From positions 62,001 to 126,000 of the forward strand of contig CANQNF010000003.1 of assembly GCA_947625125.1 (NCBI GenBank): DNA of 64,000 nt, given 5' to 3'. Shown one piece after another: positions 1 through 64,000 of the stretch. Both the position numbers and the translations under genes were made by a program. The notes under the pieces were generated by a model that was not told where the DNA came from, ran no database searches, and worked only from the letters and a program-made list of their open reading frames with translations. The stretch is from an uncultured Clostridia bacterium (lineage in GTDB: Bacteria; Bacillota; Clostridia; Oscillospirales; Ruminococcaceae). The stretch's first letter is position 1. The number at the start of each line of letters is the position of its first letter.

Positions 1-2
1 GA

Positions 3-368
3 ATTATGAAAACAAAGGTCCACGTCTCGAAGCTTCGGCTTGTGGAAAAAGAAGTGACCTTTAACAACAAAAAAATTCAGCCTCAGACTCCCTCAAGAAC
101 CGTTGAGAGCAGGGCAACAAGGCGACCTGAGCTTGAGCTTGATATCAGAGGTTACACCGTCGACGAAGGGCTCTATGAGGTCGACAGCTTTATAGATCGG
201 GCTCTAATGAGCGGCAACAAGGTCGTCACGATAATCCACGGAAAGGGGACAGGCGCGCTCAAAGAAGCCGTCAGGAACCACCTCAGGAAGCATCCGATGG
301 TTCAGTCGTCGCGCAAAGGCGTTTACGGTGAGGGCGAGGACGGCGTCACGGTCTGCGAATTGAAATAA
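3..368 (+). CDS. mutS2: MutS2 C-terminal part (Smr nuclease domain), 5' truncated by window edge
   Basis: This is the 3' end of a gene that begins before the window. The frame is open from base 3, and the ATG at 6 is internal, inside a G-I-M-K-T-K-V stretch typical of the MutS2 KOW-like region. The last ~80 residues form an Smr domain with the LDIRGYTVDEG and IHGKGTGALKEAV motifs. In the MutS2 family this domain nicks DNA or RNA; the protein suppresses recombination and, in Bacillus, helps rescue collided ribosomes by splitting them. The ATPase domain lies outside the window. A strong hairpin terminator follows directly. Confidence 0.93.
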   Translation: MMKTKVHVSKLRLVEKEVTFNNKKIQPQTPSRTVESRATRRPELELDIRGYTVDEGLYEVDSFIDRALMSGNKVVTIIHGKGTGALKEAVRNHLRKHPMVQSSRKGVYGEGEDGVTVCELK

Positions 369-371
369 AGA

Positions 372-400
372 AAAACGCTCGGACAGTCCGGGCGTTTTTT
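372..400 (+). terminator. Intrinsic terminator after mutS2
   Basis: The arms AACGCTCGGAC (374-384) and GTCCGGGCGTT (386-396) are complementary with one G-U pair. They begin six bases after the mutS2 stop and run into six T residues. Confidence 0.9.
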
Positions 401-800
401 AATGTAAAATCGAAGATTATTTGCATTTGACTGCCGGAGTAAAAATAAAGCTTAAATAGACTGCGGTCTGAGCAGTTTAAGCTTTAGATGAAAAAATTCG
501 CATGCGCAGATCTCCACAATAAGCATAAATTAAATTTGGCACACAGTTTCCGAGATGCTGGTCGGCCAGGTTTCTGAAACAGTATGCCCTAAAGGGGAGG
601 GGCAAAAGTACATACGCAGATGTTCGCATAATAAAAATTATGTGCACATTAGGGGAGTACGATTCGGGGGAATATGCCAGAAATACGCCGTTTCGGCTAT
701 ATCCCTGATTCCCGGTCCAGTGCCGCTGAATATATACACATACAAATCGCCCCGAACCATGCGTCCGGGGCTTATTTAAACACTTCTTTTTTAAAACAGT
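401..800. other. Intergenic stretch with one hairpin, no convincing gene
   Basis: These ~400 bases separate mutS2 from the next gene on the opposite strand. They hold a 10-bp perfect inverted repeat AAAGCTTAAA/TTTAAGCTTT at 447-485, extended by CTGC/GCAG. It is followed on the minus strand by ATTTTTA, so it could stop leftward transcription. A shorter GCCCCG/CGGGGC repeat sits near 750-772. The one small open frame here (555-779, plus) has no ribosome site and unlikely composition. I see nothing else. Confidence 0.5.
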
Positions 801-1418
801 TTATCTGATTATTTCCGTCACGTCATTTGCCGCAGCTTTCTCCATCGGCATGGGTATCATCGTTCCCGACGGTCTGAAGCCGCTGCCGCAGTACCATTCA
901 TCCAACGCAGCTTTCCCGACGTCCCTGTATTCTTTAAATCTTAACGGCTCATCAAATAAAATGAAGTTGGCGGGCTCCATGGAATCGCCGGGATAAAGTA
1001 TCAGCGGACAACACTCTTTGCCATCGGCGTCATATGCATAGGTCAGGAATTTTCTGTCCTTAAATATCACCTCGACCCGCAGCCCCGGCCGGAAGACCTC
1101 CTCGTCGAACTTGACCTCTAAGATGTCCTCCGTCTCATATCCGAGTGGCATGGGAAAGTACAAATAAATGTTCGCATAATTTTTATATAACATTTTTTGG
1201 TCATCATCCTGCGAGCTTTCCATCTCTTTATACCTCGGATTTTCCGCAAAATCTTCCAAAAATTCCTCCATGCTTTGGTACGCATAGATGCCGCCCAGAT
1301 CCTCGGAGCCGCTCTGATTTATTATTTCCTCAGTCGTCATGCCCATCGGGTCAAAAGGCTTATCGGAATAAATCTCCGCCGACGTGACGTTTGCAAGTAT
1401 GGCGACCGCTATGGCCAT
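801..1418 (-). CDS. Exported protein of unknown function, start codon uncertain
   Basis: I do not recognise the family. From the first ATG the protein is 205 residues, beginning with a short hydrophobic stretch MAIAVAILANVTSA that looks like the back half of a signal peptide. The rest is acidic and soluble, with two adjacent Cys near residue 137 and another Cys near the C-terminus. The ATG at 1418 has no ribosome site at a proper distance. In-frame codons upstream would add L-K-R-V-T-A-I-V-A, giving a normal positively charged signal peptide. That longer form would begin at an ATT at 1446-1448, ten bases after GGGGAG. Either an AUU start or a start-codon mutation is possible, so the gene may be slightly damaged. 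Confidence 0.6.
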   Translation of the reverse strand: MAIAVAILANVTSAEIYSDKPFDPMGMTTEEIINQSGSEDLGGIYAYQSMEEFLEDFAENPRYKEMESSQDDDQKMLYKNYANIYLYFPMPLGYETEDILEVKFDEEVFRPGLRVEVIFKDRKFLTYAYDADGKECCPLILYPGDSMEPANFILFDEPLRFKEYRDVGKAALDEWYCGSGFRPSGTMIPMPMEKAAANDVTEIIR

Positions 1419-1585
1419 CGCAACGATTGCCGTGACCCTTTTTAAAATTTCCTATTCACTCCCCTTTTGCTCTTTATATATTAAGACGTTTTTCAGGGGC
1501 AAAAGATTGCATATGATTTAGAAATTCTACGTTTTGCACAATACTTACTGATTATTTTATTTATAATGCACAATATATTGTATAT

Positions 1586-1624
1586 AAAAAATAACGGCAG
1601 CCGATTTTTCACGGTTGCCGTTTT
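1586..1624 (-). terminator. Terminator of the lipoprotein gene, possibly bidirectional
   Basis: Arms AACGGCA (1593-1599) and TGCCGTT (1616-1622). On the minus strand six T residues follow the hairpin, and a TTTT run lies on the other side. It begins 17 bases past the stop codon of the lipoprotein gene. Confidence 0.75.
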
Positions 1625-1640
1625 CATATTCATCAAAAAA

Positions 1641-2243
1641 TCAGTTGAACATTGCCTCGATATCCTCAAGAGGAGTGCCGTCGTAGCTCGTTATCGTAGC
1701 GTTCACGCATACGTTATTTACAAAGGCAATGTAGCAGCCCTGAACGTAGGAGACGCCGCTGAAATCGGCGTTTGCGGTTATCTTGTGGAACTCGATGCCG
1801 GAAAGCTTGGCGGTCGAATGGTCGGAGAACGTGTAGGTCATTCCGATGGAGTTTCCCATGCTCTCAATTTCCTTTTCGGTCTGGTTGAGCAGCTCATCCA
1901 TATCGATTCCGGAAGCGTCGGCAATGACCTGGACCATGACGTTGACGTTGTTGCCGGTCGTCTCGTCCATCGCCATCATGGCGTATGCCTGAGAGCTGAC
2001 GTCTGCGTCCTCACCGGCCTCGTCGAGGATGTCCTGAGTAACGCCGGTGATCTGCTCTATCTCGTCCTCGGTCATGAATCTCCAGTTGCCGGAAACCGTG
2101 AATTTAAGGCCGGTGGCGTCGCTCTGATAAACCGTTCCGTCGTTAGAACCCATGGCGTCGGAAATGCTGGGGAGACTTCCGCAGCCGCTCAAAACCGTCA
2201 TGGCTAAAACTGCCGCGACGGCAAGCGAAATAAGCTTTTTCAT
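1641..2243 (-). CDS. Putative lipoprotein of unknown function
   Basis: A 200-residue protein with a clear lipoprotein signal: MKKLIS, a hydrophobic core, then lipobox L-S-G-C with the Cys near residue 21. It is therefore likely anchored on the outer face of the membrane. The mature part is acidic and contains T-G-L-K-F-T-V-S-G-N-W and a C-terminal Y-D-G-T-P-L-E-D; no catalytic motif is visible. An ATG five codons earlier (2258) overlaps the ribosome site GGAGGT, so the ATG at 2243 is the better start. A consensus-like promoter lies just upstream and a terminator downstream, so it looks monocistronic. Confidence 0.8.
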   Translation of the reverse strand: MKKLISLAVAAVLAMTVLSGCGSLPSISDAMGSNDGTVYQSDATGLKFTVSGNWRFMTEDEIEQITGVTQDILDEAGEDADVSSQAYAMMAMDETTGNNVNVMVQVIADASGIDMDELLNQTEKEIESMGNSIGMTYTFSDHSTAKLSGIEFHKITANADFSGVSYVQGCYIAFVNNVCVNATITSYDGTPLEDIEAMFN

Positions 2244-2279
2244 AAATTTTACCTCCATGTAAAAAGATTTACAGGAAAT

Positions 2280-2308
2280 ATAATAGCATAACGCCGCGGA
2301 TTTGTCAA
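2280..2308 (-). promoter_or_regulatory. Vegetative promoter of the lipoprotein gene
   Basis: On the minus strand TTGACA (2303-2308), a 17-base spacer and TATTAT (2280-2285), about 40 bases upstream of the chosen start. Confidence 0.75.
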
Positions 2309-2340
2309 CCGTAATATTCTCACTACTTCGGCCGCATCTA

Positions 2341-3111
2341 TCAAACCTTTGATTTTATTCTATTCAGCGCGCTCTTTTCAAGCCGAGAGACCTGGGCCTG
2401 GGAAATGCCGATTTCCTTTGCTACCTCGACCTGGGTCCTGCCCTGGTAAAATCTCAGATAAAGGATATTTTTTTCGCGGTCTGAGAGCATTTTTATCGCG
2501 TCCTTCAGCATAAGCTCGTCTATCCAGCCCTCGTCGGATGAGCTGTCGCCGAGCTGGTCGAGCATATATAAAACGTCGCCGGAGTTTGAATACACGGGCT
2601 CATATATCGACACGGGCTCGTTCACCGATTCGAGCGCAAAAACCACCTCTGACTTCGGGACTCCCAAGACTTTGGCAATCTCCTGGGCAGTAGGCTCTTT
2701 TTCGCTGCCTTTTTGGAGCTGCTCCTTGACCTGCATGGCCCTGTATGCAAGGTCCCTTGTAGAACGGCTCACGCGGATGGAATTGTTGTCCCGCAAATAT
2801 CTTCTCAGCTCTCCGCTTATCATCGGCACCGCGTATGTCGAAAATCTCACGTCAAGGGACAAATCGAAGTTATCTATCGCCTTAATAAGCCCGACTACGC
2901 CGACCTGAAACAGATCGTCCGGCTGCGCGCCTCTGTTCATAAACTTCTGAATAACGCTTAAAACAAGCCGCAGATTTCCCTCAATAAGCTCCTCCCTTGC
3001 GGCACGGTCTCCCTGTCTTGCTTTCTTTAAAAGCTCTGTCTTTTCCTCCTCCGTCAAAAGCTTCAGCTTCGAGGTGTTTACCCCGCTGATCTCGACTTTT
3101 TGGTACTGCAT
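2341..3111 (-). CDS. sigG: RNA polymerase sporulation sigma factor sigma-G
   Basis: 256 residues, the usual length for sigma-G, which directs late forespore gene expression after engulfment. Region 2 shows NLRLVLSVIQKF and DDLFQVGVVGLIKAIDNFD (core binding, residues ~45-85), followed by FSTYAVPMISGELRRYLRD (-10 recognition). Region 4 at the C-terminus has the helix-turn-helix TQVEVAKEIGISQAQVSRLE that reads the -35. The N-terminal VEISGVNTSKLKLL segment is sigma-G like and is thought to matter for anti-sigma control. The gene follows sigE in the same direction after a ~98-base gap that carries a sigma-F-type promoter, as expected if sigma-F turns it on. Ribosome site GGGAG precedes the ATG. 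Confidence 0.96.
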   Translation of the reverse strand: MQYQKVEISGVNTSKLKLLTEEEKTELLKKARQGDRAAREELIEGNLRLVLSVIQKFMNRGAQPDDLFQVGVVGLIKAIDNFDLSLDVRFSTYAVPMISGELRRYLRDNNSIRVSRSTRDLAYRAMQVKEQLQKGSEKEPTAQEIAKVLGVPKSEVVFALESVNEPVSIYEPVYSNSGDVLYMLDQLGDSSSDEGWIDELMLKDAIKMLSDREKNILYLRFYQGRTQVEVAKEIGISQAQVSRLEKSALNRIKSKV

Positions 3112-3146
3112 GGCAATTTTATCTCCCGAAAATTTTGCTTTGAGAT

Positions 3147-3176
3147 AATTATTGCCATGGCGGCCTGCCGATATAC
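3147..3176 (-). promoter_or_regulatory. Candidate sigma-F (forespore) promoter of sigG
   Basis: On the minus strand GTATA (3172-3176), a 15-base spacer and GGCAATAATT (3147-3156). This fits the sigma-F consensus known from Bacillus (GYATA, ~15-16 bases, GGnnAnAhT). The functional assignment is inferred from this match and from sigG being a sigma-F target in Bacillus. Confidence 0.6.
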
Positions 3177-3209
3177 AGTTTTTAATAAGCCATTATCTGG
3201 AAGTTATTT

Positions 3210-3908
3210 TCAGCATATCGCTTCAAGTTCGCGCTTTAAGTCCTTTAAAATCCGCTTTTCAAGCCTTGAAATATAACTTTGGGAGATTCCGATGACGTCG
3301 GCGACCTCTTTTTGAGTCATCTCCTTGCCGCCTGAGAGCCCGAATCTCATCTCCATGATGAACCTTTCGCGCTCGGAAAGCCGTGCCACGGCTTCTTTCA
3401 GGACTTTCTTCTCGGTCTCACTCTCGATTTTCGCTCCAACCTCGTCTGCGTCCGTGCCGAGAACGTCGGACAAAAGAAGCTCGTTGCCGTCCCAGTCGAC
3501 GTTTAACGGCTCGTCTATCGAAATCTCGTTGCGCTGCTGGCTGGTCTTGCGAAGATACATAAGTATCTCGTTTTCTATGCATCTGCTTGCATATGTCGCA
3601 AGCTTGATATTTTTTTCGGGGTCAAAGGTGTTCACGGCCTTGATAAGCCCGATGGTGCCTATCGACACAAGGTCCTCGGCGCCAACGCCCGTGGACTCGA
3701 ACTTTTTTGAGATATATACGACAAGCCTGAGATTATGGGTTATAAGTATCTCACGGGAGCGCTTCGGGTCGGTCTTTAAGGCTTCAAATACCCTTTTTTC
3801 CTCCTCTGCTCCAAGAGGCGGAGGCAGAGTATCCGGGCCGTTTATGTAGTCTACGCTGTCGGCGAGTGCCGCCATAATAAGCCGCTTTATCTTCTCAAAA
3901 AACTTCAT
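3210..3908 (-). CDS. sigE: RNA polymerase sporulation sigma factor sigma-E (pro-form)
   Basis: 232 residues. The N-terminal ~30 residues ([18 protein letters not shown]) match the amphipathic pro-sequence that holds pro-sigma-E inactive at the membrane until SpoIIGA cuts it. Region 2 has [22 protein letters not shown] and [35 protein letters not shown] (split here only by reading order). Region 4 has [21 protein letters not shown]. Sigma-E runs early mother-cell transcription. The gene lies 16 bases after spoIIGA, its processing protease, with ribosome site AAGGAAAGGTG, so the two are co-transcribed. Its close resemblance to sigG reflects an old duplication. Confidence 0.97.
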
Positions 3909-3924
3909 TTATCTTCACCTTTCC

Positions 3925-4719
3925 TTATTTTAATATGCTCGGATTAAATATAGCTTTTTTGCGTCCGTCGTCCGGGATTCCCGCAACAAGCGCCGACACC
4001 TCCTCAGGACTCCCTCCACTTTTTGTAACAGTCAGAAAGTCGGGACGATATGCGTACAGAAGTCCCTCTCCGGAGACGGTTTTATATGGCACCGCACGAA
4101 GATTTTTACCGTCCAAAAGCTCAATTCCTGTGCAGATTATAACCGGCAGTCCCGAAAAAAGGTCTCTTGCAGTGTTTCCGGTGTCGGCAGTGCCGTCAAG
4201 TGAATATGCTTTACAACCGATTTTAAAGTCCACTCGGTAGGCATTATCCACGCCCGTATGCCTGTCGGAAAATTTTGAAATTATAAGCACAAAAAGATAT
4301 ATCAATGCGGTCGCTAAAACCAGTCCTATGGGAGAGATCTTAATGTAGATAAACCCGTTTGGTAGCGCTATCTGCGGCAGTTTAAGAAACATTTCCAGCG
4401 CTCTTAATAGGCCGCTGAACATTGCTCCCGAAAGAAATAAAGAAGCCGTCAGAATAAGCAGTTTTTTCAGACTTACTTTTTTGAACGCAACTGCCGCCGT
4501 AAGAAAGCATGAAAGAATTTTAAGAAGCATAGCCGTAAAGCTTAGAAGCTTTACATCATCCGGGATGAGAATTATAAGAGAGCTAATGCCCCCTAAGAAT
4601 GAACCCGCTGCGCATCTCTTGGCGCTCATGGCCGTCTTGGTAAGAGCAGCCGTCAGATTCAATAGAATCCAGCAAAGATATGTATTCAAAAATATCAGCA
4701 CGTCGAGATAGATTACCAT
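3925..4719 (-). CDS. spoIIGA: Sigma-E processing peptidase SpoIIGA
   Basis: 264 residues. The N-terminal half has about five hydrophobic membrane segments (for example LDVLIFLNTYLCWILLNLTA and LVLATALIYLFVLIIS), and the C-terminal half is a soluble aspartic-protease-like domain. The catalytic motif A-D-T-G-N-T is visible near residue 180. SpoIIGA sits in the sporulation septum and, activated by the forespore signal SpoIIR, cleaves pro-sigma-E encoded by the next gene. The length is a little short of Bacillus SpoIIGA (~309) but normal for clostridia. A Spo0A box lies upstream. The ribosome site is weak (GGTGATC). Confidence 0.93.
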   Translation of the reverse strand: MVIYLDVLIFLNTYLCWILLNLTAALTKTAMSAKRCAAGSFLGGISSLIILIPDDVKLLSFTAMLLKILSCFLTAAVAFKKVSLKKLLILTASLFLSGAMFSGLLRALEMFLKLPQIALPNGFIYIKISPIGLVLATALIYLFVLIISKFSDRHTGVDNAYRVDFKIGCKAYSLDGTADTGNTARDLFSGLPVIICTGIELLDGKNLRAVPYKTVSGEGLLYAYRPDFLTVTKSGGSPEEVSALVAGIPDDGRKKAIFNPSILK

Positions 4720-4761
4720 TTGATCACCAAGACAAGTTTAATCCTAACGTCGCGGATAATC

Positions 4762-4768
4762 TGTCGAA
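4762..4768. promoter_or_regulatory. Spo0A box upstream of spoIIGA
   Basis: TGTCGAA on the plus strand is an exact match to the core 0A box (TGNCGAA), about 45 bases upstream of the spoIIGA start. In Bacillus the spoIIG operon is activated directly by Spo0A~P, so the position supports the same control here. I did not identify the -10 with confidence. Confidence 0.55.
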
Positions 4769-4780
4769 GCGACTGCGCAT

Positions 4781-4812
4781 GCAAAAAAATGCCGTACCCC
4801 ATGGATACGGCA
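4781..4812 (-). terminator. Terminator of the prfA-to-aminopeptidase operon
   Basis: Arms TGCCGTA (4790-4796) and TACGGCA (4806-4812), followed on the minus strand by seven T residues. It starts 20 bases after the aminopeptidase stop codon. Confidence 0.92.
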
Positions 4813-4831
4813 AATTTATATAATTTTCGGC

Positions 4832-6235
4832 TTATTTTATGAACGCCGAGAAGCCCTTGTAGGCCATGTAAACGTCGAGCTTCGCGGTCACTTCATACGG
4901 GGCGTGCATGCAGAGCACCGGCACGCCGATGTCGACGACATCCATGTCGAGCTCCGAAACGTAGCATGCTACCGTTCCTCCGCCGCCGAGGTCGACTCTG
5001 CCGAGCTCGCCCGTCTGCCAGATAACGCCGTTTTGGTCGAACACGTTTCTGACATAGCCGACAAATTCGGCGTTTGCATCGTTGCAGCCGCTCTTACCGC
5101 GTGAGCCGGTGTATTTGCACATCGCCACGCCCTGGTTGCAGTAGCTGAAATTCTTGGCTTCTGCAACTTCGGGGAACGTCGGGTCAAAGGCCGCCGTGAC
5201 GTCTGCAGAGAGGCACTTCGAGTTTCTTATGACGACGTAATCCGGCACGTCGTACATATCGGCGAGCGCAGAATAGAAGTTCTTAAGATATGCAGACCTT
5301 AAGCCGGTGTTGCCGGTGGAGCCTATCTCCTCCTTGTCGGTGAGGACCACGATTGCGGTGTATTCCGGCTTGTCGCAGTCTAAAATCGCCTCAAGGGCAG
5401 GATATGCGCAGACCCTGTCGTCCTGGCCGTAGGAGCCTATCAGGCCGCCGTCAAGACCGACGTTCTTGGCCTTGAATGCCGGCACGACCTCAAGCTCTGC
5501 CGAAAGGAAGTCGTCCTCAATAATACCGTATTTTTCATTCAAAAGGCGCATGACATTGAGCTTAACCTTTTCCGAGACGTCGTCGTCTTTGAAAGGACGG
5601 CTGCCTATTAAAACGTTGAGCTCCTCGCCCTTTATGCCCTCGCCCAAGGTGCGCTTGGACTGCTCCTGTGCTAAATGCGGAAGCAAATCGGTTATGACAA
5701 AGACGGGGTCGTTTTCATCCTCTCCGATATTTACGGTCACGGTCGTGCAGTCGGCCTTGCAGATAACGCCGTGAAGCGCAAGAGGAATAGTCACCCACTG
5801 GTACTTGCGGATGCCGCCGTAATAATGGGTCTTAAGAAGCGCCAGATCGTTTGACTCATAGATGGGATGTTGCTTTAAGTCGAGCCTCGGAGAGTCGATA
5901 TGCGCAGCCAAAAGACGCGTGCCGTTCTCAAGAGGCTGAGTCCCGAACACGCAGAAAATCACGCTCTTGCCGCGGTTTGAAAGATAGACCTTGTCGCCTG
6001 CGTTGTAGCTTGCTTTTGGGTCAAAAGGCGTAAAGCCGTTTGCCTCGGCAAGGGCAATGGCGGATATTACCGCCTCGCGCTCGGTCTTTGAGTCATCGAG
6101 AAAACGCATATAGCCCTCGCAGAAAGCGTCAGCCTCGGCAATCTCCTTGTCGGAGAGTTTCAAAAGACCGCTCTTTCTTTTTGAAAGAAGCTTTTCTTCA
6201 AGCGTTTTTCCGATGGATTTTTCTTCGTTTGCCAT
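4832..6235 (-). CDS. apeB: M18 family zinc aminopeptidase
   Basis: 467 residues from the chosen start, matching M18 (aspartyl/leucyl) aminopeptidases, which trim N-terminal residues from peptides in the cytoplasm. The metal ligands of the family can be placed: H112 and D114 in AAHIDSPRLD, the Q-D-D-R segment, the catalytic E-E of DKEEIGSTGN, D in SADVTAAFDPTF, and His in the C-terminal CMHAPYEV. A longer frame to 6304 exists, but only the ATG at 6235 has a ribosome site (AAAGGA). It is the last gene of its operon, two bases after the lytic transglycosylase stop, and is closed by a terminator. Confidence 0.93.
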   Translation of the reverse strand: MANEEKSIGKTLEEKLLSKRKSGLLKLSDKEIAEADAFCEGYMRFLDDSKTEREAVISAIALAEANGFTPFDPKASYNAGDKVYLSNRGKSVIFCVFGTQPLENGTRLLAAHIDSPRLDLKQHPIYESNDLALLKTHYYGGIRKYQWVTIPLALHGVICKADCTTVTVNIGEDENDPVFVITDLLPHLAQEQSKRTLGEGIKGEELNVLIGSRPFKDDDVSEKVKLNVMRLLNEKYGIIEDDFLSAELEVVPAFKAKNVGLDGGLIGSYGQDDRVCAYPALEAILDCDKPEYTAIVVLTDKEEIGSTGNTGLRSAYLKNFYSALADMYDVPDYVVIRNSKCLSADVTAAFDPTFPEVAEAKNFSYCNQGVAMCKYTGSRGKSGCNDANAEFVGYVRNVFDQNGVIWQTGELGRVDLGGGGTVACYVSELDMDVVDIGVPVLCMHAPYEVTAKLDVYMAYKGFSAFIK

Positions 6236-6236
6236 T

Positions 6237-6812
6237 TTAATCAATTCCTTTCTCATGAAGTATATTTGAATAGTGTTCGTATGCTTTAACGATTTTTCCG
6301 ACATAGTGCGAGGTCTTTTTTCCGGGAAAATCCTCTGCGGAAGCGTTTTGCGCAGGCACCTCGCCCGAAGCTATCCAGCCGTCGACGGTTCCCATGCCGG
6401 AATGATACGCAGCGGCTGTAAGCTCTACGCTGCCGTATCTGTCATAAAGATATCCTATCATATAACAGCCGAACATCACAGAATATTCCGGCTGATACAT
6501 ATCCTCAAAACTTAAATCGTTTCTGCCGAGCTTGAGCGCCACCCAATCGAAACTGTCCTCGATTATCTGCATAAGACCTATGGCACCGACCTCGGAGGAA
6601 GCTTTCGGGTCGAAGTTTGACTCGACCTTGATGACCGAATAGACAAGCGCAGGGTCGGCGCCGAACTCCTCGCTGTATTTTAATACAAGGTCCTCGTAGC
6701 CGGTCTGATAGATAAAGTTTTCAGCACGGCCGGGAATATAGCTTATCAGCAGCCAGAGCAGAAAAACTGCCAGAGCGGCCAAAACGCAAAGGCGAAAAAG
6801 CCTTTTATACAT
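6237..6812 (-). CDS. Membrane-anchored lytic transglycosylase (SLT domain)
   Basis: 191 residues. An N-terminal membrane anchor (residues ~7-27, LCVLAALAVFLLWLLISYI) is followed by an SLT domain. The catalytic Glu is E64 in VIKVESNFDP, followed by the family motif GAIGLMQI and a Y-H-S-G near the end. Such enzymes cut the glycan strand of peptidoglycan between MurNAc and GlcNAc, forming 1,6-anhydroMurNAc. It acts outside the membrane, with a possible role in wall turnover or sporulation. The start (ribosome site AAGGAAGAG) overlaps the end of coaE by eight bases. Confidence 0.93.
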   Translation of the reverse strand: MYKRLFRLCVLAALAVFLLWLLISYIPGRAENFIYQTGYEDLVLKYSEEFGADPALVYSVIKVESNFDPKASSEVGAIGLMQIIEDSFDWVALKLGRNDLSFEDMYQPEYSVMFGCYMIGYLYDRYGSVELTAAAYHSGMGTVDGWIASGEVPAQNASAEDFPGKKTSHYVGKIVKAYEHYSNILHEKGID

Positions 6813-7401
6813 CGAATCTCTTCCTTATTTCATCTGCAATTTTTTCTGTCTGAGCCCTGAGCGCGCTTAAGTCTCCGCCGTTTACTATGACCCAGTCCGA
6901 GCGGTCGTAAAAGAATTTTTCTTCAAACTGACTTGAAAGACGGGCCTGCGCAAGCTCGACCGGTATGCCGTCGCGCTCCAAAATGCGCTTGATTTTTATA
7001 TCAAGAGGCGCAATAACGCTGACCACTGCCGAGCATATTTCGTCCATGCCGCTTTCAAAGAGCGTGGGAGCGTCGAGAATGACGATTCTTTCGCCCGTCT
7101 CTTTTAGGCTCTTGAGCCTCTTAAACAGCTCTTTTCTTATCATCGGGAAAATAATTTCGCCGTAAATTTTCAGCTTTTCACGGTCGTTGAACACAAGACT
7201 GCCGAATTCACGCCTTTTAAGCCCGTTTTCATCGGTATACCCGGGGAAAGCGTTCTCGACCTTTTCAAGAAACTCCGGGAATGTCGAGACCTCTCTCGAA
7301 ATTTTGTCGCAGTCGATGACAGGGATGCCGCAGGACTTGAATATTCCGGAAGCGGTCGATTTTCCGGCTCCGCTCTGACCCGTAAGACCGATGACGGTCA
7401 T
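6805..7401 (-). CDS. coaE: Dephospho-CoA kinase
   Basis: 198 residues. It catalyses the last step of coenzyme A synthesis, phosphorylating the 3'-OH of dephospho-CoA. The Walker A motif GQSGAGKST is near the N-terminus (residues ~8-16), followed by VIDCDKISREV. The LERDGIPVELAQARLSSQ segment matches the family's R-x-x-x-Q region. A GTG at 7419 would add six residues, but the ATG at 7401 gives the canonical start MTVIGLTG. The gene overlaps the end of sua5 slightly if the GTG is used, so translation is probably coupled either way. Confidence 0.93.
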   Translation of the reverse strand: MTVIGLTGQSGAGKSTASGIFKSCGIPVIDCDKISREVSTFPEFLEKVENAFPGYTDENGLKRREFGSLVFNDREKLKIYGEIIFPMIRKELFKRLKSLKETGERIVILDAPTLFESGMDEICSAVVSVIAPLDIKIKRILERDGIPVELAQARLSSQFEEKFFYDRSDWVIVNGGDLSALRAQTEKIADEIRKRFDV

Positions 7402-7411
7402 TCCATCCGGC

Positions 7412-8437
7412 CTATTCACTTTCGGCCTCGACTATCTTAAAACCGGCAGCGCGAAGAATCCTGTTGAAAACGGCAAGACCTATGCCCGTCGATTCGGGAC
7501 TGCGTGCATAAACAAATCGCGCTCCCCTCTCGTCGAGTTCCCGAAGAGCCTCAAAGAGCCTGTGCGCCTGGGTCTCCGAATCTTTTCCGTATGTAACGTA
7601 AGGAACGCCGTCCACCGCTTCGTCCTCGTCAAATATAAGACAGAACAGCCCGTCTTTCGGATTATTTTTTACATACTCAGAGTACGCTTCATATGAGCCT
7701 TTTACAAGCGTAACGTCGGCTTTCGGGGAGTAGTGCTTATACTTCATCCCCGGTGATAGGGCTTTCTGGCCGCTTGGTATCTCGTGCAGAACTCCGCCGT
7801 CGATGACGACCGAATCAACGACCTCAAGGAGCATTTCGTCGGTCACGGCTCCCGGCCTGAGTATCTTGACCGAGTCGCCTGACCTGTCGATCGAAATTAC
7901 CGTCGATTCCACGCCGAATTTGCATTCTCCGCCGTCGATTATAACGGGTATCCTGCCGTTCATGTCCTCAAAAACTCTTTTGGCTGTCGTGGGACTCGGG
8001 CTGCCGGAAAGATTGGCAGACGGAGCTGCTATCGGCACCCCGCAAAGCTCGATAAAGCGCCTTGCTACGGGATTTGAGGGAAATCTTATGCCGACGGTGT
8101 CAAGCCCGCCGCTTGTGATTTTCGGCACATTCTCCGACTTCGGAAGAATAATAGTCAACGGCCCCGGCCAGAATTTCTCCGCAAGCTTATAGGCAATATC
8201 GGGAACGTAGGACGCGACCTTTTCAATGTCATCAACTCTGCCGATATGAACGATAAGCGGGTTGTCGGCGGGCCTGCCCTTGGCATTGAAAATCTTTTTC
8301 ACGGCATCAGGTTCAAGCGCGTTAGCGCCGAGGCCGTAGACCGTCTCGGTCGGAAAAGCGACGACCTCCCCCGCCCTTATTTTTTCTGCCGCAAGACTTA
8401 AATTTTCCTCGGTGGGAGTCAAAACATCCGTTTTCAT
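7412..8437 (-). CDS. sua5: Threonylcarbamoyl-AMP synthase (Sua5/YwlC type)
   Basis: 341 residues, the long two-domain form. The N-terminal YrdC domain (~1-210) has the KxR/SxN-type features EVVAFPTETVYGLGANAL, KGRPADNPLIVHI and AAPSANLSGSPSPT. The C-terminal Sua5 domain follows after the SPGMKYKHYSP linker motif. The enzyme makes threonylcarbamoyl-adenylate from Thr, bicarbonate and ATP, the first step of t6A formation at position 37 of ANN-decoding tRNAs. The start overlaps the prfA stop as ATGA, with ribosome site GGGAGG. In many Firmicutes prmC sits between prfA and this gene; it is absent here. Confidence 0.95.
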   Translation of the reverse strand: MKTDVLTPTEENLSLAAEKIRAGEVVAFPTETVYGLGANALEPDAVKKIFNAKGRPADNPLIVHIGRVDDIEKVASYVPDIAYKLAEKFWPGPLTIILPKSENVPKITSGGLDTVGIRFPSNPVARRFIELCGVPIAAPSANLSGSPSPTTAKRVFEDMNGRIPVIIDGGECKFGVESTVISIDRSGDSVKILRPGAVTDEMLLEVVDSVVIDGGVLHEIPSGQKALSPGMKYKHYSPKADVTLVKGSYEAYSEYVKNNPKDGLFCLIFDEDEAVDGVPYVTYGKDSETQAHRLFEALRELDERGARFVYARSPESTGIGLAVFNRILRAAGFKIVEAESE

Positions 8438-9507
8438 GCCTCATCCTCCCTTGCAAGCTTAGCGGCGCGGTCGGCCGTGGCAAGCGCGTCGATGACCTCG
8501 TCGAGATTGCCGTTTAAGACCTGGTCAAGCTTATAGATGGTCAGGCCGATGCGGTGGTCGGAAAGGCGGTTTTCCGGGAAATTATATGTCCTTATCCTCT
8601 CGGAACGGTCTCCCGTGCCTATCTGGGAACGGCGCTCCTGGGCGTACTTGGCGTCGAGCTCGGCCTGTTTTTTCTCCAAAAGACGTGAACATAGGACTTT
8701 CATGGCCCTTTCACGGTTTTTCTGCTGGCTTCTTTCGTCCTGACATTCGACCACAAGACCCGTGGGCAGATGGGTTATCCTGACGGCGGACTCGGTCTTA
8801 TTGATATGCTGGCCGCCTGCGCCGGATGAACGAAAAACATCGATTTTAAGGTCCTTGTCGTCGATTTGTATCTCGGCGTTTTCGGCCTCCGGCAGGACCG
8901 CAACCGTGGCGGTCGACGTCTGTATCCTGCCCTGGGACTCAGTCTCGGGGACTCTTTGAACACGGTGAACGCCGCTTTCATACTTAAGCCTCGAATAGAC
9001 ACCCTCACCCTCGACCGAGAACGCGGCCTCCTTAACGCCGCCGAGTTCGGTCTCATTCATGCTCAAAATTTCGGTCTTCCAGCGCTTGGAGTCGGCGTAG
9101 AGCATATACATCCTCATGAGCGAGTGTGCAAAAAGCGCCGCTTCCTCACCGCCCGCGCCTGCCCGAAGCTCCATGATAACGCTTCGGTTGTCGTTGGGGT
9201 CTTTCGGCAGAAGAAGTATCTTAAGCTCCTCCGACGTCCTCTCAATGTCGTCCTTTGCATGGTCGTACTGCTCGTCAATCATCTTCAGAAAGTCCTTGTC
9301 GCTTTCCGATTTTCTCAGCTCCTCGGCCTCTTTTAAGGACTCTTCCGCCCTTAAATACTCCCTGTATTTTTCAACGATAGGCGTGAGCGCAGAATATTCT
9401 TTCATAAGGTCCCGGTATCTCGACGGGTCGGAGGCGGCGTCGGGCTGCGCAAGCCTCGCGCTCAGCTCCTCATATTTAAGTTCAAAGTTTTTTAACTTAT
9501 CAAGCAT
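8434..9507 (-). CDS. prfA: Peptide chain release factor 1
   Basis: 357 residues. RF1 ends translation at UAA and UAG. The peptidyl-tRNA hydrolysis motif is G231-G232-Q233 in SSGAGGQHINKTESAV. The stop-codon reading motif PxT appears as P187-E188-T189. The following segment reads E-S-Q-G-R-I-Q-T-S, with Gln (Q196) where characterised RF1 proteins carry His (see findings). The N-terminal coiled domain has many Glu/Lys residues. Ribosome site AAAGGAAA. The gene lies in a tight operon with sua5; a large hairpin covers the junction with DUF951 upstream. Confidence 0.97.
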   Translation of the reverse strand: MLDKLKNFELKYEELSARLAQPDAASDPSRYRDLMKEYSALTPIVEKYREYLRAEESLKEAEELRKSESDKDFLKMIDEQYDHAKDDIERTSEELKILLLPKDPNDNRSVIMELRAGAGGEEAALFAHSLMRMYMLYADSKRWKTEILSMNETELGGVKEAAFSVEGEGVYSRLKYESGVHRVQRVPETESQGRIQTSTATVAVLPEAENAEIQIDDKDLKIDVFRSSGAGGQHINKTESAVRITHLPTGLVVECQDERSQQKNRERAMKVLCSRLLEKKQAELDAKYAQERRSQIGTGDRSERIRTYNFPENRLSDHRIGLTIYKLDQVLNGNLDEVIDALATADRAAKLAREDEA

Positions 9508-9528
9508 ATTTATTTCCTTTCAGATGGT

Positions 9529-9569
9529 CCGGTATTTTTCATGAACAAATGAAAAATTTGTCATACCGG
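9529..9569. repeat. Long hairpin at the DUF951-prfA junction
   Basis: CCGGTAT (9529-9535) pairs with ATACCGG (9563-9569). Inside it TTTTCAT pairs with ATGAAAA around a GAACAA loop, leaving one bulge. The DUF951 stop codon lies within the right arm and the prfA ribosome site just beyond the left arm. No T run follows on the minus strand, so it is not a standard terminator. It may be an RNA-stability or processing element. Confidence 0.6.
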
Positions 9570-9761
9570 GGTCTGCTCACGGCCTGAGCAGTCTATAGAG
9601 CGAACGTTTTTCTCGGCCTTGGAGCGCGCTATCATAAACTCTCTGCCGCAGCCTGCGCACCTGAGCTTAAAGTCCATCCCCGAGCGCAGCACGGTCATTT
9701 TATCCGAGCCGCAGGGATGCTTTTTCTTCATTGTTAAAACGTCGCCTTTCTGGATATCCAT
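9561..9761 (-). CDS. DUF951 small zinc-binding protein
   Basis: 66 residues matching DUF951, a small Firmicutes family of unknown function. The family pattern is visible: DIQKGDVLTMKKKHPCG, then LRCAGCGREFMIARSKAEK. The three Cys (C-G, C-A-G-C) probably bind zinc. The family is thought to bind nucleic acid and is often found beside translation or chromosome-partition genes. The ATG at 9761 follows the ribosome site AAAGGGTG; a GTG three codons earlier overlaps that site and is less likely. The start lies just after the stop of the radical SAM gene. Confidence 0.85.
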   Translation of the reverse strand: MDIQKGDVLTMKKKHPCGSDKMTVLRSGMDFKLRCAGCGREFMIARSKAEKNVRSIDCSGREQTPV

Positions 9762-9766
9762 AAAAT

Positions 9767-10534
9767 TCACCCTTTGTAGCGAGAAAGTATGTCGAAAACG
9801 TTTTCTCTATAGATATTTCCACCGAGCAAAGACCCGTCGGGGCCTATTGAAAGAGTTCTTAAGTCCATCGGGTCCTCCTCATACGGATTTATATATTCTT
9901 TTCCCGGTTCAAAATATTCCGAGAGATACTTAAGCGCGTTGCCTGCGGGAAAAATTATATTTCCCTTATTCTCGGAAATCCCCATGGACGTGAATTTTTC
10001 AACTATTTCGGTAGTCTTTTTGTCGTACGGGTTTTCGGCGTTTTTTCCCTTTATCCATGCCGGATTAAGCTTGACTATCCCGGGACTTAGCCGTTCAAGT
10101 TCATTTGCAAATATCATGACCGATTCAAGAGGTATGGTTTCCTGATGAAAAGAATCTACCGAGAGTAAAACTCTGTTGCAGCCCGATCCTATGAGCTTTT
10201 CTGCAGTCTTGCAGTTAAATTCCACATCCTTTGAAAACCATCCGTTTGTGATAACGCAGCGCTTTTTCACACCGGCTTCCCTTGCGGCCGACATGATCAA
10301 AAAGCAATCGTTCGGGTATAAAAGCGGCTCGCCGCCGAATAATAGCACGTTTTCTATATCATATACCGCCGAAACGTCCGCTACAAGTTTGGCGGCAGCG
10401 TCTCCCCGGATATGGCCCTTAAAATCCGATTTGTCGGCTTCTGAGCAGTGCCGGCATTTTCCCGTGCAGAGATATGTTACGGGGAATTCTATTTTATGAA
10501 GATTTTTAAGAAGCGGGTTTTTAAGGTGCTGCAT
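9767..10534 (-). CDS. Radical SAM protein of unknown substrate
   Basis: 255 residues. The iron-sulfur motif CxxxCxxC is present as C-T-G-K-C-R-H-C near residue 23, followed by the SAM-binding LLFGGEPLLYP (GGE motif). The C-terminal half lacks an extra Cys cluster, so a second cluster domain of the SPASM type is unlikely. The protein probably does radical chemistry or acts as a small activase; the substrate cannot be read from the sequence. It is the first gene of the prfA operon, with ribosome site AGGAGACG and its own promoter. The link to prfA, sua5 and coaE is positional only. Confidence 0.82.
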   Translation of the reverse strand: MQHLKNPLLKNLHKIEFPVTYLCTGKCRHCSEADKSDFKGHIRGDAAAKLVADVSAVYDIENVLLFGGEPLLYPNDCFLIMSAAREAGVKKRCVITNGWFSKDVEFNCKTAEKLIGSGCNRVLLSVDSFHQETIPLESVMIFANELERLSPGIVKLNPAWIKGKNAENPYDKKTTEIVEKFTSMGISENKGNIIFPAGNALKYLSEYFEPGKEYINPYEEDPMDLRTLSIGPDGSLLGGNIYRENVFDILSRYKG

Positions 10535-10562
10535 ATCGTCTCCTGCATGCTATATTTTGAAT

Positions 10563-10591
10563 ATTGTACCACTTATATCGGAAAAATGCAA
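10563..10591 (-). promoter_or_regulatory. Promoter of the radical SAM-prfA operon
   Basis: On the minus strand TTGCAT (10586-10591), a 17-base spacer and TACAAT (10563-10568), ~30 bases before the radical SAM start. Confidence 0.72.
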
Positions 10592-10682
10592 CCTTTTTGT
10601 GAAGATTTTTGCTGCCCGGGCATATCGCGAGCCGAAAAAACATAGAATTTACAAACTCCCGAAATGAAAGGACAGATTTAAA

Positions 10683-11597
10683 ATGAGAATGTTTCTACCC
10701 GAGGGCGGGATTTTAAATACCGAAGAAAATCTCCGATATATCTCAGACGAAAACGGTCTTATTGAAGCCGCAAAGGACGGCGTTATACTTGAAGCTGTAG
10801 CACAGAGCTGCACACCGTCACACGACCTGCTGATAAATCTTCCCGGCTGTAAAGCGGTTATACCGAGAGAGGAATGCGCCCTCGGCATCAGGGAGGGCTC
10901 TATAAAGGATATCGCCATAATTTCAAGAGTCGGCAAGCCGGTATGCTTTACCGTCGCCGAGATAAACCGCGACGGTGATGAGCCGGTTGCCGTTCTTTCA
11001 CGGCGCTCGGCTCAGGAAAAATGCCTGAATGAACGGCTTATAAACCTGCCCGAGGGGTCGGTCATTGACGCTGCGGTCACACACCTTGAGCAGTTCGGCT
11101 GCTTTGTCGATATAGGCTGCGGGATATGCTCGATGATACCGATTGATTCCATCTCGGTCTCAAGGATAAGCCATCCTCGCGACAGATTCGACGTCGGAGA
11201 TAAAATCAAGGCCGTTCTGAAATACTACGACGGCGACAAGTTCTATCTTTCGCATAAGGAGCTCTTGGGCACATGGGAGGAAAACTCTGCGATGTTTTCG
11301 CCCGGCGAGACCGTTCAGGGAGTCGTCAGGAGCGTTGAGCCGTACGGGATATTCATAGAGCTTGCACCGAATCTTGCGGGGCTTGCAGAGCCGAGAGAGG
11401 ACGTCTGCCCCGGAGATACCGCAAGCGTTTACATAAAATCCATCAACCCGGAGAAGATGAAAATAAAGCTTATAATCGTGGATATAAGCCATGAAGCGCC
11501 CGAAAGACAGCGCCGATATTTCATCGACAGCGGCGTCATCAAATACTGGAAATATTCGCCCGACGGCTGTAAAAAGGTCATTGAGAGTTATTTTTGA
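10683..11597 (+). CDS. S1 RNA-binding domain protein
   Basis: 304 residues with at least two S1-type OB folds: residues ~124-195 (GSVIDAAVTHLEQFGCFVDI, then FYLSHKELLG) and ~207-275 (GETVQGVVRSVEPYGIFIEL). A degenerate N-terminal domain contains LLINLPGCKAVIPREE. The domain order resembles the short clostridial homologues of ribosomal protein S1. A role in mRNA binding at the ribosome is likely but not proven; Cys-rich spots (C-G-I-C) are unusual. Ribosome site AAAGGA. Its 3' end overlaps the convergent rarA gene by 20 bases. Confidence 0.85.
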   Translation: MRMFLPEGGILNTEENLRYISDENGLIEAAKDGVILEAVAQSCTPSHDLLINLPGCKAVIPREECALGIREGSIKDIAIISRVGKPVCFTVAEINRDGDEPVAVLSRRSAQEKCLNERLINLPEGSVIDAAVTHLEQFGCFVDIGCGICSMIPIDSISVSRISHPRDRFDVGDKIKAVLKYYDGDKFYLSHKELLGTWEENSAMFSPGETVQGVVRSVEPYGIFIELAPNLAGLAEPREDVCPGDTASVYIKSINPEKMKIKLIIVDISHEAPERQRRYFIDSGVIKYWKYSPDGCKKVIESYF

Positions 11598-12846
11598 TGT
11601 GGTCCCAGTAAGCCTTTGCAAGCTGTTCGGTCTTGTTGTCGCCGTACTCGTAGTAGACGCGGTCTTTTAAGATGTCCGGCAGATACTGCTGCTCGACCCA
11701 GTGATTTTTAAAGTCATGCGGGTAGAGATAGTGCTGCCCCTTGATTTTTGCGCCCTCGCCGTCGAAGTGTTTGTTCTGCAAATGCCTCGGAAATTCCGGG
11801 CTGCCGTATGTTTCAAGGTCCTTAAGAGCGGCGATTATGGCTTCGTTGCCGCTGTTTGATTTAGGAGCGGTTGCAAGAAGTATCACGGCGTCGGCAAGAG
11901 GGATTTTAGCTTCCGGCATGCCGAGCTGCAAGGCGCTGTCCACGCATGCCTTGACTATCGGTATCGCCTGGGGATAGGCAAGCCCGATGTCCTCGGCGGC
12001 AATGACCAAAAGTCTACGGCATAAAGAGATTATATCACCGGTCTGTAAAAGCCTTGCGGCATAGTGAAGCGCCGCGTTTTCATCCGAGCCTCTTATTGAT
12101 TTTTGCAGAGCAGACAATGTATCATAGTGCTCGTCCCCTGCCCTGTCGTATCGCATATTCGAGCGCTGAGTCAAAAGCTTGGCCGTGTCGAGGCTGACGG
12201 ATATTTTATCGCTCCCGCAGGAGCCTAAAACGCAGAGTTCCACGGTGTTTATCGATTTTCTGACATCTCCTCCGCAGCCCCGGCAGATATGCTCGATAAC
12301 GCCGTCCTCGATTTCGATGGGCAGACCCATGTCCTCGGCGGCTATCCTGAAAGCGCGTTCTACGGCGGGTCTTACTTCTTCTGCCGAAACCGGCAGGAAT
12401 TCAAATACCGTGGAACGGCTGATTATGGCATTGTAGACGTAAAAATATGGGTTCTCGGTGGTCGAGGATATAAGGGTTATCTTGCCGTTCTCGATGTCCT
12501 CCAAAAGCGATTGCTGCTGTTTTTTGTTGAGATACTGTATCTCGTCAAGATATAAAAGTATGCCGTTGTAGCCCTCTATCGTGTCAGTGTCGGCGATTAT
12601 GTCCTTTATGTCCTGAACGGAAGCCGATGTCCCGTTGAGCTTACACATCTTCATTCCGCAGTTATCGGCTATAATTCTCGCCACCGTGGTCTTGCCGACC
12701 CCCGATGAGCCGTAAAAAATCATATTCGGAATTCTGCCGCTTTCGATTATCCTGCGAAGCGGCTTTCCTTTTCCTAAAATATGGGACTGCCCTACAACGT
12801 CGTCGAGGGTATTCGGACGTATCTTGTCTGCAAGAGGTGTGTTCAT
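11578..12846 (-). CDS. rarA: Replication-associated recombination protein A (RarA/MgsA)
   Basis: 422 residues, a clamp-loader-like AAA+ ATPase that acts at stalled replication forks. Visible parts are the N-terminal PLADKIRPNTLDDVVGQ, Walker A GSSGVGKTT, Walker B YLDEIQYLNKKQQ, sensor 1 SSTTENP, and the C-terminal tetramerisation region with PEFPRHLQNKHFDGEG. The length is normal for Firmicutes RarA/YrvN. The ATG has ribosome site AGGAGGACG. It lies downstream of clpX in the same direction, after a possible weak terminator. Confidence 0.95.
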   Translation of the reverse strand: MNTPLADKIRPNTLDDVVGQSHILGKGKPLRRIIESGRIPNMIFYGSSGVGKTTVARIIADNCGMKMCKLNGTSASVQDIKDIIADTDTIEGYNGILLYLDEIQYLNKKQQQSLLEDIENGKITLISSTTENPYFYVYNAIISRSTVFEFLPVSAEEVRPAVERAFRIAAEDMGLPIEIEDGVIEHICRGCGGDVRKSINTVELCVLGSCGSDKISVSLDTAKLLTQRSNMRYDRAGDEHYDTLSALQKSIRGSDENAALHYAARLLQTGDIISLCRRLLVIAAEDIGLAYPQAIPIVKACVDSALQLGMPEAKIPLADAVILLATAPKSNSGNEAIIAALKDLETYGSPEFPRHLQNKHFDGEGAKIKGQHYLYPHDFKNHWVEQQYLPDILKDRVYYEYGDNKTEQLAKAYWDHIKNNSQ

Positions 12847-12868
12847 GTCGTCCTCCTAAATGCTAATC

Positions 12869-12897
12869 AAAAGGGGCTCACGCTGACGCGCTGCCCC
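12869..12897 (-). terminator. Possible weak terminator after clpX
   Basis: GGGGC/GCCCC arms (12893-12897 and 12873-12877) with partial inner pairing, followed on the minus strand by TTTT. The stem is short, so read-through into rarA is likely. Confidence 0.4.
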
Positions 12898-12904
12898 ATT
12901 CTGT

Positions 12905-14179
12905 TCAGGCCTTTTTGAGCTTTTTGCGGTCCTGTGAGAGCTCCACGATAACGTCTGCGCCGTCGCGGATGACCTCGGGAGTAACTATGACCTTTTTGAC
13001 GTCGGGGTTGGACGGGGTTTCGTACATCGGCTTTAAAAGCGCTTCCTCGACAATGGAGCGCAGTCCCCTGGCGCCGGTCTTTTGCGCAAGGGCTTTTTTG
13101 GCGATCTCACGCTTTGCCTCGTCGGTTATCGACAGCTCTATCCCATCGTACCCGAATAGCGCCTTATACTGCTTTTCAAGCGAGTTCTTGGGCTCGGTGA
13201 GTATGCGCATCAAAGCATCCTCGTCAAGCGGGTCGAGCACCGCGACTATCGGCAGACGTCCTATCAGCTCGGGGATGATGCCGTATCTCACAAGGTCATG
13301 CGGAGTTACCTTTTTAAGAACATCGGCGCCCGAGACCTTTTCCTTGAGCTGGCCGCCGAATCCGACGGTGGAGGTATCGGTCCTGCGGCGGATGATATCT
13401 TCAATGCCGTCGAACGCTCCTCCGCAGATAAAGAGGATGTTCTTTGTGTCAATCTGTATAAATTCCTGAGTGGGGTGCTTTCTTCCGCCCTGTGGAGGGA
13501 CGTTTGAGACCGTGCCCTCGATTATCTTTAAGAGAGCCTGCTGAACGCCCTCGCCGCTTACGTCGCGGGTTATCGAGACGTTTTCGGATTTGCGGGCAAT
13601 CTTATCTATTTCATCGATGTAGATGATACCGCGCTCCGCCGCTTCAATATCGTAATCGGCAGCCTGAATGAGCCTTAAAAGAACGTTTTCAACATCGTCT
13701 CCGACGTATCCGGCCTCGGTCAGGGTCGTGGCGTCGGCGATGGCAAAGGGCACGTTAAGGGTCTTGGCAAGCGTCTGGGCAAGGTGGGTCTTTCCGACTC
13801 CCGTAGGTCCCAAAAGCAGGATATTTGACTTTTGTATCTCAACGTCGTCATTCTTTGAAGAAAGACTGGCGATCCTTTTGTAGTGGTTGTAAACTGCCAC
13901 GCTGAGGGCGACCTTAGCCCTGTCCTGGCCGATGACGTACTCGTCGAGCACCTTTTTTATCTCGCCGGGCTTGATGATATTTATGGCCTGAGCAATAGAG
14001 TCATCCTGCCTGCGGGCACGGCGCTGTCCGAAATACCCCTTTTCGTCGAGCAAGTCGTAGCAGAACAGCACGCATTCGTCGCATATATGAACGTCGCCTG
14101 CGGAAAACATATTGCTGACTCGGTTCTCGGTCTTTCCGCAGAAGTTGCATCTCTTTAAAGTCGGGTCGTTACCCGTCAT
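12905..14179 (-). CDS. clpX: ATP-dependent Clp protease ATP-binding subunit ClpX
   Basis: 424 residues. ClpX unfolds tagged proteins and feeds them to ClpP. The N-terminal C4 zinc finger is present ([15 protein letters not shown], then [10 protein letters not shown]). Walker A is [12 protein letters not shown], Walker [12 protein letters not shown], the pore loop GYVGDDVE, and the ClpP-binding loop I-G-F/L type appears in the [11 protein letters not shown] region. The [20 protein letters not shown] segment is typical. It lies in the conserved order tig-clpP-clpX. Ribosome site GAGGTG. Confidence 0.98.
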
Positions 14180-14195
14180 TGTTATACACCTCTTT

Positions 14196-14240
14196 TTAAA
14201 AACCCTATGCTCCGCACGCGTTGGCGCACGGAGCCCGTTT
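14196..14240 (-). terminator. Bidirectional-looking terminator between clpP and clpX
   Basis: GCTCCG (14209-14214) pairs with CGGAGC (14229-14234), plus inner CGC/GCG. T runs lie on both sides (TTTTT on the minus strand, TTTTTT on the plus strand). It lies in the 69-base gap after clpP, so clpX may be partly uncoupled from clpP. Confidence 0.7.
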
Positions 14241-14248
14241 TTTATGAT

Positions 14249-14854
14249 TTATACGCCATCCTTGGCGCTTTTGATAATCTTGTCGACAATTCCGTAGTCA
14301 AGAGCCTCCTGGGCGGTCATATAGTGGTCGCGCTCGGTGTCTCTTATTATTTCCTCGATGGATCGGCCGGTGTTCTCGGCAAGAAGCTGATTGAGCATCT
14401 CCCTTGTTGCGAACAGATGGTCGGAATGAATCTTTATGTCAGTGGTCTGGCCCATGAGTCCCCTCTCGCCTCCGATGAGAGGCTGGTGGATGAGGATCTC
14501 GCTGTGCGGCAGTGCAATTCTCTTGCCCTTAGCGCCTCCCGCAAGCAGGAAAGCTCCCATGGAAGCCGCCATTCCGACGCAGATGGTCGAAACGTCCGCC
14601 TTGACATACTGCATGGTGTCATAGATAGCCATGCCGGAGGTGATGGACCCGCCGGGACTGTTTATATAAAGGAAAATGTCCTTTTCGGAGTCCTGACTGT
14701 CCAAAAACAGCAGCTGAGCGACTACTACCGACGCCGTAGCGTCGTTTACCTCATCGGACAAAACGATTATTCTGTCGTTTAACAGGCGCGAGAAGATGTC
14801 GTAAAATCTCTCGCCGTGGCCGGTCTGTTCGATAACGTTTGGCACTAAAGCCAT
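14249..14854 (-). CDS. clpP: ATP-dependent Clp protease proteolytic subunit ClpP
   Basis: 201 residues. This is the serine peptidase that forms the double heptamer degraded-protein chamber with ClpX. Catalytic Ser is in [11 protein letters not shown], His in [12 protein letters not shown], and Asp in the [18 protein letters not shown] region. The start [10 protein letters not shown] is canonical and has a strong site (AAGGGGG). A frame to 14899 would add 15 unusual residues ahead of that site and is rejected. The N-terminal strand has the loop that contacts ClpX. It follows tig, with a terminator between. Confidence 0.97.
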
Positions 14855-14875
14855 GTGCGTATCCCCCTTCTTGAA

Positions 14876-14925
14876 TCTAAAAAATCTTTTTGCCGGCACG
14901 GCACAAATGACCCGAGCCGTGCCGG
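14876..14925 (-). terminator. Terminator after tig
   Basis: A perfect 10-bp stem CCGGCACGGC (14893-14902) / GCCGTGCCGG (14916-14925), starting nine bases after the tig stop. On the minus strand AAAAAGA and then six T residues follow. Confidence 0.75.
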
Positions 14926-14933
14926 AGCGTTAA

Positions 14934-16223
14934 TTAAGCGTTCTCAGTCTCAACGACTGCCGCAGCCTTTATCTCCTCGACCGCCTTGCCGACAGCCGTG
15001 TCAAGCTTAAGGTCGTCTGCGGGAATGTACTGCTTGACGTTCTCAACAGGCATGCCGTACTGCTCGGAGATCTTCTTATATTCCTCCTCGAGCTCGTCAT
15101 CGCTGACGGAAATGTTGTTTTCCTTGACATACTGCTCTAAAGCAAGTCTGAGCTTGACCTGCTTCTCGGCCTGCTCGCGGTAGGTGGTCTTAAGGCTCTC
15201 CTCGGTCATGCCTGTGAACTGCATATACGTGTTAAGGTCAAGTCCCTGGTGGGAAAGTCTGTGCGCAAGGTCTTCTATCATCTCGTTGACCCTGTTCTCA
15301 TACATTACCTCGGGAATCTCGCCCTCGACCTTTGCGATGACTTCGTCGAGTATCTTGCCCTCGACGTCCTGCTGAGCGTGCTCCTCGGCATGCTCCTCAA
15401 GGTGCTTTCTTATGTCGGCGCGGAATTCGTCGACGGTCTCAAAGTCGGTGGTGTCCTTTACGAAATCGTCGTCAAGCTCGGGAAGCTCCTGATAGCTTAT
15501 CTCGTGAAGCTTGATTTTGAACACTACGGCAGCGCCGGCAAGCTCCTTGGCCTGGTAATCCTCGGGGAAAGTGACGTTGATGTCGAACTCATCGCCGATG
15601 GAGTGTCCGACGACCTGTTCCTCAAATCCGGGAATGAACTGTCCCGAACCGAGCACAAGATTGTACTTTTCGGCCTTGCCGCCGTCAAACGGCACGCCGT
15701 CCTTGTAGCCGTCAAAGTCGATAACGACCTCGTCGCCGTTCTGGGCGGGCCTGTCGTCGACGTCGACCTTTCTTGCGGCCCTCTCAAGCCTGTGGCCTAT
15801 TTCATGCTCTACCATCTCGTCAGTTACAGCATTGACGGTTTTTGTGACCTTTATACCCTTGACGTCGCCAAGCTTGATTTCCGGCTTGGTGACGCAGACT
15901 GCCTTAAACGTAACGCCGTTTTCCTTGGATATATCGGTGACCTCCACCTCGGGAGGAGCTACAAGGTCAAGCTCGGCTTCCTTGACGGCGACTTCGATGG
16001 TCTCGCCGTAGAGCATATTTACAGCTTCCTCGTAAAATACTCCCTCGCCGTACTGGGCCTCTATCATCTTTCTCGGAGCCTTTCCGGGACGGAATCCGGG
16101 GATGGTGATTTTGGATTTCTGCTTTAAGTAGGCTTTCTGCACGGCTTCCTCGAACGCCTCGGGAGATACCGCAGCTTCCAGCTCATACTTGTTGGTTTCT
16201 AACTGCTTTTTTGACTTCAACAT
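14934..16223 (-). CDS. tig: Trigger factor (ribosome-associated chaperone)
   Basis: 429 residues. It binds nascent chains at the ribosome exit and has peptidyl-prolyl isomerase activity. The N-terminal ribosome-binding signature is present as IPGFRPGKAPRKMIEAQYG (residues ~40-58). The FKBP-like PPIase domain spans ~160-245 (NGDEVVIDFDGYKDG, FIPGFEEQVVGH). The C-terminal helical chaperone arms are rich in Glu/Gln. Ribosome site AGGAGG. It starts the tig-clpP-clpX block, the usual Firmicutes arrangement linking folding with degradation. Confidence 0.97.
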   Translation of the reverse strand: MLKSKKQLETNKYELEAAVSPEAFEEAVQKAYLKQKSKITIPGFRPGKAPRKMIEAQYGEGVFYEEAVNMLYGETIEVAVKEAELDLVAPPEVEVTDISKENGVTFKAVCVTKPEIKLGDVKGIKVTKTVNAVTDEMVEHEIGHRLERAARKVDVDDRPAQNGDEVVIDFDGYKDGVPFDGGKAEKYNLVLGSGQFIPGFEEQVVGHSIGDEFDINVTFPEDYQAKELAGAAVVFKIKLHEISYQELPELDDDFVKDTTDFETVDEFRADIRKHLEEHAEEHAQQDVEGKILDEVIAKVEGEIPEVMYENRVNEMIEDLAHRLSHQGLDLNTYMQFTGMTEESLKTTYREQAEKQVKLRLALEQYVKENNISVSDDELEEEYKKISEQYGMPVENVKQYIPADDLKLDTAVGKAVEEIKAAAVVETENA

Positions 16224-16279
16224 GTAGTTTCCTCCTGACAGAATTTTGCTTCTGATTTCTTTTATTTTGGCATTTTATA

Positions 16280-16308
16280 ATTATAACATAAATCTTAAAA
16301 TATTTCCA
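16280..16308 (-). promoter_or_regulatory. Probable tig promoter
   Basis: On the minus strand TATAAT (16280-16285), with TGGAAA (16303-16308) 17 bases upstream. The -10 is perfect and the -35 weak. Confidence 0.5.
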
Positions 16309-16326
16309 CCGAAATTTAGCGAAAAT

Positions 16327-17037
16327 CTATTTTTCGTTGTTTTTAACAATATCGGAAATATTAAGGGGCGAAAAATGTAAAAAATCACTTGATATAAGGC
16401 GAAATTCAATGCCCTCGCTCTCGCCTATCACGGCAAATCGGTGTGCGGAGCCGTGAAGATGCCCATAAAATACAAGCTTTATCTCGTAGCGGTGCAAAAC
16501 ATCCATTATCTCGGCGTTGCGGTCCTGGTTAAAAAGCGGCGGGTAGTGAAGAAAAACCACAGGCTTTCGTCCGCCGTCGAGCGCGCACTGAATAGAGCGT
16601 TCAAGCCGCTGAGCCTCTCTTAGGATGACCTTTTTGTCCTGGGGTTCGCTGCCGTCGTTTATCCATCCCCTTGTGCCGCATATCCCTATGTCCTCATACG
16701 GATAAAAATTGTTGTGCAGGATGGAAATGCTTTTTATATCGTTGTCATCAAAAAACTTCTCGGCCTTTGCCATCGTGCTCCACCAGTAGTCGTGATTTCC
16801 CTTTGAGATGATTTTTTTGCCGGGCAGAGAATCTATGAACTTAAAATCGGAAAGCGCTCCCGGCAGACTCATCGCCCAGGAGATGTCGCCGGGAATGACT
16901 ACAGTATCGTCGTCCGACACCCTCTCGCGCCAGTTTTTTTCAAGCCTTGAGGCATGGTCGGTCCAGCCGGGGAAAACGTCCATCGGCTTATCAGTGCCGA
17001 ATGAAAGATGCAGGTCAGCAATGGCAAATAATGACAA
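16327..17037 (-). CDS. Metallophosphoesterase, TTG start
   Basis: 236 residues of the calcineurin-like phosphoesterase fold. The dinuclear metal motifs are in order: A-D-L-H (D-x-H), GDISW (GD), GNHDYWW (GNHD), LHYPP (H) and FYGHLHG (GHxH). The start is a TTG at 17037, seven bases after a perfect GGAGG. The longer frame to 17109 has no ribosome site and would give an atypical N-terminus, so it is rejected. The substrate is unknown; relatives hydrolyse phosphodiesters or nucleotides. The gene is divergent from DUF1540. Confidence 0.88.
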   Translation of the reverse strand: MSLFAIADLHLSFGTDKPMDVFPGWTDHASRLEKNWRERVSDDDTVVIPGDISWAMSLPGALSDFKFIDSLPGKKIISKGNHDYWWSTMAKAEKFFDDNDIKSISILHNNFYPYEDIGICGTRGWINDGSEPQDKKVILREAQRLERSIQCALDGGRKPVVFLHYPPLFNQDRNAEIMDVLHRYEIKLVFYGHLHGSAHRFAVIGESEGIEFRLISSDFLHFSPLNISDIVKNNEK

Positions 17038-17132
17038 ATCGTCACCTCCGAAAATAAATTCAGGCTCATGGCGGAATAATGCGAAAAAATGAGCAGATAA
17101 TAATTGCACAAAACGATGGAAGGATGATAAAG

Positions 17133-17300
17133 ATGAAAGAAGACAGAATTTACGGCATCAAGTGCGGAGTCTCAAGCTGCGAATACAACAAAAACGACTG
17201 CGAGTGCGTGGCCGGAAAAATCGACGTCTGCTGCTGCGGATGTCAGGACGCCGAGTGCTCCGCCCAGACCGAGTGCAAGACCTTTAAGCCGAAGAAGTAA
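17133..17300 (+). CDS. DUF1540 cysteine-rich small protein
   Basis: 55 residues with ten Cys, including C-G-V-S-S-C, C-E-C and C-C-C-G-C, then C-S-A-Q-T-E-C-K-T-F. This is the DUF1540 pattern of small, probably metal-binding Clostridia proteins of unknown role; some are linked with sporulating species. The ATG at 17133 is preceded by GGAAGG; earlier in-frame ATGs overlap or precede that site. A bidirectional terminator follows. Function cannot be read from the sequence. Confidence 0.8.
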   Translation: MKEDRIYGIKCGVSSCEYNKNDCECVAGKIDVCCCGCQDAECSAQTECKTFKPKK

Positions 17301-17312
17301 CCGTCTTCACAG

Positions 17313-17362
17313 TAAAAACCGGGGAACGGGGTTCAGCCCTCATTCCCCGGGTATTTTTTATT
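17313..17362. terminator. Bidirectional terminator between DUF1540 and thrC
   Basis: CCGGGGAA (17319-17326) and TTCCCCGG (17343-17350). T runs follow on the plus strand (TATTTTTTATTTT) and on the minus strand (TTTTT). It separates two convergent genes. Confidence 0.85.
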
Positions 17363-18862
17363 TTATCGGTTTATCCCGAGCATCGAATATACGGCTCCGA
17401 GCATTTCTGTCTTTTCGACAGAACCCGTGAACCTCGGCTTTTTGGACTTTAGATCCGATAAGGCTTTCGGGACAGCCATGCCGGACTTTTTGTTAAGCGC
17501 TTCGGCCATTTCAAACTCGTCGGCATAGGAGCTTTTATCCCCCAAGGATTCCAAAACGGCTGCCGGGAATTTATAGGGGCTTGCAGTGGACGCGATAACG
17601 CAGTCCTTTGTATCGCCGGTCTCGGCGGCATACTTATTGTAGACTCCGACGGCGACGGCGGTGTGGGTGTCAATGGTGTAGCCGTACTTTTCATACGTCT
17701 CGGAAATCGTCGCCTTGGTCTCGTCTTCGGTGCAGAAATCTGCGTAGAATATATCCTGCAAAATCGCCTTGATAGCCTCGCTGACCTCAAATCTGCCGGT
17801 CTCGGCAAGGTCTTTATAAAGCTTTGAGATATACTTGTCGTCGCAGCCGCTGAGATGGTAAAGAAGTCTCTCAAGGTTAGAAGAAATGAGAATATCCATC
17901 GAGGGAGAGATAGTGGTGTAGAATTTGCGGTTTCTGTCATAAACGCCTGTGCGCAGGAAATCTGTAAGAACGTTATTTGAGTTAGAGGCGCAGATAAGCT
18001 TTCCTATCGGAATGCCCATCAGCTTAGCATAGTATGCGGCAAGGATGTTGCCGAAGTTTCCGGTCGGAACGCAGACGTTAATCATATCCCCAAAAGCGAT
18101 TTTTCCGTCCTTTACAAGCTGAGCGTAGCTCGACACATAGTAAACTATCTGAGGGGCCAAACGTCCCCAGTTTATCGAGTTGGCGCTTGAGAACATTATC
18201 CCGTTTTCGGAGAGCTTCGCCGCCACTTCCGGGTCGGTGAATATCTTTTTCACACCGGTCTGAGCGTCGTCAAAGTTGCCTTTTATTGCGCATACCCCGA
18301 CGTTCGAGCCCTCCTGGGTTATCATCTGGAGCTTCTGCATTGCGCTGACTCCGTTTTCGGGATAGAATACGAGAATCCCTGTGCCGGGAGCGTCCTTAAA
18401 GCCCTCAAGAGCGGCCTTTCCGGTGTCGCCGGAGGTGGCGACGAGTATGCATACCTTTTTGTCGGTGCCGGTCTTTTTGACGGACGTCGTCAGAAGATGC
18501 GGCAGGATCTGCAGAGCCATGTCCTTAAAGGCGCAGGTCGGGCCGTGCCAAAGCTCCAAGATATGCTCTCCGGGCTTAAGGGTCTTAAGCTCCATGACGT
18601 TTTCGGTATCAAAGCTGCCGTGAGAGTATGCGCTTTCAACGCAGCTTTTAATCTCGGATTCGGTGAAATCGGTTAAAAATTTTCCGAAAACGACCTCGGC
18701 GCGCTCGGTATAGCTCATATCTCCCATAGCTTTAATTTCTTCGGGGCTAAGTTTCGGCATTTCGGTGGGGACAAAAAGTCCGCCGTCCTTGGAAATGCCC
18801 GAGACTATAGCCTCTGCCGATGAAATTTTAAGAGCCTTGTTTCTTGTAGACTGATAATTCAT
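17363..18862 (-). CDS. thrC: Threonine synthase
   Basis: 499 residues, the PLP enzyme that turns O-phosphohomoserine into threonine and phosphate. It is the long bacterial/yeast-like form, starting MNYQSTRNKALKISSAEAI. The PLP lysine is in LWHGPTCAFKDMALQILP (K near residue 113). The phosphate-binding part is ATSGDTGKAALEGF, and the NINWGRLAPQ-type segment appears as SINWGRLAPQIVYY. Ribosome site GAGGTG. It is 21 bases after yraN, so it is probably read from the lipoprotein-yraN promoter. No T-box leader is visible. Confidence 0.96.
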   Translation of the reverse strand: MNYQSTRNKALKISSAEAIVSGISKDGGLFVPTEMPKLSPEEIKAMGDMSYTERAEVVFGKFLTDFTESEIKSCVESAYSHGSFDTENVMELKTLKPGEHILELWHGPTCAFKDMALQILPHLLTTSVKKTGTDKKVCILVATSGDTGKAALEGFKDAPGTGILVFYPENGVSAMQKLQMITQEGSNVGVCAIKGNFDDAQTGVKKIFTDPEVAAKLSENGIMFSSANSINWGRLAPQIVYYVSSYAQLVKDGKIAFGDMINVCVPTGNFGNILAAYYAKLMGIPIGKLICASNSNNVLTDFLRTGVYDRNRKFYTTISPSMDILISSNLERLLYHLSGCDDKYISKLYKDLAETGRFEVSEAIKAILQDIFYADFCTEDETKATISETYEKYGYTIDTHTAVAVGVYNKYAAETGDTKDCVIASTASPYKFPAAVLESLGDKSSYADEFEMAEALNKKSGMAVPKALSDLKSKKPRFTGSVEKTEMLGAVYSMLGINR

Positions 18863-18883
18863 GTAAACACCTCAATAATATTT

Positions 18884-19240
18884 TTAAGCGGTAAAAGCCC
18901 GCTGAATATACTTAAAATCCGTGACCGACCCGCCTGACAGCTCCACGACCGCGACGTCGAAAACGCAGCTCATTTCAAGCCCGTTTCGGTTGAGATACTC
19001 CCCTGCCGCTCTTATCAAAAGCTCTCTTTTTCGGGGAGTTATCGCCTCCTCGCCGGTAGTCAGCGGAGACGGTTTTCGGGTCTTGACCTCGACTATATGG
19101 AGAATGTCGCCCTTTTTGGCGATTATATCTATCTCTCCGCCCTTTATCCTGAAATTCCGGCAAACTATCTCGCAGCCGTGCTCGGAAAGGTATTTGGCGG
19201 CATATTCTTCGCCTATGTCGCCTATGTCCTTTTTAGTCAT
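18884..19240 (-). CDS. yraN: YraN family protein (UPF0102, endonuclease-like)
   Basis: 118 residues with the UPF0102 pattern: DIGDIGEEYAAKYLSEHGCEIVCRNFR, GGEIDIIAKKGD and HIVEVKTRK. The E-(x)-D-(x)-E-V-K residues match the PD-(D/E)xK nuclease fold, suggesting a DNA- or RNA-processing enzyme, though its role is not settled. In many bacteria yraN lies next to rnhB, and here rnhB is ~1.6 kb upstream. The ATG is one base after the lipoprotein stop, with ribosome site AGAGGA, so translation is coupled. Confidence 0.92.
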   Translation of the reverse strand: MTKKDIGDIGEEYAAKYLSEHGCEIVCRNFRIKGGEIDIIAKKGDILHIVEVKTRKPSPLTTGEEAITPRKRELLIRAAGEYLNRNGLEMSCVFDVAVVELSGGSVTDFKYIQRAFTA

Positions 19241-19241
19241 A

Positions 19242-20729
19242 TCATTCCTCTTGAAAATCGTTTATCATTTCTTCATACACAGTCCTTATATATCCGAAAT
19301 TCTCCGTATCGCCATATTCGGACTCTATCCGCTCAAGATATTCGCTCAGGATCTCGGCGTCAATGCCCTCGGCACGGTACTGCGAAATATTATGAGTTAC
19401 AAGCCGGTTCAGCTCATACGCTTTATTACCCACAGTGAGATTTGTCAGGTCGTTTTCTATGCTCAAAGAAACGTCATGCCCCAAAAAATAGCTCAGTTTA
19501 TGTTCAAATGCCGCCCTCGCCTCGTCGGTAAAAGGATATACGCGGTATATAGGAAGCATATCCTCGACCGTTTTAGGGGATATCATCGCTTGTTCCCAAC
19601 CGTCAGTGGGCCATGTATACAGCCACTCGGGAGTATAGAAATATGCGTTTTCATTTTTTTCCGTGATAATGACCTGCCGGCCGCAGATGTCCCTTAAATA
19701 CCCTGCCTCATTGGAGCAGTAAATATCGAAAATCATTTTGTCGGCAGTCTCCTCGTCGATGCCATCATCTATAAGAACATCTTTCAGTTCATCGGCGTCG
19801 GCTCCGAGATATTTGCCGCAGAATGAAAACAAATTTTCTAATGTGTCAAGACTCTGCCAAATATATCCCGTAAGCTCGTATTCGTTTGAATTTACGAGAT
19901 CATTTTTGTATGCTTCGGTTTCCGAAAGGTATTTTTCGTATGCTTCAGAGCCTGCAATGCCGATAAGCGACTGCGGGATTTTATAAAGTCTTTCGTCGGA
20001 GCATATGCTGTAAAAATCTTCGGGAGCGCTCCCGTCAAACGGCGCCGGCATGGTATATTCCACATGATACCCCTTTTCCCATATATCCTTGTCCGACGGC
20101 AGGCTTAAAGATACGCCGTAGCCGATATACTGCGACAGCTTTTCCTCAAAAAACGTATTGGCGCCATTCCAAAGGCCGAATTCCCGGTAATAGGGTATCA
20201 TGCTCTCGACCGCTTCGGGAGAGATACCCGCCGCCTTATAGTCGGAAACGGTGTGAGTAAAGAGCCAGTACGGGGTGTAGATATTATCCCCGACGACGAT
20301 ATTATACGGGTTTGATTTTATCTTCGGCCCGTAAAACGTTTCGGGAGAGTTGCATATAAGATTTATCCTGTCATCGGCGGACTTATACTCCGCCCAGACG
20401 TCGTTTATAACGCCCTGTTTTTGGCAGTCGTCTTTATACTGAGTGAAAATTTCGACGACAGGCTGTGAGTCAAAATCCATGGCGCTAAGAAGATTCAGCT
20501 GCTCGGCGACGTAATCAAGAGATATGCCGACCTCGTCCCAATCTAAGAGATGATTGTAAATAAATCTCAGCTCGAGACTGTAAGACGACAGGTCAACGGG
20601 TTCGTCAGAATCGATTTTATAACCCGGAGAGCCTTTCAGGTCGGGGGTCAATATCTCCCCGAACGTCGAGTTTAACGAGCATGACGTAAGAGTCAGGGCC
20701 GCAAGAAAAATCATTATTATTCGCTTCAA
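19242..20729 (-). CDS. Lipoprotein with internal ~55-residue repeats, TTG start
   Basis: 495 residues from a TTG at 20729, nine bases after AAAGG. This gives MKRIIMIFLAALTLTSC, a lipoprotein signal with lipobox L-T-S-C. The family is not recognised. The mature part is built of imperfect repeats of the form Y-T-P-x-W-L-(Y/F)-T, G-I-S-P-(x)-V-E-(x)-M-(L/I)-P-x-Y and F-E-x-K-L-S-(x)-(F/Y)-(I/L)-G-(x)-(D/G)-V-S-L-S, near residues 145-215 and 360-430. Weaker copies lie at each end. It is acidic and lacks visible catalytic motifs, so a surface binding role is possible. It has its own promoter and heads the unit with yraN and thrC. Confidence 0.8.
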   Translation of the reverse strand: MKRIIMIFLAALTLTSCSLNSTFGEILTPDLKGSPGYKIDSDEPVDLSSYSLELRFIYNHLLDWDEVGISLDYVAEQLNLLSAMDFDSQPVVEIFTQYKDDCQKQGVINDVWAEYKSADDRINLICNSPETFYGPKIKSNPYNIVVGDNIYTPYWLFTHTVSDYKAAGISPEAVESMIPYYREFGLWNGANTFFEEKLSQYIGYGVSLSLPSDKDIWEKGYHVEYTMPAPFDGSAPEDFYSICSDERLYKIPQSLIGIAGSEAYEKYLSETEAYKNDLVNSNEYELTGYIWQSLDTLENLFSFCGKYLGADADELKDVLIDDGIDEETADKMIFDIYCSNEAGYLRDICGRQVIITEKNENAYFYTPEWLYTWPTDGWEQAMISPKTVEDMLPIYRVYPFTDEARAAFEHKLSYFLGHDVSLSIENDLTNLTVGNKAYELNRLVTHNISQYRAEGIDAEILSEYLERIESEYGDTENFGYIRTVYEEMINDFQEE

Positions 20730-20764
20730 GGTTATCATCCTTTCATGTAGATTCACTCAAGTCG

Positions 20765-20793
20765 ATTATACCTTACAGCGAAGCCGTTTTCAA
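20765..20793 (-). promoter_or_regulatory. Promoter of the lipoprotein-yraN-thrC unit
   Basis: On the minus strand TTGAAA (20788-20793), a 17-base spacer and TATAAT (20765-20770), 35 bases before the TTG start. Confidence 0.8.
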
Positions 20794-20828
20794 CAAAATG
20801 CGGCAATTTTTAATAAAAAATTAAGATT

Positions 20829-21419
20829 TCAGTGAGTCTTTTTCAAAAAGCTCGGACGGTGTACGGGGCTCGGGCCGTACTTTTTCAACATCTCATAGTG
20901 AAGCTTCGTGCCGTAGCCCTTGTGCTTTGAAAACTGATACTCGGGATATAGTTTATCGAGCTCATACATATATCTGTCCCTTGAGACCTTTGCAAGAATT
21001 GAAGCCGCAGCAACCGACTGCGACGTTCCGTCGCCCTTGATAACGGCCCTTGCCCTCGGTATGTCGGGAGTCCTGTTGCCGTCGATGAGGGCTATGTCAT
21101 AGTATTTTCCGAGGCCCTCGGCGGCGCGCTTCATGGTGAGCATAGCAGCGTTGAGAATATTTAATTCCTCTATTTCAGAAACGCTTGCCGTGGCGACACA
21201 GTATGCCTCCGCCTTTTCGATAATTATGTCATAAAGGGCGTCGCGCTTTTTTTCACTGAGTTTTTTTGAGTCGTTGACGCCGTCTATTATAAGTCCCTCG
21301 GGAAGTATGACGGCGGCGGCGTAAACGTCTCCGGCAAGAGGCCCTCTCCCGGCTTCGTCAAGCCCGGCAATGACCGGGAATTCCGCCCTTATTGCGCAGT
21401 CGTATTCGTACAGGTTCAT
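20829..21419 (-). CDS. rnhB: Ribonuclease HII
   Basis: 196 residues. It removes RNA from RNA-DNA hybrids, including single ribonucleotides. Catalytic acidic residues sit in AGLDEAGRGPLAG (D, E), ALIDGNRTP (D) and the later AAASILAKVSRDRYM region. The C-terminal FSKHKGYGTKLHYEMLKKYGPSPVHRPSF is typical. The start overlaps the end of rbgA as ATGA, a translational coupling seen in many Firmicutes, where rnhB follows rbgA/ylqF. Confidence 0.96.
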   Translation of the reverse strand: MNLYEYDCAIRAEFPVIAGLDEAGRGPLAGDVYAAAVILPEGLIIDGVNDSKKLSEKKRDALYDIIIEKAEAYCVATASVSEIEELNILNAAMLTMKRAAEGLGKYYDIALIDGNRTPDIPRARAVIKGDGTSQSVAAASILAKVSRDRYMYELDKLYPEYQFSKHKGYGTKLHYEMLKKYGPSPVHRPSFLKKTH

Positions 21420-22270
21420 TTTTCCTCCGGCAGCTCTAAGCTTATCCTGCCGAGCTTTCCCGAACGAAATTCGTCCAAAAGCACCTGGGCAGTTCTCTCG
21501 GTGTTTATCTCTCCGCCCGAAATAAGGAATCCCCGCCTGCGGCCTATGGCCTCAAGTACATCGGCGTCGGTCATTTCGGGGGACGGCTCAACGCCGTATC
21601 TCTTTTCGAGGCATCCCTGAGAGGTTTTTCGGATGGTCCTTATAAAAATGACTGCAAGAGTCTCGATGTCTAAAATATCGTCCTTTACAGCGCCTGTAAA
21701 CGCAAGCGAAAGCCCGACGGATTCCTCCTCAAACTTGGGAGCCAACACTCCCGGAGTGTCAAGAAGTTCAAAATCCTTGTCAAGTTTTATCCACTGTTTA
21801 GAACGGGTAACGCCGGGTCTGTCCTCGACTTTGGCGCGCTTTGAGCCGCTGAGGCGGTTTATAAGCGCCGATTTTCCGACGTTAGGGATACCCACGACCA
21901 TGATCCTTATCGATCTTCCTACCATGCCTTTTTGCCGCCATTTTTCGGTCTCGTCCTTTAAAAGCTCCCGGACCGCCGGCAAAACCCTATTGCAGTTTTT
22001 CCCGGTGCGGCAGTCGGTGTCTATGGCGACGACGCCTGATGAGGAATAAAAATCTATCCATTTAGATGTGACAGAGCTGTCAGCCGCGTCGGCCTTATTT
22101 AACAGGACGACTCTCGGCTTGTCTCCCAAAAGCGCCGCTATTTCGGGGTTTTTGGAGGAGTATGGAATTCTTGCGTCGGTGACCTCCAAAACGGCGTCGA
22201 CAAGCTTTAAATTCTCGGAAATAAGTCTCCGGGTCTTTGACATATGCCCCGGAAACCATTGTATATTCAT
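21416..22270 (-). CDS. rbgA: Ribosome biogenesis GTPase RbgA (YlqF)
   Basis: 284 residues. This is a circularly permuted GTPase that drives late 50S assembly. The family start IQWFPGHMSKTRRLI is present. The G motifs run in permuted order: G4 LLNKADAAD, G5-like, then G1 GIPNVGKSALINRL, G2 and G3 LLDTPGVLAP. The C-terminal ~90 residues form the RNA-binding part with E-A-I-G-R-R-R-G-F. No clear ribosome site lies at ideal distance; AAAGGATTG is ~25 bases away. It is 28 bases after lepB. Confidence 0.95.
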   Translation of the reverse strand: MNIQWFPGHMSKTRRLISENLKLVDAVLEVTDARIPYSSKNPEIAALLGDKPRVVLLNKADAADSSVTSKWIDFYSSSGVVAIDTDCRTGKNCNRVLPAVRELLKDETEKWRQKGMVGRSIRIMVVGIPNVGKSALINRLSGSKRAKVEDRPGVTRSKQWIKLDKDFELLDTPGVLAPKFEEESVGLSLAFTGAVKDDILDIETLAVIFIRTIRKTSQGCLEKRYGVEPSPEMTDADVLEAIGRRRGFLISGGEINTERTAQVLLDEFRSGKLGRISLELPEEK

Positions 22271-22298
22271 TTCGCGTTCGATATTTTATCAATCCTTT

Positions 22299-22853
22299 TT
22301 ATAGTTTTCCTGCCTTTTTTATCGGGAGGATCCTTAAGGCGGCGCGGCCTAAAATGTCCTCTCTTCCGACAAATCCGACGGCGGAATTTCTTGAATCGGT
22401 GGAGTGCTGACGGTTGTCGCCGAGGACAAAATATTTTCCCGACGGTACCTTTAACGGGTATGTAAGCCGGCTCTCGGGGTCGGTGGTGATGTTTTCTATC
22501 CCTCTGACAATAAACTCTTCGCCGTCGACGTAAACTTTGCCGTTTAAAAAGTCGATGTCAACGGTCTGCCCGCCTACGGCTATTATCCTCTTGACGATGA
22601 CTTTGCCGAGACCGTCGCAGTTGCAGGCGATTATATCTCCCTGTCTCGGCTTATATCCCAAAGACCAGATTATAAGCATGTCCCCGTCCGTGAGCGTGGG
22701 CTCCATGGAAACTCCGCTGACTATGGCTGTTCTTGCCACAAAGGTGAAAACAACGATAACGACAACAAGCATCTCGCAAATAGTCCTGAGAAGCTCGAGG
22801 ACCTCGTTCCGGAATTTAGCATGGTTTCTGTGGATCTTAAAATCGCTGAACAT
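22299..22853 (-). CDS. lepB: Signal peptidase I (second of two tandem copies)
   Basis: 184 residues, the small Gram-positive type. A single N-terminal membrane segment (VVVIVVFTFVA) precedes box B SGVSMEPTL with the nucleophile Ser and box D KVIVKRIIAVGGQ with the general-base Lys. GDNRQHSTDSR matches the C-terminal box E. It removes signal peptides outside the membrane. Ribosome site GGGGTGATG. It is 35 bases after the other lepB; the two share box B, D and E layout and are an old or recent duplication. Some Firmicutes also make a sporulation-specific copy (SipW-like), but these two look like vegetative SipS/T types. Confidence 0.95.
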   Translation of the reverse strand: MFSDFKIHRNHAKFRNEVLELLRTICEMLVVVIVVFTFVARTAIVSGVSMEPTLTDGDMLIIWSLGYKPRQGDIIACNCDGLGKVIVKRIIAVGGQTVDIDFLNGKVYVDGEEFIVRGIENITTDPESRLTYPLKVPSGKYFVLGDNRQHSTDSRNSAVGFVGREDILGRAALRILPIKKAGKL

Positions 22854-22888
22854 TATTCATCACCCCAAGATCGATGGTAAAAAGCGGC

Positions 22889-23452
22889 TCAGAAGAAAGT
22901 GACGTCCCCGAACGGATAGAGGCGTACGGCGGCCTCTCCCAAAATATCCTCACGGTCGATAAAACCGACCTCGGGACTTCTCGAATCACGGGAATCCTGG
23001 CGGTTGTCGCCCAAGACAAAGTATTTTCCGGCAGGGACCTTGACGTCTACGATATCCCGACCCTCCCGGAGAGTCGTGATATTTTCGATGCCGTCGACCA
23101 AAAATTCCTCGCCGTCTACATATACTTTGCCCTCCGAAAAGTCGATGGAGACCGTCTGTCCCCCGACGGCGGCTATTCTCTTGACGATTATCTTCCCGAG
23201 AGAATAGGAGTTGCAGGCGACGATGTCGCCCTGTTTGGGGGTATACATGATGGAGCGAAGAATCAAAAAGTCTCCGTCGTGCAAGGTGGGCTGCATGGAC
23301 GGGCCGCTGACCCGGACGTTTCTTGCGACAAAGGTAAAGATAAGGAGTATGACTGCGACAGTGCAGCAGATGACCTTTGCGTAATCCAAGACCTCGTCGA
23401 TGAACGGTACTTTAGCGGCCGCTTCCTTTTTTTCTGTGTTTTTGTCTTTCAT
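22889..23452 (-). CDS. lepB: Signal peptidase I (first of two tandem copies)
   Basis: 187 residues. The membrane segment is VICCTVAVILLIFTFVARN, nucleophile motif SGPSMQPTL, general-base Lys in KIIVKRIAAVGGQ, and GDNRQDSRDSRSPEVGFI. It heads the unit lepB-lepB-rbgA-rnhB. The ATG at 23452 has a GAGAAG site; a TTG start 21 bases earlier is possible but less likely. The lysine-rich N-terminus (KDKNTEKKEAAAK) differs from the neighbour, so the two copies have drifted mainly in the cytoplasmic tail. Confidence 0.94.
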   Translation of the reverse strand: MKDKNTEKKEAAAKVPFIDEVLDYAKVICCTVAVILLIFTFVARNVRVSGPSMQPTLHDGDFLILRSIMYTPKQGDIVACNSYSLGKIIVKRIAAVGGQTVSIDFSEGKVYVDGEEFLVDGIENITTLREGRDIVDVKVPAGKYFVLGDNRQDSRDSRSPEVGFIDREDILGEAAVRLYPFGDVTFF

Positions 23453-23483
23453 AGTATCACTTCTCAAAATCAATATTTAGTAT

Positions 23484-23512
23484 ATATTATCACATATCGG
23501 CAAAAAAATCAA
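23484..23512 (-). promoter_or_regulatory. Probable promoter of the lepB-rbgA-rnhB unit
   Basis: On the minus strand TTGATT (23507-23512), 17-base spacer, TAATAT (23484-23489), about 30 bases before the lepB start. Confidence 0.6.
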
Positions 23513-23636
23513 GTAGTGACGGAAAAAAGATGAGCATGAGTAGATTTATTTATGAAAAACTTGTTAAATAAGATAACATTCGTATAACTAAACGCACAAT
23601 AAAAAGCATAACCAACAGCCCATATAAAGAATCTTG

Positions 23637-23672
23637 ATAAAAAACAGAGCAGGTCCTTAGGACTTGCTCTGT
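23637..23672 (-). terminator. Terminator of the rpsF-ssb-rpsR operon
   Basis: ACAGAGCAGGTCC (23644-23656) pairs with GGACTTGCTCTGT (23660-23672) through 13 bp including one G-U, with loop TTA. Six T residues follow on the minus strand. It is ~75 bases past rpsR. The rest of the gap from here to 23483 holds nothing I recognise. Confidence 0.95.
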
Positions 23673-23746
23673 ATAAATCCTTTGCCTCAATTTTAAGATG
23701 CTTAAATCTATAAGCACTTCCGTTAGGCCTTTTTACCGTTTTTTTA

Positions 23747-23986
23747 TCAGTCCGCAGAGTAAGGGAGAAGAGCACAGTATCTTGCTCTCTTGATAGCCTT
23801 GGTCAGCTCGCGCTGATGATAGGCGCAGGTGCCCGTCACACGACGCGGGAGGATCTTGGCGCGCTCAGTCATGCACTTTCTGAGCTTTGCGGTATCCTTA
23901 TAATCAATGGTCTCGGCTCTGTCGACGCAGAACATGCAGACCTTTTTGCGGGACTTTCTTACCGGTCTCTCGTTGGTTCTCTCCAT
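23747..23986 (-). CDS. rpsR: 30S ribosomal protein S18
   Basis: 79 residues, a basic bS18 protein of the platform, binding 16S rRNA as a pair with S6. The pattern [49 protein letters not shown] is diagnostic (read as two parts, residues ~28-77). The N-terminal C-M-F-C with two later Cys suggests the zinc-binding (C+) form. Ribosome site AAAGGAGA. Last gene of the rpsF-ssb-rpsR operon. Confidence 0.97.
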
Positions 23987-24015
23987 GATAACTCTCCTTT
24001 CGATATTTTATCCGC

Positions 24016-24504
24016 TCAGAACGGCACTCCGTCGCTCGAAAGAATATCCTCGAAGTCGCCCATCTCGCCTATGGATATGGGCTTGTTGTCGGGCTCGTTA
24101 TAAGCGGGTTTCTGGGGGGCTTCCTGCCTCTGAGAATAATCGTTGCGGTTCTGGTAGGACGGCTGATAGTCTCCGCCCTGCTGCTTGGGCTCGCCGGTAA
24201 AGGACGCGTTGTCGACAACGACCTCCGTGACCCAGCGCTTATTGCCGTTGCGGTCGTCGTAGGAGCGTTTCTGCAACGTACCCTCGACGCAGATCATTCT
24301 GCCCTTGCCGAAATATCTGTTGATAAATTCGGCAGTCTGCCGCCAGGCTACGCAGTCGATAAAATCGGTCTGACGGTCCTCGCCCTGTCTTGCGTAGTTT
24401 CTGTCTACGGCGACGGAGAACGACAGCACGCTTATACCCGACTGAGTGGTCTTAAGCTCAAGATCCTGCGCGATCCTGCCCATCAAAATTACTCTGTTAA
24501 GCAT
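24016..24504 (-). CDS. ssb: Single-stranded DNA-binding protein
   Basis: 162 residues. The OB fold (1-~105) starts MLNRVILMGRIAQDLELK and includes FIDCVAWRQTAEFI and the aromatic DNA-contact positions. A Gln/Asn/Tyr-rich linker follows (~110-140). The C-terminal tip DFEDILSSDGVPF is the acidic tail that recruits replication partners, ending in G-V-P-F rather than the common D-I-P-F. It lies between rpsF and rpsR, the usual order in Firmicutes. Ribosome site GGGGG. Confidence 0.96.
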   Translation of the reverse strand: MLNRVILMGRIAQDLELKTTQSGISVLSFSVAVDRNYARQGEDRQTDFIDCVAWRQTAEFINRYFGKGRMICVEGTLQKRSYDDRNGNKRWVTEVVVDNASFTGEPKQQGGDYQPSYQNRNDYSQRQEAPQKPAYNEPDNKPISIGEMGDFEDILSSDGVPF

Positions 24505-24534
24505 TTAATTTGCCCCCATTCTGGATTTTCGGTC

Positions 24535-24942
24535 TTATTCGGCGTCATTTGCGGGCTTTGCCTCTTCGGCGGGCTCTTCGACTGCCGTCTCGGGCTCGGC
24601 TGCCGCTTCTTCCTCGACGGGTTCATCCGCCTTGACAGCGGAGCCGGTGGTCTCGTCGGTGATGACCATGGAACGAAGCACGCCGTCGGTGATGTTCAGG
24701 ACTCTGGTGAGCTCAGCCGGGAAATCGGGCTTAGCGGTGAACTTGAAGACAACGTAGTAGCCCTCAGACTCGTACTTGATGTCGTAAGCAAGCTTTCTCT
24801 TGCCCCACTCATCTACGCTCTTAAGCTCTGCGTTGGCCTCGATCATGTCCTTGAACTTAGTGACAAGAGTCTTTGCAGCCTCTTCTCCATCCTTGACCGA
24901 AAAAACTATCATGGATTCATAGTTTCCGTTGATCTTTGCCAT
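24535..24942 (-). CDS. rpsF: 30S ribosomal protein S6
   Basis: 135 residues. The core (1-~95) is a bS6 fold: YESMIVFSVKDGEE, WGKRKLAYDIKYESEGYYVVF and VLRSMVITDE. A ~40-residue Glu/Ala/Pro-rich acidic tail (PVEEEAAAEPE) extends the protein beyond the usual ~95-100; similar tails occur in other species and can carry glutamylation. Ribosome site AGGAGG. First gene of the operon, behind a consensus promoter and a GC-rich leader hairpin. Confidence 0.96.
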   Translation of the reverse strand: MAKINGNYESMIVFSVKDGEEAAKTLVTKFKDMIEANAELKSVDEWGKRKLAYDIKYESEGYYVVFKFTAKPDFPAELTRVLNITDGVLRSMVITDETTGSAVKADEPVEEEAAAEPETAVEEPAEEAKPANDAE

Positions 24943-24965
24943 ATTTGCACCTCCTTTTGGATTTC

Positions 24966-24987
24966 GTCCGCCGCTTATACGGCGAAC
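24966..24987 (-). promoter_or_regulatory. Leader hairpin before rpsF, candidate S6:S18 binding site
   Basis: GTTCGCCG/CGGCGGAC arms (one G-U) around a TATAAG loop, in the ~55-base 5' leader just upstream of the ribosome site. In other bacteria the S6:S18 complex represses its own operon by binding a CCG-containing leader hairpin. The match here is in position and CCG content only. Confidence 0.45.
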
Positions 24988-25002
24988 AAGGATAACATTA
25001 GA

Positions 25003-25031
25003 AGTATATCAGAACTTTCGGAAAATGTCAA
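25003..25031 (-). promoter_or_regulatory. Promoter of rpsF-ssb-rpsR
   Basis: On the minus strand TTGACA (25026-25031), 17-base spacer and TATACT (25003-25008). Confidence 0.88.
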
Positions 25032-25058
25032 GAGCTTTGCCGAAATTTTTTGATGAGT

Positions 25059-26042
25059 TTAATAAATGTTCATCGTGAACATAAGTATCGTCGAAATAAT
25101 TGACGAAACTACCGAAAGCGCCACGAACGCTATAACAACATATGCCATCGAAACGCCGCCGGCGGACGCTATCTTATTCTGAAGATCAAGTCCCGTGGTG
25201 TCGTTTATTTTTATATCATCAATATCTTTCTTAGCTTTTTTGTAGTATAGATAGTTGCCGAACGCGCACGCGAGAATCGACACTACCCAGGAAACTATCA
25301 TGCATATGCCCGAAACCGCCGTGAACACCGGTGAATCTATCCCGGTATACGCAACGCCCTCGCTCACGGACATGAACGCAAACATGTATTCAACGACGCT
25401 CGGGATGGAGACTATAATGCGCAAAACAAGTGTGACGATACCGTAAAGCGGCATTTTGCGGTAGAAGAACCAGAAAGGCGTAAAGAACAGAGCCGCAAAG
25501 TTTAAAGAGGCCTTGCTCTCGCCCTTGGCAAATTTCATGAACTTCGGCAGATAGTAGTAAAACTTCACGCCGACGTATCTCATGTACTCCCCTGCCGTAT
25601 TCGAGTCGACCGGTGCGTCCTCGGGGACGGTCTGATAATTCACAAACGGCTGATCATAGGGGTTATGATAGGTCTGCTGCTGACGGCCGGCATTGTTATT
25701 TGCAGAGCCTCCCGCCATATCCGTATAGGTCGGGATGCTGTCATAGCCCGGTCTTTCGGACTTAAGCGAAGCTCCGCAGGACGTGCAGAAAAAGCTCTCA
25801 GGGTCGTTATGCGCTCCGCAGTTGGGGCAGACCGCCTCTGTCGCCGATGAATTTATTCCCACGACGGGCTCGGGGTGCCACTCGCTTCCGCTTTCGTGCA
25901 AGAGAGTGTTTATGCAGCGGCCCTCGAGCTGGTAACAGTTTTTATGGTAAGGCGAGCCGCACTCGGGACAGACGACGATTTCATCGCCCTCTTTAAAGAC
26001 GTTGCGGCAGGATGTGCAGGGCTGACCGATATATTTTGACAT
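25059..26042 (-). CDS. RING-like zinc finger plus zinc ribbon membrane protein (DUF2628-like)
   Basis: 327 residues from the ATG at 26042 (ribosome site GGAGG); a frame to 26099 precedes that site and is rejected. Residues ~6-45 form a treble-clef finger: C-T-S-C, C-P-E-C-G, Y-H-K-N-C, G-R-C, like the prokaryotic RING family 1. A second zinc ribbon follows (VCPNCGAHNDPESFFCTSCG, residues ~68-90), then a Gln/Asn/Tyr-rich low-complexity linker. The C-terminal half has 4-5 membrane segments with LNFAALFFTPFWFFYRKM, a DUF2628 hallmark. The function is unknown; it may sense or scaffold at the membrane. Its promoter lies at the left end of a possible MITE. Confidence 0.82.
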   Translation of the reverse strand: MSKYIGQPCTSCRNVFKEGDEIVVCPECGSPYHKNCYQLEGRCINTLLHESGSEWHPEPVVGINSSATEAVCPNCGAHNDPESFFCTSCGASLKSERPGYDSIPTYTDMAGGSANNNAGRQQQTYHNPYDQPFVNYQTVPEDAPVDSNTAGEYMRYVGVKFYYYLPKFMKFAKGESKASLNFAALFFTPFWFFYRKMPLYGIVTLVLRIIVSIPSVVEYMFAFMSVSEGVAYTGIDSPVFTAVSGICMIVSWVVSILACAFGNYLYYKKAKKDIDDIKINDTTGLDLQNKIASAGGVSMAYVVIAFVALSVVSSIISTILMFTMNIY

Positions 26043-26087
26043 TTGGTTTCCTCCGTTTCGGGTTGCGATAATTGGGGTATGATATAT

Positions 26088-26116
26088 AGTATAGCACATA
26101 TTTTCAAAAATGCAAA
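26088..26116 (-). promoter_or_regulatory. Promoter of the RING-like membrane protein gene
   Basis: On the minus strand TTTGCA (26111-26116), 17-base spacer, TATACT (26088-26093). The sequence ATATGTGCTATACT around the -10 is repeated in inverted orientation at the lepA promoter. Confidence 0.7.
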
Positions 26117-26333
26117 CATTTTTTGGATATTTCTTTTAGTTTTTATCGTATGAACATATATAACGCCCTTTTCCGGCCGTATGATGCATATTAGGGAGTG
26201 TCTAAATCGCCCACATTATTCATTGTTTTAAAAATCGTCGCCATAGGCGACACCTTGAAATTCTGATTTCTGACATCTGACCTCTGTTTTCTTGATGTGG
26301 CCGCTTCGGCCACATCTTGCATATTACTACAGA

Positions 26334-26362
26334 TTGACTTTTTCAAAGATATGTGCTATACT
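26334..26362 (+). promoter_or_regulatory. Promoter of lepA
   Basis: TTGACT (26334-26339), 17-base spacer, TATACT (26357-26362), ~48 bases before the lepA start. Confidence 0.85.
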
Positions 26363-26409
26363 TGTTATATCTGCAAAAAATATTACCAATTCAATATACA
26401 GGTGAAACT

Positions 26410-28212
26410 ATGGACCAGAACAATATCAGGAATTTCTGCATTATCGCCCATATCGACCATGGCAAGTCCACGCTCGCCGACCGTATCTTAGAGCTGACCG
26501 AAACGGTCGCTAAAAGAGATATGGAGGAGCAGCTCCTTGACAACATGGATATCGAACGCGAACGAGGAATCACCATCAAGGCGAGGGCCGTGCGCTTAAA
26601 ATACCGTGCCGACGACGGAAAGGAATATATTTTCAATCTCATCGACACTCCCGGCCATGTCGACTTTAACTATGAGGTCTCGCGCTCGCTGGCGGCATGC
26701 GAGGGAGCCATACTCGTCGTTGACGCTTCACAGGGTATCGAGGCCCAGACCCTTGCGAACACATACCTTGCAATAGAGCACGACCTCGAGGTCATGCCGG
26801 TGATAAATAAGATAGACCTGCCGAGCGCTAATCCCGAAAACGTCATATCGGAAATAGAAAACGTGATAGGGCTTCCCGCTCAGGACGCCCCGAGGATATC
26901 CGCAAAACAGGGAATAAACATCCGAGAGGTGCTTGAAAGGGTCATAACCGATATCCCAGCCCCAAAGGGCGACCCGGAGGCCCCGCTGAAATGCCTTATT
27001 TTCGACAGCGTATACGACCCCTATAAGGGCGTGATAATCTATGTAAGAGTCAAAGAGGGCACGCTTAAAGCCGGAGACCAAATAAGACTTATGGCGACTG
27101 GCGCAGAGTTTCAGACCGTCGAGGTAGGCTTCATGGGCGCGACGGAGCTTATCCCCTCGGGAATTTTACGAGCCGGCGAGGTCGGATATATAACTGCGTC
27201 CATAAAGAGCATATCCGATACCAAGGTCGGCGACACCGTTACTAACGCGCTCGAACCGTGTAAAGAGGCTCTGCCGGGGTATAGAAACGTCCAGTCGATG
27301 GTATTTTCGGGGATATATCCTGCCGATGGAGCAAAATACGGCGACCTTAAGGACGCCCTTGAAAAGCTTCAGCTCAACGACGCGTCTCTTACGTTTGAGC
27401 CGGAAACATCGGTGGCGCTGGGATTTGGGTTCAGATGCGGGTTCTTGGGACTTTTGCACATGGACATAATCCAGGAGAGGCTTGAGCGAGAATACAATCT
27501 CGACCTTATAACGACCGCCCCGTCGGTAATCTACAAGGTCACGCTCACAAGCGGCGAGGTAAAATATATCGACAACCCGACCAACTACCCCGACCCCGGT
27601 CAGATACAGTCCGCAGAGGAGCCGATAATCAATGCTCATATCTTCTCCCCGTCCGATTTTGTAGGAAATGTCATGGAGCTCTGCCAGGAAAGGCGAGGAG
27701 TTTTCAAGGACATGAAGTATATCGACGATAAAAGAGTCGACATTCACTATGAGCTGCCGCTGAACGAGGTCATCTACGACTTCTTCGACACTTTAAAATC
27801 CCGCACAAGAGGATACGCCTCCTACGACTATGAAATGCTCGGGTATGCGCCGTCGAAGCTTGTGAAGCTTGATTTGCTGCTGAACGGAGAGATAGTAGAC
27901 GCGCTTTCGTTCATAGTCCATGCCGACAGGGCATACAACCGTGCAAGGAGGCTATGCGAGAAGCTGAAAGAAAACATACCGAGGCAGCTTTTCGAGGTGC
28001 CCATCCAAGCCGCGATAGGCGGCAAGATCATCGCCAGAGAGACTGTCAAGGCCTACCGCAAGGACGTTTTGGCAAAATGCTACGGCGGCGATATAACAAG
28101 AAAGAAAAAACTCTTGGAAAAGCAGAAAGAGGGCAAAAAGCGTATGCGCCAGCTCGGAACGGTAGAGGTCCCGCAGGAGGCGTTCATGAGCGTCCTCAAG
28201 CTTGATTCCTAA
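26410..28212 (+). CDS. lepA: Elongation factor 4 (LepA)
   Basis: 600 residues, the usual length. LepA is a translational GTPase that can back-translocate or help ribosome assembly. G1 is [11 protein letters not shown]2 around [11 protein letters not shown]3 DTPGHVDF, and G4 NKIDLPSA. The specific C-terminal domain is present, with [17 protein letters not shown] and [18 protein letters not shown]. The ATG at 26410 follows AGGTGA; earlier in-frame codons to 26353 lie inside the promoter. It is followed after 14 bases by a membrane protein gene, probably co-transcribed. Confidence 0.97.
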
Positions 28213-28226
28213 AAGGAGGTCAAAAT

Positions 28227-29045
28227 ATGAAATCACTGCTGTCTAACAAATGGCTGCAATTCGGCGTATCGGTCCTGACTCTTGCATACCTCGCTTTAAT
28301 CGGAACGCTCGCCTACTGGACGTTTTTATACGAAATTCGTTTCAGAAACGAGCATGCCTTTAACGTCATCTATATCGTCATCAGCGTGTTCTTCCTGATA
28401 CTCATGTTCTATTCAAGAAAGAGCCTGCCGACAAGAATAGTCTCGATGCTTTTGCTGCTGCCGGTATTTTTGCTGATAGTCTTTAATTTCTCACGGCCGA
28501 TGCTCTATGTTCCCCCGCTTATAGTTGGACTTATCCTGTTCTTTGCATGCTCGGCGGGCGAATCCACAAAGGTGATTATGGGCACCATCTATATCCTGCT
28601 CTACGTCGTCGGGCTCGTCGTTTTCATGATTGCCTCGACCCTCTTCGGCGGCTCAAGCGTTGAAACAAAGCTCAATGCCGATACCTCGCCGGATATTCTT
28701 TCAAACTACGACGCCGCCAAGATTGACAATCTTAACGCGACCTGCGTATCTCCCGACGGAAAGTACCGCTATTACATCGTCGACGTTCAGGACAACTCCC
28801 GCGGACGGGTCATGATAGTCGTCGAGCCAAACGACCTCGACAAGGAATACCGCTACTTCTCGCTCGTGGAGGTCGGCTACTCACAGCGCGTCGCCATTCA
28901 CTCGACAAGAGGCGTGACCCCCGACGTCAAATGGATAGACGGCCGGACGATAAGCTACAGCTTCGGAAACGGCGAATGGAAGACTTCTACCATAACTCCT
29001 ATGGAGGACAAGAACTACTTAAGATTTGTAAACATCAAGTGGTAA
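28227..29045 (+). CDS. Membrane protein of unknown function
   Basis: 272 residues. About four or five hydrophobic segments fill residues 10-145 (for example VLTLAYLALIGTLAYWTFL, YIVISVFFLILMFY). The remaining ~120 residues form an outside-facing soluble domain, with S-P-D-G-K-Y-R-Y-Y and a repeat-like beta pattern (VKWIDGRTISYSFGNGEW) resembling short beta-propeller or DPP-like strands. The family is not recognised. Ribosome site AAAGGAGGT is perfect. It lies downstream of lepA and ends at a bidirectional terminator. Co-transcription with lepA suggests constitutive expression. Confidence 0.78.
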   Translation: MKSLLSNKWLQFGVSVLTLAYLALIGTLAYWTFLYEIRFRNEHAFNVIYIVISVFFLILMFYSRKSLPTRIVSMLLLLPVFLLIVFNFSRPMLYVPPLIVGLILFFACSAGESTKVIMGTIYILLYVVGLVVFMIASTLFGGSSVETKLNADTSPDILSNYDAAKIDNLNATCVSPDGKYRYYIVDVQDNSRGRVMIVVEPNDLDKEYRYFSLVEVGYSQRVAIHSTRGVTPDVKWIDGRTISYSFGNGEWKTSTITPMEDKNYLRFVNIKW

Positions 29046-29049
29046 TAAA

Positions 29050-29088
29050 AAAATTCCCGCACCGGTCGGCCGATGCGGGTTATTTTTA
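29050..29088. terminator. Bidirectional terminator at 29 kb
   Basis: CCCGCA (29056-29061) pairs with TGCGGG (29074-29079), with inner CGG/CCG. It is flanked by TTATTTTTAT on the plus strand and a seven-A run (T run on minus). It separates two convergent genes. Confidence 0.85.
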
Positions 29089-29097
29089 TGTCTTTTT

Positions 29098-29889
29098 TCA
29101 GCTGTTGGAGCCGGAATTTCCGCATCCGCAGGAACTCCCGCTCATGTCCTCAAGGCCCTTGGGATAGAACTCCGAGGTCGGGAAGTTTATCTTGTCGAAC
29201 AGCTCGCAGGGGCTCTCGGTGTTGGAGGTGCACTCCTTTGACGGGATCTCGTACTCAAACGACGGAAGCATCACGGGAACGCTCCTTGAAAGAGATACGA
29301 CCGAAAACATGCCGAGCGTGCAGCAGACAGCCTTTCTTGACGGGACCGTGACAGCGGTCTCGCAGGTGGCGTCGGTGCATGCCGAGAATGCCGGGATAGT
29401 CACAAGCCTCAGACCCAAAACTATCGGGTCGGCGACTGCGACGGTGGCTTTCGGCGGATTGTTGTAGCAGCAGCCGTTCTGGGAAACAGCACCGTTGGTA
29501 TCAGAGGTAAAGAGCTTGGTGCCTCCCTCGCTGCCGAACAAAATGACCTTTTTGGTGAACGTGGCGGTGCCGTTTACGATATTCGTCGGGACGGCCGCCT
29601 GGGCGCTCGCTGAAAGCTCCACCTCGATGTTAAAGGTGTAAGTAATGTCCACCGAGTAGAAGCCCTTGTTGAACTGTATCGGCTCGACGGAAAAGTACGC
29701 GCCGGTGACTTCGCAGCACCTTGCCTTGGCATATGCGGCCTCGTTCACGAGCTGATTTGATTCAAAGTCGGGAAAAACGACTTCCAAATCCTCAAGGCAG
29801 TCGCGGTCGGAACAGCTGTCAAATATCCGCTCTGCCTGAATCGTTACCGCTTCTTTGAAGCCGTAAGGGTTGTTAGCAAATTCTGCCAT
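29098..29889 (-). CDS. Cys-rich conserved clostridial protein of unknown function
   Basis: 263 residues without a signal peptide or membrane segment. The N-terminal part reads FDSCSDRDCLEDLEVVFPD, followed by EPIQFNKGFYSVDITYTF. There are about fifteen Cys in all, including C-C pairs and a C-terminal C-G-C-G tail. I recall similar 'SC-DxDCLEDLxVxF' proteins in many spore-forming Clostridia, sometimes guessed to be spore or coat components, but I cannot confirm this from the sequence. Cys-rich, signal-less proteins of this kind fit a structural or cross-linked role. Ribosome site AGGAGG. It lies after polC with a large hairpin between. Confidence 0.7.
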   Translation of the reverse strand: MAEFANNPYGFKEAVTIQAERIFDSCSDRDCLEDLEVVFPDFESNQLVNEAAYAKARCCEVTGAYFSVEPIQFNKGFYSVDITYTFNIEVELSASAQAAVPTNIVNGTATFTKKVILFGSEGGTKLFTSDTNGAVSQNGCCYNNPPKATVAVADPIVLGLRLVTIPAFSACTDATCETAVTVPSRKAVCCTLGMFSVVSLSRSVPVMLPSFEYEIPSKECTSNTESPCELFDKINFPTSEFYPKGLEDMSGSSCGCGNSGSNS

Positions 29890-29907
29890 AATTATCCTCC
29901 TGTATAA

Positions 29908-29942
29908 GTATTGAACTCCCCATCGGACGGGGGTTTCAATAC
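29908..29942. repeat. Hairpin between polC and the Cys-rich gene
   Basis: GTATTGAA (29908-29915, plus) pairs with TTCAATAC (29935-29942), extended by CCCC/GGGG inside. No T run follows on either strand. It sits just ahead of the ribosome site of the Cys-rich gene and may insulate it from polC or act as a protein-binding palindrome. Confidence 0.5.
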
Positions 29943-29993
29943 ATATATTATTCAGTCAGGGAGGATTTAGTGCATTTTTTAAATATCGGGAGT

Positions 29994-32900
29994 TCACCAG
30001 AGGGTCGTCTGCGACGTTTCGGGGAGATCTCCGAAAGCTCCGAGCTCGACAAGCTGGTCTATTACCGATTTTGATACGCCGGAGGATTGTGCAAATTCCT
30101 CGACCGAGATGAACGTGCCCGACTGAGCGGCCTCATAAAGAGATTGCGCGGCCTTTTCACCGACTCCCGCCATCGCGATAAACGGCAGCCTTAATTTTCC
30201 GTCCTCGATCTTATATATCTTCGCGTGGGATTTATTTATGTCTATCGGCAGGAATTCATATCCCCGGCAGAGCATTTCGTTTATAATGAGAAGAGTTTCC
30301 ATGGTGCCCGTGTCCTTAGCGGAGCGCTCTTTTCCCATCTCCTGAAGCTCGGCGATCTTGTACTTGGTGGCCTGCTTGCCTCGGATGGCGGAAACCGCGT
30401 CAAAATCCTCTCCTCGGACGGTGAATATCGCCGCATAGAATTCAAGCGGATAGTAGATTTTGAACCATGCAAGCCTTATCGCGGCCGTGACATAAGCCGC
30501 CGCATGGGCTTTCGGGAACATATATTCTATCTTCATGCAGCTGTCGATGTACCATTCGGGAACGTCGTGGTCGCGCATGGTCTGCTTCATTTCGTCCGTC
30601 AGAAGCTTGGGCGCGTTGCCCTTTCTGACAATCTCCATGATCTTGAACGACAGCGATTCCTCAATGCCGTGATATATTAAATATGTCATTATCGAGTCGC
30701 GCGTTCCTATGACCTGGTCAATTGTGCAAACGCCGTTGTTTATAAGGTCTCTTGCATTGCCGAGCCAAACGCCCGTTCCGTGGGACAGGCCGGAGATCTG
30801 CAAAAGCGCCGCAAAGGTCTTGGGCTTTGTTTCTCTTAACATATCGCGGGTGTTCGGGGTGCCCATCTCGGGGATGGCGAGCGTGCCGTTGGACCAGCCG
30901 AGCTCTTCCTCGGTAACTCCGAGGGCTTCCGGAGATGTGAACAGTGAATAGACCTTTTCATCCGACATCGGCGTGTCGGTTATCTTGCGGCCGGTCATGT
31001 CCTCAAGATATTTATAGATGGTCGGAACATCGTGCCCGAGCTCGTCAAGCTTGAGAATGGTGTCGTGCAGGGAGTTGAAGTCGAAGTGCGTGGTGACTAT
31101 ATCCGAATCGGTCTTTTCGGCAGGGTGCTGGACCGGCGTGAAGTCGTAGACCTCATACTCGGACGGTATTACGACCATGCCGCCGGGGTGCTGGCCGGTG
31201 GTGCGCTTTATTCCGGTGCAGCCCTTTGTCAAGCGGGATATTTCGGCCTGGTTGGCGGTTTTTCCGTGCTCCTCAAGATATTTCATGACATATCCGTAAG
31301 CGGTCTTGTCGGCGACGGTGGAGATGGTGCCCGCCTTGAAAACGTTTTCAGCGCCGAATAAAACTTCGGTGAACTTGTGGGCGCTCGACTGGTAGTCTCC
31401 CGAGAAGTTGAGGTCGATATCGGGAGACTTGTCCCCGTGGAATCCGAGGAACGTTTCAAAAGGAATATCGTGGCCGTCGCGCTTCATCTCGGTGCCGCAT
31501 TTCGGGCATTTTTTCGGCGGCAGATCGAAGCCCGAGCCGTATTCTCCGTTGGTGAAGAACTCGCTCTCGTGGCATTTCGGGCATACATAGTGTGGGACAA
31601 GCGGGTTTACCTCGGATATACCGCACATCGAGGCCACGAAGCTTGAGCCTACCGAACCACGCGAGCCGACCTGGTAGCCGTGGGCGACGGAGTCTGCGAC
31701 AAGGCGCTTTGCGATGACATACAAAACTGCAAAGCCGTGCTCTATAATGGAGCTTAACTCCCTATCAAGGCGCTTGTAAACTATATCCGGAAGCGGGTCG
31801 CCGTAGATAGATTTTGCCGTCCTCCAGCATATCTCCGAAAGCTCCTCCTCTGCGCCGTCGATGTGAGGCGTGAAAGTGCCTTTCGGGAATGCCCTAAGAT
31901 CCGGGTCGGTCATATCCGCGATAAGATTTGAATTCGTGACGACGACCTCGTATGCCTTTTCTGCGCCGAGATATGCAAAGTCCTCGAGCATTTCCTTTGT
32001 TGTTTTGAGATACAGAGGCGCCTGGGTATCGCTGTCGGCGTACATGACCGATGTCAGAATAGAGCGGAAAATACCGTCGTTTTTGTCAAGGAAATGCACG
32101 TCCCCCGTCGCTACAACGGGTATGCCGAGTTCTTCTCCAAGGCGAACTATGGTCTTATTGAACTCCTGCAATTCCTCGACCGAGGACACGCTGCCGTTTC
32201 GGAGCATGAACGAGTTGTTGCCGATGGGCTGTATCTCGAGATAGTCGTAAAATCTCGCTATCTCCAAAAGCTCGTCATGAGGCTTGCCCTGGAAAACTGC
32301 CCTGAAAAGCTCGCCCGCCTCGCATGCTGAGCCTACGATAAGGCCCTCTCGGTGCTTTATTAGCTCGGATTTCGGTATTCTCGGGGTCTTATGATAATAC
32401 TTCAAATTGGAATAAGATACCAACTTGTAGAGATTTTTAAGCCCGACCTTATTCTTGGCAATGATTATCTGGTGGAACGTCGGAAGACGATTTATGTCTG
32501 CGTCGGCCAAAAGCGCGTTGAGGTTTCCGACGTTCGCGGTCTCGTCTCTCTCAAGAAGCCTGCGGCAAAGTACGTTGAATATCTCGGCGTTCATCTCCGC
32601 GTCGTCGCAGGCACGGTGGTGGTTGAAGTCTCCGAGCTTTAACGCCTTTGCTACCGAGTCGAGAGTGTGCTTTGAAATGTCGGGGAGCATCGAGCGCGAG
32701 AACGGCACGGTGTCGATGTATGTAAAGTCAAACGCCTTGCCGCATCTGTTGGCGGCGGCTTTGATGAACGAGGTGTCAAAGCCCGCGTTATGCGCAACCA
32801 AAACCGGGTTTTCTCCGCAGAATTCGATAAACTGCGAAAGGGCTTCGGACTCCTTTGCAGCGCCCTTTACCATGTCGTCGCGTATACCGGTGAGCTCTAT

Positions 32901-34331
32901 TATTCTTGCGGGTATCGGCTTTTCGGGATCAACAAAAATATTCATTCTGTCTACAACTGTAAGGTCCTTTACCTTTACAGCGCCGATCTCGATGATTTTC
33001 TCGGTGGCAGCCGAAAGACCCGTAGTTTCAAGGTCGAATACCACGAATTCATCGGTCAGTTCACGGCAGTCCGGCCCAACGGTGACGGTGGTCTCGTCGT
33101 TGACCTGGTAAGCCTCGATGCCGTAGATTATCTTGAAATTGCCACCGCCTTTTCTTATTGAGTCGCACTCGTACATAGCGTCCGGGAAAGACTGTACAAC
33201 GCCGTGGTCGGTTATCGCAAGCGCAGTCATCCCCCAGCTGTAGGCGCGCTTTACGATATCCCTCACGGGGGAAATGCCGTCCATGACCGACATGTTCGTG
33301 TGGCAGTGCAGCTCTACCCTTTTAACTTCGGCGTCGTCGACCTGCTTAATGCGCTTGACGGCGCTTATATCGCGGGGTTTAAGGTTTATATCCTTGTCGT
33401 ATGTATCATAAACAATCTCGCCGGCGACGGCTACCGTCATCCCGTTTTTGAGGGCTTCAAGTATAGCCTCGGCTTTTTTGGTCATCTCGATGATCTTGAC
33501 CGTGACGGAGCCGGTGTAGTCGGTTATCATGATATTTGCGATAATTCTCTTGCCGTCGCGGGTCGTGCGGCTGTCGATGGAGAATATATCCCCTATCACG
33601 GCTACCTTTCCGCTCTGTTCGGTAAGATCGCCCATGCGGTTCGGTTCGCCGTTAAATCTTATCTCACGGCCCATGATGACCGTCGCGTCCGGCTCAAGTT
33701 CAACCCCCTGAGCATATATCTCATAGCTCTGGCCGCTTGCCGAGTCTGCGCCCGAATTGGAATACGCGGGAGCCTGTGAAGAATAGGACTGCGGAGGAGG
33801 CGGCGGTGGCGGGGTATAGTTCTTTAAAATATCGTCCTGCGCACGAATCCTCTCCTCATTGTCGACGGAAAGATTTCCGCAGAGTTCTATTTCAACAGTC
33901 ACGCCGAAGTGGCTGTATATCATCTTAGACAAAGCCTGCTCAAAGCCTGCGGAACGCAAAATGCTCTCGCCGCCGTTTTTAAGCGTGATTTTAAGGCTGC
34001 CGCCTTCTATAAGGCAGTCGGCGTTGTCGAGAAACCCGTTGACCGGCACTCTCGTTTTAAGCTCCTCAATAAGGTCGGGGATGGCTTCCTCCGAAAAAAG
34101 AGAGGGCTGAAACTTCGGCACGGCATAGACCTCTCTTAAGCCCAAGGGGCGCTTTAACGCCTGGGAAAAGGCCTTGAGGTCGGAATATTTTACAAGTGAC
34201 GGAAAATCTATTTCGAGCGCAAGGGCCGTTTTATCGCGTGAAAAAGCGAGCCTGCGGATGGTTCCGTCCAAAAGCCCCTTTGGTATATCGTTTATGTAAG
34301 CGGCAAAAAATTCCGCAACCGTTTTATCCAT
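29994..34331 (-). CDS. polC: DNA polymerase III subunit alpha, PolC type
   Basis: 1445 residues, normal for PolC (~1440), the main replicative polymerase of Firmicutes. Order: N-terminal domain, OB fold (~225-310, [20 protein letters not shown]), PHP part ([13 protein letters not shown], ~345-400) and an inserted 3'-5' proofreading exonuclease ([18 protein letters not shown], ~425-590). Then come the rest of PHP and the polymerase with a C4 zinc site (C-P-K-C near residue 930, second C-P-K-C near 955) and catalytic [11 protein letters not shown]. The C-terminal part has [13 protein letters not shown]. Ribosome site GAGGT. It ends the long pyrH-to-polC operon, eight bases after ispG. Confidence 0.98.
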
Positions 34332-34339
34332 ACTAACCT

Positions 34340-35377
34340 CTACAGCTTGTCTATCTCTTCAAGAAGCGCTTTCAGGGCGTCCTCCTCGGAAAATTTACCT
34401 ACTATCTGATCTTTTTTGAAAATTACGGCGCAGCCGTCTCCCCCGGCAAGCCCGATATCAGCTTCTCTTGCTTCTCCCGGTCCGTTTACCACGCAGCCCA
34501 TGACGGCGACCGTGATGTCTTTATCAATACCACTGACCGCCTGTTCGACCCGGTTTGCAAGCCCGATGAGGTCTATCCTCGTTCGTCCGCAGGTTGGACA
34601 GGAAACAAGCCTCACTCCCCTTTTCAGCCCGAGCGCCGACAGGATATCAAAGCCCGCCTCGACCTCCTTTACCGGGTCGTCGGTCAGTGACACCCTTATC
34701 GTCTCGCCGATGCCGTCCGCCAAAAGAGAGCCTATGCCTATAGCGGATTTGATAAGCCCGGTCTTATAGGTGCCCGCCTCGGTCACGCCAAGGTGCAGAG
34801 GATGAGAGGTCATCTCGGAAATGAGCCTGTAAGCGTCGATGGTCCTTTTTACGTCGGAGGATTTGAGCGAGACGACGATGTCCCCAAAGTCGAATCTTTC
34901 AAGGGCTTTTATCTCGTTCATAGCGCTTTCGCATAGCGCTTCCGCAGTCGGCGAGCCGTATTTTTCAAGCAGTCCCTTTTCAAGCGAACCCGAATTAACG
35001 CCTATTCTTATCGGGATGTTTCTTTTTCGGCATTCGTCTGCGACAGCCTTGACGCGCTCCTCGGAACCTATATTTCCGGGGTTAATCCGGATTTTGTCGA
35101 TACCGCGCTCTGCTGCACCCAAAGCAAGACGGTAGTCAAAGTGGATGTCCGCGACCAAAGGCGCATCGACCTCTTTTTTTATGGCAGGAATAAGTTCGAG
35201 CGCCGATTCGTCGGGAATGGCGAGCCGTATTATCTCACAGCCCGCCGACTCAAGCGCTTTAGCCTGCGAAACGCTGCCGGGGATGTCGGTGGACGGGACG
35301 TTCAGCATCGACTGAACATAAATCCTGCCATCGCCGAGTGTAAGGTCTTTTACCTTTACAGGTGTAACTTTTCTCAT
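34340..35377 (-). CDS. ispG: 4-hydroxy-3-methylbut-2-enyl diphosphate synthase (flavodoxin)
   Basis: 345 residues, the compact bacterial form. It reduces MEcPP to HMBPP in the MEP isoprenoid route using a 4Fe-4S cluster. The cluster Cys are in [14 protein letters not shown] (two Cys) and [11 protein letters not shown] (third). The N-terminal TIM barrel starts [20 protein letters not shown] and includes [12 protein letters not shown]. Ribosome site GAGGT. It is five bases after rseP. With dxr in the same operon and ispE at 56 kb, it shows that this organism uses the MEP route. Confidence 0.97.
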
Positions 35378-35382
35378 TTTAA

Positions 35383-36444
35383 TTACCTCGGAAAGAGTTT
35401 GATTATGTCAAATACCGTAACCACGAGCATAAGCCCCATCAGTATCACAAATCCCGCAAAGTGTATCATTCCCTCGACCTCGGGCTTAAGCGGCTTACGG
35501 CGTATCATCTCGATGATAATAAACAGCGCGCGCGCCCCGTCGAGGGCGGGTATCGGCAGAAGATTGAAAATGCCGACGTTTATCGTTATGAATATCATGA
35601 AGTTGACAAGGTCCAAAAGCATATCCCCGACGGCCACGCCCTCGGATGTTTCGCCTACCACATCGCCGATGGCGTTGACTATCCCGACAGGGCCCGAGAG
35701 GTCGTTTATCTTGTAGTTGCCCCTTAATAAGTCAAACAGAGTCAGCCATATCATTCTGCCGACCGAGACGAATTTTCTGCCGGAGTAGCTTAAAACGGAC
35801 GCCGGCGTGACCTTTTCGCCCACGACAAAGAAGTCGATGATGAGTCCCGAGCTGCCGTCGTCGGTCTCGCGGCCGTCAAAATGTACCGCCGGGAGAGTCA
35901 CGCGTTGGCCGTTTCTTATGACCTCAAATTCAAAGGTGCGGTCCCTGTCTATCTGGAACTGGTAGGAGATGTCCGTGTCGCAAAATACCCGCAGGCCGTT
36001 CACCCTGACTATCTCGTCGCCGACTTCAAGGCCGGAAAGGTGTGAAACCGCGTCGTCGGTATAGAACTCCGCGACCTTGGTCGAGGTTATCCCGTCGGAA
36101 AAGGACGTCGCAATAATAAGGAGCAGAAATCCCAGAACAAGGTTCATGAAAGCCCCTGCGCAGATGATGATTAGCCGCTGCCATGCGGGTTTTCGGTTAA
36201 ACGCCCTTGGGTCCGTTGACGCGTCGTCTTCGCCCTCCATCGAAACATAGCCGCCGATGGGAAGCAAGCCGAGGCAGTATTTTGTCTCTCCCCTGCCCCA
36301 TTTTAATATCTTCGGGCCCATGCCGATGGAAAACTCGTTGACCTTGACCCCGAAAGACTTTGCCGCGGTAAAGTGTCCGGCTTCGTGGATGATGATAATA
36401 ATTCCGAAAACTATGATCGCTACAAGAATGTAAAGAACTACCAA
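35383..36444 (-). CDS. rseP: Site-2 intramembrane zinc metalloprotease (RseP/RasP type), TTG start
   Basis: 353 residues. The zinc motif HEAGH lies in the first membrane segment (III-I-H-E-A-G-H-F), and the second motif L-D-G-A-R near the C-terminus supplies the Asp ligand. A PDZ domain lies between (~residues 120-210, VSHLSGLEVGDEIVRVNG). It cuts anti-sigma factors or remnant signal peptides within the membrane. Start TTG at 36444, after AAAGGAG. It stands in the order dxr-rseP-ispG-polC, common in Clostridia. Confidence 0.95.
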   Translation of the reverse strand: MVVLYILVAIIVFGIIIIIHEAGHFTAAKSFGVKVNEFSIGMGPKILKWGRGETKYCLGLLPIGGYVSMEGEDDASTDPRAFNRKPAWQRLIIICAGAFMNLVLGFLLLIIATSFSDGITSTKVAEFYTDDAVSHLSGLEVGDEIVRVNGLRVFCDTDISYQFQIDRDRTFEFEVIRNGQRVTLPAVHFDGRETDDGSSGLIIDFFVVGEKVTPASVLSYSGRKFVSVGRMIWLTLFDLLRGNYKINDLSGPVGIVNAIGDVVGETSEGVAVGDMLLDLVNFMIFITINVGIFNLLPIPALDGARALFIIIEMIRRKPLKPEVEGMIHFAGFVILMGLMLVVTVFDIIKLFPR

Positions 36445-36446
36445 AT

Positions 36447-37604
36447 TTAAGCTCCTTTCATCGACTTAAATCTCTCTCTGACATAATTCTGCGCCTCCGA
36501 AACTGCCGAAACGGCGTCGGAAACGGTCAAAACTTTATGGACCGGGATGTCCCTAAGCGCGCCCGAGACGAGCTCGCCTATCTCCGTAAAGGAAATTTTT
36601 TCCTCAAGGAACAGCCCGACCGCCTCTTCATCCGCGCCCGAAACTATTGCCGGCGCAGTCCCACCCATAGCGGCTGCCTTAAGAGCGGACTGAATACACG
36701 GGAAATTCGTAAAATCCGGCTTATAGAACGTTAGCTTGCCGTAGTCCCAAAGAGATAGGCTCTCAGATGGGCTTTCGAGGCGCTTGGGGCATGTCAGCGC
36801 GTATTGTATGGGAATTCGCATGTCGGGAACGCCGAGCTGAGCAATGACCGCGCCGTCCTTGAACTCGACTGCCGAATGGATAACGCTCTCACGGTGAATA
36901 ACGATCTCGATTTCATCGGCCGAGACCCCGAAGAGACGTATGGCTTCAATGAACTCAAGACCCTTGTTCATCAGCGTCGCCGAGTCGACGGTTATCTTTT
37001 TTCCCATCTTCCATGTCGGATGCGCAAGCGCCTGAGAAACGCTCACGTTTTTCATGTCCTCGACAGTCTTTCCGAAAAACGGCCCGCCGGAAGCGGTGAG
37101 AATTATTTTTTTGAGATCCTCCCGCCGTGACCCCTGGAGGCACTGGAAAATGGCCGAGTGTTCGCTGTCGACCGGGTAAAGGTTTACGCCTTTACGCCTG
37201 ACCGCGTCCATGACGAGATCTCCGCCCGCGACAAGCGCCTCTTTATTCGCAAGAGCGATGTCCTTTCCGGCCTCAATTGCCGCAAGTGTGGGCTTTAGTC
37301 CGATGGTGCCGACAACTCCGTTAAGGACAAGATCTGCGCTGTCAAGTGAAGCAGCTTTACAGAGCCCGTACATGCCGGTGAGTATCTCGGCGCCGCTGCC
37401 CTTGATTTTTTCGGCAAGATCGTCGGCGAATTTTTCGTCATATATACAGGCGAAAGCAGGTTTGAATTCCAAAACCTGCTTTGCGAGCAAATCAGTATTT
37501 GACTTTGCGGCTAGACACACGACTTTAATTCCGTGCATTCTTGCGACGTCGAGCGCCTGAACTCCGATAGCGCCTGTCGAACCTAAAATTGACACAGATC
37601 TCAT
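36447..37604 (-). CDS. dxr: 1-deoxy-D-xylulose 5-phosphate reductoisomerase
   Basis: 385 residues. It makes MEP from DXP with NADPH and a divalent metal. NADPH-binding motif GSTGAIGVQALDVA is at the N-terminus. The metal and substrate site is shown by YPVDSEHSAIFQCL and ASGGPFFGKTVEDM, and the flexible loop by AHPTWKMGKKITVDSATLMNKG. Fosmidomycin-target family. Ribosome site AGGATAG. It is seven bases after cdsA and two bases before rseP, so it is tightly coupled. Confidence 0.97.
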   Translation of the reverse strand: MRSVSILGSTGAIGVQALDVARMHGIKVVCLAAKSNTDLLAKQVLEFKPAFACIYDEKFADDLAEKIKGSGAEILTGMYGLCKAASLDSADLVLNGVVGTIGLKPTLAAIEAGKDIALANKEALVAGGDLVMDAVRRKGVNLYPVDSEHSAIFQCLQGSRREDLKKIILTASGGPFFGKTVEDMKNVSVSQALAHPTWKMGKKITVDSATLMNKGLEFIEAIRLFGVSADEIEIVIHRESVIHSAVEFKDGAVIAQLGVPDMRIPIQYALTCPKRLESPSESLSLWDYGKLTFYKPDFTNFPCIQSALKAAAMGGTAPAIVSGADEEAVGLFLEEKISFTEIGELVSGALRDIPVHKVLTVSDAVSAVSEAQNYVRERFKSMKGA

Positions 37605-37611
37605 ATTAACA

Positions 37612-38457
37612 CTATCCTATCAAACAGAAAACTATAAGCATGAACGGCGCTACATAAATAACGCTGTCAAAGCGGTCCAAAGCACCGCCATGCCCGGGCA
37701 TGATGTTGCCGTAGTCCTTGACTCCGCATTCTCTTTTGATTAGCGAAGCCGTGAGGTCCCCGATGAGCCCGAGAAAGCAGCATATCACGCCTAAAATCGC
37801 ATAAATAAAGGGATCAAAAATAATTTCCCCGGAAATTTTATTGACTGCAAAAGCAAAAATGCCGAATGCCAAGGCGTTCGTAACTGCCCCGCCTATAAGG
37901 CCCTCGACCGTCTTTTTCGGCGATATTTCGGGGCATAGCTTGTGCTTGCCGAAGAAAGTGCCCGCGAAGTATGCTCCGCTGTCGGCGACCCATGAACCCA
38001 TATAGGTGAAAACAAGACAAAGTACCGCAAGGCTGCCGGTGGCCCGGACAATGCCGCATAAAGAAGTCATGCAGAAAACTATCAGCGCAGTATAGCCGGC
38101 GCAGACATAGAATTTCCCGGTCGGGAGGGATTTATGCCTAAAAAGTAAAATTATAGTAGCAATTACAATATATGCAAAAGCGGAGAGAATATACTGAACA
38201 AGTATAGTCATTAAGACCTCGCCGCTTTCGACATCCGGCAAGAGGTAGACAGATATCGGGCATTTCAGTGCAAAAAGCTCGCTCACGGTAAGGTATAGGT
38301 ACTCCTCTTTTTCGAGCTTTTCTGCACGAAACAGCTCAAACACCGCCAGAGCGCCTATCACCGCGAAGCCGATGTTAAAGATAACTGTCGAGTGAAGCGC
38401 CGTGAGTCCGACCAAAAGGACTATGGCCACCGCCCCGGAAATTATTCTTGTCTTCAT
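37612..38457 (-). CDS. cdsA: Phosphatidate cytidylyltransferase (CDP-diglyceride synthase)
   Basis: 281 residues with seven or eight hydrophobic membrane segments. It makes CDP-diacylglycerol, the precursor for phospholipids. The family signature near the C-terminus is present: SLIKRECGVKDYGNIMPGHGG, with GALDRFDS following. Start ATG overlaps the uppS stop as ATGA, so the two are translationally coupled. Confidence 0.95.
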   Translation of the reverse strand: MKTRIISGAVAIVLLVGLTALHSTVIFNIGFAVIGALAVFELFRAEKLEKEEYLYLTVSELFALKCPISVYLLPDVESGEVLMTILVQYILSAFAYIVIATIILLFRHKSLPTGKFYVCAGYTALIVFCMTSLCGIVRATGSLAVLCLVFTYMGSWVADSGAYFAGTFFGKHKLCPEISPKKTVEGLIGGAVTNALAFGIFAFAVNKISGEIIFDPFIYAILGVICCFLGLIGDLTASLIKRECGVKDYGNIMPGHGGALDRFDSVIYVAPFMLIVFCLIG

Positions 38458-39170
38458 TTCGCGTCACCGTACCTCCTGTTCCTGCCTGCGAAGTCGCTGA
38501 GCGCCTGTTCAAGCTCACGCCTGCCGAAGTCGCACCAAAGCGTGTCGGTGAACCAAAGTTCGGCGTAGCTTATCTGCCAGAGCAGGAAATTCGATATTCT
38601 CGACTCGCCGCCGGTCCTTATCATTAGATCGACATCGGGGATGTCCTCGGTATATAAAAGCCTGCCGAAGCCGTCCTCGGTAATGTCGCTCGGGTCTAAA
38701 AAGCCGTCTTTTGATAGCTCAGCGGCCCTTTTGGCAGCCCTGACTATATCGTCGCGGCCGCCGTAATTTATCGCAAGAGTTACCGTTAGGCCGGTCTTTT
38801 CACGGGATTTTTCCTCGGCGTCGGCCATCTTTTTTTGCAACTTTTCAGACAGACGTTCGCGCCCGCCGATGAATCTGAGGCGGACGTTCTCGCTCTGATA
38901 GTTGACGAGGTCGTCGAGGTTCTCCTCAAAAAGCTTCATCAGAGTCGAGACCTCGTCCTCGGAGCGCTTCCAGTTTTCGGTGGAAAAGGCATAGAATGTC
39001 GCATACTTTATCCCCAGGTCTTCGATATCCCTGAGTAGCTTTTTAAGCGTTTTTGCGCCCTCTCGATGGCCCGCCGTCCGAGGCAGTCCCCTCTTTTTCG
39101 CCCATCTGCCGTTGCCATCCATGATAAAGGCAATATGGGTGGGCAGCGGCGTTATCTCCTGCGGTTTCAT
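38454..39170 (-). CDS. uppS: Undecaprenyl diphosphate synthase
   Basis: 238 residues. This cis-prenyltransferase builds the C55 lipid carrier used for peptidoglycan, from IspG-derived IPP. The hallmark HIAFIMDGNGRWAKKRGLPR is at the N-terminus, with the catalytic Asp in M-D-G-N-G-R-W. YAFSTENWKRS and DLMIRTGGESRISNFLLWQ follow. The wall and lipid carrier genes are thus next to cdsA. Ribosome site AAGGAG. Confidence 0.97.
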   Translation of the reverse strand: MKPQEITPLPTHIAFIMDGNGRWAKKRGLPRTAGHREGAKTLKKLLRDIEDLGIKYATFYAFSTENWKRSEDEVSTLMKLFEENLDDLVNYQSENVRLRFIGGRERLSEKLQKKMADAEEKSREKTGLTVTLAINYGGRDDIVRAAKRAAELSKDGFLDPSDITEDGFGRLLYTEDIPDVDLMIRTGGESRISNFLLWQISYAELWFTDTLWCDFGRRELEQALSDFAGRNRRYGDAK

Positions 39171-39191
39171 ATGAATAAAAGCTCCTTAAAA

Positions 39192-39746
39192 TTAAACGGT
39201 CATTATCTCTTTTTCCTTGGCGGAAACGGAGCCGTCGATGTTCTCGACATACTTGTCGGTGAGCTTTTGGATGTCCTTGTCAAAGAGCTTCACGTCGTCC
39301 TCGGTGAGCTCGTTGTTCTTTTTCATGGCCTTTATCTTCTCGTTGGCGTCACGCCTTATCGCCCTGACTGCGACCTTGGCTTCCTCGCCTAATTTCTTGA
39401 TATCCTTGGACAGCTCTTTGCGGCGTTCCTCGGTGAGCTGGGGGAATGTAAGTCGAATGACCGAGCCGTCGTTCTGAGGGTTGATGCCGAGGTCGGAAGC
39501 CTGGATAGCTTTCTCGATGGACTTGAGGGCAGACTTGTCCCACGGCTGGATGATAAGAACTCTCGCGTCGGAGACGGATACCGCCGCCATCTGCTGTATG
39601 GGGGTCTGGGTGCCGTAGTAGTCGACGGTAATGCGGTCCAAAACAGCGGGATTGGCTCTTCCGGCACGGATAGCTGCGAAGTCGGAGGCTAAGACCTTCA
39701 TAGTCTTCTCCATTTTTTCCTTTGCGGTATTCAATACGTCGTTCAT
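39192..39746 (-). CDS. frr: Ribosome recycling factor
   Basis: 184 residues, all helical, splitting post-termination ribosomes together with EF-G. The family markers are AIRAGRANPAVLDRITVDYYG, MAAVSVSDARVLIIQPWDKS and LTEERRKELSKDIKKLGEEAKVAVR (in parts). Ribosome site AAAGGAG. It lies 48 bases after pyrH and 21 before uppS, the common pyrH-frr-uppS order. Confidence 0.97.
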   Translation of the reverse strand: MNDVLNTAKEKMEKTMKVLASDFAAIRAGRANPAVLDRITVDYYGTQTPIQQMAAVSVSDARVLIIQPWDKSALKSIEKAIQASDLGINPQNDGSVIRLTFPQLTEERRKELSKDIKKLGEEAKVAVRAIRRDANEKIKAMKKNNELTEDDVKLFDKDIQKLTDKYVENIDGSVSAKEKEIMTV

Positions 39747-39794
39747 AGTAAATCTCCTTTCAGAATTATATATTGAAATTTTAATTACGCTCGG

Positions 39795-40499
39795 TCATTC
39801 TACAAGCGTGCCGACGTTTTCGCCCATGCAGGCGCGGTAGATGTTGTCGGGGTCCTCAATAGAGAATACGATTATCGGGATCTGATTGTCCTGGCACATT
39901 GCGGCAGCAGTGGAGTCCATGACCCCGAGATGCTGAGACAAAACGTCGTCAAGCCTGAGTTTTTCATATTTTACAGCGTCGTCGTATTTGTGCGGGTCCT
40001 TGTCATAAACGCCGTCGACCATTGTCGCCTTGAGCATGACGTTGGCTTCTATTTCAGCGGCTCTTAGGCTCGAAGCGGTGTCGGTCGAGAAGAACGGGCT
40101 TCCGGTTCCGCAGCCGAATATCACTACCCTGCCCTTTTCAAGATGACGGATAGCCCGGTTGCGGATGTACGGCTCGGCGATCTGCTGCATGAAAATAGAG
40201 GTCATGACCCTGACGTCGAGGCCCATGTTCTCAAGGGCGTCGCCAACTGCAAGCGCATTCATCGCGGTCGCAAGCATACCTATGTGATCGGCACGCGTGC
40301 GGTCCATCGAGCCGGAAGAACGTCCGCGCCAGAAGTTTCCGCCGCCGACTACAATGCCCATCTCGACTCCCGCGTCGCAGCATTTCTTGATACCGCGGCA
40401 TATCCTGTCGATAGCGTCAAAATCAAGGCCGGAGCCCTTATCTCCCGCCAGGGACTCGCCGCTGAGCTTTAACAGCACTCTTTTATAAGCAGGTTCCAT
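39795..40499 (-). CDS. pyrH: Uridylate kinase (UMP kinase)
   Basis: 234 residues. It converts UMP to UDP; this is the bacterial hexameric amino acid kinase fold. [15 protein letters not shown] (phosphate binding) is at the N-terminus, then [11 protein letters not shown] and [15 protein letters not shown]. First gene of the eight-gene operon, with ribosome site GGAGGATA and a promoter just upstream. The usual rpsB-tsf genes do not precede it here. Confidence 0.97.
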
Positions 40500-40533
40500 T
40501 TTTATCCTCCGTATTTAAATTTTCTTACTATAT

Positions 40534-40562
40534 ATTTTACACTATTTTCGGAAATTTGTAAA
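40534..40562 (-). promoter_or_regulatory. Promoter of the pyrH-to-polC operon
   Basis: On the minus strand TTTACA (40557-40562), 17-base spacer and TAAAAT (40534-40539), 34 bases before pyrH. Confidence 0.7.
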
Positions 40563-40609
40563 GAAGATTTTTTAAAATTCACGGAAAATTTTGAAATAAA
40601 TAATTTTCC

Positions 40610-40652
40610 GAAAAATTTAAAAAGCCCCGGCATATTTTCATGCGGAGCTTTT
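40610..40652 (-). terminator. Terminator after gpsA
   Basis: AAAGC..CCG..GCAT / ATGC..GG..GCTTT hairpin (40621-40651) with a mismatch and bulge, followed on the minus strand by TTTTTAAATTTTT. It lies between gpsA and the divergent end of the pyrH promoter region. Confidence 0.75.
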
Positions 40653-40656
40653 GGTT

Positions 40657-41637
40657 TTATTCGATTCCGGTGGGCCGGCTCATAAGGTCGATTATGCCCT
40701 GGCGGACCGGCTGATTTTCAAAGAGTATCTCGTTTATTTCCTCGGTTATCGGCATGCTTACTCCGAGGGTCTTTGCAAGCTTCAAAGTTACCCTTGCGCA
40801 GCCGTAGCCCTCGACCGTGCCGGTCCTGCGGACCGCTTCCTCGGGCTCTACGCCCTGGCCGATAAGAGTGCCGCAGCGGTAGTTTCTTGAATGTATGCTC
40901 GTGCAGGTGACTACGAGGTCCCCAAGTCCCGCAAGCCCGAAGAAAGTCTCAGACTTTGCTCCGAGGGCTTTTCCGAGACGGGATATTTCGCTGAGGCCCC
41001 TTGTGATGAGGGCGGCTTTTGTGTTGTCTCCGAGGCCGAGGCCGTCGGACACTCCGCAGCAGAGGGCGATGACGTTCTTGACGGCTCCGCCTATCTCGCA
41101 GCCGATGACGTCGTCGTTTACATATAGCCGCAGGACGTTGTCCGAAAAAGCTTTCTGGACGTATTCGGCGGCCTCCCTATCATGGGATGCGACTGCAACC
41201 GCGGTGGGAACTCCCCGGCCGAGCTCTTCGGCATGGGATGGGCCGGACATGACGGCGATGCGGTTTTTGGGATAAACCTCGGAGATTATCTCGCTCATGC
41301 GCTTTAAGGTGCCGTCCTCGAGGCCTTTGGCGGTGCTTAAAAGAATCGAGCTGTCCGACATATAGGGCTTCGCCTGCTCACAGACCGAGCGCACAAACGG
41401 CGTCGGGATGCCTATAAGAACAATATCTTTTCCGCTTACACATTCGATATCAGTAGTCAGCTCGACTGACTTCGGTATCTGTACTCCCGGGAGCTTCGCC
41501 TTAAGCTCGCCGGTCCTTTTGATAGCGTCGATCTCATCGGAAAACTTGCTCCAGACCATTACCTCATGTCCGAGTCGCGAACAGGTGCAGGCAAGCGCGA
41601 GTCCCCAGCCGCCTGAGCCTAAAATAGTTATCGTCAT
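40657..41637 (-). CDS. gpsA: Glycerol-3-phosphate dehydrogenase [NAD(P)+]
   Basis: 326 residues. It reduces dihydroxyacetone phosphate to sn-glycerol 3-phosphate for phospholipid synthesis. The nucleotide-binding GSGGWGLALACTCSRLGHEV is at the N-terminus. GPSHAEELGRGVPTAVAVAS, the catalytic Lys in EIGGAVKNVIALCCGVSDG and LAGLGDLVVTCTS are typical. It overlaps the end of plsY by four bases. PlsY uses its product, so the pair forms a logical pathway unit. Confidence 0.96.
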   Translation of the reverse strand: MTITILGSGGWGLALACTCSRLGHEVMVWSKFSDEIDAIKRTGELKAKLPGVQIPKSVELTTDIECVSGKDIVLIGIPTPFVRSVCEQAKPYMSDSSILLSTAKGLEDGTLKRMSEIISEVYPKNRIAVMSGPSHAEELGRGVPTAVAVASHDREAAEYVQKAFSDNVLRLYVNDDVIGCEIGGAVKNVIALCCGVSDGLGLGDNTKAALITRGLSEISRLGKALGAKSETFFGLAGLGDLVVTCTSIHSRNYRCGTLIGQGVEPEEAVRRTGTVEGYGCARVTLKLAKTLGVSMPITEEINEILFENQPVRQGIIDLMSRPTGIE

Positions 41638-42308
41638 TCGTTCTCCCCCTTTTTATGGAAATAGAATTTCTTCTCCTCTCCGCTCCATAGATGGCAGATG
41701 TTGGAGAAATGGCGGAAATAGCATAGCAAAAACATCGGAAGAATTATAAGGGCATGAAGCCAGATATTTTCATAGCCCGCCCCGAAGAATCGGTTGGCAA
41801 AATACTGCCAGATAACGGTGTAAAGGGGATAACCTATACAGGCCGACAGCGAGCCGACCGAGATATATTTTGTCAATGCTACAAGTATCACAAACGTAAT
41901 AAGTTCCGCAAGAAACACGACCGGATCGGTCATGAGCATGCAGATGGCGGCAAGTAAAATGCCTTTACCCCCTTTAAACCCGTAGAAAACCGGGAAGCAG
42001 TGCCCTATGACACCGAATAACGTTGATATAAGGCATACCGAAAGGCAGTCTATGGGAATGCCGTTTATGAGCGAATACACAAGCTTCGTGCCGAAAACTA
42101 TCAGCGCGCCCTTTAACAGGTCCATGGCGACCGTCAAAAGGGCCGTCGGGATTCCGAAGCAGCGGTAGACGTTCGTGAGACCCGCGTTGAAGCTGCCGTA
42201 CTTGCGTATGTCCTTATGCTTCATGATATATGTCGCTAATATCGCGGAATTCATGCTTCCGATGATATAGCAAAAACCGAACAGAATAACTAAGATGAGA
42301 TATTTCAT
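41634..42308 (-). CDS. plsY: Glycerol-3-phosphate acyltransferase PlsY
   Basis: 224 residues with about five membrane segments. It adds the first acyl chain (from acyl-phosphate) to glycerol 3-phosphate. The family loops are visible: GSMNSAILATYIM, KYGSFNAGLTNVYRCFG and GFKGGKGILLA. The second loop is normally GSGNIGATNVLR; here G-S-F-N-A-G-L-T-N replaces G-S-G-N-I-G-A-T-N, a mild divergence. It stands between der and gpsA. Confidence 0.92.
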   Translation of the reverse strand: MKYLILVILFGFCYIIGSMNSAILATYIMKHKDIRKYGSFNAGLTNVYRCFGIPTALLTVAMDLLKGALIVFGTKLVYSLINGIPIDCLSVCLISTLFGVIGHCFPVFYGFKGGKGILLAAICMLMTDPVVFLAELITFVILVALTKYISVGSLSACIGYPLYTVIWQYFANRFFGAGYENIWLHALIILPMFLLCYFRHFSNICHLWSGEEKKFYFHKKGENE

Positions 42309-42344
42309 GATGTGAACCTCGGTGCTGTGATGAAAACTCTTAAA

Positions 42345-43679
42345 TCATTTCGTGTCGCTTGAATCCCTTTCGCGGACTATGAACCTCACCGGCGTTCCGA
42401 CAAGGCCGCCAAATACCTCTCTGATCTGATTTTCAAGGTATCTTTTGTAGGAGAAGTGGAAGAGGTCCGCTGAGTTTACAAACGTCACGAACGTCGGCGG
42501 CTTGGACGACGGCTGAGTCATGTAGTATATCTTCAGCCTCTTGCCCTTGTCCGACGGGGGCTGCACTCTCTCGGTCGCATAGGAAAGTATCTCGTTGAGC
42601 CGGCCTGTTGAAATTCTCAGGGAATTGTTCTCGCAGACGACCTTGATAAGCTCAAAAAGCTTGTTCAGGCGCTGTCCTGTCTTTGCGGAGATGAACACAA
42701 ACGGAACATAGTCCATGAACGTGAGGTTTTTCTTAAGGTCCTCGGTGAACTTGTTCATCGTGTCGGTTTCCTTTTCGACGGCGTCCCACTTGTTCACGGC
42801 GACGATGCAGGCTTTCCCCTGTTCATGGGCATACCCAGCGACCTTGGAGTCCTGCTCTGTGAAGCCTACCGTCGCGTCGATGACTATGACAGCGACGTCT
42901 GCTCTGTCGACCGCCATATATGAGCGAAGAACGCTGTAGTGCTCGATGTTTTCATAGACCTTGGACTTTCTGCGAATGCCCGCGGTGTCTATGAAGATAA
43001 ATCTGCCGAAAGAATTTTCAACGACGGTGTCGGTCGAGTCGCGGGTGGTGCCGGCGATGTCGGTGACGATAACGCGCTCCTCTCCCGCAACGGCATTTAT
43101 AAGACTGGATTTGCCAACATTCGGCTTTCCTATGACGGCGACTTTCAGGGCGTCGGAGTCCTCGTCGGATTCGTCCTGCAAAGGAAGATGCTCGACCACT
43201 CTGTCCAAAAGATCGCCCGTGCCGTAGCCGTGGACGGAGCTGACCTCGACGGGGTCTCCGAGGCCGAGGTTGTAAAACTCATAAAAATCGGGGTCGGGAG
43301 CGCCCGGACGGTCGCACTTATTCACGCATAAAACTACGGGTTTACCGCATTTTTGGAGCATGTGCGCGACCTCGTAGTCGTTCGCTGTGACTCCGCATTT
43401 TAAGTCGGTAACTAAGATTATGACAGCGGCGGAATCTATGGCGACCTGAGCCTGTCTTCTCATCTGCAAAAGGATCTTGTCGTCGGTCTTGGGCTCGATG
43501 CCGCCGGTGTCGACGAGCATGAACTCTCTGCCCGACCAGTCGCATTTTGAGTATATTCTGTCCCGGGTCACACCGGGGGTATCGTCGACTATCGACAGTC
43601 TCTGGCCTATGAGCCTGTTAAAAAGCGTGGATTTTCCCACGTTAGGCCGGCCGACGACTGCTACGACGGGTAACGGCAT
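42345..43679 (-). CDS. der: Ribosome biogenesis GTPase Der (EngA)
   Basis: 444 residues with two tandem G domains and a KH-like C-terminal domain. It matures the 50S subunit. First G1 is GRPNVGKSTLFNRL with DTGGIE; second G1 is GKPNVGKSSLINAV with DTAGIRRK and NKWDAVEKETDT. The C-terminal part (IYYMTQPSSKPPTFVTFVN) is typical. Ribosome site GGAGGACG. It starts the der-plsY-gpsA unit just after the rpmF terminator. Confidence 0.97.
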   Translation of the reverse strand: MPLPVVAVVGRPNVGKSTLFNRLIGQRLSIVDDTPGVTRDRIYSKCDWSGREFMLVDTGGIEPKTDDKILLQMRRQAQVAIDSAAVIILVTDLKCGVTANDYEVAHMLQKCGKPVVLCVNKCDRPGAPDPDFYEFYNLGLGDPVEVSSVHGYGTGDLLDRVVEHLPLQDESDEDSDALKVAVIGKPNVGKSSLINAVAGEERVIVTDIAGTTRDSTDTVVENSFGRFIFIDTAGIRRKSKVYENIEHYSVLRSYMAVDRADVAVIVIDATVGFTEQDSKVAGYAHEQGKACIVAVNKWDAVEKETDTMNKFTEDLKKNLTFMDYVPFVFISAKTGQRLNKLFELIKVVCENNSLRISTGRLNEILSYATERVQPPSDKGKRLKIYYMTQPSSKPPTFVTFVNSADLFHFSYKRYLENQIREVFGGLVGTPVRFIVRERDSSDTK

Positions 43680-43702
43680 ATTTCCGTCCTCCTTTCATAT
43701 AA

Positions 43703-43737
43703 CAAAAAACAAGGGAAGGACCGCGCCTTCCCTGTTT
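43703..43737 (-). terminator. Terminator after rpmF
   Basis: AAGGGAAGG (43711-43719) pairs with CCTTCCCT (43726-43733), extended by flanking A/T pairs. Six T residues follow on the minus strand, and TTTTT lies on the plus side. Confidence 0.88.
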
Positions 43738-43747
43738 TTGAAGAAGA

Positions 43748-43930
43748 TCAAGCTTCCTTATGGATAACCTCTTTGCCCTTGTAGAATCCGCAGTTGGAGC
43801 ATACTTTATGAGGGGAAGTAAGAGCGCCGCAGTTAGTGCATCTGGAAAGAGCCGGAGCGTCTAACTTCCAGACGGCAGAACGCCTTTTGTCTCTTCTTGC
43901 TTTTGATACCTTTCTCTTCGGTACTGCCAA
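43748..43930 (-). CDS. rpmF: 50S ribosomal protein L32, TTG start
   Basis: 60 residues. The bL32 pattern AVPKRKVSKARRDKRRSAVW is followed by a C4 zinc site C-T-N-C (x13) C-S-N-C. The start is a TTG at 43930, eight bases after AGGAGG, giving the conserved M-A-V-P-K; a GTG at 43939 lies inside the ribosome site. It follows yceD in the usual DUF177-rpmF pair. Confidence 0.96.
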   Translation of the reverse strand: MAVPKRKVSKARRDKRRSAVWKLDAPALSRCTNCGALTSPHKVCSNCGFYKGKEVIHKEA

Positions 43931-43950
43931 TTTCAGCACCTCCTCTTTAT

Positions 43951-44412
43951 TTAATCGTTTTCTTTAACACATTTACATTCGCCGCGGTTGAGATTTCCTC
44001 CGCAGTCGGGACAAAGCCCCAAGCAGTCCTCGGAACATAAGATCTTAGTCGGAAGACCCATCAAGATATCCGATACGCAGAGCCCCGTCATATCAAGGCT
44101 GTCGTCCTCGCATAACACGTCGTCTTCGCCGACAAGGTCCTTTTCCTCTCTTACGAGAATATGTTCAAAGCTGCGGCTGCAATCCTCGGTGAATTCGTCA
44201 AGACATCTGTCGCATACGAGCAAAATTTCGGTACTGACGGAATAGCTGAGTGAAACCATTCCCACGACGTTGGATATTCTGCCCTTAAGCGAAATAGGTG
44301 CTGTGAAATCGAGCGCGCCGACGCTCTCCCCCAATTCCTCTAAGGGGATATCGGCGTCGAAATCCATCTGTTCTCCGTCTCTTTCAAAGACCCGTTTTAG
44401 CTGAAAAATCAC
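43951..44412 (-). CDS. yceD: DUF177 protein (YceD/Rnp-associated, 23S rRNA accumulation), GTG start
   Basis: 153 residues. DUF177/YceD proteins precede rpmF in most bacteria and affect 23S rRNA accumulation. The mid part has LLVCDRCLDEFTEDCSRSFEHILV. The C-terminus is C-rich, with CSEDCLGLCPDCGGNLNRGE and C-K-C, suggesting a zinc site. GTG start at 44412 follows GAGGTG. It is 20 bases before rpmF. Confidence 0.9.
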   Translation of the reverse strand: MIFQLKRVFERDGEQMDFDADIPLEELGESVGALDFTAPISLKGRISNVVGMVSLSYSVSTEILLVCDRCLDEFTEDCSRSFEHILVREEKDLVGEDDVLCEDDSLDMTGLCVSDILMGLPTKILCSEDCLGLCPDCGGNLNRGECKCVKEND

Positions 44413-44510
44413 TTCTGCACCTCAAACATCACATTACATTATAACGCCAAAAAGCCTGATTGTCAACAGTTTTTTTTAATTTAAGCGGGATTTTGAGAAA
44501 AATCTCACCA

Positions 44511-44915
44511 TCACTTGGCGAACTTAAGAACGCTCTCGGGGAGCTTATCGGCGTCCTCGGAAACAGTGAAGACTATCTCGATCTCGGAGGTTATCTTGTC
44601 CACCATGTCAAAGAACCTGCCGAGGGCTTCGTAATCCCTGCCGCCGATTTTCAGTATTCCGTCTACAAAGACCTCGGAAATGTCGTAGTTTCCGGCGATC
44701 ATTCCGCTGACGAAGCCGTAGAGCTTGTCATAGCTGTCGATAGCGTAGCTGTCAACGTCGACGAGACGGACGCTGTAGGGAATGTCGTAGGTAAGCTGCA
44801 TGGCTTTCTCAATACATACTACGTTGCCCTTGGTGCTCTGGGCAGCGTCCTTGATGAGATCGACAAGAACCTTGGTCTTGCCGGAGCCTCTTTTTCCGGT
44901 AATCAACTTAATCAT
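44511..44915 (-). CDS. Small P-loop ATPase-like protein of unknown function
   Basis: 134 residues. The Walker A motif GKRGSGKT is at residues ~7-14 (IKLITGKRGSGKTKVLVDLI). A possible Walker B is SEVFVDGILKI. There is no helicase or kinase signature. ATP-binding proteins of this size and start recur in Clostridia, but the role is unknown. The ATG at 44915 has GGAGT; the ORF to 44939 precedes that site. It lies 71 bases after pgi in the same direction. Confidence 0.72.
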   Translation of the reverse strand: MIKLITGKRGSGKTKVLVDLIKDAAQSTKGNVVCIEKAMQLTYDIPYSVRLVDVDSYAIDSYDKLYGFVSGMIAGNYDISEVFVDGILKIGGRDYEALGRFFDMVDKITSEIEIVFTVSEDADKLPESVLKFAK

Positions 44916-44986
44916 GTTATACTCCGTTTCCGCCCTCACGGGCTTTCTTTTTTATTCCTTAACGGCAGCGCCGTTGGAGCCAAGCT

Positions 44987-46321
44987 TTATTTTCCGAGCT
45001 TTGCCTCAAGCTCGGCTTTCTGTCCCTCGTAGCCGGGCTTGCCTAAAAGAGCGAACATATTCTTCTTGTAGCTCTCTACGCCGGGCTGGTTGAACGGGTT
45101 CACGCCGAGCATGTAGCCGGAGATGGCGCAGGCTTTCTCGAAGAAGTAGACCATTTCGCCGAAGTTGTATTCGTCGAGCTTGTCGACCTCGATGATGATG
45201 TTCGGAACGCCGCCCTCGGTATGAGCAAGGATGGTGCCCTCCATGGCCTTGCGGTTGACGACGGACATATTCTGATTGGTCAGGAAGTTAAGGCCGTCGA
45301 GGTTTTCGGGGTCGCTCTCAAGATAGAGGTCTTTCTTCGTGTTCTTAACATCAACTACCGTCTCGAACATTATCCTTGAGCCGTCCTGGACGAACTGGCC
45401 CAAGCTGTGGAGGTCGGTGGAGAATGTGGCGCTGGACGGATAAATGCCCTTGTGGTCCTTGCCCTCGGATTCGCCGAAGAGCTGCTTGAACCACTCCGCC
45501 ATCATCGTGAACGAGGGCTCGTAGCTGACGAGCATCTCAACGCTCTTGCCCTTGCGGTAAAGGATATTTCTTATGGCTGCATATTTTTCGCAGTCGTTGA
45601 GGTCGTCTTCCTTATAGGCTTCTCTTGCAGCGGCCGCGCCCGCCATTATAGCGTCAATATCGCAGCCTGCGCAGGCTATCGGAAGAAGTCCGACGGCGGT
45701 AAGGACGGAATATCTGCCTCCAACGTCGTCCGGAACGACAAATGTCTCATAGCCCTCGGCGTCGGAGAGTTCCTTGAGGGTGCCTCTTGCCTTATCGGTG
45801 GTGGCGAATATGCGGTTCTTGGCCTCATCCTTGCCGTACTTATCCTCGACAAGCTTCTTGAAGATACGGAATGCCAGAGCCGGCTCGGTGGTGGTACCGG
45901 ACTTCGAGATGACGTTCACGCAGATGTCCTTGCCCTCGCAGATGGAGAGTATCTCGTTGAGGTAGGTCGGGCTGATGGAGTTGCCGACGAAGTAGATGTC
46001 GGGAGTGTCTTTTTTGAGATTATTGTAGTTTGAGGATTTCAAAAGCTCAATTGCGGCTCTCGCGCCAAGGTAGGACCCGCCGATGCCGATGACGATAAGA
46101 ACGTCGCAGCTCTTCTTTATTCTCTCGGCGGCAGCTTTTATCCTTGCGAATTCTTCCTTGTCATAGTCGACGGGAAGATCGACCCAGCCCAAGAAATCAT
46201 TGCCGGGGCCGTTTCTTTTCACAAGAGTCTCATGCGCTGCGGAGATCTGAGCGCGGCAGGCTTCGAGCTCGTGCGGAGCGATAAATTTATCGCAGTACTT
46301 TGTCACAAGTTTAATGCTCAT
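44987..46321 (-). CDS. pgi: Glucose-6-phosphate isomerase
   Basis: 444 residues, the shorter bacterial/archaeal PGI form, interconverting glucose 6-phosphate and fructose 6-phosphate. The substrate-phosphate motif [18 protein letters not shown] is near residue 75, followed by [18 protein letters not shown]. The family's ending [25 protein letters not shown] is clear. Its own promoter lies upstream. It is the only central glycolysis gene in the window. Confidence 0.97.
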
Positions 46322-46357
46322 GGGTAATCCCTCTTTCTTGTTTATTTTGTCATACCC

Positions 46358-46386
46358 ATTGTACCACGAATGAAAAGATTTTGCAA
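46358..46386 (-). promoter_or_regulatory. Promoter of pgi
   Basis: On the minus strand TTGCAA (46381-46386), 17-base spacer, TACAAT (46358-46363), ~35 bases before pgi. Confidence 0.78.
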
Positions 46387-46426
46387 GGAATTTTTATGAA
46401 AAAATAATGACAAATCAAAAAAATTT

Positions 46427-47563
46427 TCACATCAGGGCGATAAACCCCAAAATTCTGCGGAATCCGAGCGCTATATTCATTCTTCTAACGGTCTCGGCCG
46501 CGGTGACTTTTAAGGCGAAGACCTCGTCCTCCCCTATTTTATAGACCGCAAGACCCACGGTATCGCCGTAATTTATCGGCGCTTCGAGGTTTTCGTAGTA
46601 TTTTATCTCGACGGTCATCTTCTCAAGCTGTGATTTTCTTACGACAAACGGATCAAGCCCCGATATCTCGCTTTTTACCTCGGTTTTTTCTCCGCCGTGG
46701 ACGGCGACCGGCTCGGGATAGAGCTCCGCCGCCTTTGGTTTATATAATGTATAGGCAGAAAACCCGGCGTTAAGCTTCTCCTTGGCTGTCGTAAATCGGC
46801 GGTTTTCATCCGTCTCGCCGAAAATCACGCATACAAGCCTTAAGCCGTCCCGTTCTGCGGACGCGATAACGCAGTTCCCGGTCTCCTTTGAGTAGTAGGC
46901 TTTCATGCCTGTTATGCCGTTATACTTAAGTATCAGGCGGTTTTGCGAGGCAAGTTCGGTCTTGCCGCCTCTTACGCTGTCGACCCATGTCGTAAAATAC
47001 GGGGTCAGAAAATCATAGCCGCTTAAATTCGACGCCAGAATAGCCGTATCGCAGGCGCTTGTCACGCTCTCACGGGATATACCCGTGCTGTCGACGTATT
47101 TCGTCGAGAGCATACCGAGCTCCGCCGCCTTATTGTTCATAAGCTTAACAAAGCCCTCCTCGGTCTCTCCCACAGCCTCGGCAAGCACCACGCAGGCGTC
47201 GTTGGCGTTGCCGATGGCGACAGACTTTATAAGCTCCCTGACTGTTATCTCTTCGCCCGGCATCAGCCATATCTGAGCGCCCTGCATGGAGTTTGCGTGT
47301 GCCGAGGTTTTTAAGACCGTATCTTCGGAGAGCTCTCCCGAAGCTATTTTTTCGGCCGTAAGAAGCAGAGTCATAAGCTTTGCCGAGTGGTGTGCGGGCA
47401 GGACTGCCGAGCCGTTTTCCTCATATAAAAGCGTGGCCGTCGAGCCCTCCATCAGAACATAGCTGTAGGGCGGGCTCGCAGAATCGGGTTCGGCATAGGC
47501 TGCCACGGAAAAAATGCCGATAAAAATGACTGCCGACAAAGCGGCGATAAGCGCTTTTTTCAT
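46427..47563 (-). CDS. DacF-like D,D-carboxypeptidase homologue lacking its catalytic residues
   Basis: 378 residues: signal peptide (MKKALIAALSAVIFIGIF, cut after A-Y-A), a penicillin-binding S11 domain (~30-250), and a PBP5-C-like tail with a final amphipathic segment. In active relatives the three motifs are SxxK, SxN and KTG. Here they read H59-S-A-K62 (in L-P-A-H-H-S-A-K-L-M-T), N119-A-N121 (in A-I-G-N-A-N-D-A) and I217-T-G219. The nucleophile Ser, the second Ser and the Lys are all replaced, while surrounding residues are kept. It is most likely an inactive, binding or regulatory homologue. The ATG at 47563 follows AAAGGGGAC; the longer frame to 47656 is rejected. Confidence 0.85.
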   Translation of the reverse strand: MKKALIAALSAVIFIGIFSVAAYAEPDSASPPYSYVLMEGSTATLLYEENGSAVLPAHHSAKLMTLLLTAEKIASGELSEDTVLKTSAHANSMQGAQIWLMPGEEITVRELIKSVAIGNANDACVVLAEAVGETEEGFVKLMNNKAAELGMLSTKYVDSTGISRESVTSACDTAILASNLSGYDFLTPYFTTWVDSVRGGKTELASQNRLILKYNGITGMKAYYSKETGNCVIASAERDGLRLVCVIFGETDENRRFTTAKEKLNAGFSAYTLYKPKAAELYPEPVAVHGGEKTEVKSEISGLDPFVVRKSQLEKMTVEIKYYENLEAPINYGDTVGLAVYKIGEDEVFALKVTAAETVRRMNIALGFRRILGFIALM

Positions 47564-47654
47564 ATCATGTCCCCTTTTTTGTTTTTCTACATGATATGCC
47601 GGCATGTACCGGATATAGAAGTGGGAAAAAAGAACAACAGTTAGGCAGCCCCGC

Positions 47655-47692
47655 ATAAAAGCAAAAGCAGACGGATGAACGTCTGCTTTTTT
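47655..47692 (-). terminator. Terminator of the ABC-HExxH operon
   Basis: AAAAGCAGACG (47663-47673) pairs with CGTCTGCTTTT (47680-47690) in a perfect 11-bp stem, beginning ~12 bases past the metallopeptidase stop. On the minus strand TTTTGCTTTTAT follows; on the plus strand TTTTTT. Confidence 0.88.
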
Positions 47693-47702
47693 GGTATGGA
47701 AT

Positions 47703-48449
47703 TTAACACTCGCCGAAATCTTTTTCCATCAGTTCGCGGATCTCTTGGCGCAGCTCGAATTTTTTCGTGTAACCTATAAAATCTTTCTCAAGAATATCAA
47801 CAGAAATTCCGAAAGTTTGCTTAAACGCCTGAGCCGTGTCGTCAGCGCATTGTTTATAAAATTCAACATATTTTTCCGTGCCGAAGCGTTCGATCAAATA
47901 TCCTGTAAACGCGCCCGCTATGGGATATGTATACTCACAGTCATATTCGCGAAAATTGCGGTTTTCTATCAGAGCCGCCACAGACGGGTTCTTTCCTTGC
48001 TCAATATACCACTGCGTCCAGTGATAATTGTCAATTTCCCACCACATGCGGTCAAAAAACATCGCAAGTCCTTCGCTTATAAACCGCGACTCCGGTCTGC
48101 AAATCGAATAGGATATAATATGCGCGTCTTCGTGGAAACCAATGCATTTTACTTTATCGCTGTAAACTGCAAAAACATGGTTTATGCCGTCCTTGCTCAT
48201 ATTTTCCGGAAGCGCAAAACCGTTGCATGGCTCGTCGTCTTCCTCGTCGTGAATGATCGCGTACTGCTTGCCGACTTCTTCCGGAGTGTCGAACAAATGA
48301 TAGTGAATTTTGTCCTTTGCATCAGCGTGAAGACAACTGCTGATAAAAGCGTAACAGCCCTCCTGAATGCCGGCGATTTTATCTATTTCTTTTTCTGCAA
48401 GGCTGTTTTTCTTGAAGTGAAAAACATAGTGCGCCGTTGACATTTCCAT
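47703..48449 (-). CDS. Metallopeptidase-like protein with HExxH motif (peptidase MA-like)
   Basis: 248 residues, no signal peptide or membrane segment. The zinc motif H106-E-D-A-H110 (in KCIGFHEDAHIISY) is followed 16 residues later by E126 in ISEGLAMFFD, the gluzincin HExxH...E layout of the peptidase MA family. The rest has many aromatic and acidic residues (M-W-W-E-I-D-N-Y-H-W-T-Q-W). The exact family and substrate are unknown. The ATG at 48449 has site GGAGGTG. It is 51 bases after the ABC protein with no terminator between, so it belongs to the attenuated operon. Base usage looks more A/T-rich than its neighbours, hinting at transfer. Confidence 0.75.
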   Translation of the reverse strand: MEMSTAHYVFHFKKNSLAEKEIDKIAGIQEGCYAFISSCLHADAKDKIHYHLFDTPEEVGKQYAIIHDEEDDEPCNGFALPENMSKDGINHVFAVYSDKVKCIGFHEDAHIISYSICRPESRFISEGLAMFFDRMWWEIDNYHWTQWYIEQGKNPSVAALIENRNFREYDCEYTYPIAGAFTGYLIERFGTEKYVEFYKQCADDTAQAFKQTFGISVDILEKDFIGYTKKFELRQEIRELMEKDFGEC

Positions 48450-48500
48450 GTCGGCTTCACCTCCATCAATCACATGAATGTCAGTACCTGCCGTCTTATT

Positions 48501-50735
48501 TTATGCCATAGCCGGGGCGCCATCCTTGGGGTCTTCCTTGGCGTCGATGTTCGCCTCGCGCATTTTTGTGGTCTTACGCTGGGCCATGACCAGCTCATAG
48601 TAAACGCCCTTGTGCCTCATAAGCTTGTCGTGAGGACCCGTCTCGACAAGTCTTCCCTTGTCAAGAACTATAAGGCTGTCGGCGTTTGAAAGAGTGGACA
48701 GACGGTGAGCTATGGCGATGGTGGTCCTGCCTCGGCAGAGCTCCGCCAGACCCTCCTGTATCTGCCTCTCGGTCTCGGTGTCAAGGGAAGCCGTGGCCTC
48801 GTCAAGAATGATTATCTTCGGGTTGTGCAAAATCGCTCTTGCTATGGCGACTCTCTGGCGCTCGCCTCCCGAGAGGGTGTGGCCCTTGTTGCCGACTCGA
48901 GTGTTGTAGCCGTCCGGCAACTTGGTGATAAACTCGTGGCAGTGGGCTATCTTCGCGGCCTGCACGACCTCTTCAAACGTCGCGTCCGGCTTTGCGTAGG
49001 TGATATTTTCAAGCACAGTGCCCTCGAAGAGATACGTCTCCTGCAAGACTACGCCGACCTGAGAACGCAGGCTTTCCTGGGAAATTTTTCTTATATCCAC
49101 GCCGTCAATCGTGATTTTTCCCTGGGTCACGTCGTAAAGCCTTAAAATCAGGTTTATCATCGTGGATTTTCCTGCGCCCGAATGTCCGACTATGCCGTAC
49201 ATCTTGCCCTGTTCAAGCTTGATGTTGATGTCCTTTAAAACGGGATTGTAGACCTTGTATCCGAAGTAGACGTTGTCAAACTCGATATCGCCCTTGATGT
49301 CGAGGTCTACGCAGTCTTCGGTGTCGCGCACGTCGGTGTTCTCCTCCAAAATTTCAAAGACCTTTGAAGCGGAGACCGACACGTCGGCAAGCTGTCTCGG
49401 GAGCTGCAAAAGCCATCTGAGAGGCGTGTAGAGCATGCCCACATATGAAGTAAACCTTGAAAGCTCGCCCAGAGTGAACGAACCGAACGCCGGAAGCTTA
49501 GAAAGTATCATCATCGCTCCGAAATAGAGAACGAAGTAGTTTCCTATCGTGAGCAGGAAATCGCTCGCCGGCCATATCATGTACCAGACGACCTCGGCCT
49601 TGGATGAAGCCTTTGCAGCATTATAGGACGCCTTTGTGTACTTTTCTATCTCAAGCTCCTCGGTTCCGCATGTTTTGACTACTCTTATGCCGTCAAGAGC
49701 GTCGTGCAAAAGCTTAGAGTGGGCGTTTGAGAATCGCCAGGAACGGCCGTAGTACATCTGTATCGTGTTGTAGGCGCGCTTGATGATAAGCGCTACCACG
49801 GGTATCGGAAGTATCGCCATCAGCGAGAGCCGCCAGTCCATCGTGAACATGATTATCGCGACGATTATAAGCGAAAATATCCTTACTACGGCGTTTTTGC
49901 CGTTATCGGTAAGAAAGCTTTGCAGCTTGTTCGCGTCGTTCGATACGCGGTTGATGAGGTCGCCGGCCGTCTTTTTCGAGATGGACGACATCGACAGGTC
50001 GAGGGTTTTGGAGAAAACGTCCTGTCTTAAGTCCTGACCGAGATTTAACGAGACGTAAAAGCTCGCTTTCATGTTCGCCCAGTCAAGAAGCGTGTTTATG
50101 CCGATGAGGACAAACATCGATAAGCATAAAACCGCAAATCCCGCCCAGTTGGACTGATTTCTCGGCCATACATAGTCGTCAATCAGTATCTGGTTTATCA
50201 TCGGCGAGACAACGTTTAAAAGCTCGGCTATAACGGTGCAGAGTATAGCTATCGCAAACGCTCCCTTATAGGGCTTTAATCTCGCAAAAAGCTTGGAAAA
50301 CGTCTTGACCTTTGAGGCGCAGTATGGGCACTCGGTAAAGCTGTCAAGAGGCAGTCCGCACTTGGGGCACTTCGGCTCGTCGATGTCCGACTCCTCGACT
50401 AAAACGCCGGTCGTGAGATAGTGGTTTATTATCTTGCAGAGCTCCGCAAATGCGATAAAGCTGTCCTGAGTGAATGCGCAGAGGCATTTCTGAGAGCGGT
50501 CGCCTATCTTTCCGACCATCATCGAACAGCCGATAAGCTGCTCGCAGGCGTACTCCTCAAAATCGTCGAACTCGTATCTGTCACGCTCTTCGCCGTCTAT
50601 ATATACTATTATATTCTGTCTTGTGACCGAAAGGGTGCCGTCGACTTTCTTCGCCTTGCCGTACAGATTGAACGGCAGCGAGAACAGATACTCCGAAAGC
50701 TCGTGACCCTTTGGCGCTTTTAAAAGGAGATTCAA
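48501..50735 (-). CDS. ABC exporter (TMD-NBD) with N-terminal zinc ribbon, second subunit
   Basis: 744 residues. Residues 1-~115 are a soluble DUF1854-like extension. A zinc ribbon follows (C123-x2-C126, C136-x2-C139). A six-helix membrane domain spans ~155-440, and the nucleotide-binding domain ~490-725 has Walker A GHSGAGKST, signature LSGGERQRVAIARA, Walker B IIILDEATASLD with catalytic Glu, and the switch His in IAHRLSTLSNAD. Both ATP motifs are canonical. It is type IV exporter-like (multidrug/lipid/peptide class); the substrate is unknown. Together with the 835-residue partner and DUF1854 it resembles the 'cyanophycin-associated ABC + DUF1854' groups known in other bacteria, but no cyanophycin genes are here. 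Confidence 0.88.
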   Translation of the reverse strand: MNLLLKAPKGHELSEYLFSLPFNLYGKAKKVDGTLSVTRQNIIVYIDGEERDRYEFDDFEEYACEQLIGCSMMVGKIGDRSQKCLCAFTQDSFIAFAELCKIINHYLTTGVLVEESDIDEPKCPKCGLPLDSFTECPYCASKVKTFSKLFARLKPYKGAFAIAILCTVIAELLNVVSPMINQILIDDYVWPRNQSNWAGFAVLCLSMFVLIGINTLLDWANMKASFYVSLNLGQDLRQDVFSKTLDLSMSSISKKTAGDLINRVSNDANKLQSFLTDNGKNAVVRIFSLIIVAIIMFTMDWRLSLMAILPIPVVALIIKRAYNTIQMYYGRSWRFSNAHSKLLHDALDGIRVVKTCGTEELEIEKYTKASYNAAKASSKAEVVWYMIWPASDFLLTIGNYFVLYFGAMMILSKLPAFGSFTLGELSRFTSYVGMLYTPLRWLLQLPRQLADVSVSASKVFEILEENTDVRDTEDCVDLDIKGDIEFDNVYFGYKVYNPVLKDINIKLEQGKMYGIVGHSGAGKSTMINLILRLYDVTQGKITIDGVDIRKISQESLRSQVGVVLQETYLFEGTVLENITYAKPDATFEEVVQAAKIAHCHEFITKLPDGYNTRVGNKGHTLSGGERQRVAIARAILHNPKIIILDEATASLDTETERQIQEGLAELCRGRTTIAIAHRLSTLSNADSLIVLDKGRLVETGPHDKLMRHKGVYYELVMAQRKTTKMREANIDAKEDPKDGAPAMA

Positions 50736-50765
50736 TCCTTACACTCCCCTTTCTCATCTGAGAAA

Positions 50766-51308
50766 TTAAACAAATATTTCCAAAATTGCAAGGCTCTTTT
50801 TATCAAGGGTATCGATATCGTTGCAGCAATACTTGTTGCCGTCGACGTCGACCGCGTAGAGAAGATGCTCGGTAAGCATCCTGAAATTAGAGTACCAGTC
50901 CCTTATGCAGATGGTCTTTCGGCCGCTTGTAGTGTCGATATCCACAAATATAAAGCCTCGGTTGTTGTCCTTGATGGAGTAGATCTTGGTGATCTCCGGC
51001 ATATAGTACTTGTACTCCAGATACTCGTCGATCATCTTGTACTGCTCCTCGGAAAGCTCTTTCATGTCCTTGATAACGCCGAGTTCCACGAATTCGTTCT
51101 CCTTGTTGTCGTAGGCCACGCTTATGTAGGTGGTCTTTGAGAAGAACGGCACAAGGCGCGTGAGACGGACGTTGAAATAGTCCTCGCCGTTGTATTTGAG
51201 CGATATGAAGTTTCCGCTGTCTTTATAGAATTCGAGCTTTGAGCAGTCAAGTATCTCAAGACGGTCTATCTCGAATTTTTCTTCCATCAGTATTTCTTCC
51301 TTGTCCAA
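50766..51308 (-). CDS. DUF1854 protein, TTG start
   Basis: 180 residues, acidic, no membrane segment. DUF1854 proteins lie beside ABC exporters and are otherwise uncharacterised; the name 'cyanophycin metabolism-associated' is given to some relatives. Visible features are F-F-S-K-T-T-Y-I-S-V-A and the C-terminal R-D-W-Y-S-N-F-R-M-L-T-E-H, then D-V-D-G-N-K-Y. The N-terminal extensions of both neighbouring exporters look related to this domain, so all three may pack together on the cytoplasmic side. TTG start at 51308, eight bases after AAGGAGG. It sits between the two exporters, 30 and 43 bases away. Confidence 0.85.
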   Translation of the reverse strand: MDKEEILMEEKFEIDRLEILDCSKLEFYKDSGNFISLKYNGEDYFNVRLTRLVPFFSKTTYISVAYDNKENEFVELGVIKDMKELSEEQYKMIDEYLEYKYYMPEITKIYSIKDNNRGFIFVDIDTTSGRKTICIRDWYSNFRMLTEHLLYAVDVDGNKYCCNDIDTLDKKSLAILEIFV

Positions 51309-51351
51309 GAGTATTGCCTCCTTACTTTGAGAGATTTATAGGCGTCGGCGC

Positions 51352-53859
51352 TCAGCCGTCGTCCTCGATAAACTTGAGCGCGTCGGCCTGTAGGACATAA
51401 AGCTCGAAGTATTTGCCCTCAAGCGCCATGAGCTCGTCATGGGTGCCTATCTCCTTGAGCTCACCGTTTTCAATTACGCAGAGCATATCGGCGTCTCTTA
51501 GGGTGGAGAGGCGGTGAGCGATGGAGATTATCGTCCTGCCCTCTTTAAGGCCGTCGATGGCGACCTGAATTTTGCGCTCGGTCTTTGTATCCATGGAAGC
51601 CGTTGCCTCGTCAAGTATGAGAATATTCGGGTCCTGGATGATGGCTCTTGCTATTGATATCCTCTGGCGCTCGCCTCCCGAGAGACTGTGTCCGCCGCGG
51701 CCGATTTTCGTGTTATAGCCGTCGGGGAGCTTGGTTATGAATTCGTGAGCGTTAGCCGACTTCGCAGCCTCGATGACCTCTTCGATAGTAGCGTCCGGCC
51801 TTGCATAGCGGATGTTGTCTGCGACGGTGCCCATAAACAAATAGGTCTCCTGGGACACGATGCCGATATTCTTTCTAAGGTCCTTTATAGGTATCCTCTT
51901 TATCGGCACGCCGTCTATTGTAATTTCACCGCCGGTAACGTCGTAAAGCCTCGCGATGAGGTTGATAATCGTGGACTTTCCGGCGCCGGTCTTTCCGACG
52001 ATGCCGAACATCTGACCGCCCTCGACTTTAAAGCTGAGGTTGCGGAGAATCGGTCTGCCGGCCTCGTATTCAAAGCTTACGTTTTTGAATTCGATATCGC
52101 CTTTCATGTTCTCGATATGTATCGGGTCGTCGGGCTCGGCGACGGTAGGCTTCGCGTCCAATATCTCGAACATTCTCGAAGCGGCGTCTATGCACCTTGC
52201 CCAGCGGTCGCCTATCCACATGAAGAAGTCCATCGGTTCGTAAATCATGTCGGTATACCCTAAGAGGGTCATTATCGTGCCGTACTGGAATTTTCCCTTT
52301 ATTACAAGGAAGCATCCGAAGCAGAAGAGGCCGGTGGAAATGACCCTGTAGGCGCTCCACATGACGGGTTGGGTGGATGTTATCTTATTGTTTATCCTTG
52401 TGTTGACCTCGTAGGCAGTCTGGTTTTTCTTCTTGTAGCGGTTGCGCTCCTTGTCCTCCTTGGCAAACGACTTGACGACTCTTTGGCCGTTCATAACGTC
52501 GGAAAGGACCGAGTTTAAGCTTCTCATTGCCACGTCGAGCTTTCTGTAGAGCTTCCTCTGGGACTTGTAGAGGTAGTTATCCATCCAGAGGATGAAAGCG
52601 ATGACGATAATAATGGCGATGGAGATCATCGGGCTGAGGTGGAACATTATTGCTGCAACGCCGACGAGCTTGATTATATTCGCAACGCCGTATGGAACGA
52701 TGTCAACGAAGAAGTTGTAGACGTTCTGGCTGTCGCGGTCTACTCTTGACATCAACGAACCGGTCTGCTTTGAGGTGAAGAATGCCAAAGAGAGGTTCGA
52801 CATCGTCGAGTAGATTTTGGTGCGGAGGCGGTGAGTGACCATCGGGACGACCTTGGCCGTGATGACGCCGGAGACGACTCCCGCAAGACGGCTCAATAGG
52901 TTTACAATGACCATCAGGAATATGACCAAAAGCACCTGGCCGTAATACTTTCCTCCCTCGGCGATGACGTCGTCGTAGAGCATTTTTGTGCCGAACCACG
53001 GCGAAATGACCGCAAACAGGTTCGAGAGGAAAATCGTCAGGAATATGAGTCCGATCTCGACCTTGAAGTCCTTGAACATTCCGACGAGCCTGTCAAAAAT
53101 CGAGCGCTTGTCGATACACCTCGGGCAGACCGAGCGGTTGGGGTCGGGGTAGGGCTGGTGGCAGATTGGGCAGTTCAGCTCGACCGCGTCAAGCAAGCTG
53201 TCGTCGTTTTCGATTCCGCGGTGGATATTATTGAGTCTCTCGCAGAATTTCTCAAACTTGTCGGCATAGCCTAAAGAAAGTCTTGCGACGACGATATTGG
53301 GGCGGTTCTTGTCATAGCTTGAACCGAAACCGCCGTGGAAGTGTCCGCCGTGACCGGGAACATGGTATATCCCGTCGGGCGAGGGAGAAGGATTGAAGTC
53401 TCCGCCTCCGTGATTTGCATGCGCATAGAGGCCGCCCTCCATCGGAGGGATGGATACCCTCGGCGGAGGATAGCTCTTAGGCGTGTTCTTCGGTATCTTG
53501 TCGGGGTCGGGGAAGACCTCGACCTCTCCCTCGTTGAGCATGCCGAGAACGAGCCTTGCGGTATTCTGGTTGCGGTCAACATACGCAGTTTTGATATCGC
53601 TGATCTTGTATTCCGAGAAATCCTCAACATTATATTTAAGTATCTCGGGAATGGAAAAGCCTTTTTTCTTGGTCTCGACGTATTCCTCGTAGCCCGAGAT
53701 TATGTAAAGGGTCTCGGTGTTTATCACACAGTATACGTCGTAGTATCGGCCCTCGCCGTCAAGGTCTGCCTTAACGCAGTATAAAAGGCTTTCTACGTCG
53801 ACTCCGCGCTCGGCCAGGCGTTCAGATACTACGCCGGGAAGCGCGTCAAAATATTTCAT
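51352..53859 (-). CDS. ABC exporter (TMD-NBD) with N-terminal zinc ribbon and His-rich loop, first subunit
   Basis: 835 residues. Residues 1-~135 are a soluble N-terminal region. Next comes a Pro/Gly/His-rich stretch (residues ~131-180) with His at 148, 150, 166, 170, 173 and 175. A zinc ribbon follows (C230-x2-C233, C245-x2-C248), then six membrane helices (~265-555) and the NBD (~600-820) with GKTGAGKST, LSGGERQRISIARA, ILILDEATASMD and IAHRLSTLRDAD. All catalytic residues are kept, so if it pairs with the 744-residue protein both ATP sites are functional. The His-rich loop could bind metal. Start ATG with AAAGGAG. First structural gene after the leader-peptide attenuator. Confidence 0.88.
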   Translation of the reverse strand: MKYFDALPGVVSERLAERGVDVESLLYCVKADLDGEGRYYDVYCVINTETLYIISGYEEYVETKKKGFSIPEILKYNVEDFSEYKISDIKTAYVDRNQNTARLVLGMLNEGEVEVFPDPDKIPKNTPKSYPPPRVSIPPMEGGLYAHANHGGGDFNPSPSPDGIYHVPGHGGHFHGGFGSSYDKNRPNIVVARLSLGYADKFEKFCERLNNIHRGIENDDSLLDAVELNCPICHQPYPDPNRSVCPRCIDKRSIFDRLVGMFKDFKVEIGLIFLTIFLSNLFAVISPWFGTKMLYDDVIAEGGKYYGQVLLVIFLMVIVNLLSRLAGVVSGVITAKVVPMVTHRLRTKIYSTMSNLSLAFFTSKQTGSLMSRVDRDSQNVYNFFVDIVPYGVANIIKLVGVAAIMFHLSPMISIAIIIVIAFILWMDNYLYKSQRKLYRKLDVAMRSLNSVLSDVMNGQRVVKSFAKEDKERNRYKKKNQTAYEVNTRINNKITSTQPVMWSAYRVISTGLFCFGCFLVIKGKFQYGTIMTLLGYTDMIYEPMDFFMWIGDRWARCIDAASRMFEILDAKPTVAEPDDPIHIENMKGDIEFKNVSFEYEAGRPILRNLSFKVEGGQMFGIVGKTGAGKSTIINLIARLYDVTGGEITIDGVPIKRIPIKDLRKNIGIVSQETYLFMGTVADNIRYARPDATIEEVIEAAKSANAHEFITKLPDGYNTKIGRGGHSLSGGERQRISIARAIIQDPNILILDEATASMDTKTERKIQVAIDGLKEGRTIISIAHRLSTLRDADMLCVIENGELKEIGTHDELMALEGKYFELYVLQADALKFIEDDG

Positions 53860-53914
53860 TCAAGCATCTCCTTTCGGATTAGTTTCAGTGTCAGAAGATG
53901 TGCCGGTTTAATTA

Positions 53915-54019
53915 TCACCTCGTAAAATCTCGTTTTGGCGGCATATGGCAAAGCGTCTCGGGGCACAGGTACCGAGCACGCTGCCGGAAAAAATTGCCTG
54001 CCAAAATAAAAACGTCCAT
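53915..54019 (-). CDS. Possible second short ORF inside the leader region
   Basis: A 34-codon frame starting MDVFILAG, with GAGGTG five bases upstream of the ATG. The ATG lies in the 3' arm of the leader terminator. It has several Arg and two Cys but no further support. It may be a chance frame or a second element of the leader; both this and the first leader have 34 codons. Confidence 0.22.
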   Translation of the reverse strand: MDVFILAGNFFRQRARYLCPETLCHMPPKRDFTR

Positions 54020-54052
54020 GAAAGCACCTCGTCGAGCTGCTAATCATGGACG
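54003..54052 (-). terminator. Attenuator terminator overlapping the leader peptide stop
   Basis: On the minus strand CGTCCATGA pairs with TCATGGACG (plus coordinates 54044-54052 and 54013-54021), a 9-bp perfect stem. Weaker inner pairs AGCA/TGCT and CTC/GAG extend it, then TTTTTATTTT follows. The left arm is exactly the last two sense codons (Arg, Pro) plus the stop of the leader frame, so a ribosome halted at the end of the leader would block the hairpin. Confidence 0.85.
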
Positions 54053-54148
54053 GACCTTTGCATTTTCGTAGGAAAGAAGCCAGAATTCAGAGCTTAGACA
54101 CATTCGTATGAAATTTTTGGGTTTCAAACCGTATTCGCGGATCTTCAT
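54044..54148 (-). CDS. Leader peptide of the ABC exporter operon (34 residues)
   Basis: A 34-residue frame from the ATG at 54148, with an excellent ribosome site (AAAGGAG, eight bases). It is transcribed from a consensus promoter ~40 bases upstream. The peptide starts MKIREYGLKPKNF, has one Trp (W23) in S-S-E-F-W-L-L-S-Y and ends E-N-A-K-V-R-P-stop. It is too short to be an enzyme, and its last codons form the terminator arm. The layout (short peptide, terminator, then ABC exporter) is that of bmrB-bmrCD in Bacillus. The Arg-Pro-stop end recalls arrest peptides such as TnaC, but the sequences are not homologous. The inducer is unknown. Confidence 0.75.
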   Translation of the reverse strand: MKIREYGLKPKNFIRMCLSSEFWLLSYENAKVRP

Positions 54149-54193
54149 TTTGTGTGCTCCTTTCTTTAAGATATGATTTTTTAAATCTTTGAC

Positions 54194-54222
54194 ATTATAA
54201 GCCCATTCTGCTTTTTTGTCAA
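54194..54222 (-). promoter_or_regulatory. Consensus promoter of the attenuated ABC operon
   Basis: On the minus strand TTGACA (54217-54222), 17-base spacer and TATAAT (54194-54199): a perfect sigma-A consensus. Start of RNA is expected near 54187, giving a ~38-base leader before the peptide. Confidence 0.93.
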
Positions 54223-54324
54223 GGGCTTTTTGGAAAAAAGTTAATATATTTTTGACACAATTTCGCGCAAGATATTGTGCAAAGTGCATGGGAGACGGCG
54301 GCATATGCTGTGGGGGAGCCATCA

Positions 54325-54438
54325 CTCCTGCGGCTATGCGGAGCCCCGGCCGGCCAAAGGCCGGCCCGAGCCGCCGAATGGCGGCTCGTGGGTCTCCCGC
54401 GTAAGCGGGAGACCCGGGGCTCCGCACGCAGGCAGGAG
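54325..54438. repeat. GC-rich four-helix palindromic element (cloverleaf)
   Basis: Outer stem TGCGGAGCCCC (54337-54347) / GGGGCTCCGCA (54416-54426). Inside lie three perfect hairpins: GGCCGGCC-AAA-GGCCGGCC (54348-54366), CGAGCCGCC-GAAT-GGCGGCTCG (54367-54388), and GGGTCTCCCGC-GTAA-GCGGGAGACCC (54390-54415). Only one base (54389) lies between helices. A further CTCCTGC/GCAGGAG pair (54325-54331, 54432-54438) flanks it. It is far more GC-rich than its surroundings and lies between two divergent promoters. No gene is encoded. Confidence 0.9.
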
Positions 54439-54482
54439 GGAGGGCGCGGGCGATTGTCGGCAGAATTTCAACGCTTCATCTG

Positions 54483-54511
54483 TTGACTTTAGCGGAGTTT
54501 GGTGCTATACT
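54483..54511 (+). promoter_or_regulatory. Promoter of the Lrp/AsnC regulator operon
   Basis: TTGACT (54483-54488), 17-base spacer, TATACT (54506-54511). It shares GTGCTATACT with the lepA promoter at 26353-26362. Confidence 0.85.
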
Positions 54512-54545
54512 AAATAGAAAATTCACCGTAAAAGGAGCCTTGAAA

Positions 54546-55019
54546 ATGGACAAGCTGATAAAGCTGTTAAGAACCAACGCGAGAATCTCCGACAGCGAAC
54601 TCGCCGTAATGCTCAATACCACCGAGGAGGATATCCGTAACCGCATAAAAAGCCTTGAGGACAAGGGTATCATCAAGGGATACAGCACTGTTTTTGACGA
54701 GGACTTCGTCTCAAAGGACTATGTTAGAGCAATCATCGAGCTCAAGGTCACGCCGAAGGCTCAGGTCGGCTACGACGAAATCGCGAGGGAAATCGCCCAG
54801 TACAGCGAGGTCGAAAGCGTCTATCTCGTTTCTGGAGGATACGACCTTTCCGTCATGCTGCGCTGCCACAGCTTAAAAGAGGTCTCCGACTATGTCGCAC
54901 AGAGACTCGCCACAATCGACGGCGTGGTCTCCACCACTACGCACTTCTTCCTGCAAAAATATAAGGAGAGCGGCATCATGCTCATCGACGAGGAAGCCGA
55001 CGAAAGGGTTCTGCAATAA
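54546..55019 (+). CDS. Lrp/AsnC family transcriptional regulator
   Basis: 157 residues. The N-terminal winged helix-turn-helix (ISDSELAVMLNTTEEDIRNRIKSLEDKGIIKGYSTV, residues ~14-50, in parts) is followed by the AsnC ligand domain (VRAIIELKVTPKAQ, VYLVSGGYDLSVMLRCHS) used for amino acid sensing. The ATG at 54546 has AAAGGAG. The stop overlaps the ATG of the next aminotransferase gene by one base (TAATG), so it probably controls this operon in response to an amino acid. The true ligand is not visible. Confidence 0.92.
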   Translation: MDKLIKLLRTNARISDSELAVMLNTTEEDIRNRIKSLEDKGIIKGYSTVFDEDFVSKDYVRAIIELKVTPKAQVGYDEIAREIAQYSEVESVYLVSGGYDLSVMLRCHSLKEVSDYVAQRLATIDGVVSTTTHFFLQKYKESGIMLIDEEADERVLQ

Positions 55020-56188
55020 TGGATTATTCTAAGATCATCAGCAAAAAGGCCGAAGCGCTCAAGCCGTCCGGCATAAGAAAATATTTTGACATCGCGGCGA
55101 GCATGGATAACGTCGTGTCGCTCGGAGTCGGCGAGCCTGACTTCAGGACACCCTGGGTAGTCAGGCGCGAGGCTATAAAGACCCTTGAGCGCGGCAAGAC
55201 CGTCTACACCGCGAACGCCGGACTTATCAAACTTCGCGAGGAGATCTCACGCTACACTGCCGAAAAAACCGGCGTGACATACGACCCTGCGGCCGAGATT
55301 ATCGTCACGGTCGGAGGCTCTGAAGCGATAGACCTCACGGTGCGCTCGATAGTCGAGCCCGGCGACGAGGTAATTATCATCGAGCCGAGCTTTGTCTGCT
55401 ATAAACCTATAGTCGAGCTTACCGGCGGCGTTCCCGTTATAATCGAGACCCGTGTTGAGGACAGCTTTAAGCTTAAGGCCGAGGCTCTGAAAGAAAAAAT
55501 AACCCCTAAGACCAAGCTTCTTATCCTGCCGTACCCGAATAATCCCACCGGCGCAGTCATGACCAAAGAGAACCTCGAGCCGATAGCCGAGGTCTTAAAG
55601 GGCACCGACGTCATGGTGCTGACGGACGAGATATACGCTGAGCTCACCTACGACCATGTCCATACCTCTATAATATCTCTTCCGGGTATGGCCGAGAGAT
55701 GCATATATGTCAACGGCTTTTCCAAGGCGTTTGCTATGACCGGATGGCGGCTCGGGTATATGTGCGGGCCGAGGGAGATACTTAAACAGGCTCTTAAAAT
55801 CCACCAGTTCGGCATTATGTCCTCGCCTACGGTCTCGCAGTACGCTGCCATAGAAGCTCTGAGAAGCTGCTCCGAAGATGTCGAGAACATGCGGGACGAG
55901 TACGATATGAGAAGAAGATACCTCGTCGACGCTTTCAATAAGCTCGGACTCCCCTGCTTCATGCCCCAGGGAGCGTTCTATGTCTTCCCGTCGATAAAGC
56001 CCACCGGACTTACAAGCGACGAATTCTGCGAGAAGCTTTTGTATTCAAAGAGGGTCGCCGTAGTCCCCGGAAACGCTTTCGGAGAGTGCGGTGAGGGATA
56101 CCTGCGTATTTCATACGCATATTCAAGACGGCATCTTGAGATCGCCATTGAAAAGATAGCGGAATTTTTAGAGGAACTGAAAAAATGA
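55019..56188 (+). CDS. Pyridoxal-phosphate aminotransferase, class I/II
   Basis: 389 residues of fold type I. The Schiff-base Lys is in NGFSKAFAMTGWRLGYMCG (K in S-K-A-F). NPTG (PNNPTGAVM) and D in MVLTDEIYAEL bind PLP, and the substrate Arg is in GYLRISYAYS. The family covers aspartate, aromatic and alanine-type transaminases; the N-terminal KPSGIRKYFDIA and SLGVGEPDF are shared by aspartate/aromatic forms. The exact substrate is uncertain. It is coupled to the Lrp gene upstream and overlaps ispE by four bases. Confidence 0.92.
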   Translation: MDYSKIISKKAEALKPSGIRKYFDIAASMDNVVSLGVGEPDFRTPWVVRREAIKTLERGKTVYTANAGLIKLREEISRYTAEKTGVTYDPAAEIIVTVGGSEAIDLTVRSIVEPGDEVIIIEPSFVCYKPIVELTGGVPVIIETRVEDSFKLKAEALKEKITPKTKLLILPYPNNPTGAVMTKENLEPIAEVLKGTDVMVLTDEIYAELTYDHVHTSIISLPGMAERCIYVNGFSKAFAMTGWRLGYMCGPREILKQALKIHQFGIMSSPTVSQYAAIEALRSCSEDVENMRDEYDMRRRYLVDAFNKLGLPCFMPQGAFYVFPSIKPTGLTSDEFCEKLLYSKRVAVVPGNAFGECGEGYLRISYAYSRRHLEIAIEKIAEFLEELKK

Positions 56189-57009
56189 TCTTCAAAACTT
56201 ATGCCAAGATAAACCTGACTCTTGATATCCTGTCAAAACGCCCCGACGGCTATCATGAACTGAAAACCGTTATGCAGTCGATCTCTCTTTTTGATGAACT
56301 TGATATCGAGCCGGCAAATAAAATAATAATAAGCTGCTCCGGAAAAAATATCCCGACAGGCCCGAAAAACACCTGTTATAAAGCCGCCGAAAAGTTTTTT
56401 GAGTATACGAAAATTCGTGGCGGAGTAAAAATCCATATCGACAAAAAAATCCCATCCGAGGCAGGTCTCGGGGGAGGGTCGGCGGACGCTGCCGCGACAA
56501 TAAAAGCTTTAAACGTTATGTACGGCGGAGTGTTATCTGTTCACGAGATGTTAATGATAGCCGGGCAGGTCGGCGCTGACGTTCCTTTTGGCATAATTGG
56601 CGGGACGGCGCTCTGCCAAGGGATAGGCGAGAAGATCGAGACGCTTGAGGGGCTGCCGAAAAAATACATAGTTTTAGTCAAACCCGACGCGGGGGTATCG
56701 ACGGCTGAGGCTTATTCAGACTTTGACAGAATGGCTATAAAATCCCAAAGAGGGACCGAAAAATTCTTAGAAGCGCTTAAATCCCGGGAGGACCCGTATA
56801 AATTCCTCTCAAACGACTTTGAACAGGTCGTCAAGGGCGATTGGCTCATAGATATCAAGAAAAAATTGCTCGGGCTCGGCGCCGAGGCGGCTTTGATGAG
56901 TGGGAGCGGGAGCACGGTTTACGGTGTTTTTGATGATGAAGCTGCGGCAAAAAACGCCGGCGAAAAAATCGGCTGCTATCCGTATGTATGCATATGCAGG
57001 ACTATCTGA
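56185..57009 (+). CDS. ispE: 4-diphosphocytidyl-2-C-methyl-D-erythritol kinase
   Basis: 274 residues. GHMP kinase fold, phosphorylating CDP-ME in the MEP route. The start MIFKTYAKINLTLDIL, GYHELKTVMQSI, the ATP loop P-S-E-A-G-L-G-G-G-S-A-D-A-A-A and the C-terminal ALMSGSGSTVYGVF are all typical. ATG overlaps the preceding stop (ATGA). It connects to ispG and dxr at 34-38 kb. Confidence 0.96.
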   Translation: MIFKTYAKINLTLDILSKRPDGYHELKTVMQSISLFDELDIEPANKIIISCSGKNIPTGPKNTCYKAAEKFFEYTKIRGGVKIHIDKKIPSEAGLGGGSADAAATIKALNVMYGGVLSVHEMLMIAGQVGADVPFGIIGGTALCQGIGEKIETLEGLPKKYIVLVKPDAGVSTAEAYSDFDRMAIKSQRGTEKFLEALKSREDPYKFLSNDFEQVVKGDWLIDIKKKLLGLGAEAALMSGSGSTVYGVFDDEAAAKNAGEKIGCYPYVCICRTI

Positions 57010-57881
57010 ATTGCAGCCTCTGTCCGAGAAAATGCCGAGCAGACCGCACGAAAAGCGTCGGCTTCTGCGGCCAGAGCGATAAAATAAAAATAGCGAGGGT
57101 CGGGCTTCATATGTGGGAGGAGCCGCCTATCTCGGGAAAAAACGGCTCGGGCGCAGTGTTCTTTTCGGGATGCACGTTAAAATGCGTATTCTGCCAAAAT
57201 TATGAAATATCGCAGTGCGGAAAAGGCTACTATGTGACCGAAAACGAGCTTGCCGACGAGTTTTTAAGGCTTCGGGATATGGGCGCAGAGAATATAAATC
57301 TTGTCTCCCCCACCCCGTTTCTGCCGTCCGTTATAAACGTCCTCGACAGGGTAAAGCACAGGCTCGGAATACCTATAGTCATGAACTCCGGCGGATACGA
57401 GCGCGTTGAAACGGTCCGTGCGCTAAAGGGGTATATCGACGTTTATCTGCCGGATTTAAAATACTTTTCCGGGGAGCTGTCCTTAAAATACTCGGGCGCT
57501 TCGGACTATTTTGAGAATGCGATAAAGGCTGTCAGAGAGATGGCCGACCAGGTCGGAAAACCTGTCTTTGACAGCAAAGGAATGATAAAAAGTGGCGTTA
57601 TAGTTCGGCATCTTGTCCTGCCCGGGTCGAGGGCAGATTCGATAGCCGTGATGGACGCCCTCGGCGGGAATTTCTCAAAGGACGAGATCCTTGTGAGCAT
57701 AATGAGGCAGTACGCCCCCGTTTATAAAGCGTTTGAATTTAAGGCTCTGAGCCGAAAAGTCTCGACGTTTGAATATAACAGCGTTGTGAGCGCTGCCGAA
57801 AAATACGGCTTCGACGGTTTTACACAGGACGCCGACTCGGCAGATTGCTCATACACTCCGGAATTTTACAGTGTAAAATAA
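56988..57881 (+). CDS. Radical SAM protein of the PflA/activating-enzyme type
   Basis: 297 residues. An N-terminal Cys set (CSLCPRKC, then G-F-C-G, residues ~7-28) precedes the radical SAM motif C-T-L-K-C-V-F-C-Q-N (~residue 60). GYYVTENELADEFLRL and the later SPTPFLPSVINVL are common to the PflA-like uncharacterised group that includes YjjW-like and clostridial homologues. It probably activates or modifies a partner, but none is adjacent. No strong ribosome site; the start overlaps ispE by 22 bases, so translation is likely coupled. ATG at 56994 is another choice. Confidence 0.83.
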   Translation: MHMQDYLNCSLCPRKCRADRTKSVGFCGQSDKIKIARVGLHMWEEPPISGKNGSGAVFFSGCTLKCVFCQNYEISQCGKGYYVTENELADEFLRLRDMGAENINLVSPTPFLPSVINVLDRVKHRLGIPIVMNSGGYERVETVRALKGYIDVYLPDLKYFSGELSLKYSGASDYFENAIKAVREMADQVGKPVFDSKGMIKSGVIVRHLVLPGSRADSIAVMDALGGNFSKDEILVSIMRQYAPVYKAFEFKALSRKVSTFEYNSVVSAAEKYGFDGFTQDADSADCSYTPEFYSVK

Positions 57882-57885
57882 TATA

Positions 57886-57911
57886 TCCCCGGATTGAACC
57901 GGGGATTTTTC
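57886..57911 (+). terminator. Terminator of the Lrp-to-radical SAM operon
   Basis: TCCCCGG (57886-57892) / CCGGGGA (57899-57905), then five T residues. It lies directly behind the radical SAM stop and in front of the end of a minus-strand gene. Confidence 0.85.
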
Positions 57912-57921
57912 ATGCATAAAA

Positions 57922-58332
57922 TCAAGATTTATGGCCGAAAAGTCTTGCGAGCGGGTCGAGGATGGAGGCAAGCTCTTCGATGGATTTATTCAGACTCTTG
58001 ATGTCGATCTCATTTACCTTGCTGAGGGCGCTGTTTACCGAGTCGGTGTTGTCGACGATGACTCCGTTGAAGTTTGAGACCATTTCGTCTATCTCCTCCA
58101 AGGATTTCTGTGCGGAAACTGCGACGTTTTCGGCCTCGGTGAGGGTAGTGTTGACCTTTTCAAGGGTGTTTGCGGCAAGCGGTACAAAGACGGAAAGCGC
58201 TATGATAAACGCTATCACGAGGCATACCATGGCGGTGGCGGATATCCTGCCGGATTTTGCCTCCTTGCGCTGTCCCTTTGCAATTTCGATGAGCAGGTCG
58301 CGCTCACTTAGATTTTCAAGATTTTTAGCCAT
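57922..58332 (-). CDS. Single-pass membrane protein with coiled coil (DUF948-like)
   Basis: 136 residues. A charged head (residues 1-27) is followed by one membrane segment (ATAMVCLVIAFIIALSVFV, ~32-50) and then a helical tail rich in Asn/Glu/Ser with heptad spacing (LEKVNTTLTEAENVAVSAQ and the next ~60 residues). That shape resembles DUF948 and methyl-accepting-like coiled coils. The function is unknown; it may scaffold at the membrane. Ribosome site AAGGAG. It has a consensus promoter of its own and is divergent from the FtsX-type ABC gene. Confidence 0.78.
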   Translation of the reverse strand: MAKNLENLSERDLLIEIAKGQRKEAKSGRISATAMVCLVIAFIIALSVFVPLAANTLEKVNTTLTEAENVAVSAQKSLEEIDEMVSNFNGVIVDNTDSVNSALSKVNEIDIKSLNKSIEELASILDPLARLFGHKS

Positions 58333-58373
58333 AATTCATTCTCCTTAAAATTATTTCGCGATGTTACGGCTAA

Positions 58374-58402
58374 ATTATACCTCTTTAAACAGGACGTGTC
58401 AA
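58374..58402 (-). promoter_or_regulatory. Promoter of the coiled-coil membrane protein
   Basis: On the minus strand TTGACA (58397-58402), 17-base spacer, TATAAT (58374-58379), a perfect consensus ~40 bases before the ATG. Confidence 0.92.
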
Positions 58403-58474
58403 GCGACTCTTTGAAGGAATTTGCCGCCGATTTCATGTCCCATAAAATTTTCACTCTTCTATCACACTAAAATC

Positions 58475-58503
58475 TTGAAATTCTCTTTATGATATGTTAT
58501 AAT
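58475..58503 (+). promoter_or_regulatory. Promoter of the FtsX-type ABC transporter
   Basis: TTGAAA (58475-58480), 17-base spacer, TATAAT (58498-58503), ~50 bases before the start. Confidence 0.85.
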
Positions 58504-58553
58504 ACACAAGATTTCTTTCATAAATTTATACAAAATACCAAGGGGGAGCGAAA

Positions 58554-61499
58554 ATGCTAAAGCTTGAAAATATTGTCAAGGACTATGACGCAGGCGGTGA
58601 TAAGGTCAGAGCCCTTAACGGCATTTCAATAGAATTCAGGCAGTCGGAGTTCGTCGCGATTTTGGGACAATCGGGCTGCGGAAAAACCACGCTTTTGAAC
58701 ATCATAGGCGGCCTCGACCAGTACACCTCGGGAGACCTGTCCGTCAACCGAAAGAGCACCAAAAAATTCAAGGACTCGGATTGGGACTCCTACCGCAACC
58801 ACTCTGTAGGTTTCGTATTCCAGAGCTATAACCTCATCCCCCACCAGACAGTCCTGCAAAATGTCGAGCTCGCGCTGACCCTCTCGGGAGTCGGAAAGTC
58901 CGAACGCCGCAAACGCGCTAAGGAAGCCTTGGAGCGCGTGGGGCTTGGAGACCAGCTCAGAAAAAAGCCTAATCAGATGTCCGGCGGGCAGATGCAGAGA
59001 GTCGCCATAGCAAGGGCCTTGGTAAACGACCCCGAGATTCTTTTGGCGGATGAGCCGACCGGAGCCCTCGACTCCCAGACCTCGGTCCAGATAATGGATA
59101 TCCTCAAGGAGATCTCCAAGGATAAGCTTATTATAATGGTGACTCATAACCCCGAGCTTGCCGAAAAATATGCTTCAAGAACGGTAAGATTACTTGACGG
59201 CGAGATTCAAAACGACTCCGACCCCTACGACAGTTCGTCCGAAGCGCTTAATCGGACCGATGAGATACAAAGACCCGAAAAGTCAAGAAAGACCTCGATG
59301 TCGTTCTTTACGGCGCTATCGCTGTCGCTGAACAATCTTATGACCAAAAAGACAAGGACGATACTCACGGCGTTTGCGGGCTCGATCGGTATTATCGGCA
59401 TTGCGCTTATCCTCTCGGTGTCGACAGGCGTTCAGAATTACATCGACCGCGTTCAGGAGGACACCCTTTCGAGCTACCCGATAACGATAAACGCCCAGGA
59501 GGTCGATATGACGGAACTTATGACCTCGCTTCGAGACACCGCAAACGGCAGCTTCGAAAGCGGGCATGAGCTCGACGCGGTTTATGAGTCGAAGATCATG
59601 TACGATATGATGAACTCTATAAACTCGATGGACGCCCAGGAAAACAACCTCGTCAAATTCAAGGAATACCTTGAAAGCGGCGACGATATTAAACAGTATT
59701 CCTCGGCGATAAGCTATGTCTACAGCAATCCCATGTCGGTATACACAAAAAACAAGGACGGCGATATCGTAAAGTCGGATATTTTAGAGCTTATGAGCGG
59801 GATATATTCGATGATGGGATTTGAAACATCAAGCTCCGTTCTTTCCAATTTTATGCAGATAAACGCCTGGCAGGAGATGCTCGAGGGCATCGACGGAGAG
59901 CCTGTAAACGAGGTCCTCAAAGAGCAGAACGAACTCGTAGCAGGGCGCTGGCCGGAAAATTACGACGAGGTAGTAGTCGTCATCAGCGAGCGCAACGAGC
60001 TTTCGGATATGATGCTCTATGCTTTGGGTCTTAAGACGATGGACGAGATACAAGACGCCATGAAAGCCGCCGCAAACCAGGAGAAAATAGACACCTCCGA
60101 GTTCGGCAGCTGGAGCTACGATGATATAATGAACCTTGATTTCAGGGTCATTCTCGACTGCGACCGCTTCCAGAAATCCGGGGACGCATACACCGACGTG
60201 TCCGAGACCGACACGGGTCTTGAATACCTGTTTGATTCTGATAAGGCGATAAAATTGAAAGTCGTCGGCATCATCAAGCCGAGTGAAAACGCCGTCGCCA
60301 ACTTCTTAAACGGCGCTATCGCCTACCCGGCTTCCCTGACAAGGGAGATAATCAGGCGCACAAACGAGAGCGAAATAATCAAGGCCCAGGAGGAGAACCC
60401 CGATATAGACGTTATCTCGGGACTTAAATTCAAAGTCGAGGGCGAAGAGCCGGATGAAGCCGAAATCAAGGCTTCCGTCGACGAATGGATAAGCGCTCAG
60501 GGCGTTGCGGAAAAATCTGCGCTTTATACCGAGCTCGCTTCTATACCCACCGAGGAATATATTGCGGCGACAGTGGCACAGTACCGCCAGACCCTTGACG
60601 ACGCTTCTATAGACAATATGCTCATGCAGGCGTTCGTCTCGCAGACTCAGATGGACGAACAGACGGTGCTTGACTACATCAAAAACATGGACGCCGAAAC
60701 CAAAGAGGGCTATGTTCAGCAGGTACTGGCAGCGACTGTTACTCAGCAGTATGCCGAGGGAATACAGGCTCAGATGGGCGCCATGACTCAGGAACAGACC
60801 GCAGCGCTTCTTGATTCTGCCGAGATAACTCCAGAACAGTATCAGTATATTTTTGAGAATCATCTGCCGTCTACGCGCTCTGATTCTACTTATGAGGAAA
60901 ACATGGATAAGCTCGGACAAGTGGACCTCGATTCGCCGTCGTCCATCTACATCTACGCTTCAACGTTTGAAAACAAGGACTTCATCTCAGACGCCATCAC
61001 CGCATACAATGACGCGGTCGACGAGGCCGACCAGATAGTCTACACCGACTATGTGAAGCTTCTGATGAGCTCGGTAACGACGATAATTTCGGCGATAAGC
61101 TATGTTTTGATAGCGTTCGTCGCCATATCGCTCGTCGTCAGTTCCATCATGATAGGCATTATCACCTATATCTCTGTGCTCGAAAGAACAAAGGAGATCG
61201 GCATACTTCGTTCTGTCGGAGCCTCCAAAAAGGACGTTTCGAGGGTGTTCAACGCCGAGACCCTTATCGTGGGATTTGTGGCTGGCGCGCTCGGTATCGG
61301 CATAACGCTTCTGTTCCTCCTGCCGATAAACATGATACTTCATCATCTCACCGGCATAGACAATCTTTCGGCAACGCTTCCCGTAGCGGGAGCCGTGATA
61401 CTTGTGGTCATAAGCATGGCGCTTACGCTCATAGCGGGACTTATCCCCTCGGGAATAGCCGCCAAGAAAGACCCGGTCGAAGCTCTGAGGACCGAATAA
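58554..61499 (+). CDS. Fused ABC ATPase and FtsX-type permease
   Basis: 981 residues. The ATPase (1-~225, LolD/MacB class) has Walker A GQSGCGKTT, signature M-S-G-G-Q-M-Q-R, Walker B L-L-A-D-E-P-T-G-A-L-D and H in VTHNPEL. A permease follows: first membrane segment near ~275 (TAFAGSIGIIGIALILSV), a large outside region (~300-850) and three C-terminal segments from ~855 (IISAISYVLIAFVAISLVVS, VGFVAGALGIGITLLFLLP, then AGAVILVVISMALTLIAGLI). The conserved FtsX sequence LERTKEIGILRSVGASKKDV is clear. Such proteins move or control lipids, peptides or wall enzymes. The unusually large Glu/Gln-rich outside domain is distinctive. Ribosome site GGGGGAG. Confidence 0.9.
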   Translation: MLKLENIVKDYDAGGDKVRALNGISIEFRQSEFVAILGQSGCGKTTLLNIIGGLDQYTSGDLSVNRKSTKKFKDSDWDSYRNHSVGFVFQSYNLIPHQTVLQNVELALTLSGVGKSERRKRAKEALERVGLGDQLRKKPNQMSGGQMQRVAIARALVNDPEILLADEPTGALDSQTSVQIMDILKEISKDKLIIMVTHNPELAEKYASRTVRLLDGEIQNDSDPYDSSSEALNRTDEIQRPEKSRKTSMSFFTALSLSLNNLMTKKTRTILTAFAGSIGIIGIALILSVSTGVQNYIDRVQEDTLSSYPITINAQEVDMTELMTSLRDTANGSFESGHELDAVYESKIMYDMMNSINSMDAQENNLVKFKEYLESGDDIKQYSSAISYVYSNPMSVYTKNKDGDIVKSDILELMSGIYSMMGFETSSSVLSNFMQINAWQEMLEGIDGEPVNEVLKEQNELVAGRWPENYDEVVVVISERNELSDMMLYALGLKTMDEIQDAMKAAANQEKIDTSEFGSWSYDDIMNLDFRVILDCDRFQKSGDAYTDVSETDTGLEYLFDSDKAIKLKVVGIIKPSENAVANFLNGAIAYPASLTREIIRRTNESEIIKAQEENPDIDVISGLKFKVEGEEPDEAEIKASVDEWISAQGVAEKSALYTELASIPTEEYIAATVAQYRQTLDDASIDNMLMQAFVSQTQMDEQTVLDYIKNMDAETKEGYVQQVLAATVTQQYAEGIQAQMGAMTQEQTAALLDSAEITPEQYQYIFENHLPSTRSDSTYEENMDKLGQVDLDSPSSIYIYASTFENKDFISDAITAYNDAVDEADQIVYTDYVKLLMSSVTTIISAISYVLIAFVAISLVVSSIMIGIITYISVLERTKEIGILRSVGASKKDVSRVFNAETLIVGFVAGALGIGITLLFLLPINMILHHLTGIDNLSATLPVAGAVILVVISMALTLIAGLIPSGIAAKKDPVEALRTE

Positions 61500-61510
61500 A
61501 ACATGCATTA

Positions 61511-61549
61511 AAAATCCCCTTACCGGTTTTCGGCAAGGGGTATTTTTTG
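61511..61549. terminator. Bidirectional terminator at 61.5 kb
   Basis: CCCCTT-a-CCG (61516-61525) pairs with CGG-c-AAGGGG (61531-61540). T runs follow on both strands (TATTTTTT on plus, ATTTTT on minus). It lies between two convergent ABC genes. Confidence 0.85.
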
Positions 61550-61551
61550 GT

Positions 61552-63375
61552 TCAGGCCTCTGCGCCCTCGAACTGTGCGCGATAGAGCTGATAATAAAAG
61601 CCTTTTTCGGACATAAGCGTTTCGTGAGTCCCCTGCTCCACCACCTCGCCGCCTCTCATCACAAGAATGTTGTCGGCGGACTGTATCGTTGAAAGACGGT
61701 GAGCAATGACGAAACAAGTCTTTCCTTTCATAAGCTCTCTCATCGCCGCCTGGATTTGCTGCTCGGTTCGGGTGTCGACGTTTGAGGTCGCCTCGTCAAG
61801 TATCAGCATATGCGCGTCAAGAAGCATCGCACGGGCTATCGTCATGAGCTGCTTCTGACCTTTGGATATGGATGTGCCGTTGTCGGATAAAACGGTGTCG
61901 TAGCCCTCGGGGAGCTTGGATATGTAGGAGTGGATTTTTGCCGCCTTAGCGGCCTTTACAACGTCCTCAAGCTTGGCGTCAGGCTTTCCGTAGGCGATAT
62001 TATCATAGACAGTGCCGTGGAAAAGCCATGTGTCCTGCAAGACCATAGTGTATGCTCTTCTTAAAGAGTCGCGGGTGAGGGTCCTCACGTCCTTGCCGTC
62101 AACAAGAACGGCCCCCGAATTTACATCGTAAAAGCGCATGAGAAGATTTATGATAGTGGTTTTGCCGGCGCCGGTCGGGCCAACGATAGCCGTGAGCGAG
62201 CCGGGCTTTGCAAGCATCGAAAAGTCCTTTATTATGGGCTTATCAGGCTCATACGAGAAGCCGACGTGCTTAAGCTCCACCTGACCCTTGACATCGGATA
62301 AAACAGTAGCTTCATAAGAATCCGCAGGCTCGGGCTCTGCGTCTATAAGGCCGAATACCCTCTCGGCGGCCGCAAAGGCTGACTGGAGCTCGGCGATTAT
62401 GTTTGCCACCTCGTTTATCGGGCCGGAGAATTTTCGGGAATACTGAACAAAGCTTGAGAGGTCTCCAAGGAGTAGTCTCTTGCCCCAGAAGCTCTGCCAC
62501 CATCCTGCAAAGCCTCCGACGGCTGCCGCAGCCGCAGGAGCGTTTGCGCCTTTCATGAACAAAAGCGCGCCGAAAACGCAGACAAGGGTCAGGGAGATGT
62601 TATTTATAAACATTACGCAGGGGCCGGTGACCGTGCCGTTGGCCTCGGCCTCGGTGTATGCGTCGACGGCGATTTTATTTTTCTCGTCGAATCTTTCGAG
62701 CACCGCCGCCTCACGTCCGTAGGCCTTAACGGTCTTTTGTCCGGATATCATCTCCTCGACGTAGCCGTTCAGCTCACCCAATTTCTTGCTTCGGTTTCTG
62801 AACATTGGCCTCACGCGGTTTGCAAGCCATCTCGTAAAAACAGCCGTGGCGGGCACTGTGAAAATAAAAATCAAAACAAGCTTAGGGGCAATTGAAATCA
62901 TCATGCCGAAAGAGACCGAGACCGTTACAACCGACTGCAAGATCTGCAAAAGATCGTTTGAAAGGGACTGATTCACGGTGTCGACGTCGTAGGTGACGAC
63001 GGAAATTATATTGCCCGTCTGGAAGCGGTCGAAAAACGAAACGGGAAGCCGTGACAGGCTCTCGAAGATGTCATGCCTCATCTGGCGGGCTATTTTTTTC
63101 GACATCCTTATCATCACAGCGTTGAGAAGATAGGTGAGCAGAGCCGAGAGGATGTAGAAAATGCACATTAAGATGACGCAGCGGTAAATCGTCGCAAAGT
63201 CCATTTCCGAGGTGTCCTCGCCGAGCTTTATAGCGTTGATGGCCTGCCCCGAAAGCTTAGGACCGTAAAGCGCAAAAAGCGAGCTTGACAGCGAAAGAAT
63301 AAGCGCTAAGACAAGCAAAAGTCTGTTTCGGCCGAGGTAGTGCCATAGCCTCAGAAGAAGTGATTTTCGGTTCAT
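61552..63375 (-). CDS. Heterodimeric ABC exporter, catalytic-site subunit
   Basis: 607 residues: six membrane helices (~15-335) and NBD (~365-595). Walker A GPTGAGKTT, Q-loop in LQDTWLFHG, Walker B M-L-I-L-D-E-A-T with the catalytic Glu and H in IAHRLSTIQSAD are intact. The signature is degenerate: I-S-K-G-Q instead of L-S-G-G-Q. In heterodimeric exporters the altered signature of one chain faces the altered Walker B of the other, and the next gene shows exactly that. Multidrug-type family; substrate unknown. It follows the partner gene by ~55 bases. Confidence 0.9.
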   Translation of the reverse strand: MNRKSLLLRLWHYLGRNRLLLVLALILSLSSSLFALYGPKLSGQAINAIKLGEDTSEMDFATIYRCVILMCIFYILSALLTYLLNAVMIRMSKKIARQMRHDIFESLSRLPVSFFDRFQTGNIISVVTYDVDTVNQSLSNDLLQILQSVVTVSVSFGMMISIAPKLVLIFIFTVPATAVFTRWLANRVRPMFRNRSKKLGELNGYVEEMISGQKTVKAYGREAAVLERFDEKNKIAVDAYTEAEANGTVTGPCVMFINNISLTLVCVFGALLFMKGANAPAAAAAVGGFAGWWQSFWGKRLLLGDLSSFVQYSRKFSGPINEVANIIAELQSAFAAAERVFGLIDAEPEPADSYEATVLSDVKGQVELKHVGFSYEPDKPIIKDFSMLAKPGSLTAIVGPTGAGKTTIINLLMRFYDVNSGAVLVDGKDVRTLTRDSLRRAYTMVLQDTWLFHGTVYDNIAYGKPDAKLEDVVKAAKAAKIHSYISKLPEGYDTVLSDNGTSISKGQKQLMTIARAMLLDAHMLILDEATSNVDTRTEQQIQAAMRELMKGKTCFVIAHRLSTIQSADNILVMRGGEVVEQGTHETLMSEKGFYYQLYRAQFEGAEA

Positions 63376-63430
63376 AAGTCATCCCCCGCAATCAGAAAAA
63401 ACGGATATAAATAAGAAGTTTGAAAGAGAT

Positions 63431-64000
63431 TTATTCGGCTAAGCCCATCTGCTGTTCGGCGATAATTCTGTACTCGTCGCAGCTTTTCATCAGCTCGTCG
63501 TGCGTGCCGAGGCCGATGGCCTTGCCGTCCGATAAAACGAGAATTTTCGTGCAGCCACGAATGGAGCTGACCCTTTGGGCAATGGTGACAGAGGTCACGT
63601 CCTTAAAGCTTCGGTGCAGAGCCTTTCTCAGCTCGGCGTCGGTCCTGTAGTCGAGAGCAGACGAGGAGTCGTCAAGGATCAATATTTCGGGATTTCCGGC
63701 AAGCGCTCTTGCTATAAGCAGGCGCTGCTTCTGACCTCCGGAGAGGTTGTTGCCCCTGACGGCAACGCCGGAATCCATGCCTCCGCGGTCTCGGATGAAG
63801 TCCTCGGCCTGGGACGTCCTGGCGGCGTTATCTACGGATTCGGGAGATATGTCCCGGAAGAAGCGTATGTTGTCGCCGACGGTGCCCTCCATTATAAAGT
63901 CGTTTTGGAACGCAGCCCCGAACATCGAGGTAAGCTCATCCCTCGGAATGGTCTTGACGTTTCGGCCGTTTATGAGAATCTCTCCATCGCTCACATCGTA
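63431..64000 (-). CDS. Heterodimeric ABC exporter, degenerate-site subunit, 5' truncated by window edge
   Basis: Only the last ~190 residues (part of the NBD) are inside the window; the membrane part lies beyond base 64000. The reading frame is open to the edge. Signature L-S-G-G-Q-K-Q-R is canonical, but Walker B is I-L-I-L-D-D-S-S-S-A-L-D (Asp in place of the catalytic Glu), and the switch His is Gln (T-I-A-Q-R-V-S-S-I). This marks the degenerate ATP site of a TM287-like or BmrC-like chain. Together with the downstream gene it makes a heterodimeric exporter. No function beyond this can be read. Confidence 0.9.
   Translation of the reverse strand, partial: YDVSDGEILINGRNVKTIPRDELTSMFGAAFQNDFIMEGTVGDNIRFFRDISPESVDNAARTSQAEDFIRDRGGMDSGVAVRGNNLSGGQKQRLLIARALAGNPEILILDDSSSALDYRTDAELRKALHRSFKDVTSVTIAQRVSSIRGCTKILVLSDGKAIGLGTHDELMKSCDEYRIIAEQQMGLAE

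Follow-up and report, generated by a model that had tools for sequence, protein, structure and literature searches.

Attenuators in which the translation of a short leader frame bears on transcription of the genes behind it have been described in several bacteria. Translation of the trp leader is restricted by pairing of its ribosome site, and the pyrBI attenuator of E. coli senses UTP via polymerase pausing; we know of no SD lock in the latter.

The closest described system is probably that of tlrB (yxjB) in B. subtilis, for which the available part of the report describes a ribosome that stalls at the end of the leader peptide and directly prevents an intrinsic terminator from being completed (PMC6851288). 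In bmrB, the leader of the B. subtilis bmrCD genes, an antiterminator and an anti-antiterminator have been predicted, and the terminator lies within the coding region (PMC4191407, in part). In E. coli, when a stop codon was brought closer to a terminator, from 28 to 5 bp upstream of it, termination efficiency fell from about 90% to less than 10%, an effect abolished without translation, as given in the accessible text of PMC4824070. Moreover, the uORFC-6-1 motif, found before hflX in Bacillales, is a candidate uORF with RNA structure downstream of the start codon and a conserved Arg-Leu-Arg (PMC8632094, in part).

The exporter operon and its leader

The stretch analysed, called the window here, comprises 64,000 nucleotides of an uncultured gut Clostridia bacterium of the Ruminococcaceae, related to Ruminococcus (assembly GCA_947625125.1, contig CANQNF010000003.1, positions 62,001 to 126,000). 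It holds a three-gene operon on the minus strand, in the order ABC1, DUF1854, ABC2, preceded by a leader region. In the direction of transcription the features are:

54194..54222, minus strand: sigma-A type promoter TTGACA-17-TATAAT, read from the sequence and conserved in relatives
54156..54164, minus strand: lock element 1, GAAAGGAGC, containing the leader SD (predicted fold)
54044..54148, minus strand: leader ORF, 34 codons and TGA
54101..54109, minus strand: core codons ATA-CGA-ATG (I14-R15-M16), in-frame ATACGAATG in all I-R-M leaders
54072..54080, minus strand: lock element 2, GCTTCTTTC, anti-SD in leader codons 23-26 (predicted fold and co-variation)
54013..54052, minus strand: intrinsic terminator hairpin, -23.1 kcal/mol
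54003..54012, minus strand: T-rich tail TTTTTATTTT, read from the sequence, directly 3' of the hairpin
51352..53859, minus strand: ABC1, ABC exporter half-molecule of 835 aa (Pfam PF00664 and PF00005)
50766..51308, minus strand: DUF1854 protein between both ABC genes (PF08909, 107.8 bits against a cut-off of 26.8)
48501..50735, minus strand: ABC2, second ABC exporter half-molecule, 744 aa (PF00664 and PF00005)

The preliminary description of this DNA had reported a perfect sigma-A promoter, a 34-codon leader with an ideal ribosome site, Arg-Pro-stop codons forming the 5' arm of a 9-bp terminator with a ten-base T-rich tail, and an exporter gene about 150 bases further on, and all these elements were recovered at agreeing coordinates. 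The -35 box TTGACA (54222-54217) and the -10 box TATAAT (54199-54194) are separated by 17 nt, and the start of the leader RNA is predicted near 54186. The frame follows the SD AAAGGAG, begins with ATG at 54148, ends with TGA at 54046-54044 and encodes the 34 residues MKIREYGLKPKNFIRMCLSSEFWLLSYENAKVRP. The terminator stem, CGTCCATGA...TCATGGACG, spans 54052-54013, and its 5' arm (54052-54044) corresponds exactly to codons 33 and 34 plus the stop (R33-P34-stop); 153 nt separate the hairpin from the ABC1 start at 53859. Rfam covariance models gave no match to the window at gathering score, the two chance-level matches in the leader region (best E 1.5) lying far below it.

The best NCBIfam model for ABC1, NF052233, scores 528 and 527 bits in the operon (ABC1, 528), below its cut-off of 880, and the DUF1854 protein reaches 46.8 bits with NF052234 (cut-off 150). 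These nearest models are labelled 'cyanophycin metabolism-associated', a link that was rejected in view of the scores and of a cyanophycin synthetase above cut-off in none of 31 genus genomes. No relative of the N-terminal part of ABC1 was found among viral contigs, nor any similar DNA in plasmids.

As in attenuators of the tlrB type, the leader ORF ends next to or inside the 5' arm of the terminator, in the window inside it. The tlrB peptide, MIIQFIRYR, has F-I-R-x-R; the I-R-M core here is [LFR]-I-R-M-[RCY], and the window has K-V-R before P34. However, the tlrB product is an rRNA methyltransferase, the leader of tlrB comprises 9 codons against 34 here, and the tlrB hairpin shuts the SD of that gene as well (PMC6851288, available part), whereas the lock described below lies within the leader frame and none was seen on the ABC1 SD. 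The likeness to bmrB-bmrCD that had been proposed holds for the leader ORF, the intrinsic terminator before two ABC exporter genes and the rare leader codons, but the window lacks an antiterminator, has a DUF1854 gene between the ABC genes and carries an SD lock, unlike bmrB as the accessible text presents it (PMC4191407). The missing antiterminator fits attenuation of the pyrBI type, in which the leader ORF likewise runs into the terminator and the ribosome itself suppresses termination (PMC4824070, in part). Leader translation would decide termination here as in trp-type amino-acid attenuators; in contrast to these, no regulatory amino-acid codons are common to all leaders, no 2:3 antiterminator exists in the window, and the terminator adjoins the stop codon (trp-type distance from the available part of PMC4824070). 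Finally, uORFC-6-1 concerns another gene and order, the likeness being that of a candidate uORF with structure 3' of its start codon (PMC8632094, in part).

Conservation of the layout among relatives

A perfect promoter is by itself ordinary in this genome, which has 134 TTGACA-17-TATAAT sites (1 in the reversed control). Among 29 of these examined (30 fetched, one absent from its locus), a short frame ending near a terminator lies downstream of two, the window's and that of L195. The combination of promoter, leader and terminator does exceed chance, since promoter, SD-led leader frame and terminator are kept before ABC1 in 24 of the 27 readable genus loci, a set that excludes L158 and L162, whose upstream regions are cut by contig ends. 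The preliminary description had staked its reading on conservation of the peptide or of the stem: the former is not conserved, and the terminator persists in those 24 loci. The leader promoter is taken to be the operon's own, since the remaining three loci (L153-L155) keep it before ABC1, at 49 nt and with a flank as in L156, without leader or terminator. In addition, none of the 31 gaps between terminator and ABC1 contains a promoter-like site (at least 10 of 12 consensus bases, -10 as TA...T, spacer 16-18).

In total, 31 leaders were collected, 24 from genus loci and 7 from further loci, and all stand directly before ABC1; the promoter matches all 12 consensus bases in 28 of them and has a 17-nt spacer in 30. 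At the order level, 11 of 83 evaluated DUF1854 loci (96 in all, 13 not evaluated) show the layout, including the same-family leaders L069 and L070. L073 was counted as leaderless, its detected 'leader' being the tail of an upstream frame that is also present in L074; the terminator arm of L161 was placed by hand (15 nt, the detector giving 24), and the ABC1 tree omits L153 and L156, whose ABC1 frames are too short.

The arm overlaps the stop codon in 3 leaders and begins 2-6 nt after it in 19, which gives 22 of 31 with overlap or at most 6 nt; in 8 its distance from the stop is 10-27 nt, too great for a ribosome at the stop codon to cover it well. The conserved layout, the mostly small distance, a gap in which no promoter was found and the lack of an antiterminator partner in the window support the earlier proposal of a leader-ORF attenuator in which a ribosome stationed at the end would cover the arm. 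Conservation of R33-P34-stop, whose co-variation with the arm it had named as a check, was not supported: the stop codon lies inside the arm solely in the window and in L146 and L152, both ending R-P-R-stop, and the R-P overlap is confined to these three species.

A proposed lock inside the leader frame

Lock elements 1 and 2 (54164-54156 and 54080-54072) are predicted to form 9 pairs, one of them G-U. In the window the duplex between SD and leader frame has -14.4 kcal/mol, with z -3.0 (p 0.01) against codon permutations and z -2.0 (p 0.056) against dinucleotide shuffles. Over 28 leaders (the 31 minus L149, L161 and L070) the mean z is -2.0, compared with +0.05 in 408 control genes, the lock being individually not significant in 14 of the 28. 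Duplexes of such absolute strength are not unusual: the control genes have a mean of -11.5 kcal/mol, and 28% of them attain -13.6.

The SD region and the leader-frame element would together act as a lock on leader translation, since they co-vary across 22 species: matched pairs beat mismatched ones, with none of 20,000 permutations as strong, and with p 4e-4 when the SD core is blanked. The 22 representatives were hand-chosen from the 31, and L147, L148 and L157 among them are close to each other; among the 22, the window's own pair ranks only 4th when scored by frame and 9th when scored by SD. The ABC1 SD does not co-vary with the leader frame (p 0.31). Furthermore, a similar lock occurs in another leader of the genus, which precedes a PF09818 gene (mean z -3.0 over 8 leaders, 6 of them with p<0.05), and the pattern of this second leader was matched once across 295 order genomes, in a genus member.

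A hairpin on the ABC1 SD (CATCTC/GGAGATG), suggestive by eye in one subclade, was discarded as not exceeding shuffles; pairing of the ABC1 SD with the gap gave a mean z of +0.18, with 1 of 27 below -1.65 and 4 gaps too short. The preliminary description mentioned neither the SD lock nor the I-R-M core.

Leader peptide and codons

The peptide itself is hardly conserved and weakly constrained. The peptide search suggested earlier, run with tblastn, was confident solely for the window's own genome among 60 genomes, most of the genus included; in 391 class genomes it gave five matches, all weak (E 0.05-0.08), of which four have internal stop codons. Many of the 60 genomes do carry a diverged leader. 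Plasmids and phages gave no match to the peptide, and no leader was recognised by similarity in the order-level operon loci, the best alignment score being 41 against 182 for self.

An I-R-M core is common to 11 leaders. It lies about 50 nt before the terminator arm, and a ribosome placed there leaves the terminator in the predicted fold. No run of codons for one amino acid occurs in any of the 31 peptides. Of the 31 leaders, 15 contain the macrolide-type motif [KR]-x-[KR], against an average of 13.5 after shuffling (sd 2.5); the motif is not enriched overall, with residues of this type near the C terminus in the window (K31-V32-R33) and in L146 and L152 (R-P-R).

Proposed mechanism and alternatives

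The reading that we hold to be somewhat probable is a ribosome-occlusion attenuator of the ABC/DUF1854/ABC operon, similar to that of tlrB, with a lock restricting leader translation to early-loading ribosomes. The strong promoter would produce the leader RNA, and a ribosome loading before lock element 2 emerges from the polymerase would translate the leader; once out, this element would close the leader SD, so that loading would have to be early to count. In the default state the terminator would form and the operon be off. If a ribosome were delayed at the stop or in roughly the last six codons while the terminator is synthesised, its footprint would lie over the 5' arm (one that extends over leader nt 79-109 includes all of the arm, which occupies nt 97-105), the hairpin could not close and the operon would be transcribed. 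The hold-up would most likely be slowed or drug-stalled translation, as with the Bacillus tlrB leader. We infer the stall, the default off state, induction by read-through, the inducer and the lock's purpose; it probably depends on ribosomes whether the exporter is produced.

A timing attenuator without a stall, similar to pyrBI/pyrE, seems rather doubtful. Promptness of ribosome loading and closeness to the polymerase would then decide arm coverage, with the lock as a loading deadline and the rare CGA codons setting speed. This would agree with a weakly constrained peptide whose stop-to-arm distance and lock are nevertheless kept, with the lack of a conserved antiterminator, and with CGA being the most enriched codon of the 31 leaders (33 observed, 2.7 expected), although this excess stems partly from composition and the leaders are mutually related. 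Against it, E. coli terminators that lie up to 100 bp into a coding region remain functional, coupling not yet being established (PMC4824070, in part), and the window's arm begins at leader nt 97; runaway transcription, in which polymerase outpaces ribosomes, as discussed with B. subtilis in the accessible text of PMC13323073, would oppose tight coupling if valid here. A classical attenuator of the bmrB or trp type, with the leader SD as 1, the ORF element as 2 and the terminator arm as 3, and a stalled ribosome permitting a 2:3 antiterminator, is improbable. A strong upstream arm partner does exist in L166, L167, L170 and L190 (z -1.9, -5.0, -2.7 and -2.5) and overlaps the anti-SD element in L170 and L190, but the best partner in the window has -3.7 kcal/mol (z +1.86), the mean z over the 28 leaders is -0.35 with 4 below -1.65, and no antiterminator is conserved among the leaders.

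It is more improbable still that the CGA core senses arginine or slow codons, stalling when charged tRNA-Arg is short, in an operon that would concern arginine-rich compounds. All 11 I-R-M leaders write ATA-CGA-ATG in frame, CGA making up 3.3% of Arg codons in the ABC1 genes of the same species, and both the CGA enrichment and the cyanophycin label of the nearest models point the same way; yet 4 of 32 conserved Arg columns of ABC1 also keep one codon across all 11 species, L167, L069 and L070 have no Arg in their leaders, the models' cut-offs and the synthetase search speak against cyanophycin, and the terminators of amino-acid attenuators are reported, in the available part of PMC4824070, to lie over 20 bp away from the leader gene, far beyond the distance in most leaders here. 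It is hardly credible that the leader region is an independent gene, for a small protein or a small RNA, with a separate terminator and only by chance before the operon: promoter, SD, ORF and terminator do make a complete unit, but it is directly before ABC1 in every case with no other promoter found in the gap, the promoter persists in L153-L155 without leader and terminator, and the peptide is under weak constraint.

Significance of the leader

The occlusion attenuator proposed here consists of parts of known kinds, and this version looks new. The claim that it was undescribed holds for this leader within the literature searched; the principle had already been described for B. subtilis tlrB (PMC6851288, available part). 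A broader idea, which we put forward as a speculation with the odds against it, is that of a sequence-free timer of ribosome loading, in which the anti-SD element would grant one brief interval for loading and the terminator would read the arrival and presence of the ribosome. Selection would keep the lock, the length, the slow codons and the stop position while the peptide drifts; within the genus, the module would precede genes that are not related to each other (the ABC operon, the PF09818 ATPase and perhaps, in a translational form, an MFS transporter), and the lineage would sense ribosome state without arrest peptides.

The usual signs of a leader-peptide attenuator are conservation of its peptide or a competing antiterminator, and the window's copy has neither. 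Peptide and Rfam searches missed this copy, which is recognised by co-variation between the leader's SD and its own frame. If it works as proposed, the SD-to-ORF test would be a general way of finding such switches, and uncultured gut Ruminococcaceae would control an exporter through the state of their ribosomes.

Organisation of the leader region

The leader, a short SD-led frame, lies between promoter and terminator upstream of the first ABC exporter gene (ABC1), and its elements in the window are the following.

Elements of the leader region (basis in brackets)
54222-54194, minus strand: promoter, 12/12 consensus (sequence)
54148-54044, minus strand: SD-led leader frame of 34 codons (sequence)
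Minus strand: intrinsic terminator of 9 bp, whose 5' arm CGTCCATGA consists of codons 33 and 34 and the stop (sequence, fold)
Minus strand: terminator tail TTTTTATTTT (sequence)

ABC1 starts 153 nt beyond the hairpin and opens an operon coding for an ABC exporter, a DUF1854 protein and a further ABC exporter. The structural statements of the preliminary description (promoter, SD, 34-codon frame and arm at the leader end) were all correct on recheck. A GGAGTGATNATNAAA-like stretch recurs between terminator and ABC1, as GAGGTGATAATTAAA in the window (53921-53907, minus strand) and at the equivalent place in clade A loci; it looks like a ribosome site that lacks a start codon. A nearby gene on the opposite strand (58554-61499, plus strand) encodes a 981-aa fused ABC ATPase/FtsX-type permease.

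Recurrence of the layout

Perfect promoters are common in the window's own genome (134 sites, as against 1 in the reversed control), so that the promoter alone proves little; a short SD-led frame ending by a terminator followed only 2 of the 29 examined, namely those of the window and of L195, another locus of this genome. The DUF1854 gene is present in 29 of the 31 genus genomes, and the genus sample comprised the own locus and all 28 others, with readable upstream DNA in 27 of the 29. The complete layout (promoter, an SD-led frame 25-43 codons long, terminator) was found in 24 of these 27, being absent from L153, L154 and L155. Another 21 loci, from Clostridia, Oscillospiraceae and Ruminococcus MAGs, many with names suggesting rabbit gut and rumen, were added; 15 proved to be repeats of genus contigs (upstream identity showed this for 11), and five of the 6 further loci, L189 being the exception, carried the layout. 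One of these six, L176, is identical in DNA to a contig from the genus member G020. Outside the genus, the layout occurred in 2 of 6 readable same-family loci (L069 and L070), giving a set of 31 leaders (24 genus, 5 further and 2 same-family); of the 83 DUF1854 loci evaluated at order level, 11 were positive with the same detector, L069 and L070 included. On an ABC1 tree of 38 rows, leader presence required 4 changes, against a shuffled mean of 7.5, and none of 500 shuffles was as low. The layout at this site thus exceeds chance.

The promoter is the operon's own. In L153-L155 it lies 49 nt before ABC1 (counted from the -10 end), with no leader or terminator between; in L156 the distance is 285 nt, and the promoter flank is nearly identical to theirs. 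Since L154 and L155 are nested among leader-bearing species in the ABC1 tree, leader loss is likelier than late gain, and in these three related species (L153-L155) operon expression without leader control would be expected. No recognisable second promoter was seen: none of the 31 terminator-ABC1 gaps held a promoter-like site of at least 10/12 (best 9; -10 taken as TA...T, with a spacer of 16-18). The ABC1 frames of L153 and L156 stop after 449 and 61 codons respectively, through gene disruption or a mistake in the assembly.

Pairing of the SD region with the leader frame

Many leaders have a predicted fold in which the SD is paired with a stretch of the leader's own frame (in the window, 54164-54156 with 54080-54072), a pairing referred to here as the lock. 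Over 28 leaders the duplex was stronger than under codon permutation (mean z -2.01, p<0.05 in 14/28) or dinucleotide shuffling (mean z -2.12, 15/28), while 408 ordinary genes gave a mean z of +0.05, with 5.9% below -1.65; plain duplex energy is less striking, the control mean being -11.5 kcal/mol, with 28% of controls at -13.6 or stronger. In a set of 22 representatives, an SD matched to its own leader frame was 2.97 kcal/mol better after centring than mismatched pairs (0/20,000 permutations as strong), an effect persisting with the SD core blanked (p 4e-4). No such matching was found between the ABC1 SD and the leader frame (p 0.31). The pairing thus co-varies although the sequences have diverged, which argues for selection on an RNA structure. 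The window's own lock gave p 0.01 by codon permutation and 0.056 by dinucleotide shuffling, and in the matching test its pair came 4th of 22 in one direction and 9th in the other.

Leader peptide and codon usage

Across the leaders, it is the stop position that is mostly kept, and not the peptide. Of the 31 stops, 3 overlap the arm, 19 lie 2-6 nt before it and 9 lie 8-27 nt before it. The peptide is not conserved, tblastn giving a confident match in the own genome only, and the R-P inside the arm is restricted to the window, L146 and L152. Between related leaders, amino-acid change was only slightly lower than expected at random (6 of the 12 pairs tested, which are not independent, gave p<0.05). 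An I-R-M core (I14-R15-M16 in the window) occurs in 11 leaders and is written ATA-CGA-ATG in all 11, even though CGA makes up just 3.3% of Arg codons across ABC1 in these species; as a yardstick, a single codon is used in 4/32 conserved Arg and 1/44 conserved Ile columns of the same genes. These leaders fall within one 13-leader clade of the ABC1 tree, in which L144 and L160 deviate. CGA is the most enriched codon over the 31 leaders (33 observed, 2.7 expected), an excess that may come in part from relatedness and from a base composition also favouring TTA (42 observed, 4.9 expected). The subclade L145, L147-L150, L156, L157 and L171 has another leader ending, mostly S-R-F-L-E-N-R-R-F-G-F-S-G-stop, in which CCCGATTCCTT is the anti-SD element, and it has in addition a small GATAC-N6-GTATC-like hairpin in mid-frame.

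Similar leaders elsewhere

A search with the core pattern led to another genus leader, upstream of a PF09818 ATPase gene, in 8 of 10 strong PF09818 loci (L239-L242 and L244-L247). Here the SD region is complementary to part of the leader itself (mean z -3.03, p<0.05 in 6/8), in slightly wider windows than for the ABC leaders and with three near-copies among the eight; the near-copies carry I-R-M-R-L-P-S, whose I-R-M-R core is like that of the ABC leader. On sequence grounds, this is a second putative leader attenuator of the same design. In L243, which shares genome and contig with L233, I-R-M-R is read in a different frame from that set by the SD-led start codon, and L238, the own genome's PF09818 locus, has no such leader in the 267 nt examined. 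Furthermore, L195 (C1:74535) combines a perfect promoter with a 28-codon leader followed by an MFS transporter gene; the leader end, GCGCCC, has two possible partners, the leader's own SD (z -2.7) and the SD region of the transporter gene, whose translation may thereby be attenuated.

Known systems

The nearest described system among those found is the B. subtilis tlrB leader, in which, according to an excerpt of PMC6851288, a ribosome stalled at a C-terminal R-Y-R keeps the terminator from being completed, and renewed translation of the leader is repressed by a hairpin. The tlrB peptide given there holds F-I-R-Y-R, to which the I-R-M-[RC] core is similar; this likeness offers a lead but does not amount to a test, since the core is distant from the arm and the leaders show no enrichment of the general [KR]-x-[KR] motif. 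The likeness to bmrB first put forward extends to target type and rare codons; bmrB, however, relies on a predicted antiterminator (PMC4191407, in part), and the window has none. Rfam gave no match for the leader region of the window. In one literature collection no paper joined DUF1854 and ABC transporter, no title among the matches listed concerned such a leader in Ruminococcus, and "ruminococc" was absent from the best 10 of 12 in one leader-attenuator search.

Proposed mechanism

An antiterminator in the window was considered and rejected, the arm having no upstream partner (z +1.86). Nor is one conserved: over 28 leaders the mean z was -0.35, with values below -1.65 in L166, L167, L170 and L190 only. 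With a ribosome placed on the I-R-M core the terminator is still present in the fold; a footprint spanning leader nt 79-109 takes in the arm completely. Because the arm lacks a partner and this footprint covers it, occlusion at the leader's end is, for the window, the simplest mechanism. Its main rival is a timer that works without ribosome stall. In E. coli, as an excerpt of PMC4824070 reports, shifting a stop codon from 28 to 5 bp ahead of a terminator reduced termination efficiency from ~90% to <10%, and removing translation abolished the effect of distance.

Under occlusion, a ribosome held at the leader end would allow read-through into the operon, the lock would confine the decision to an early ribosome, and translation inhibitors would be the signal. 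The design inverts that of the amino-acid type attenuator, and the operon should be off by default.
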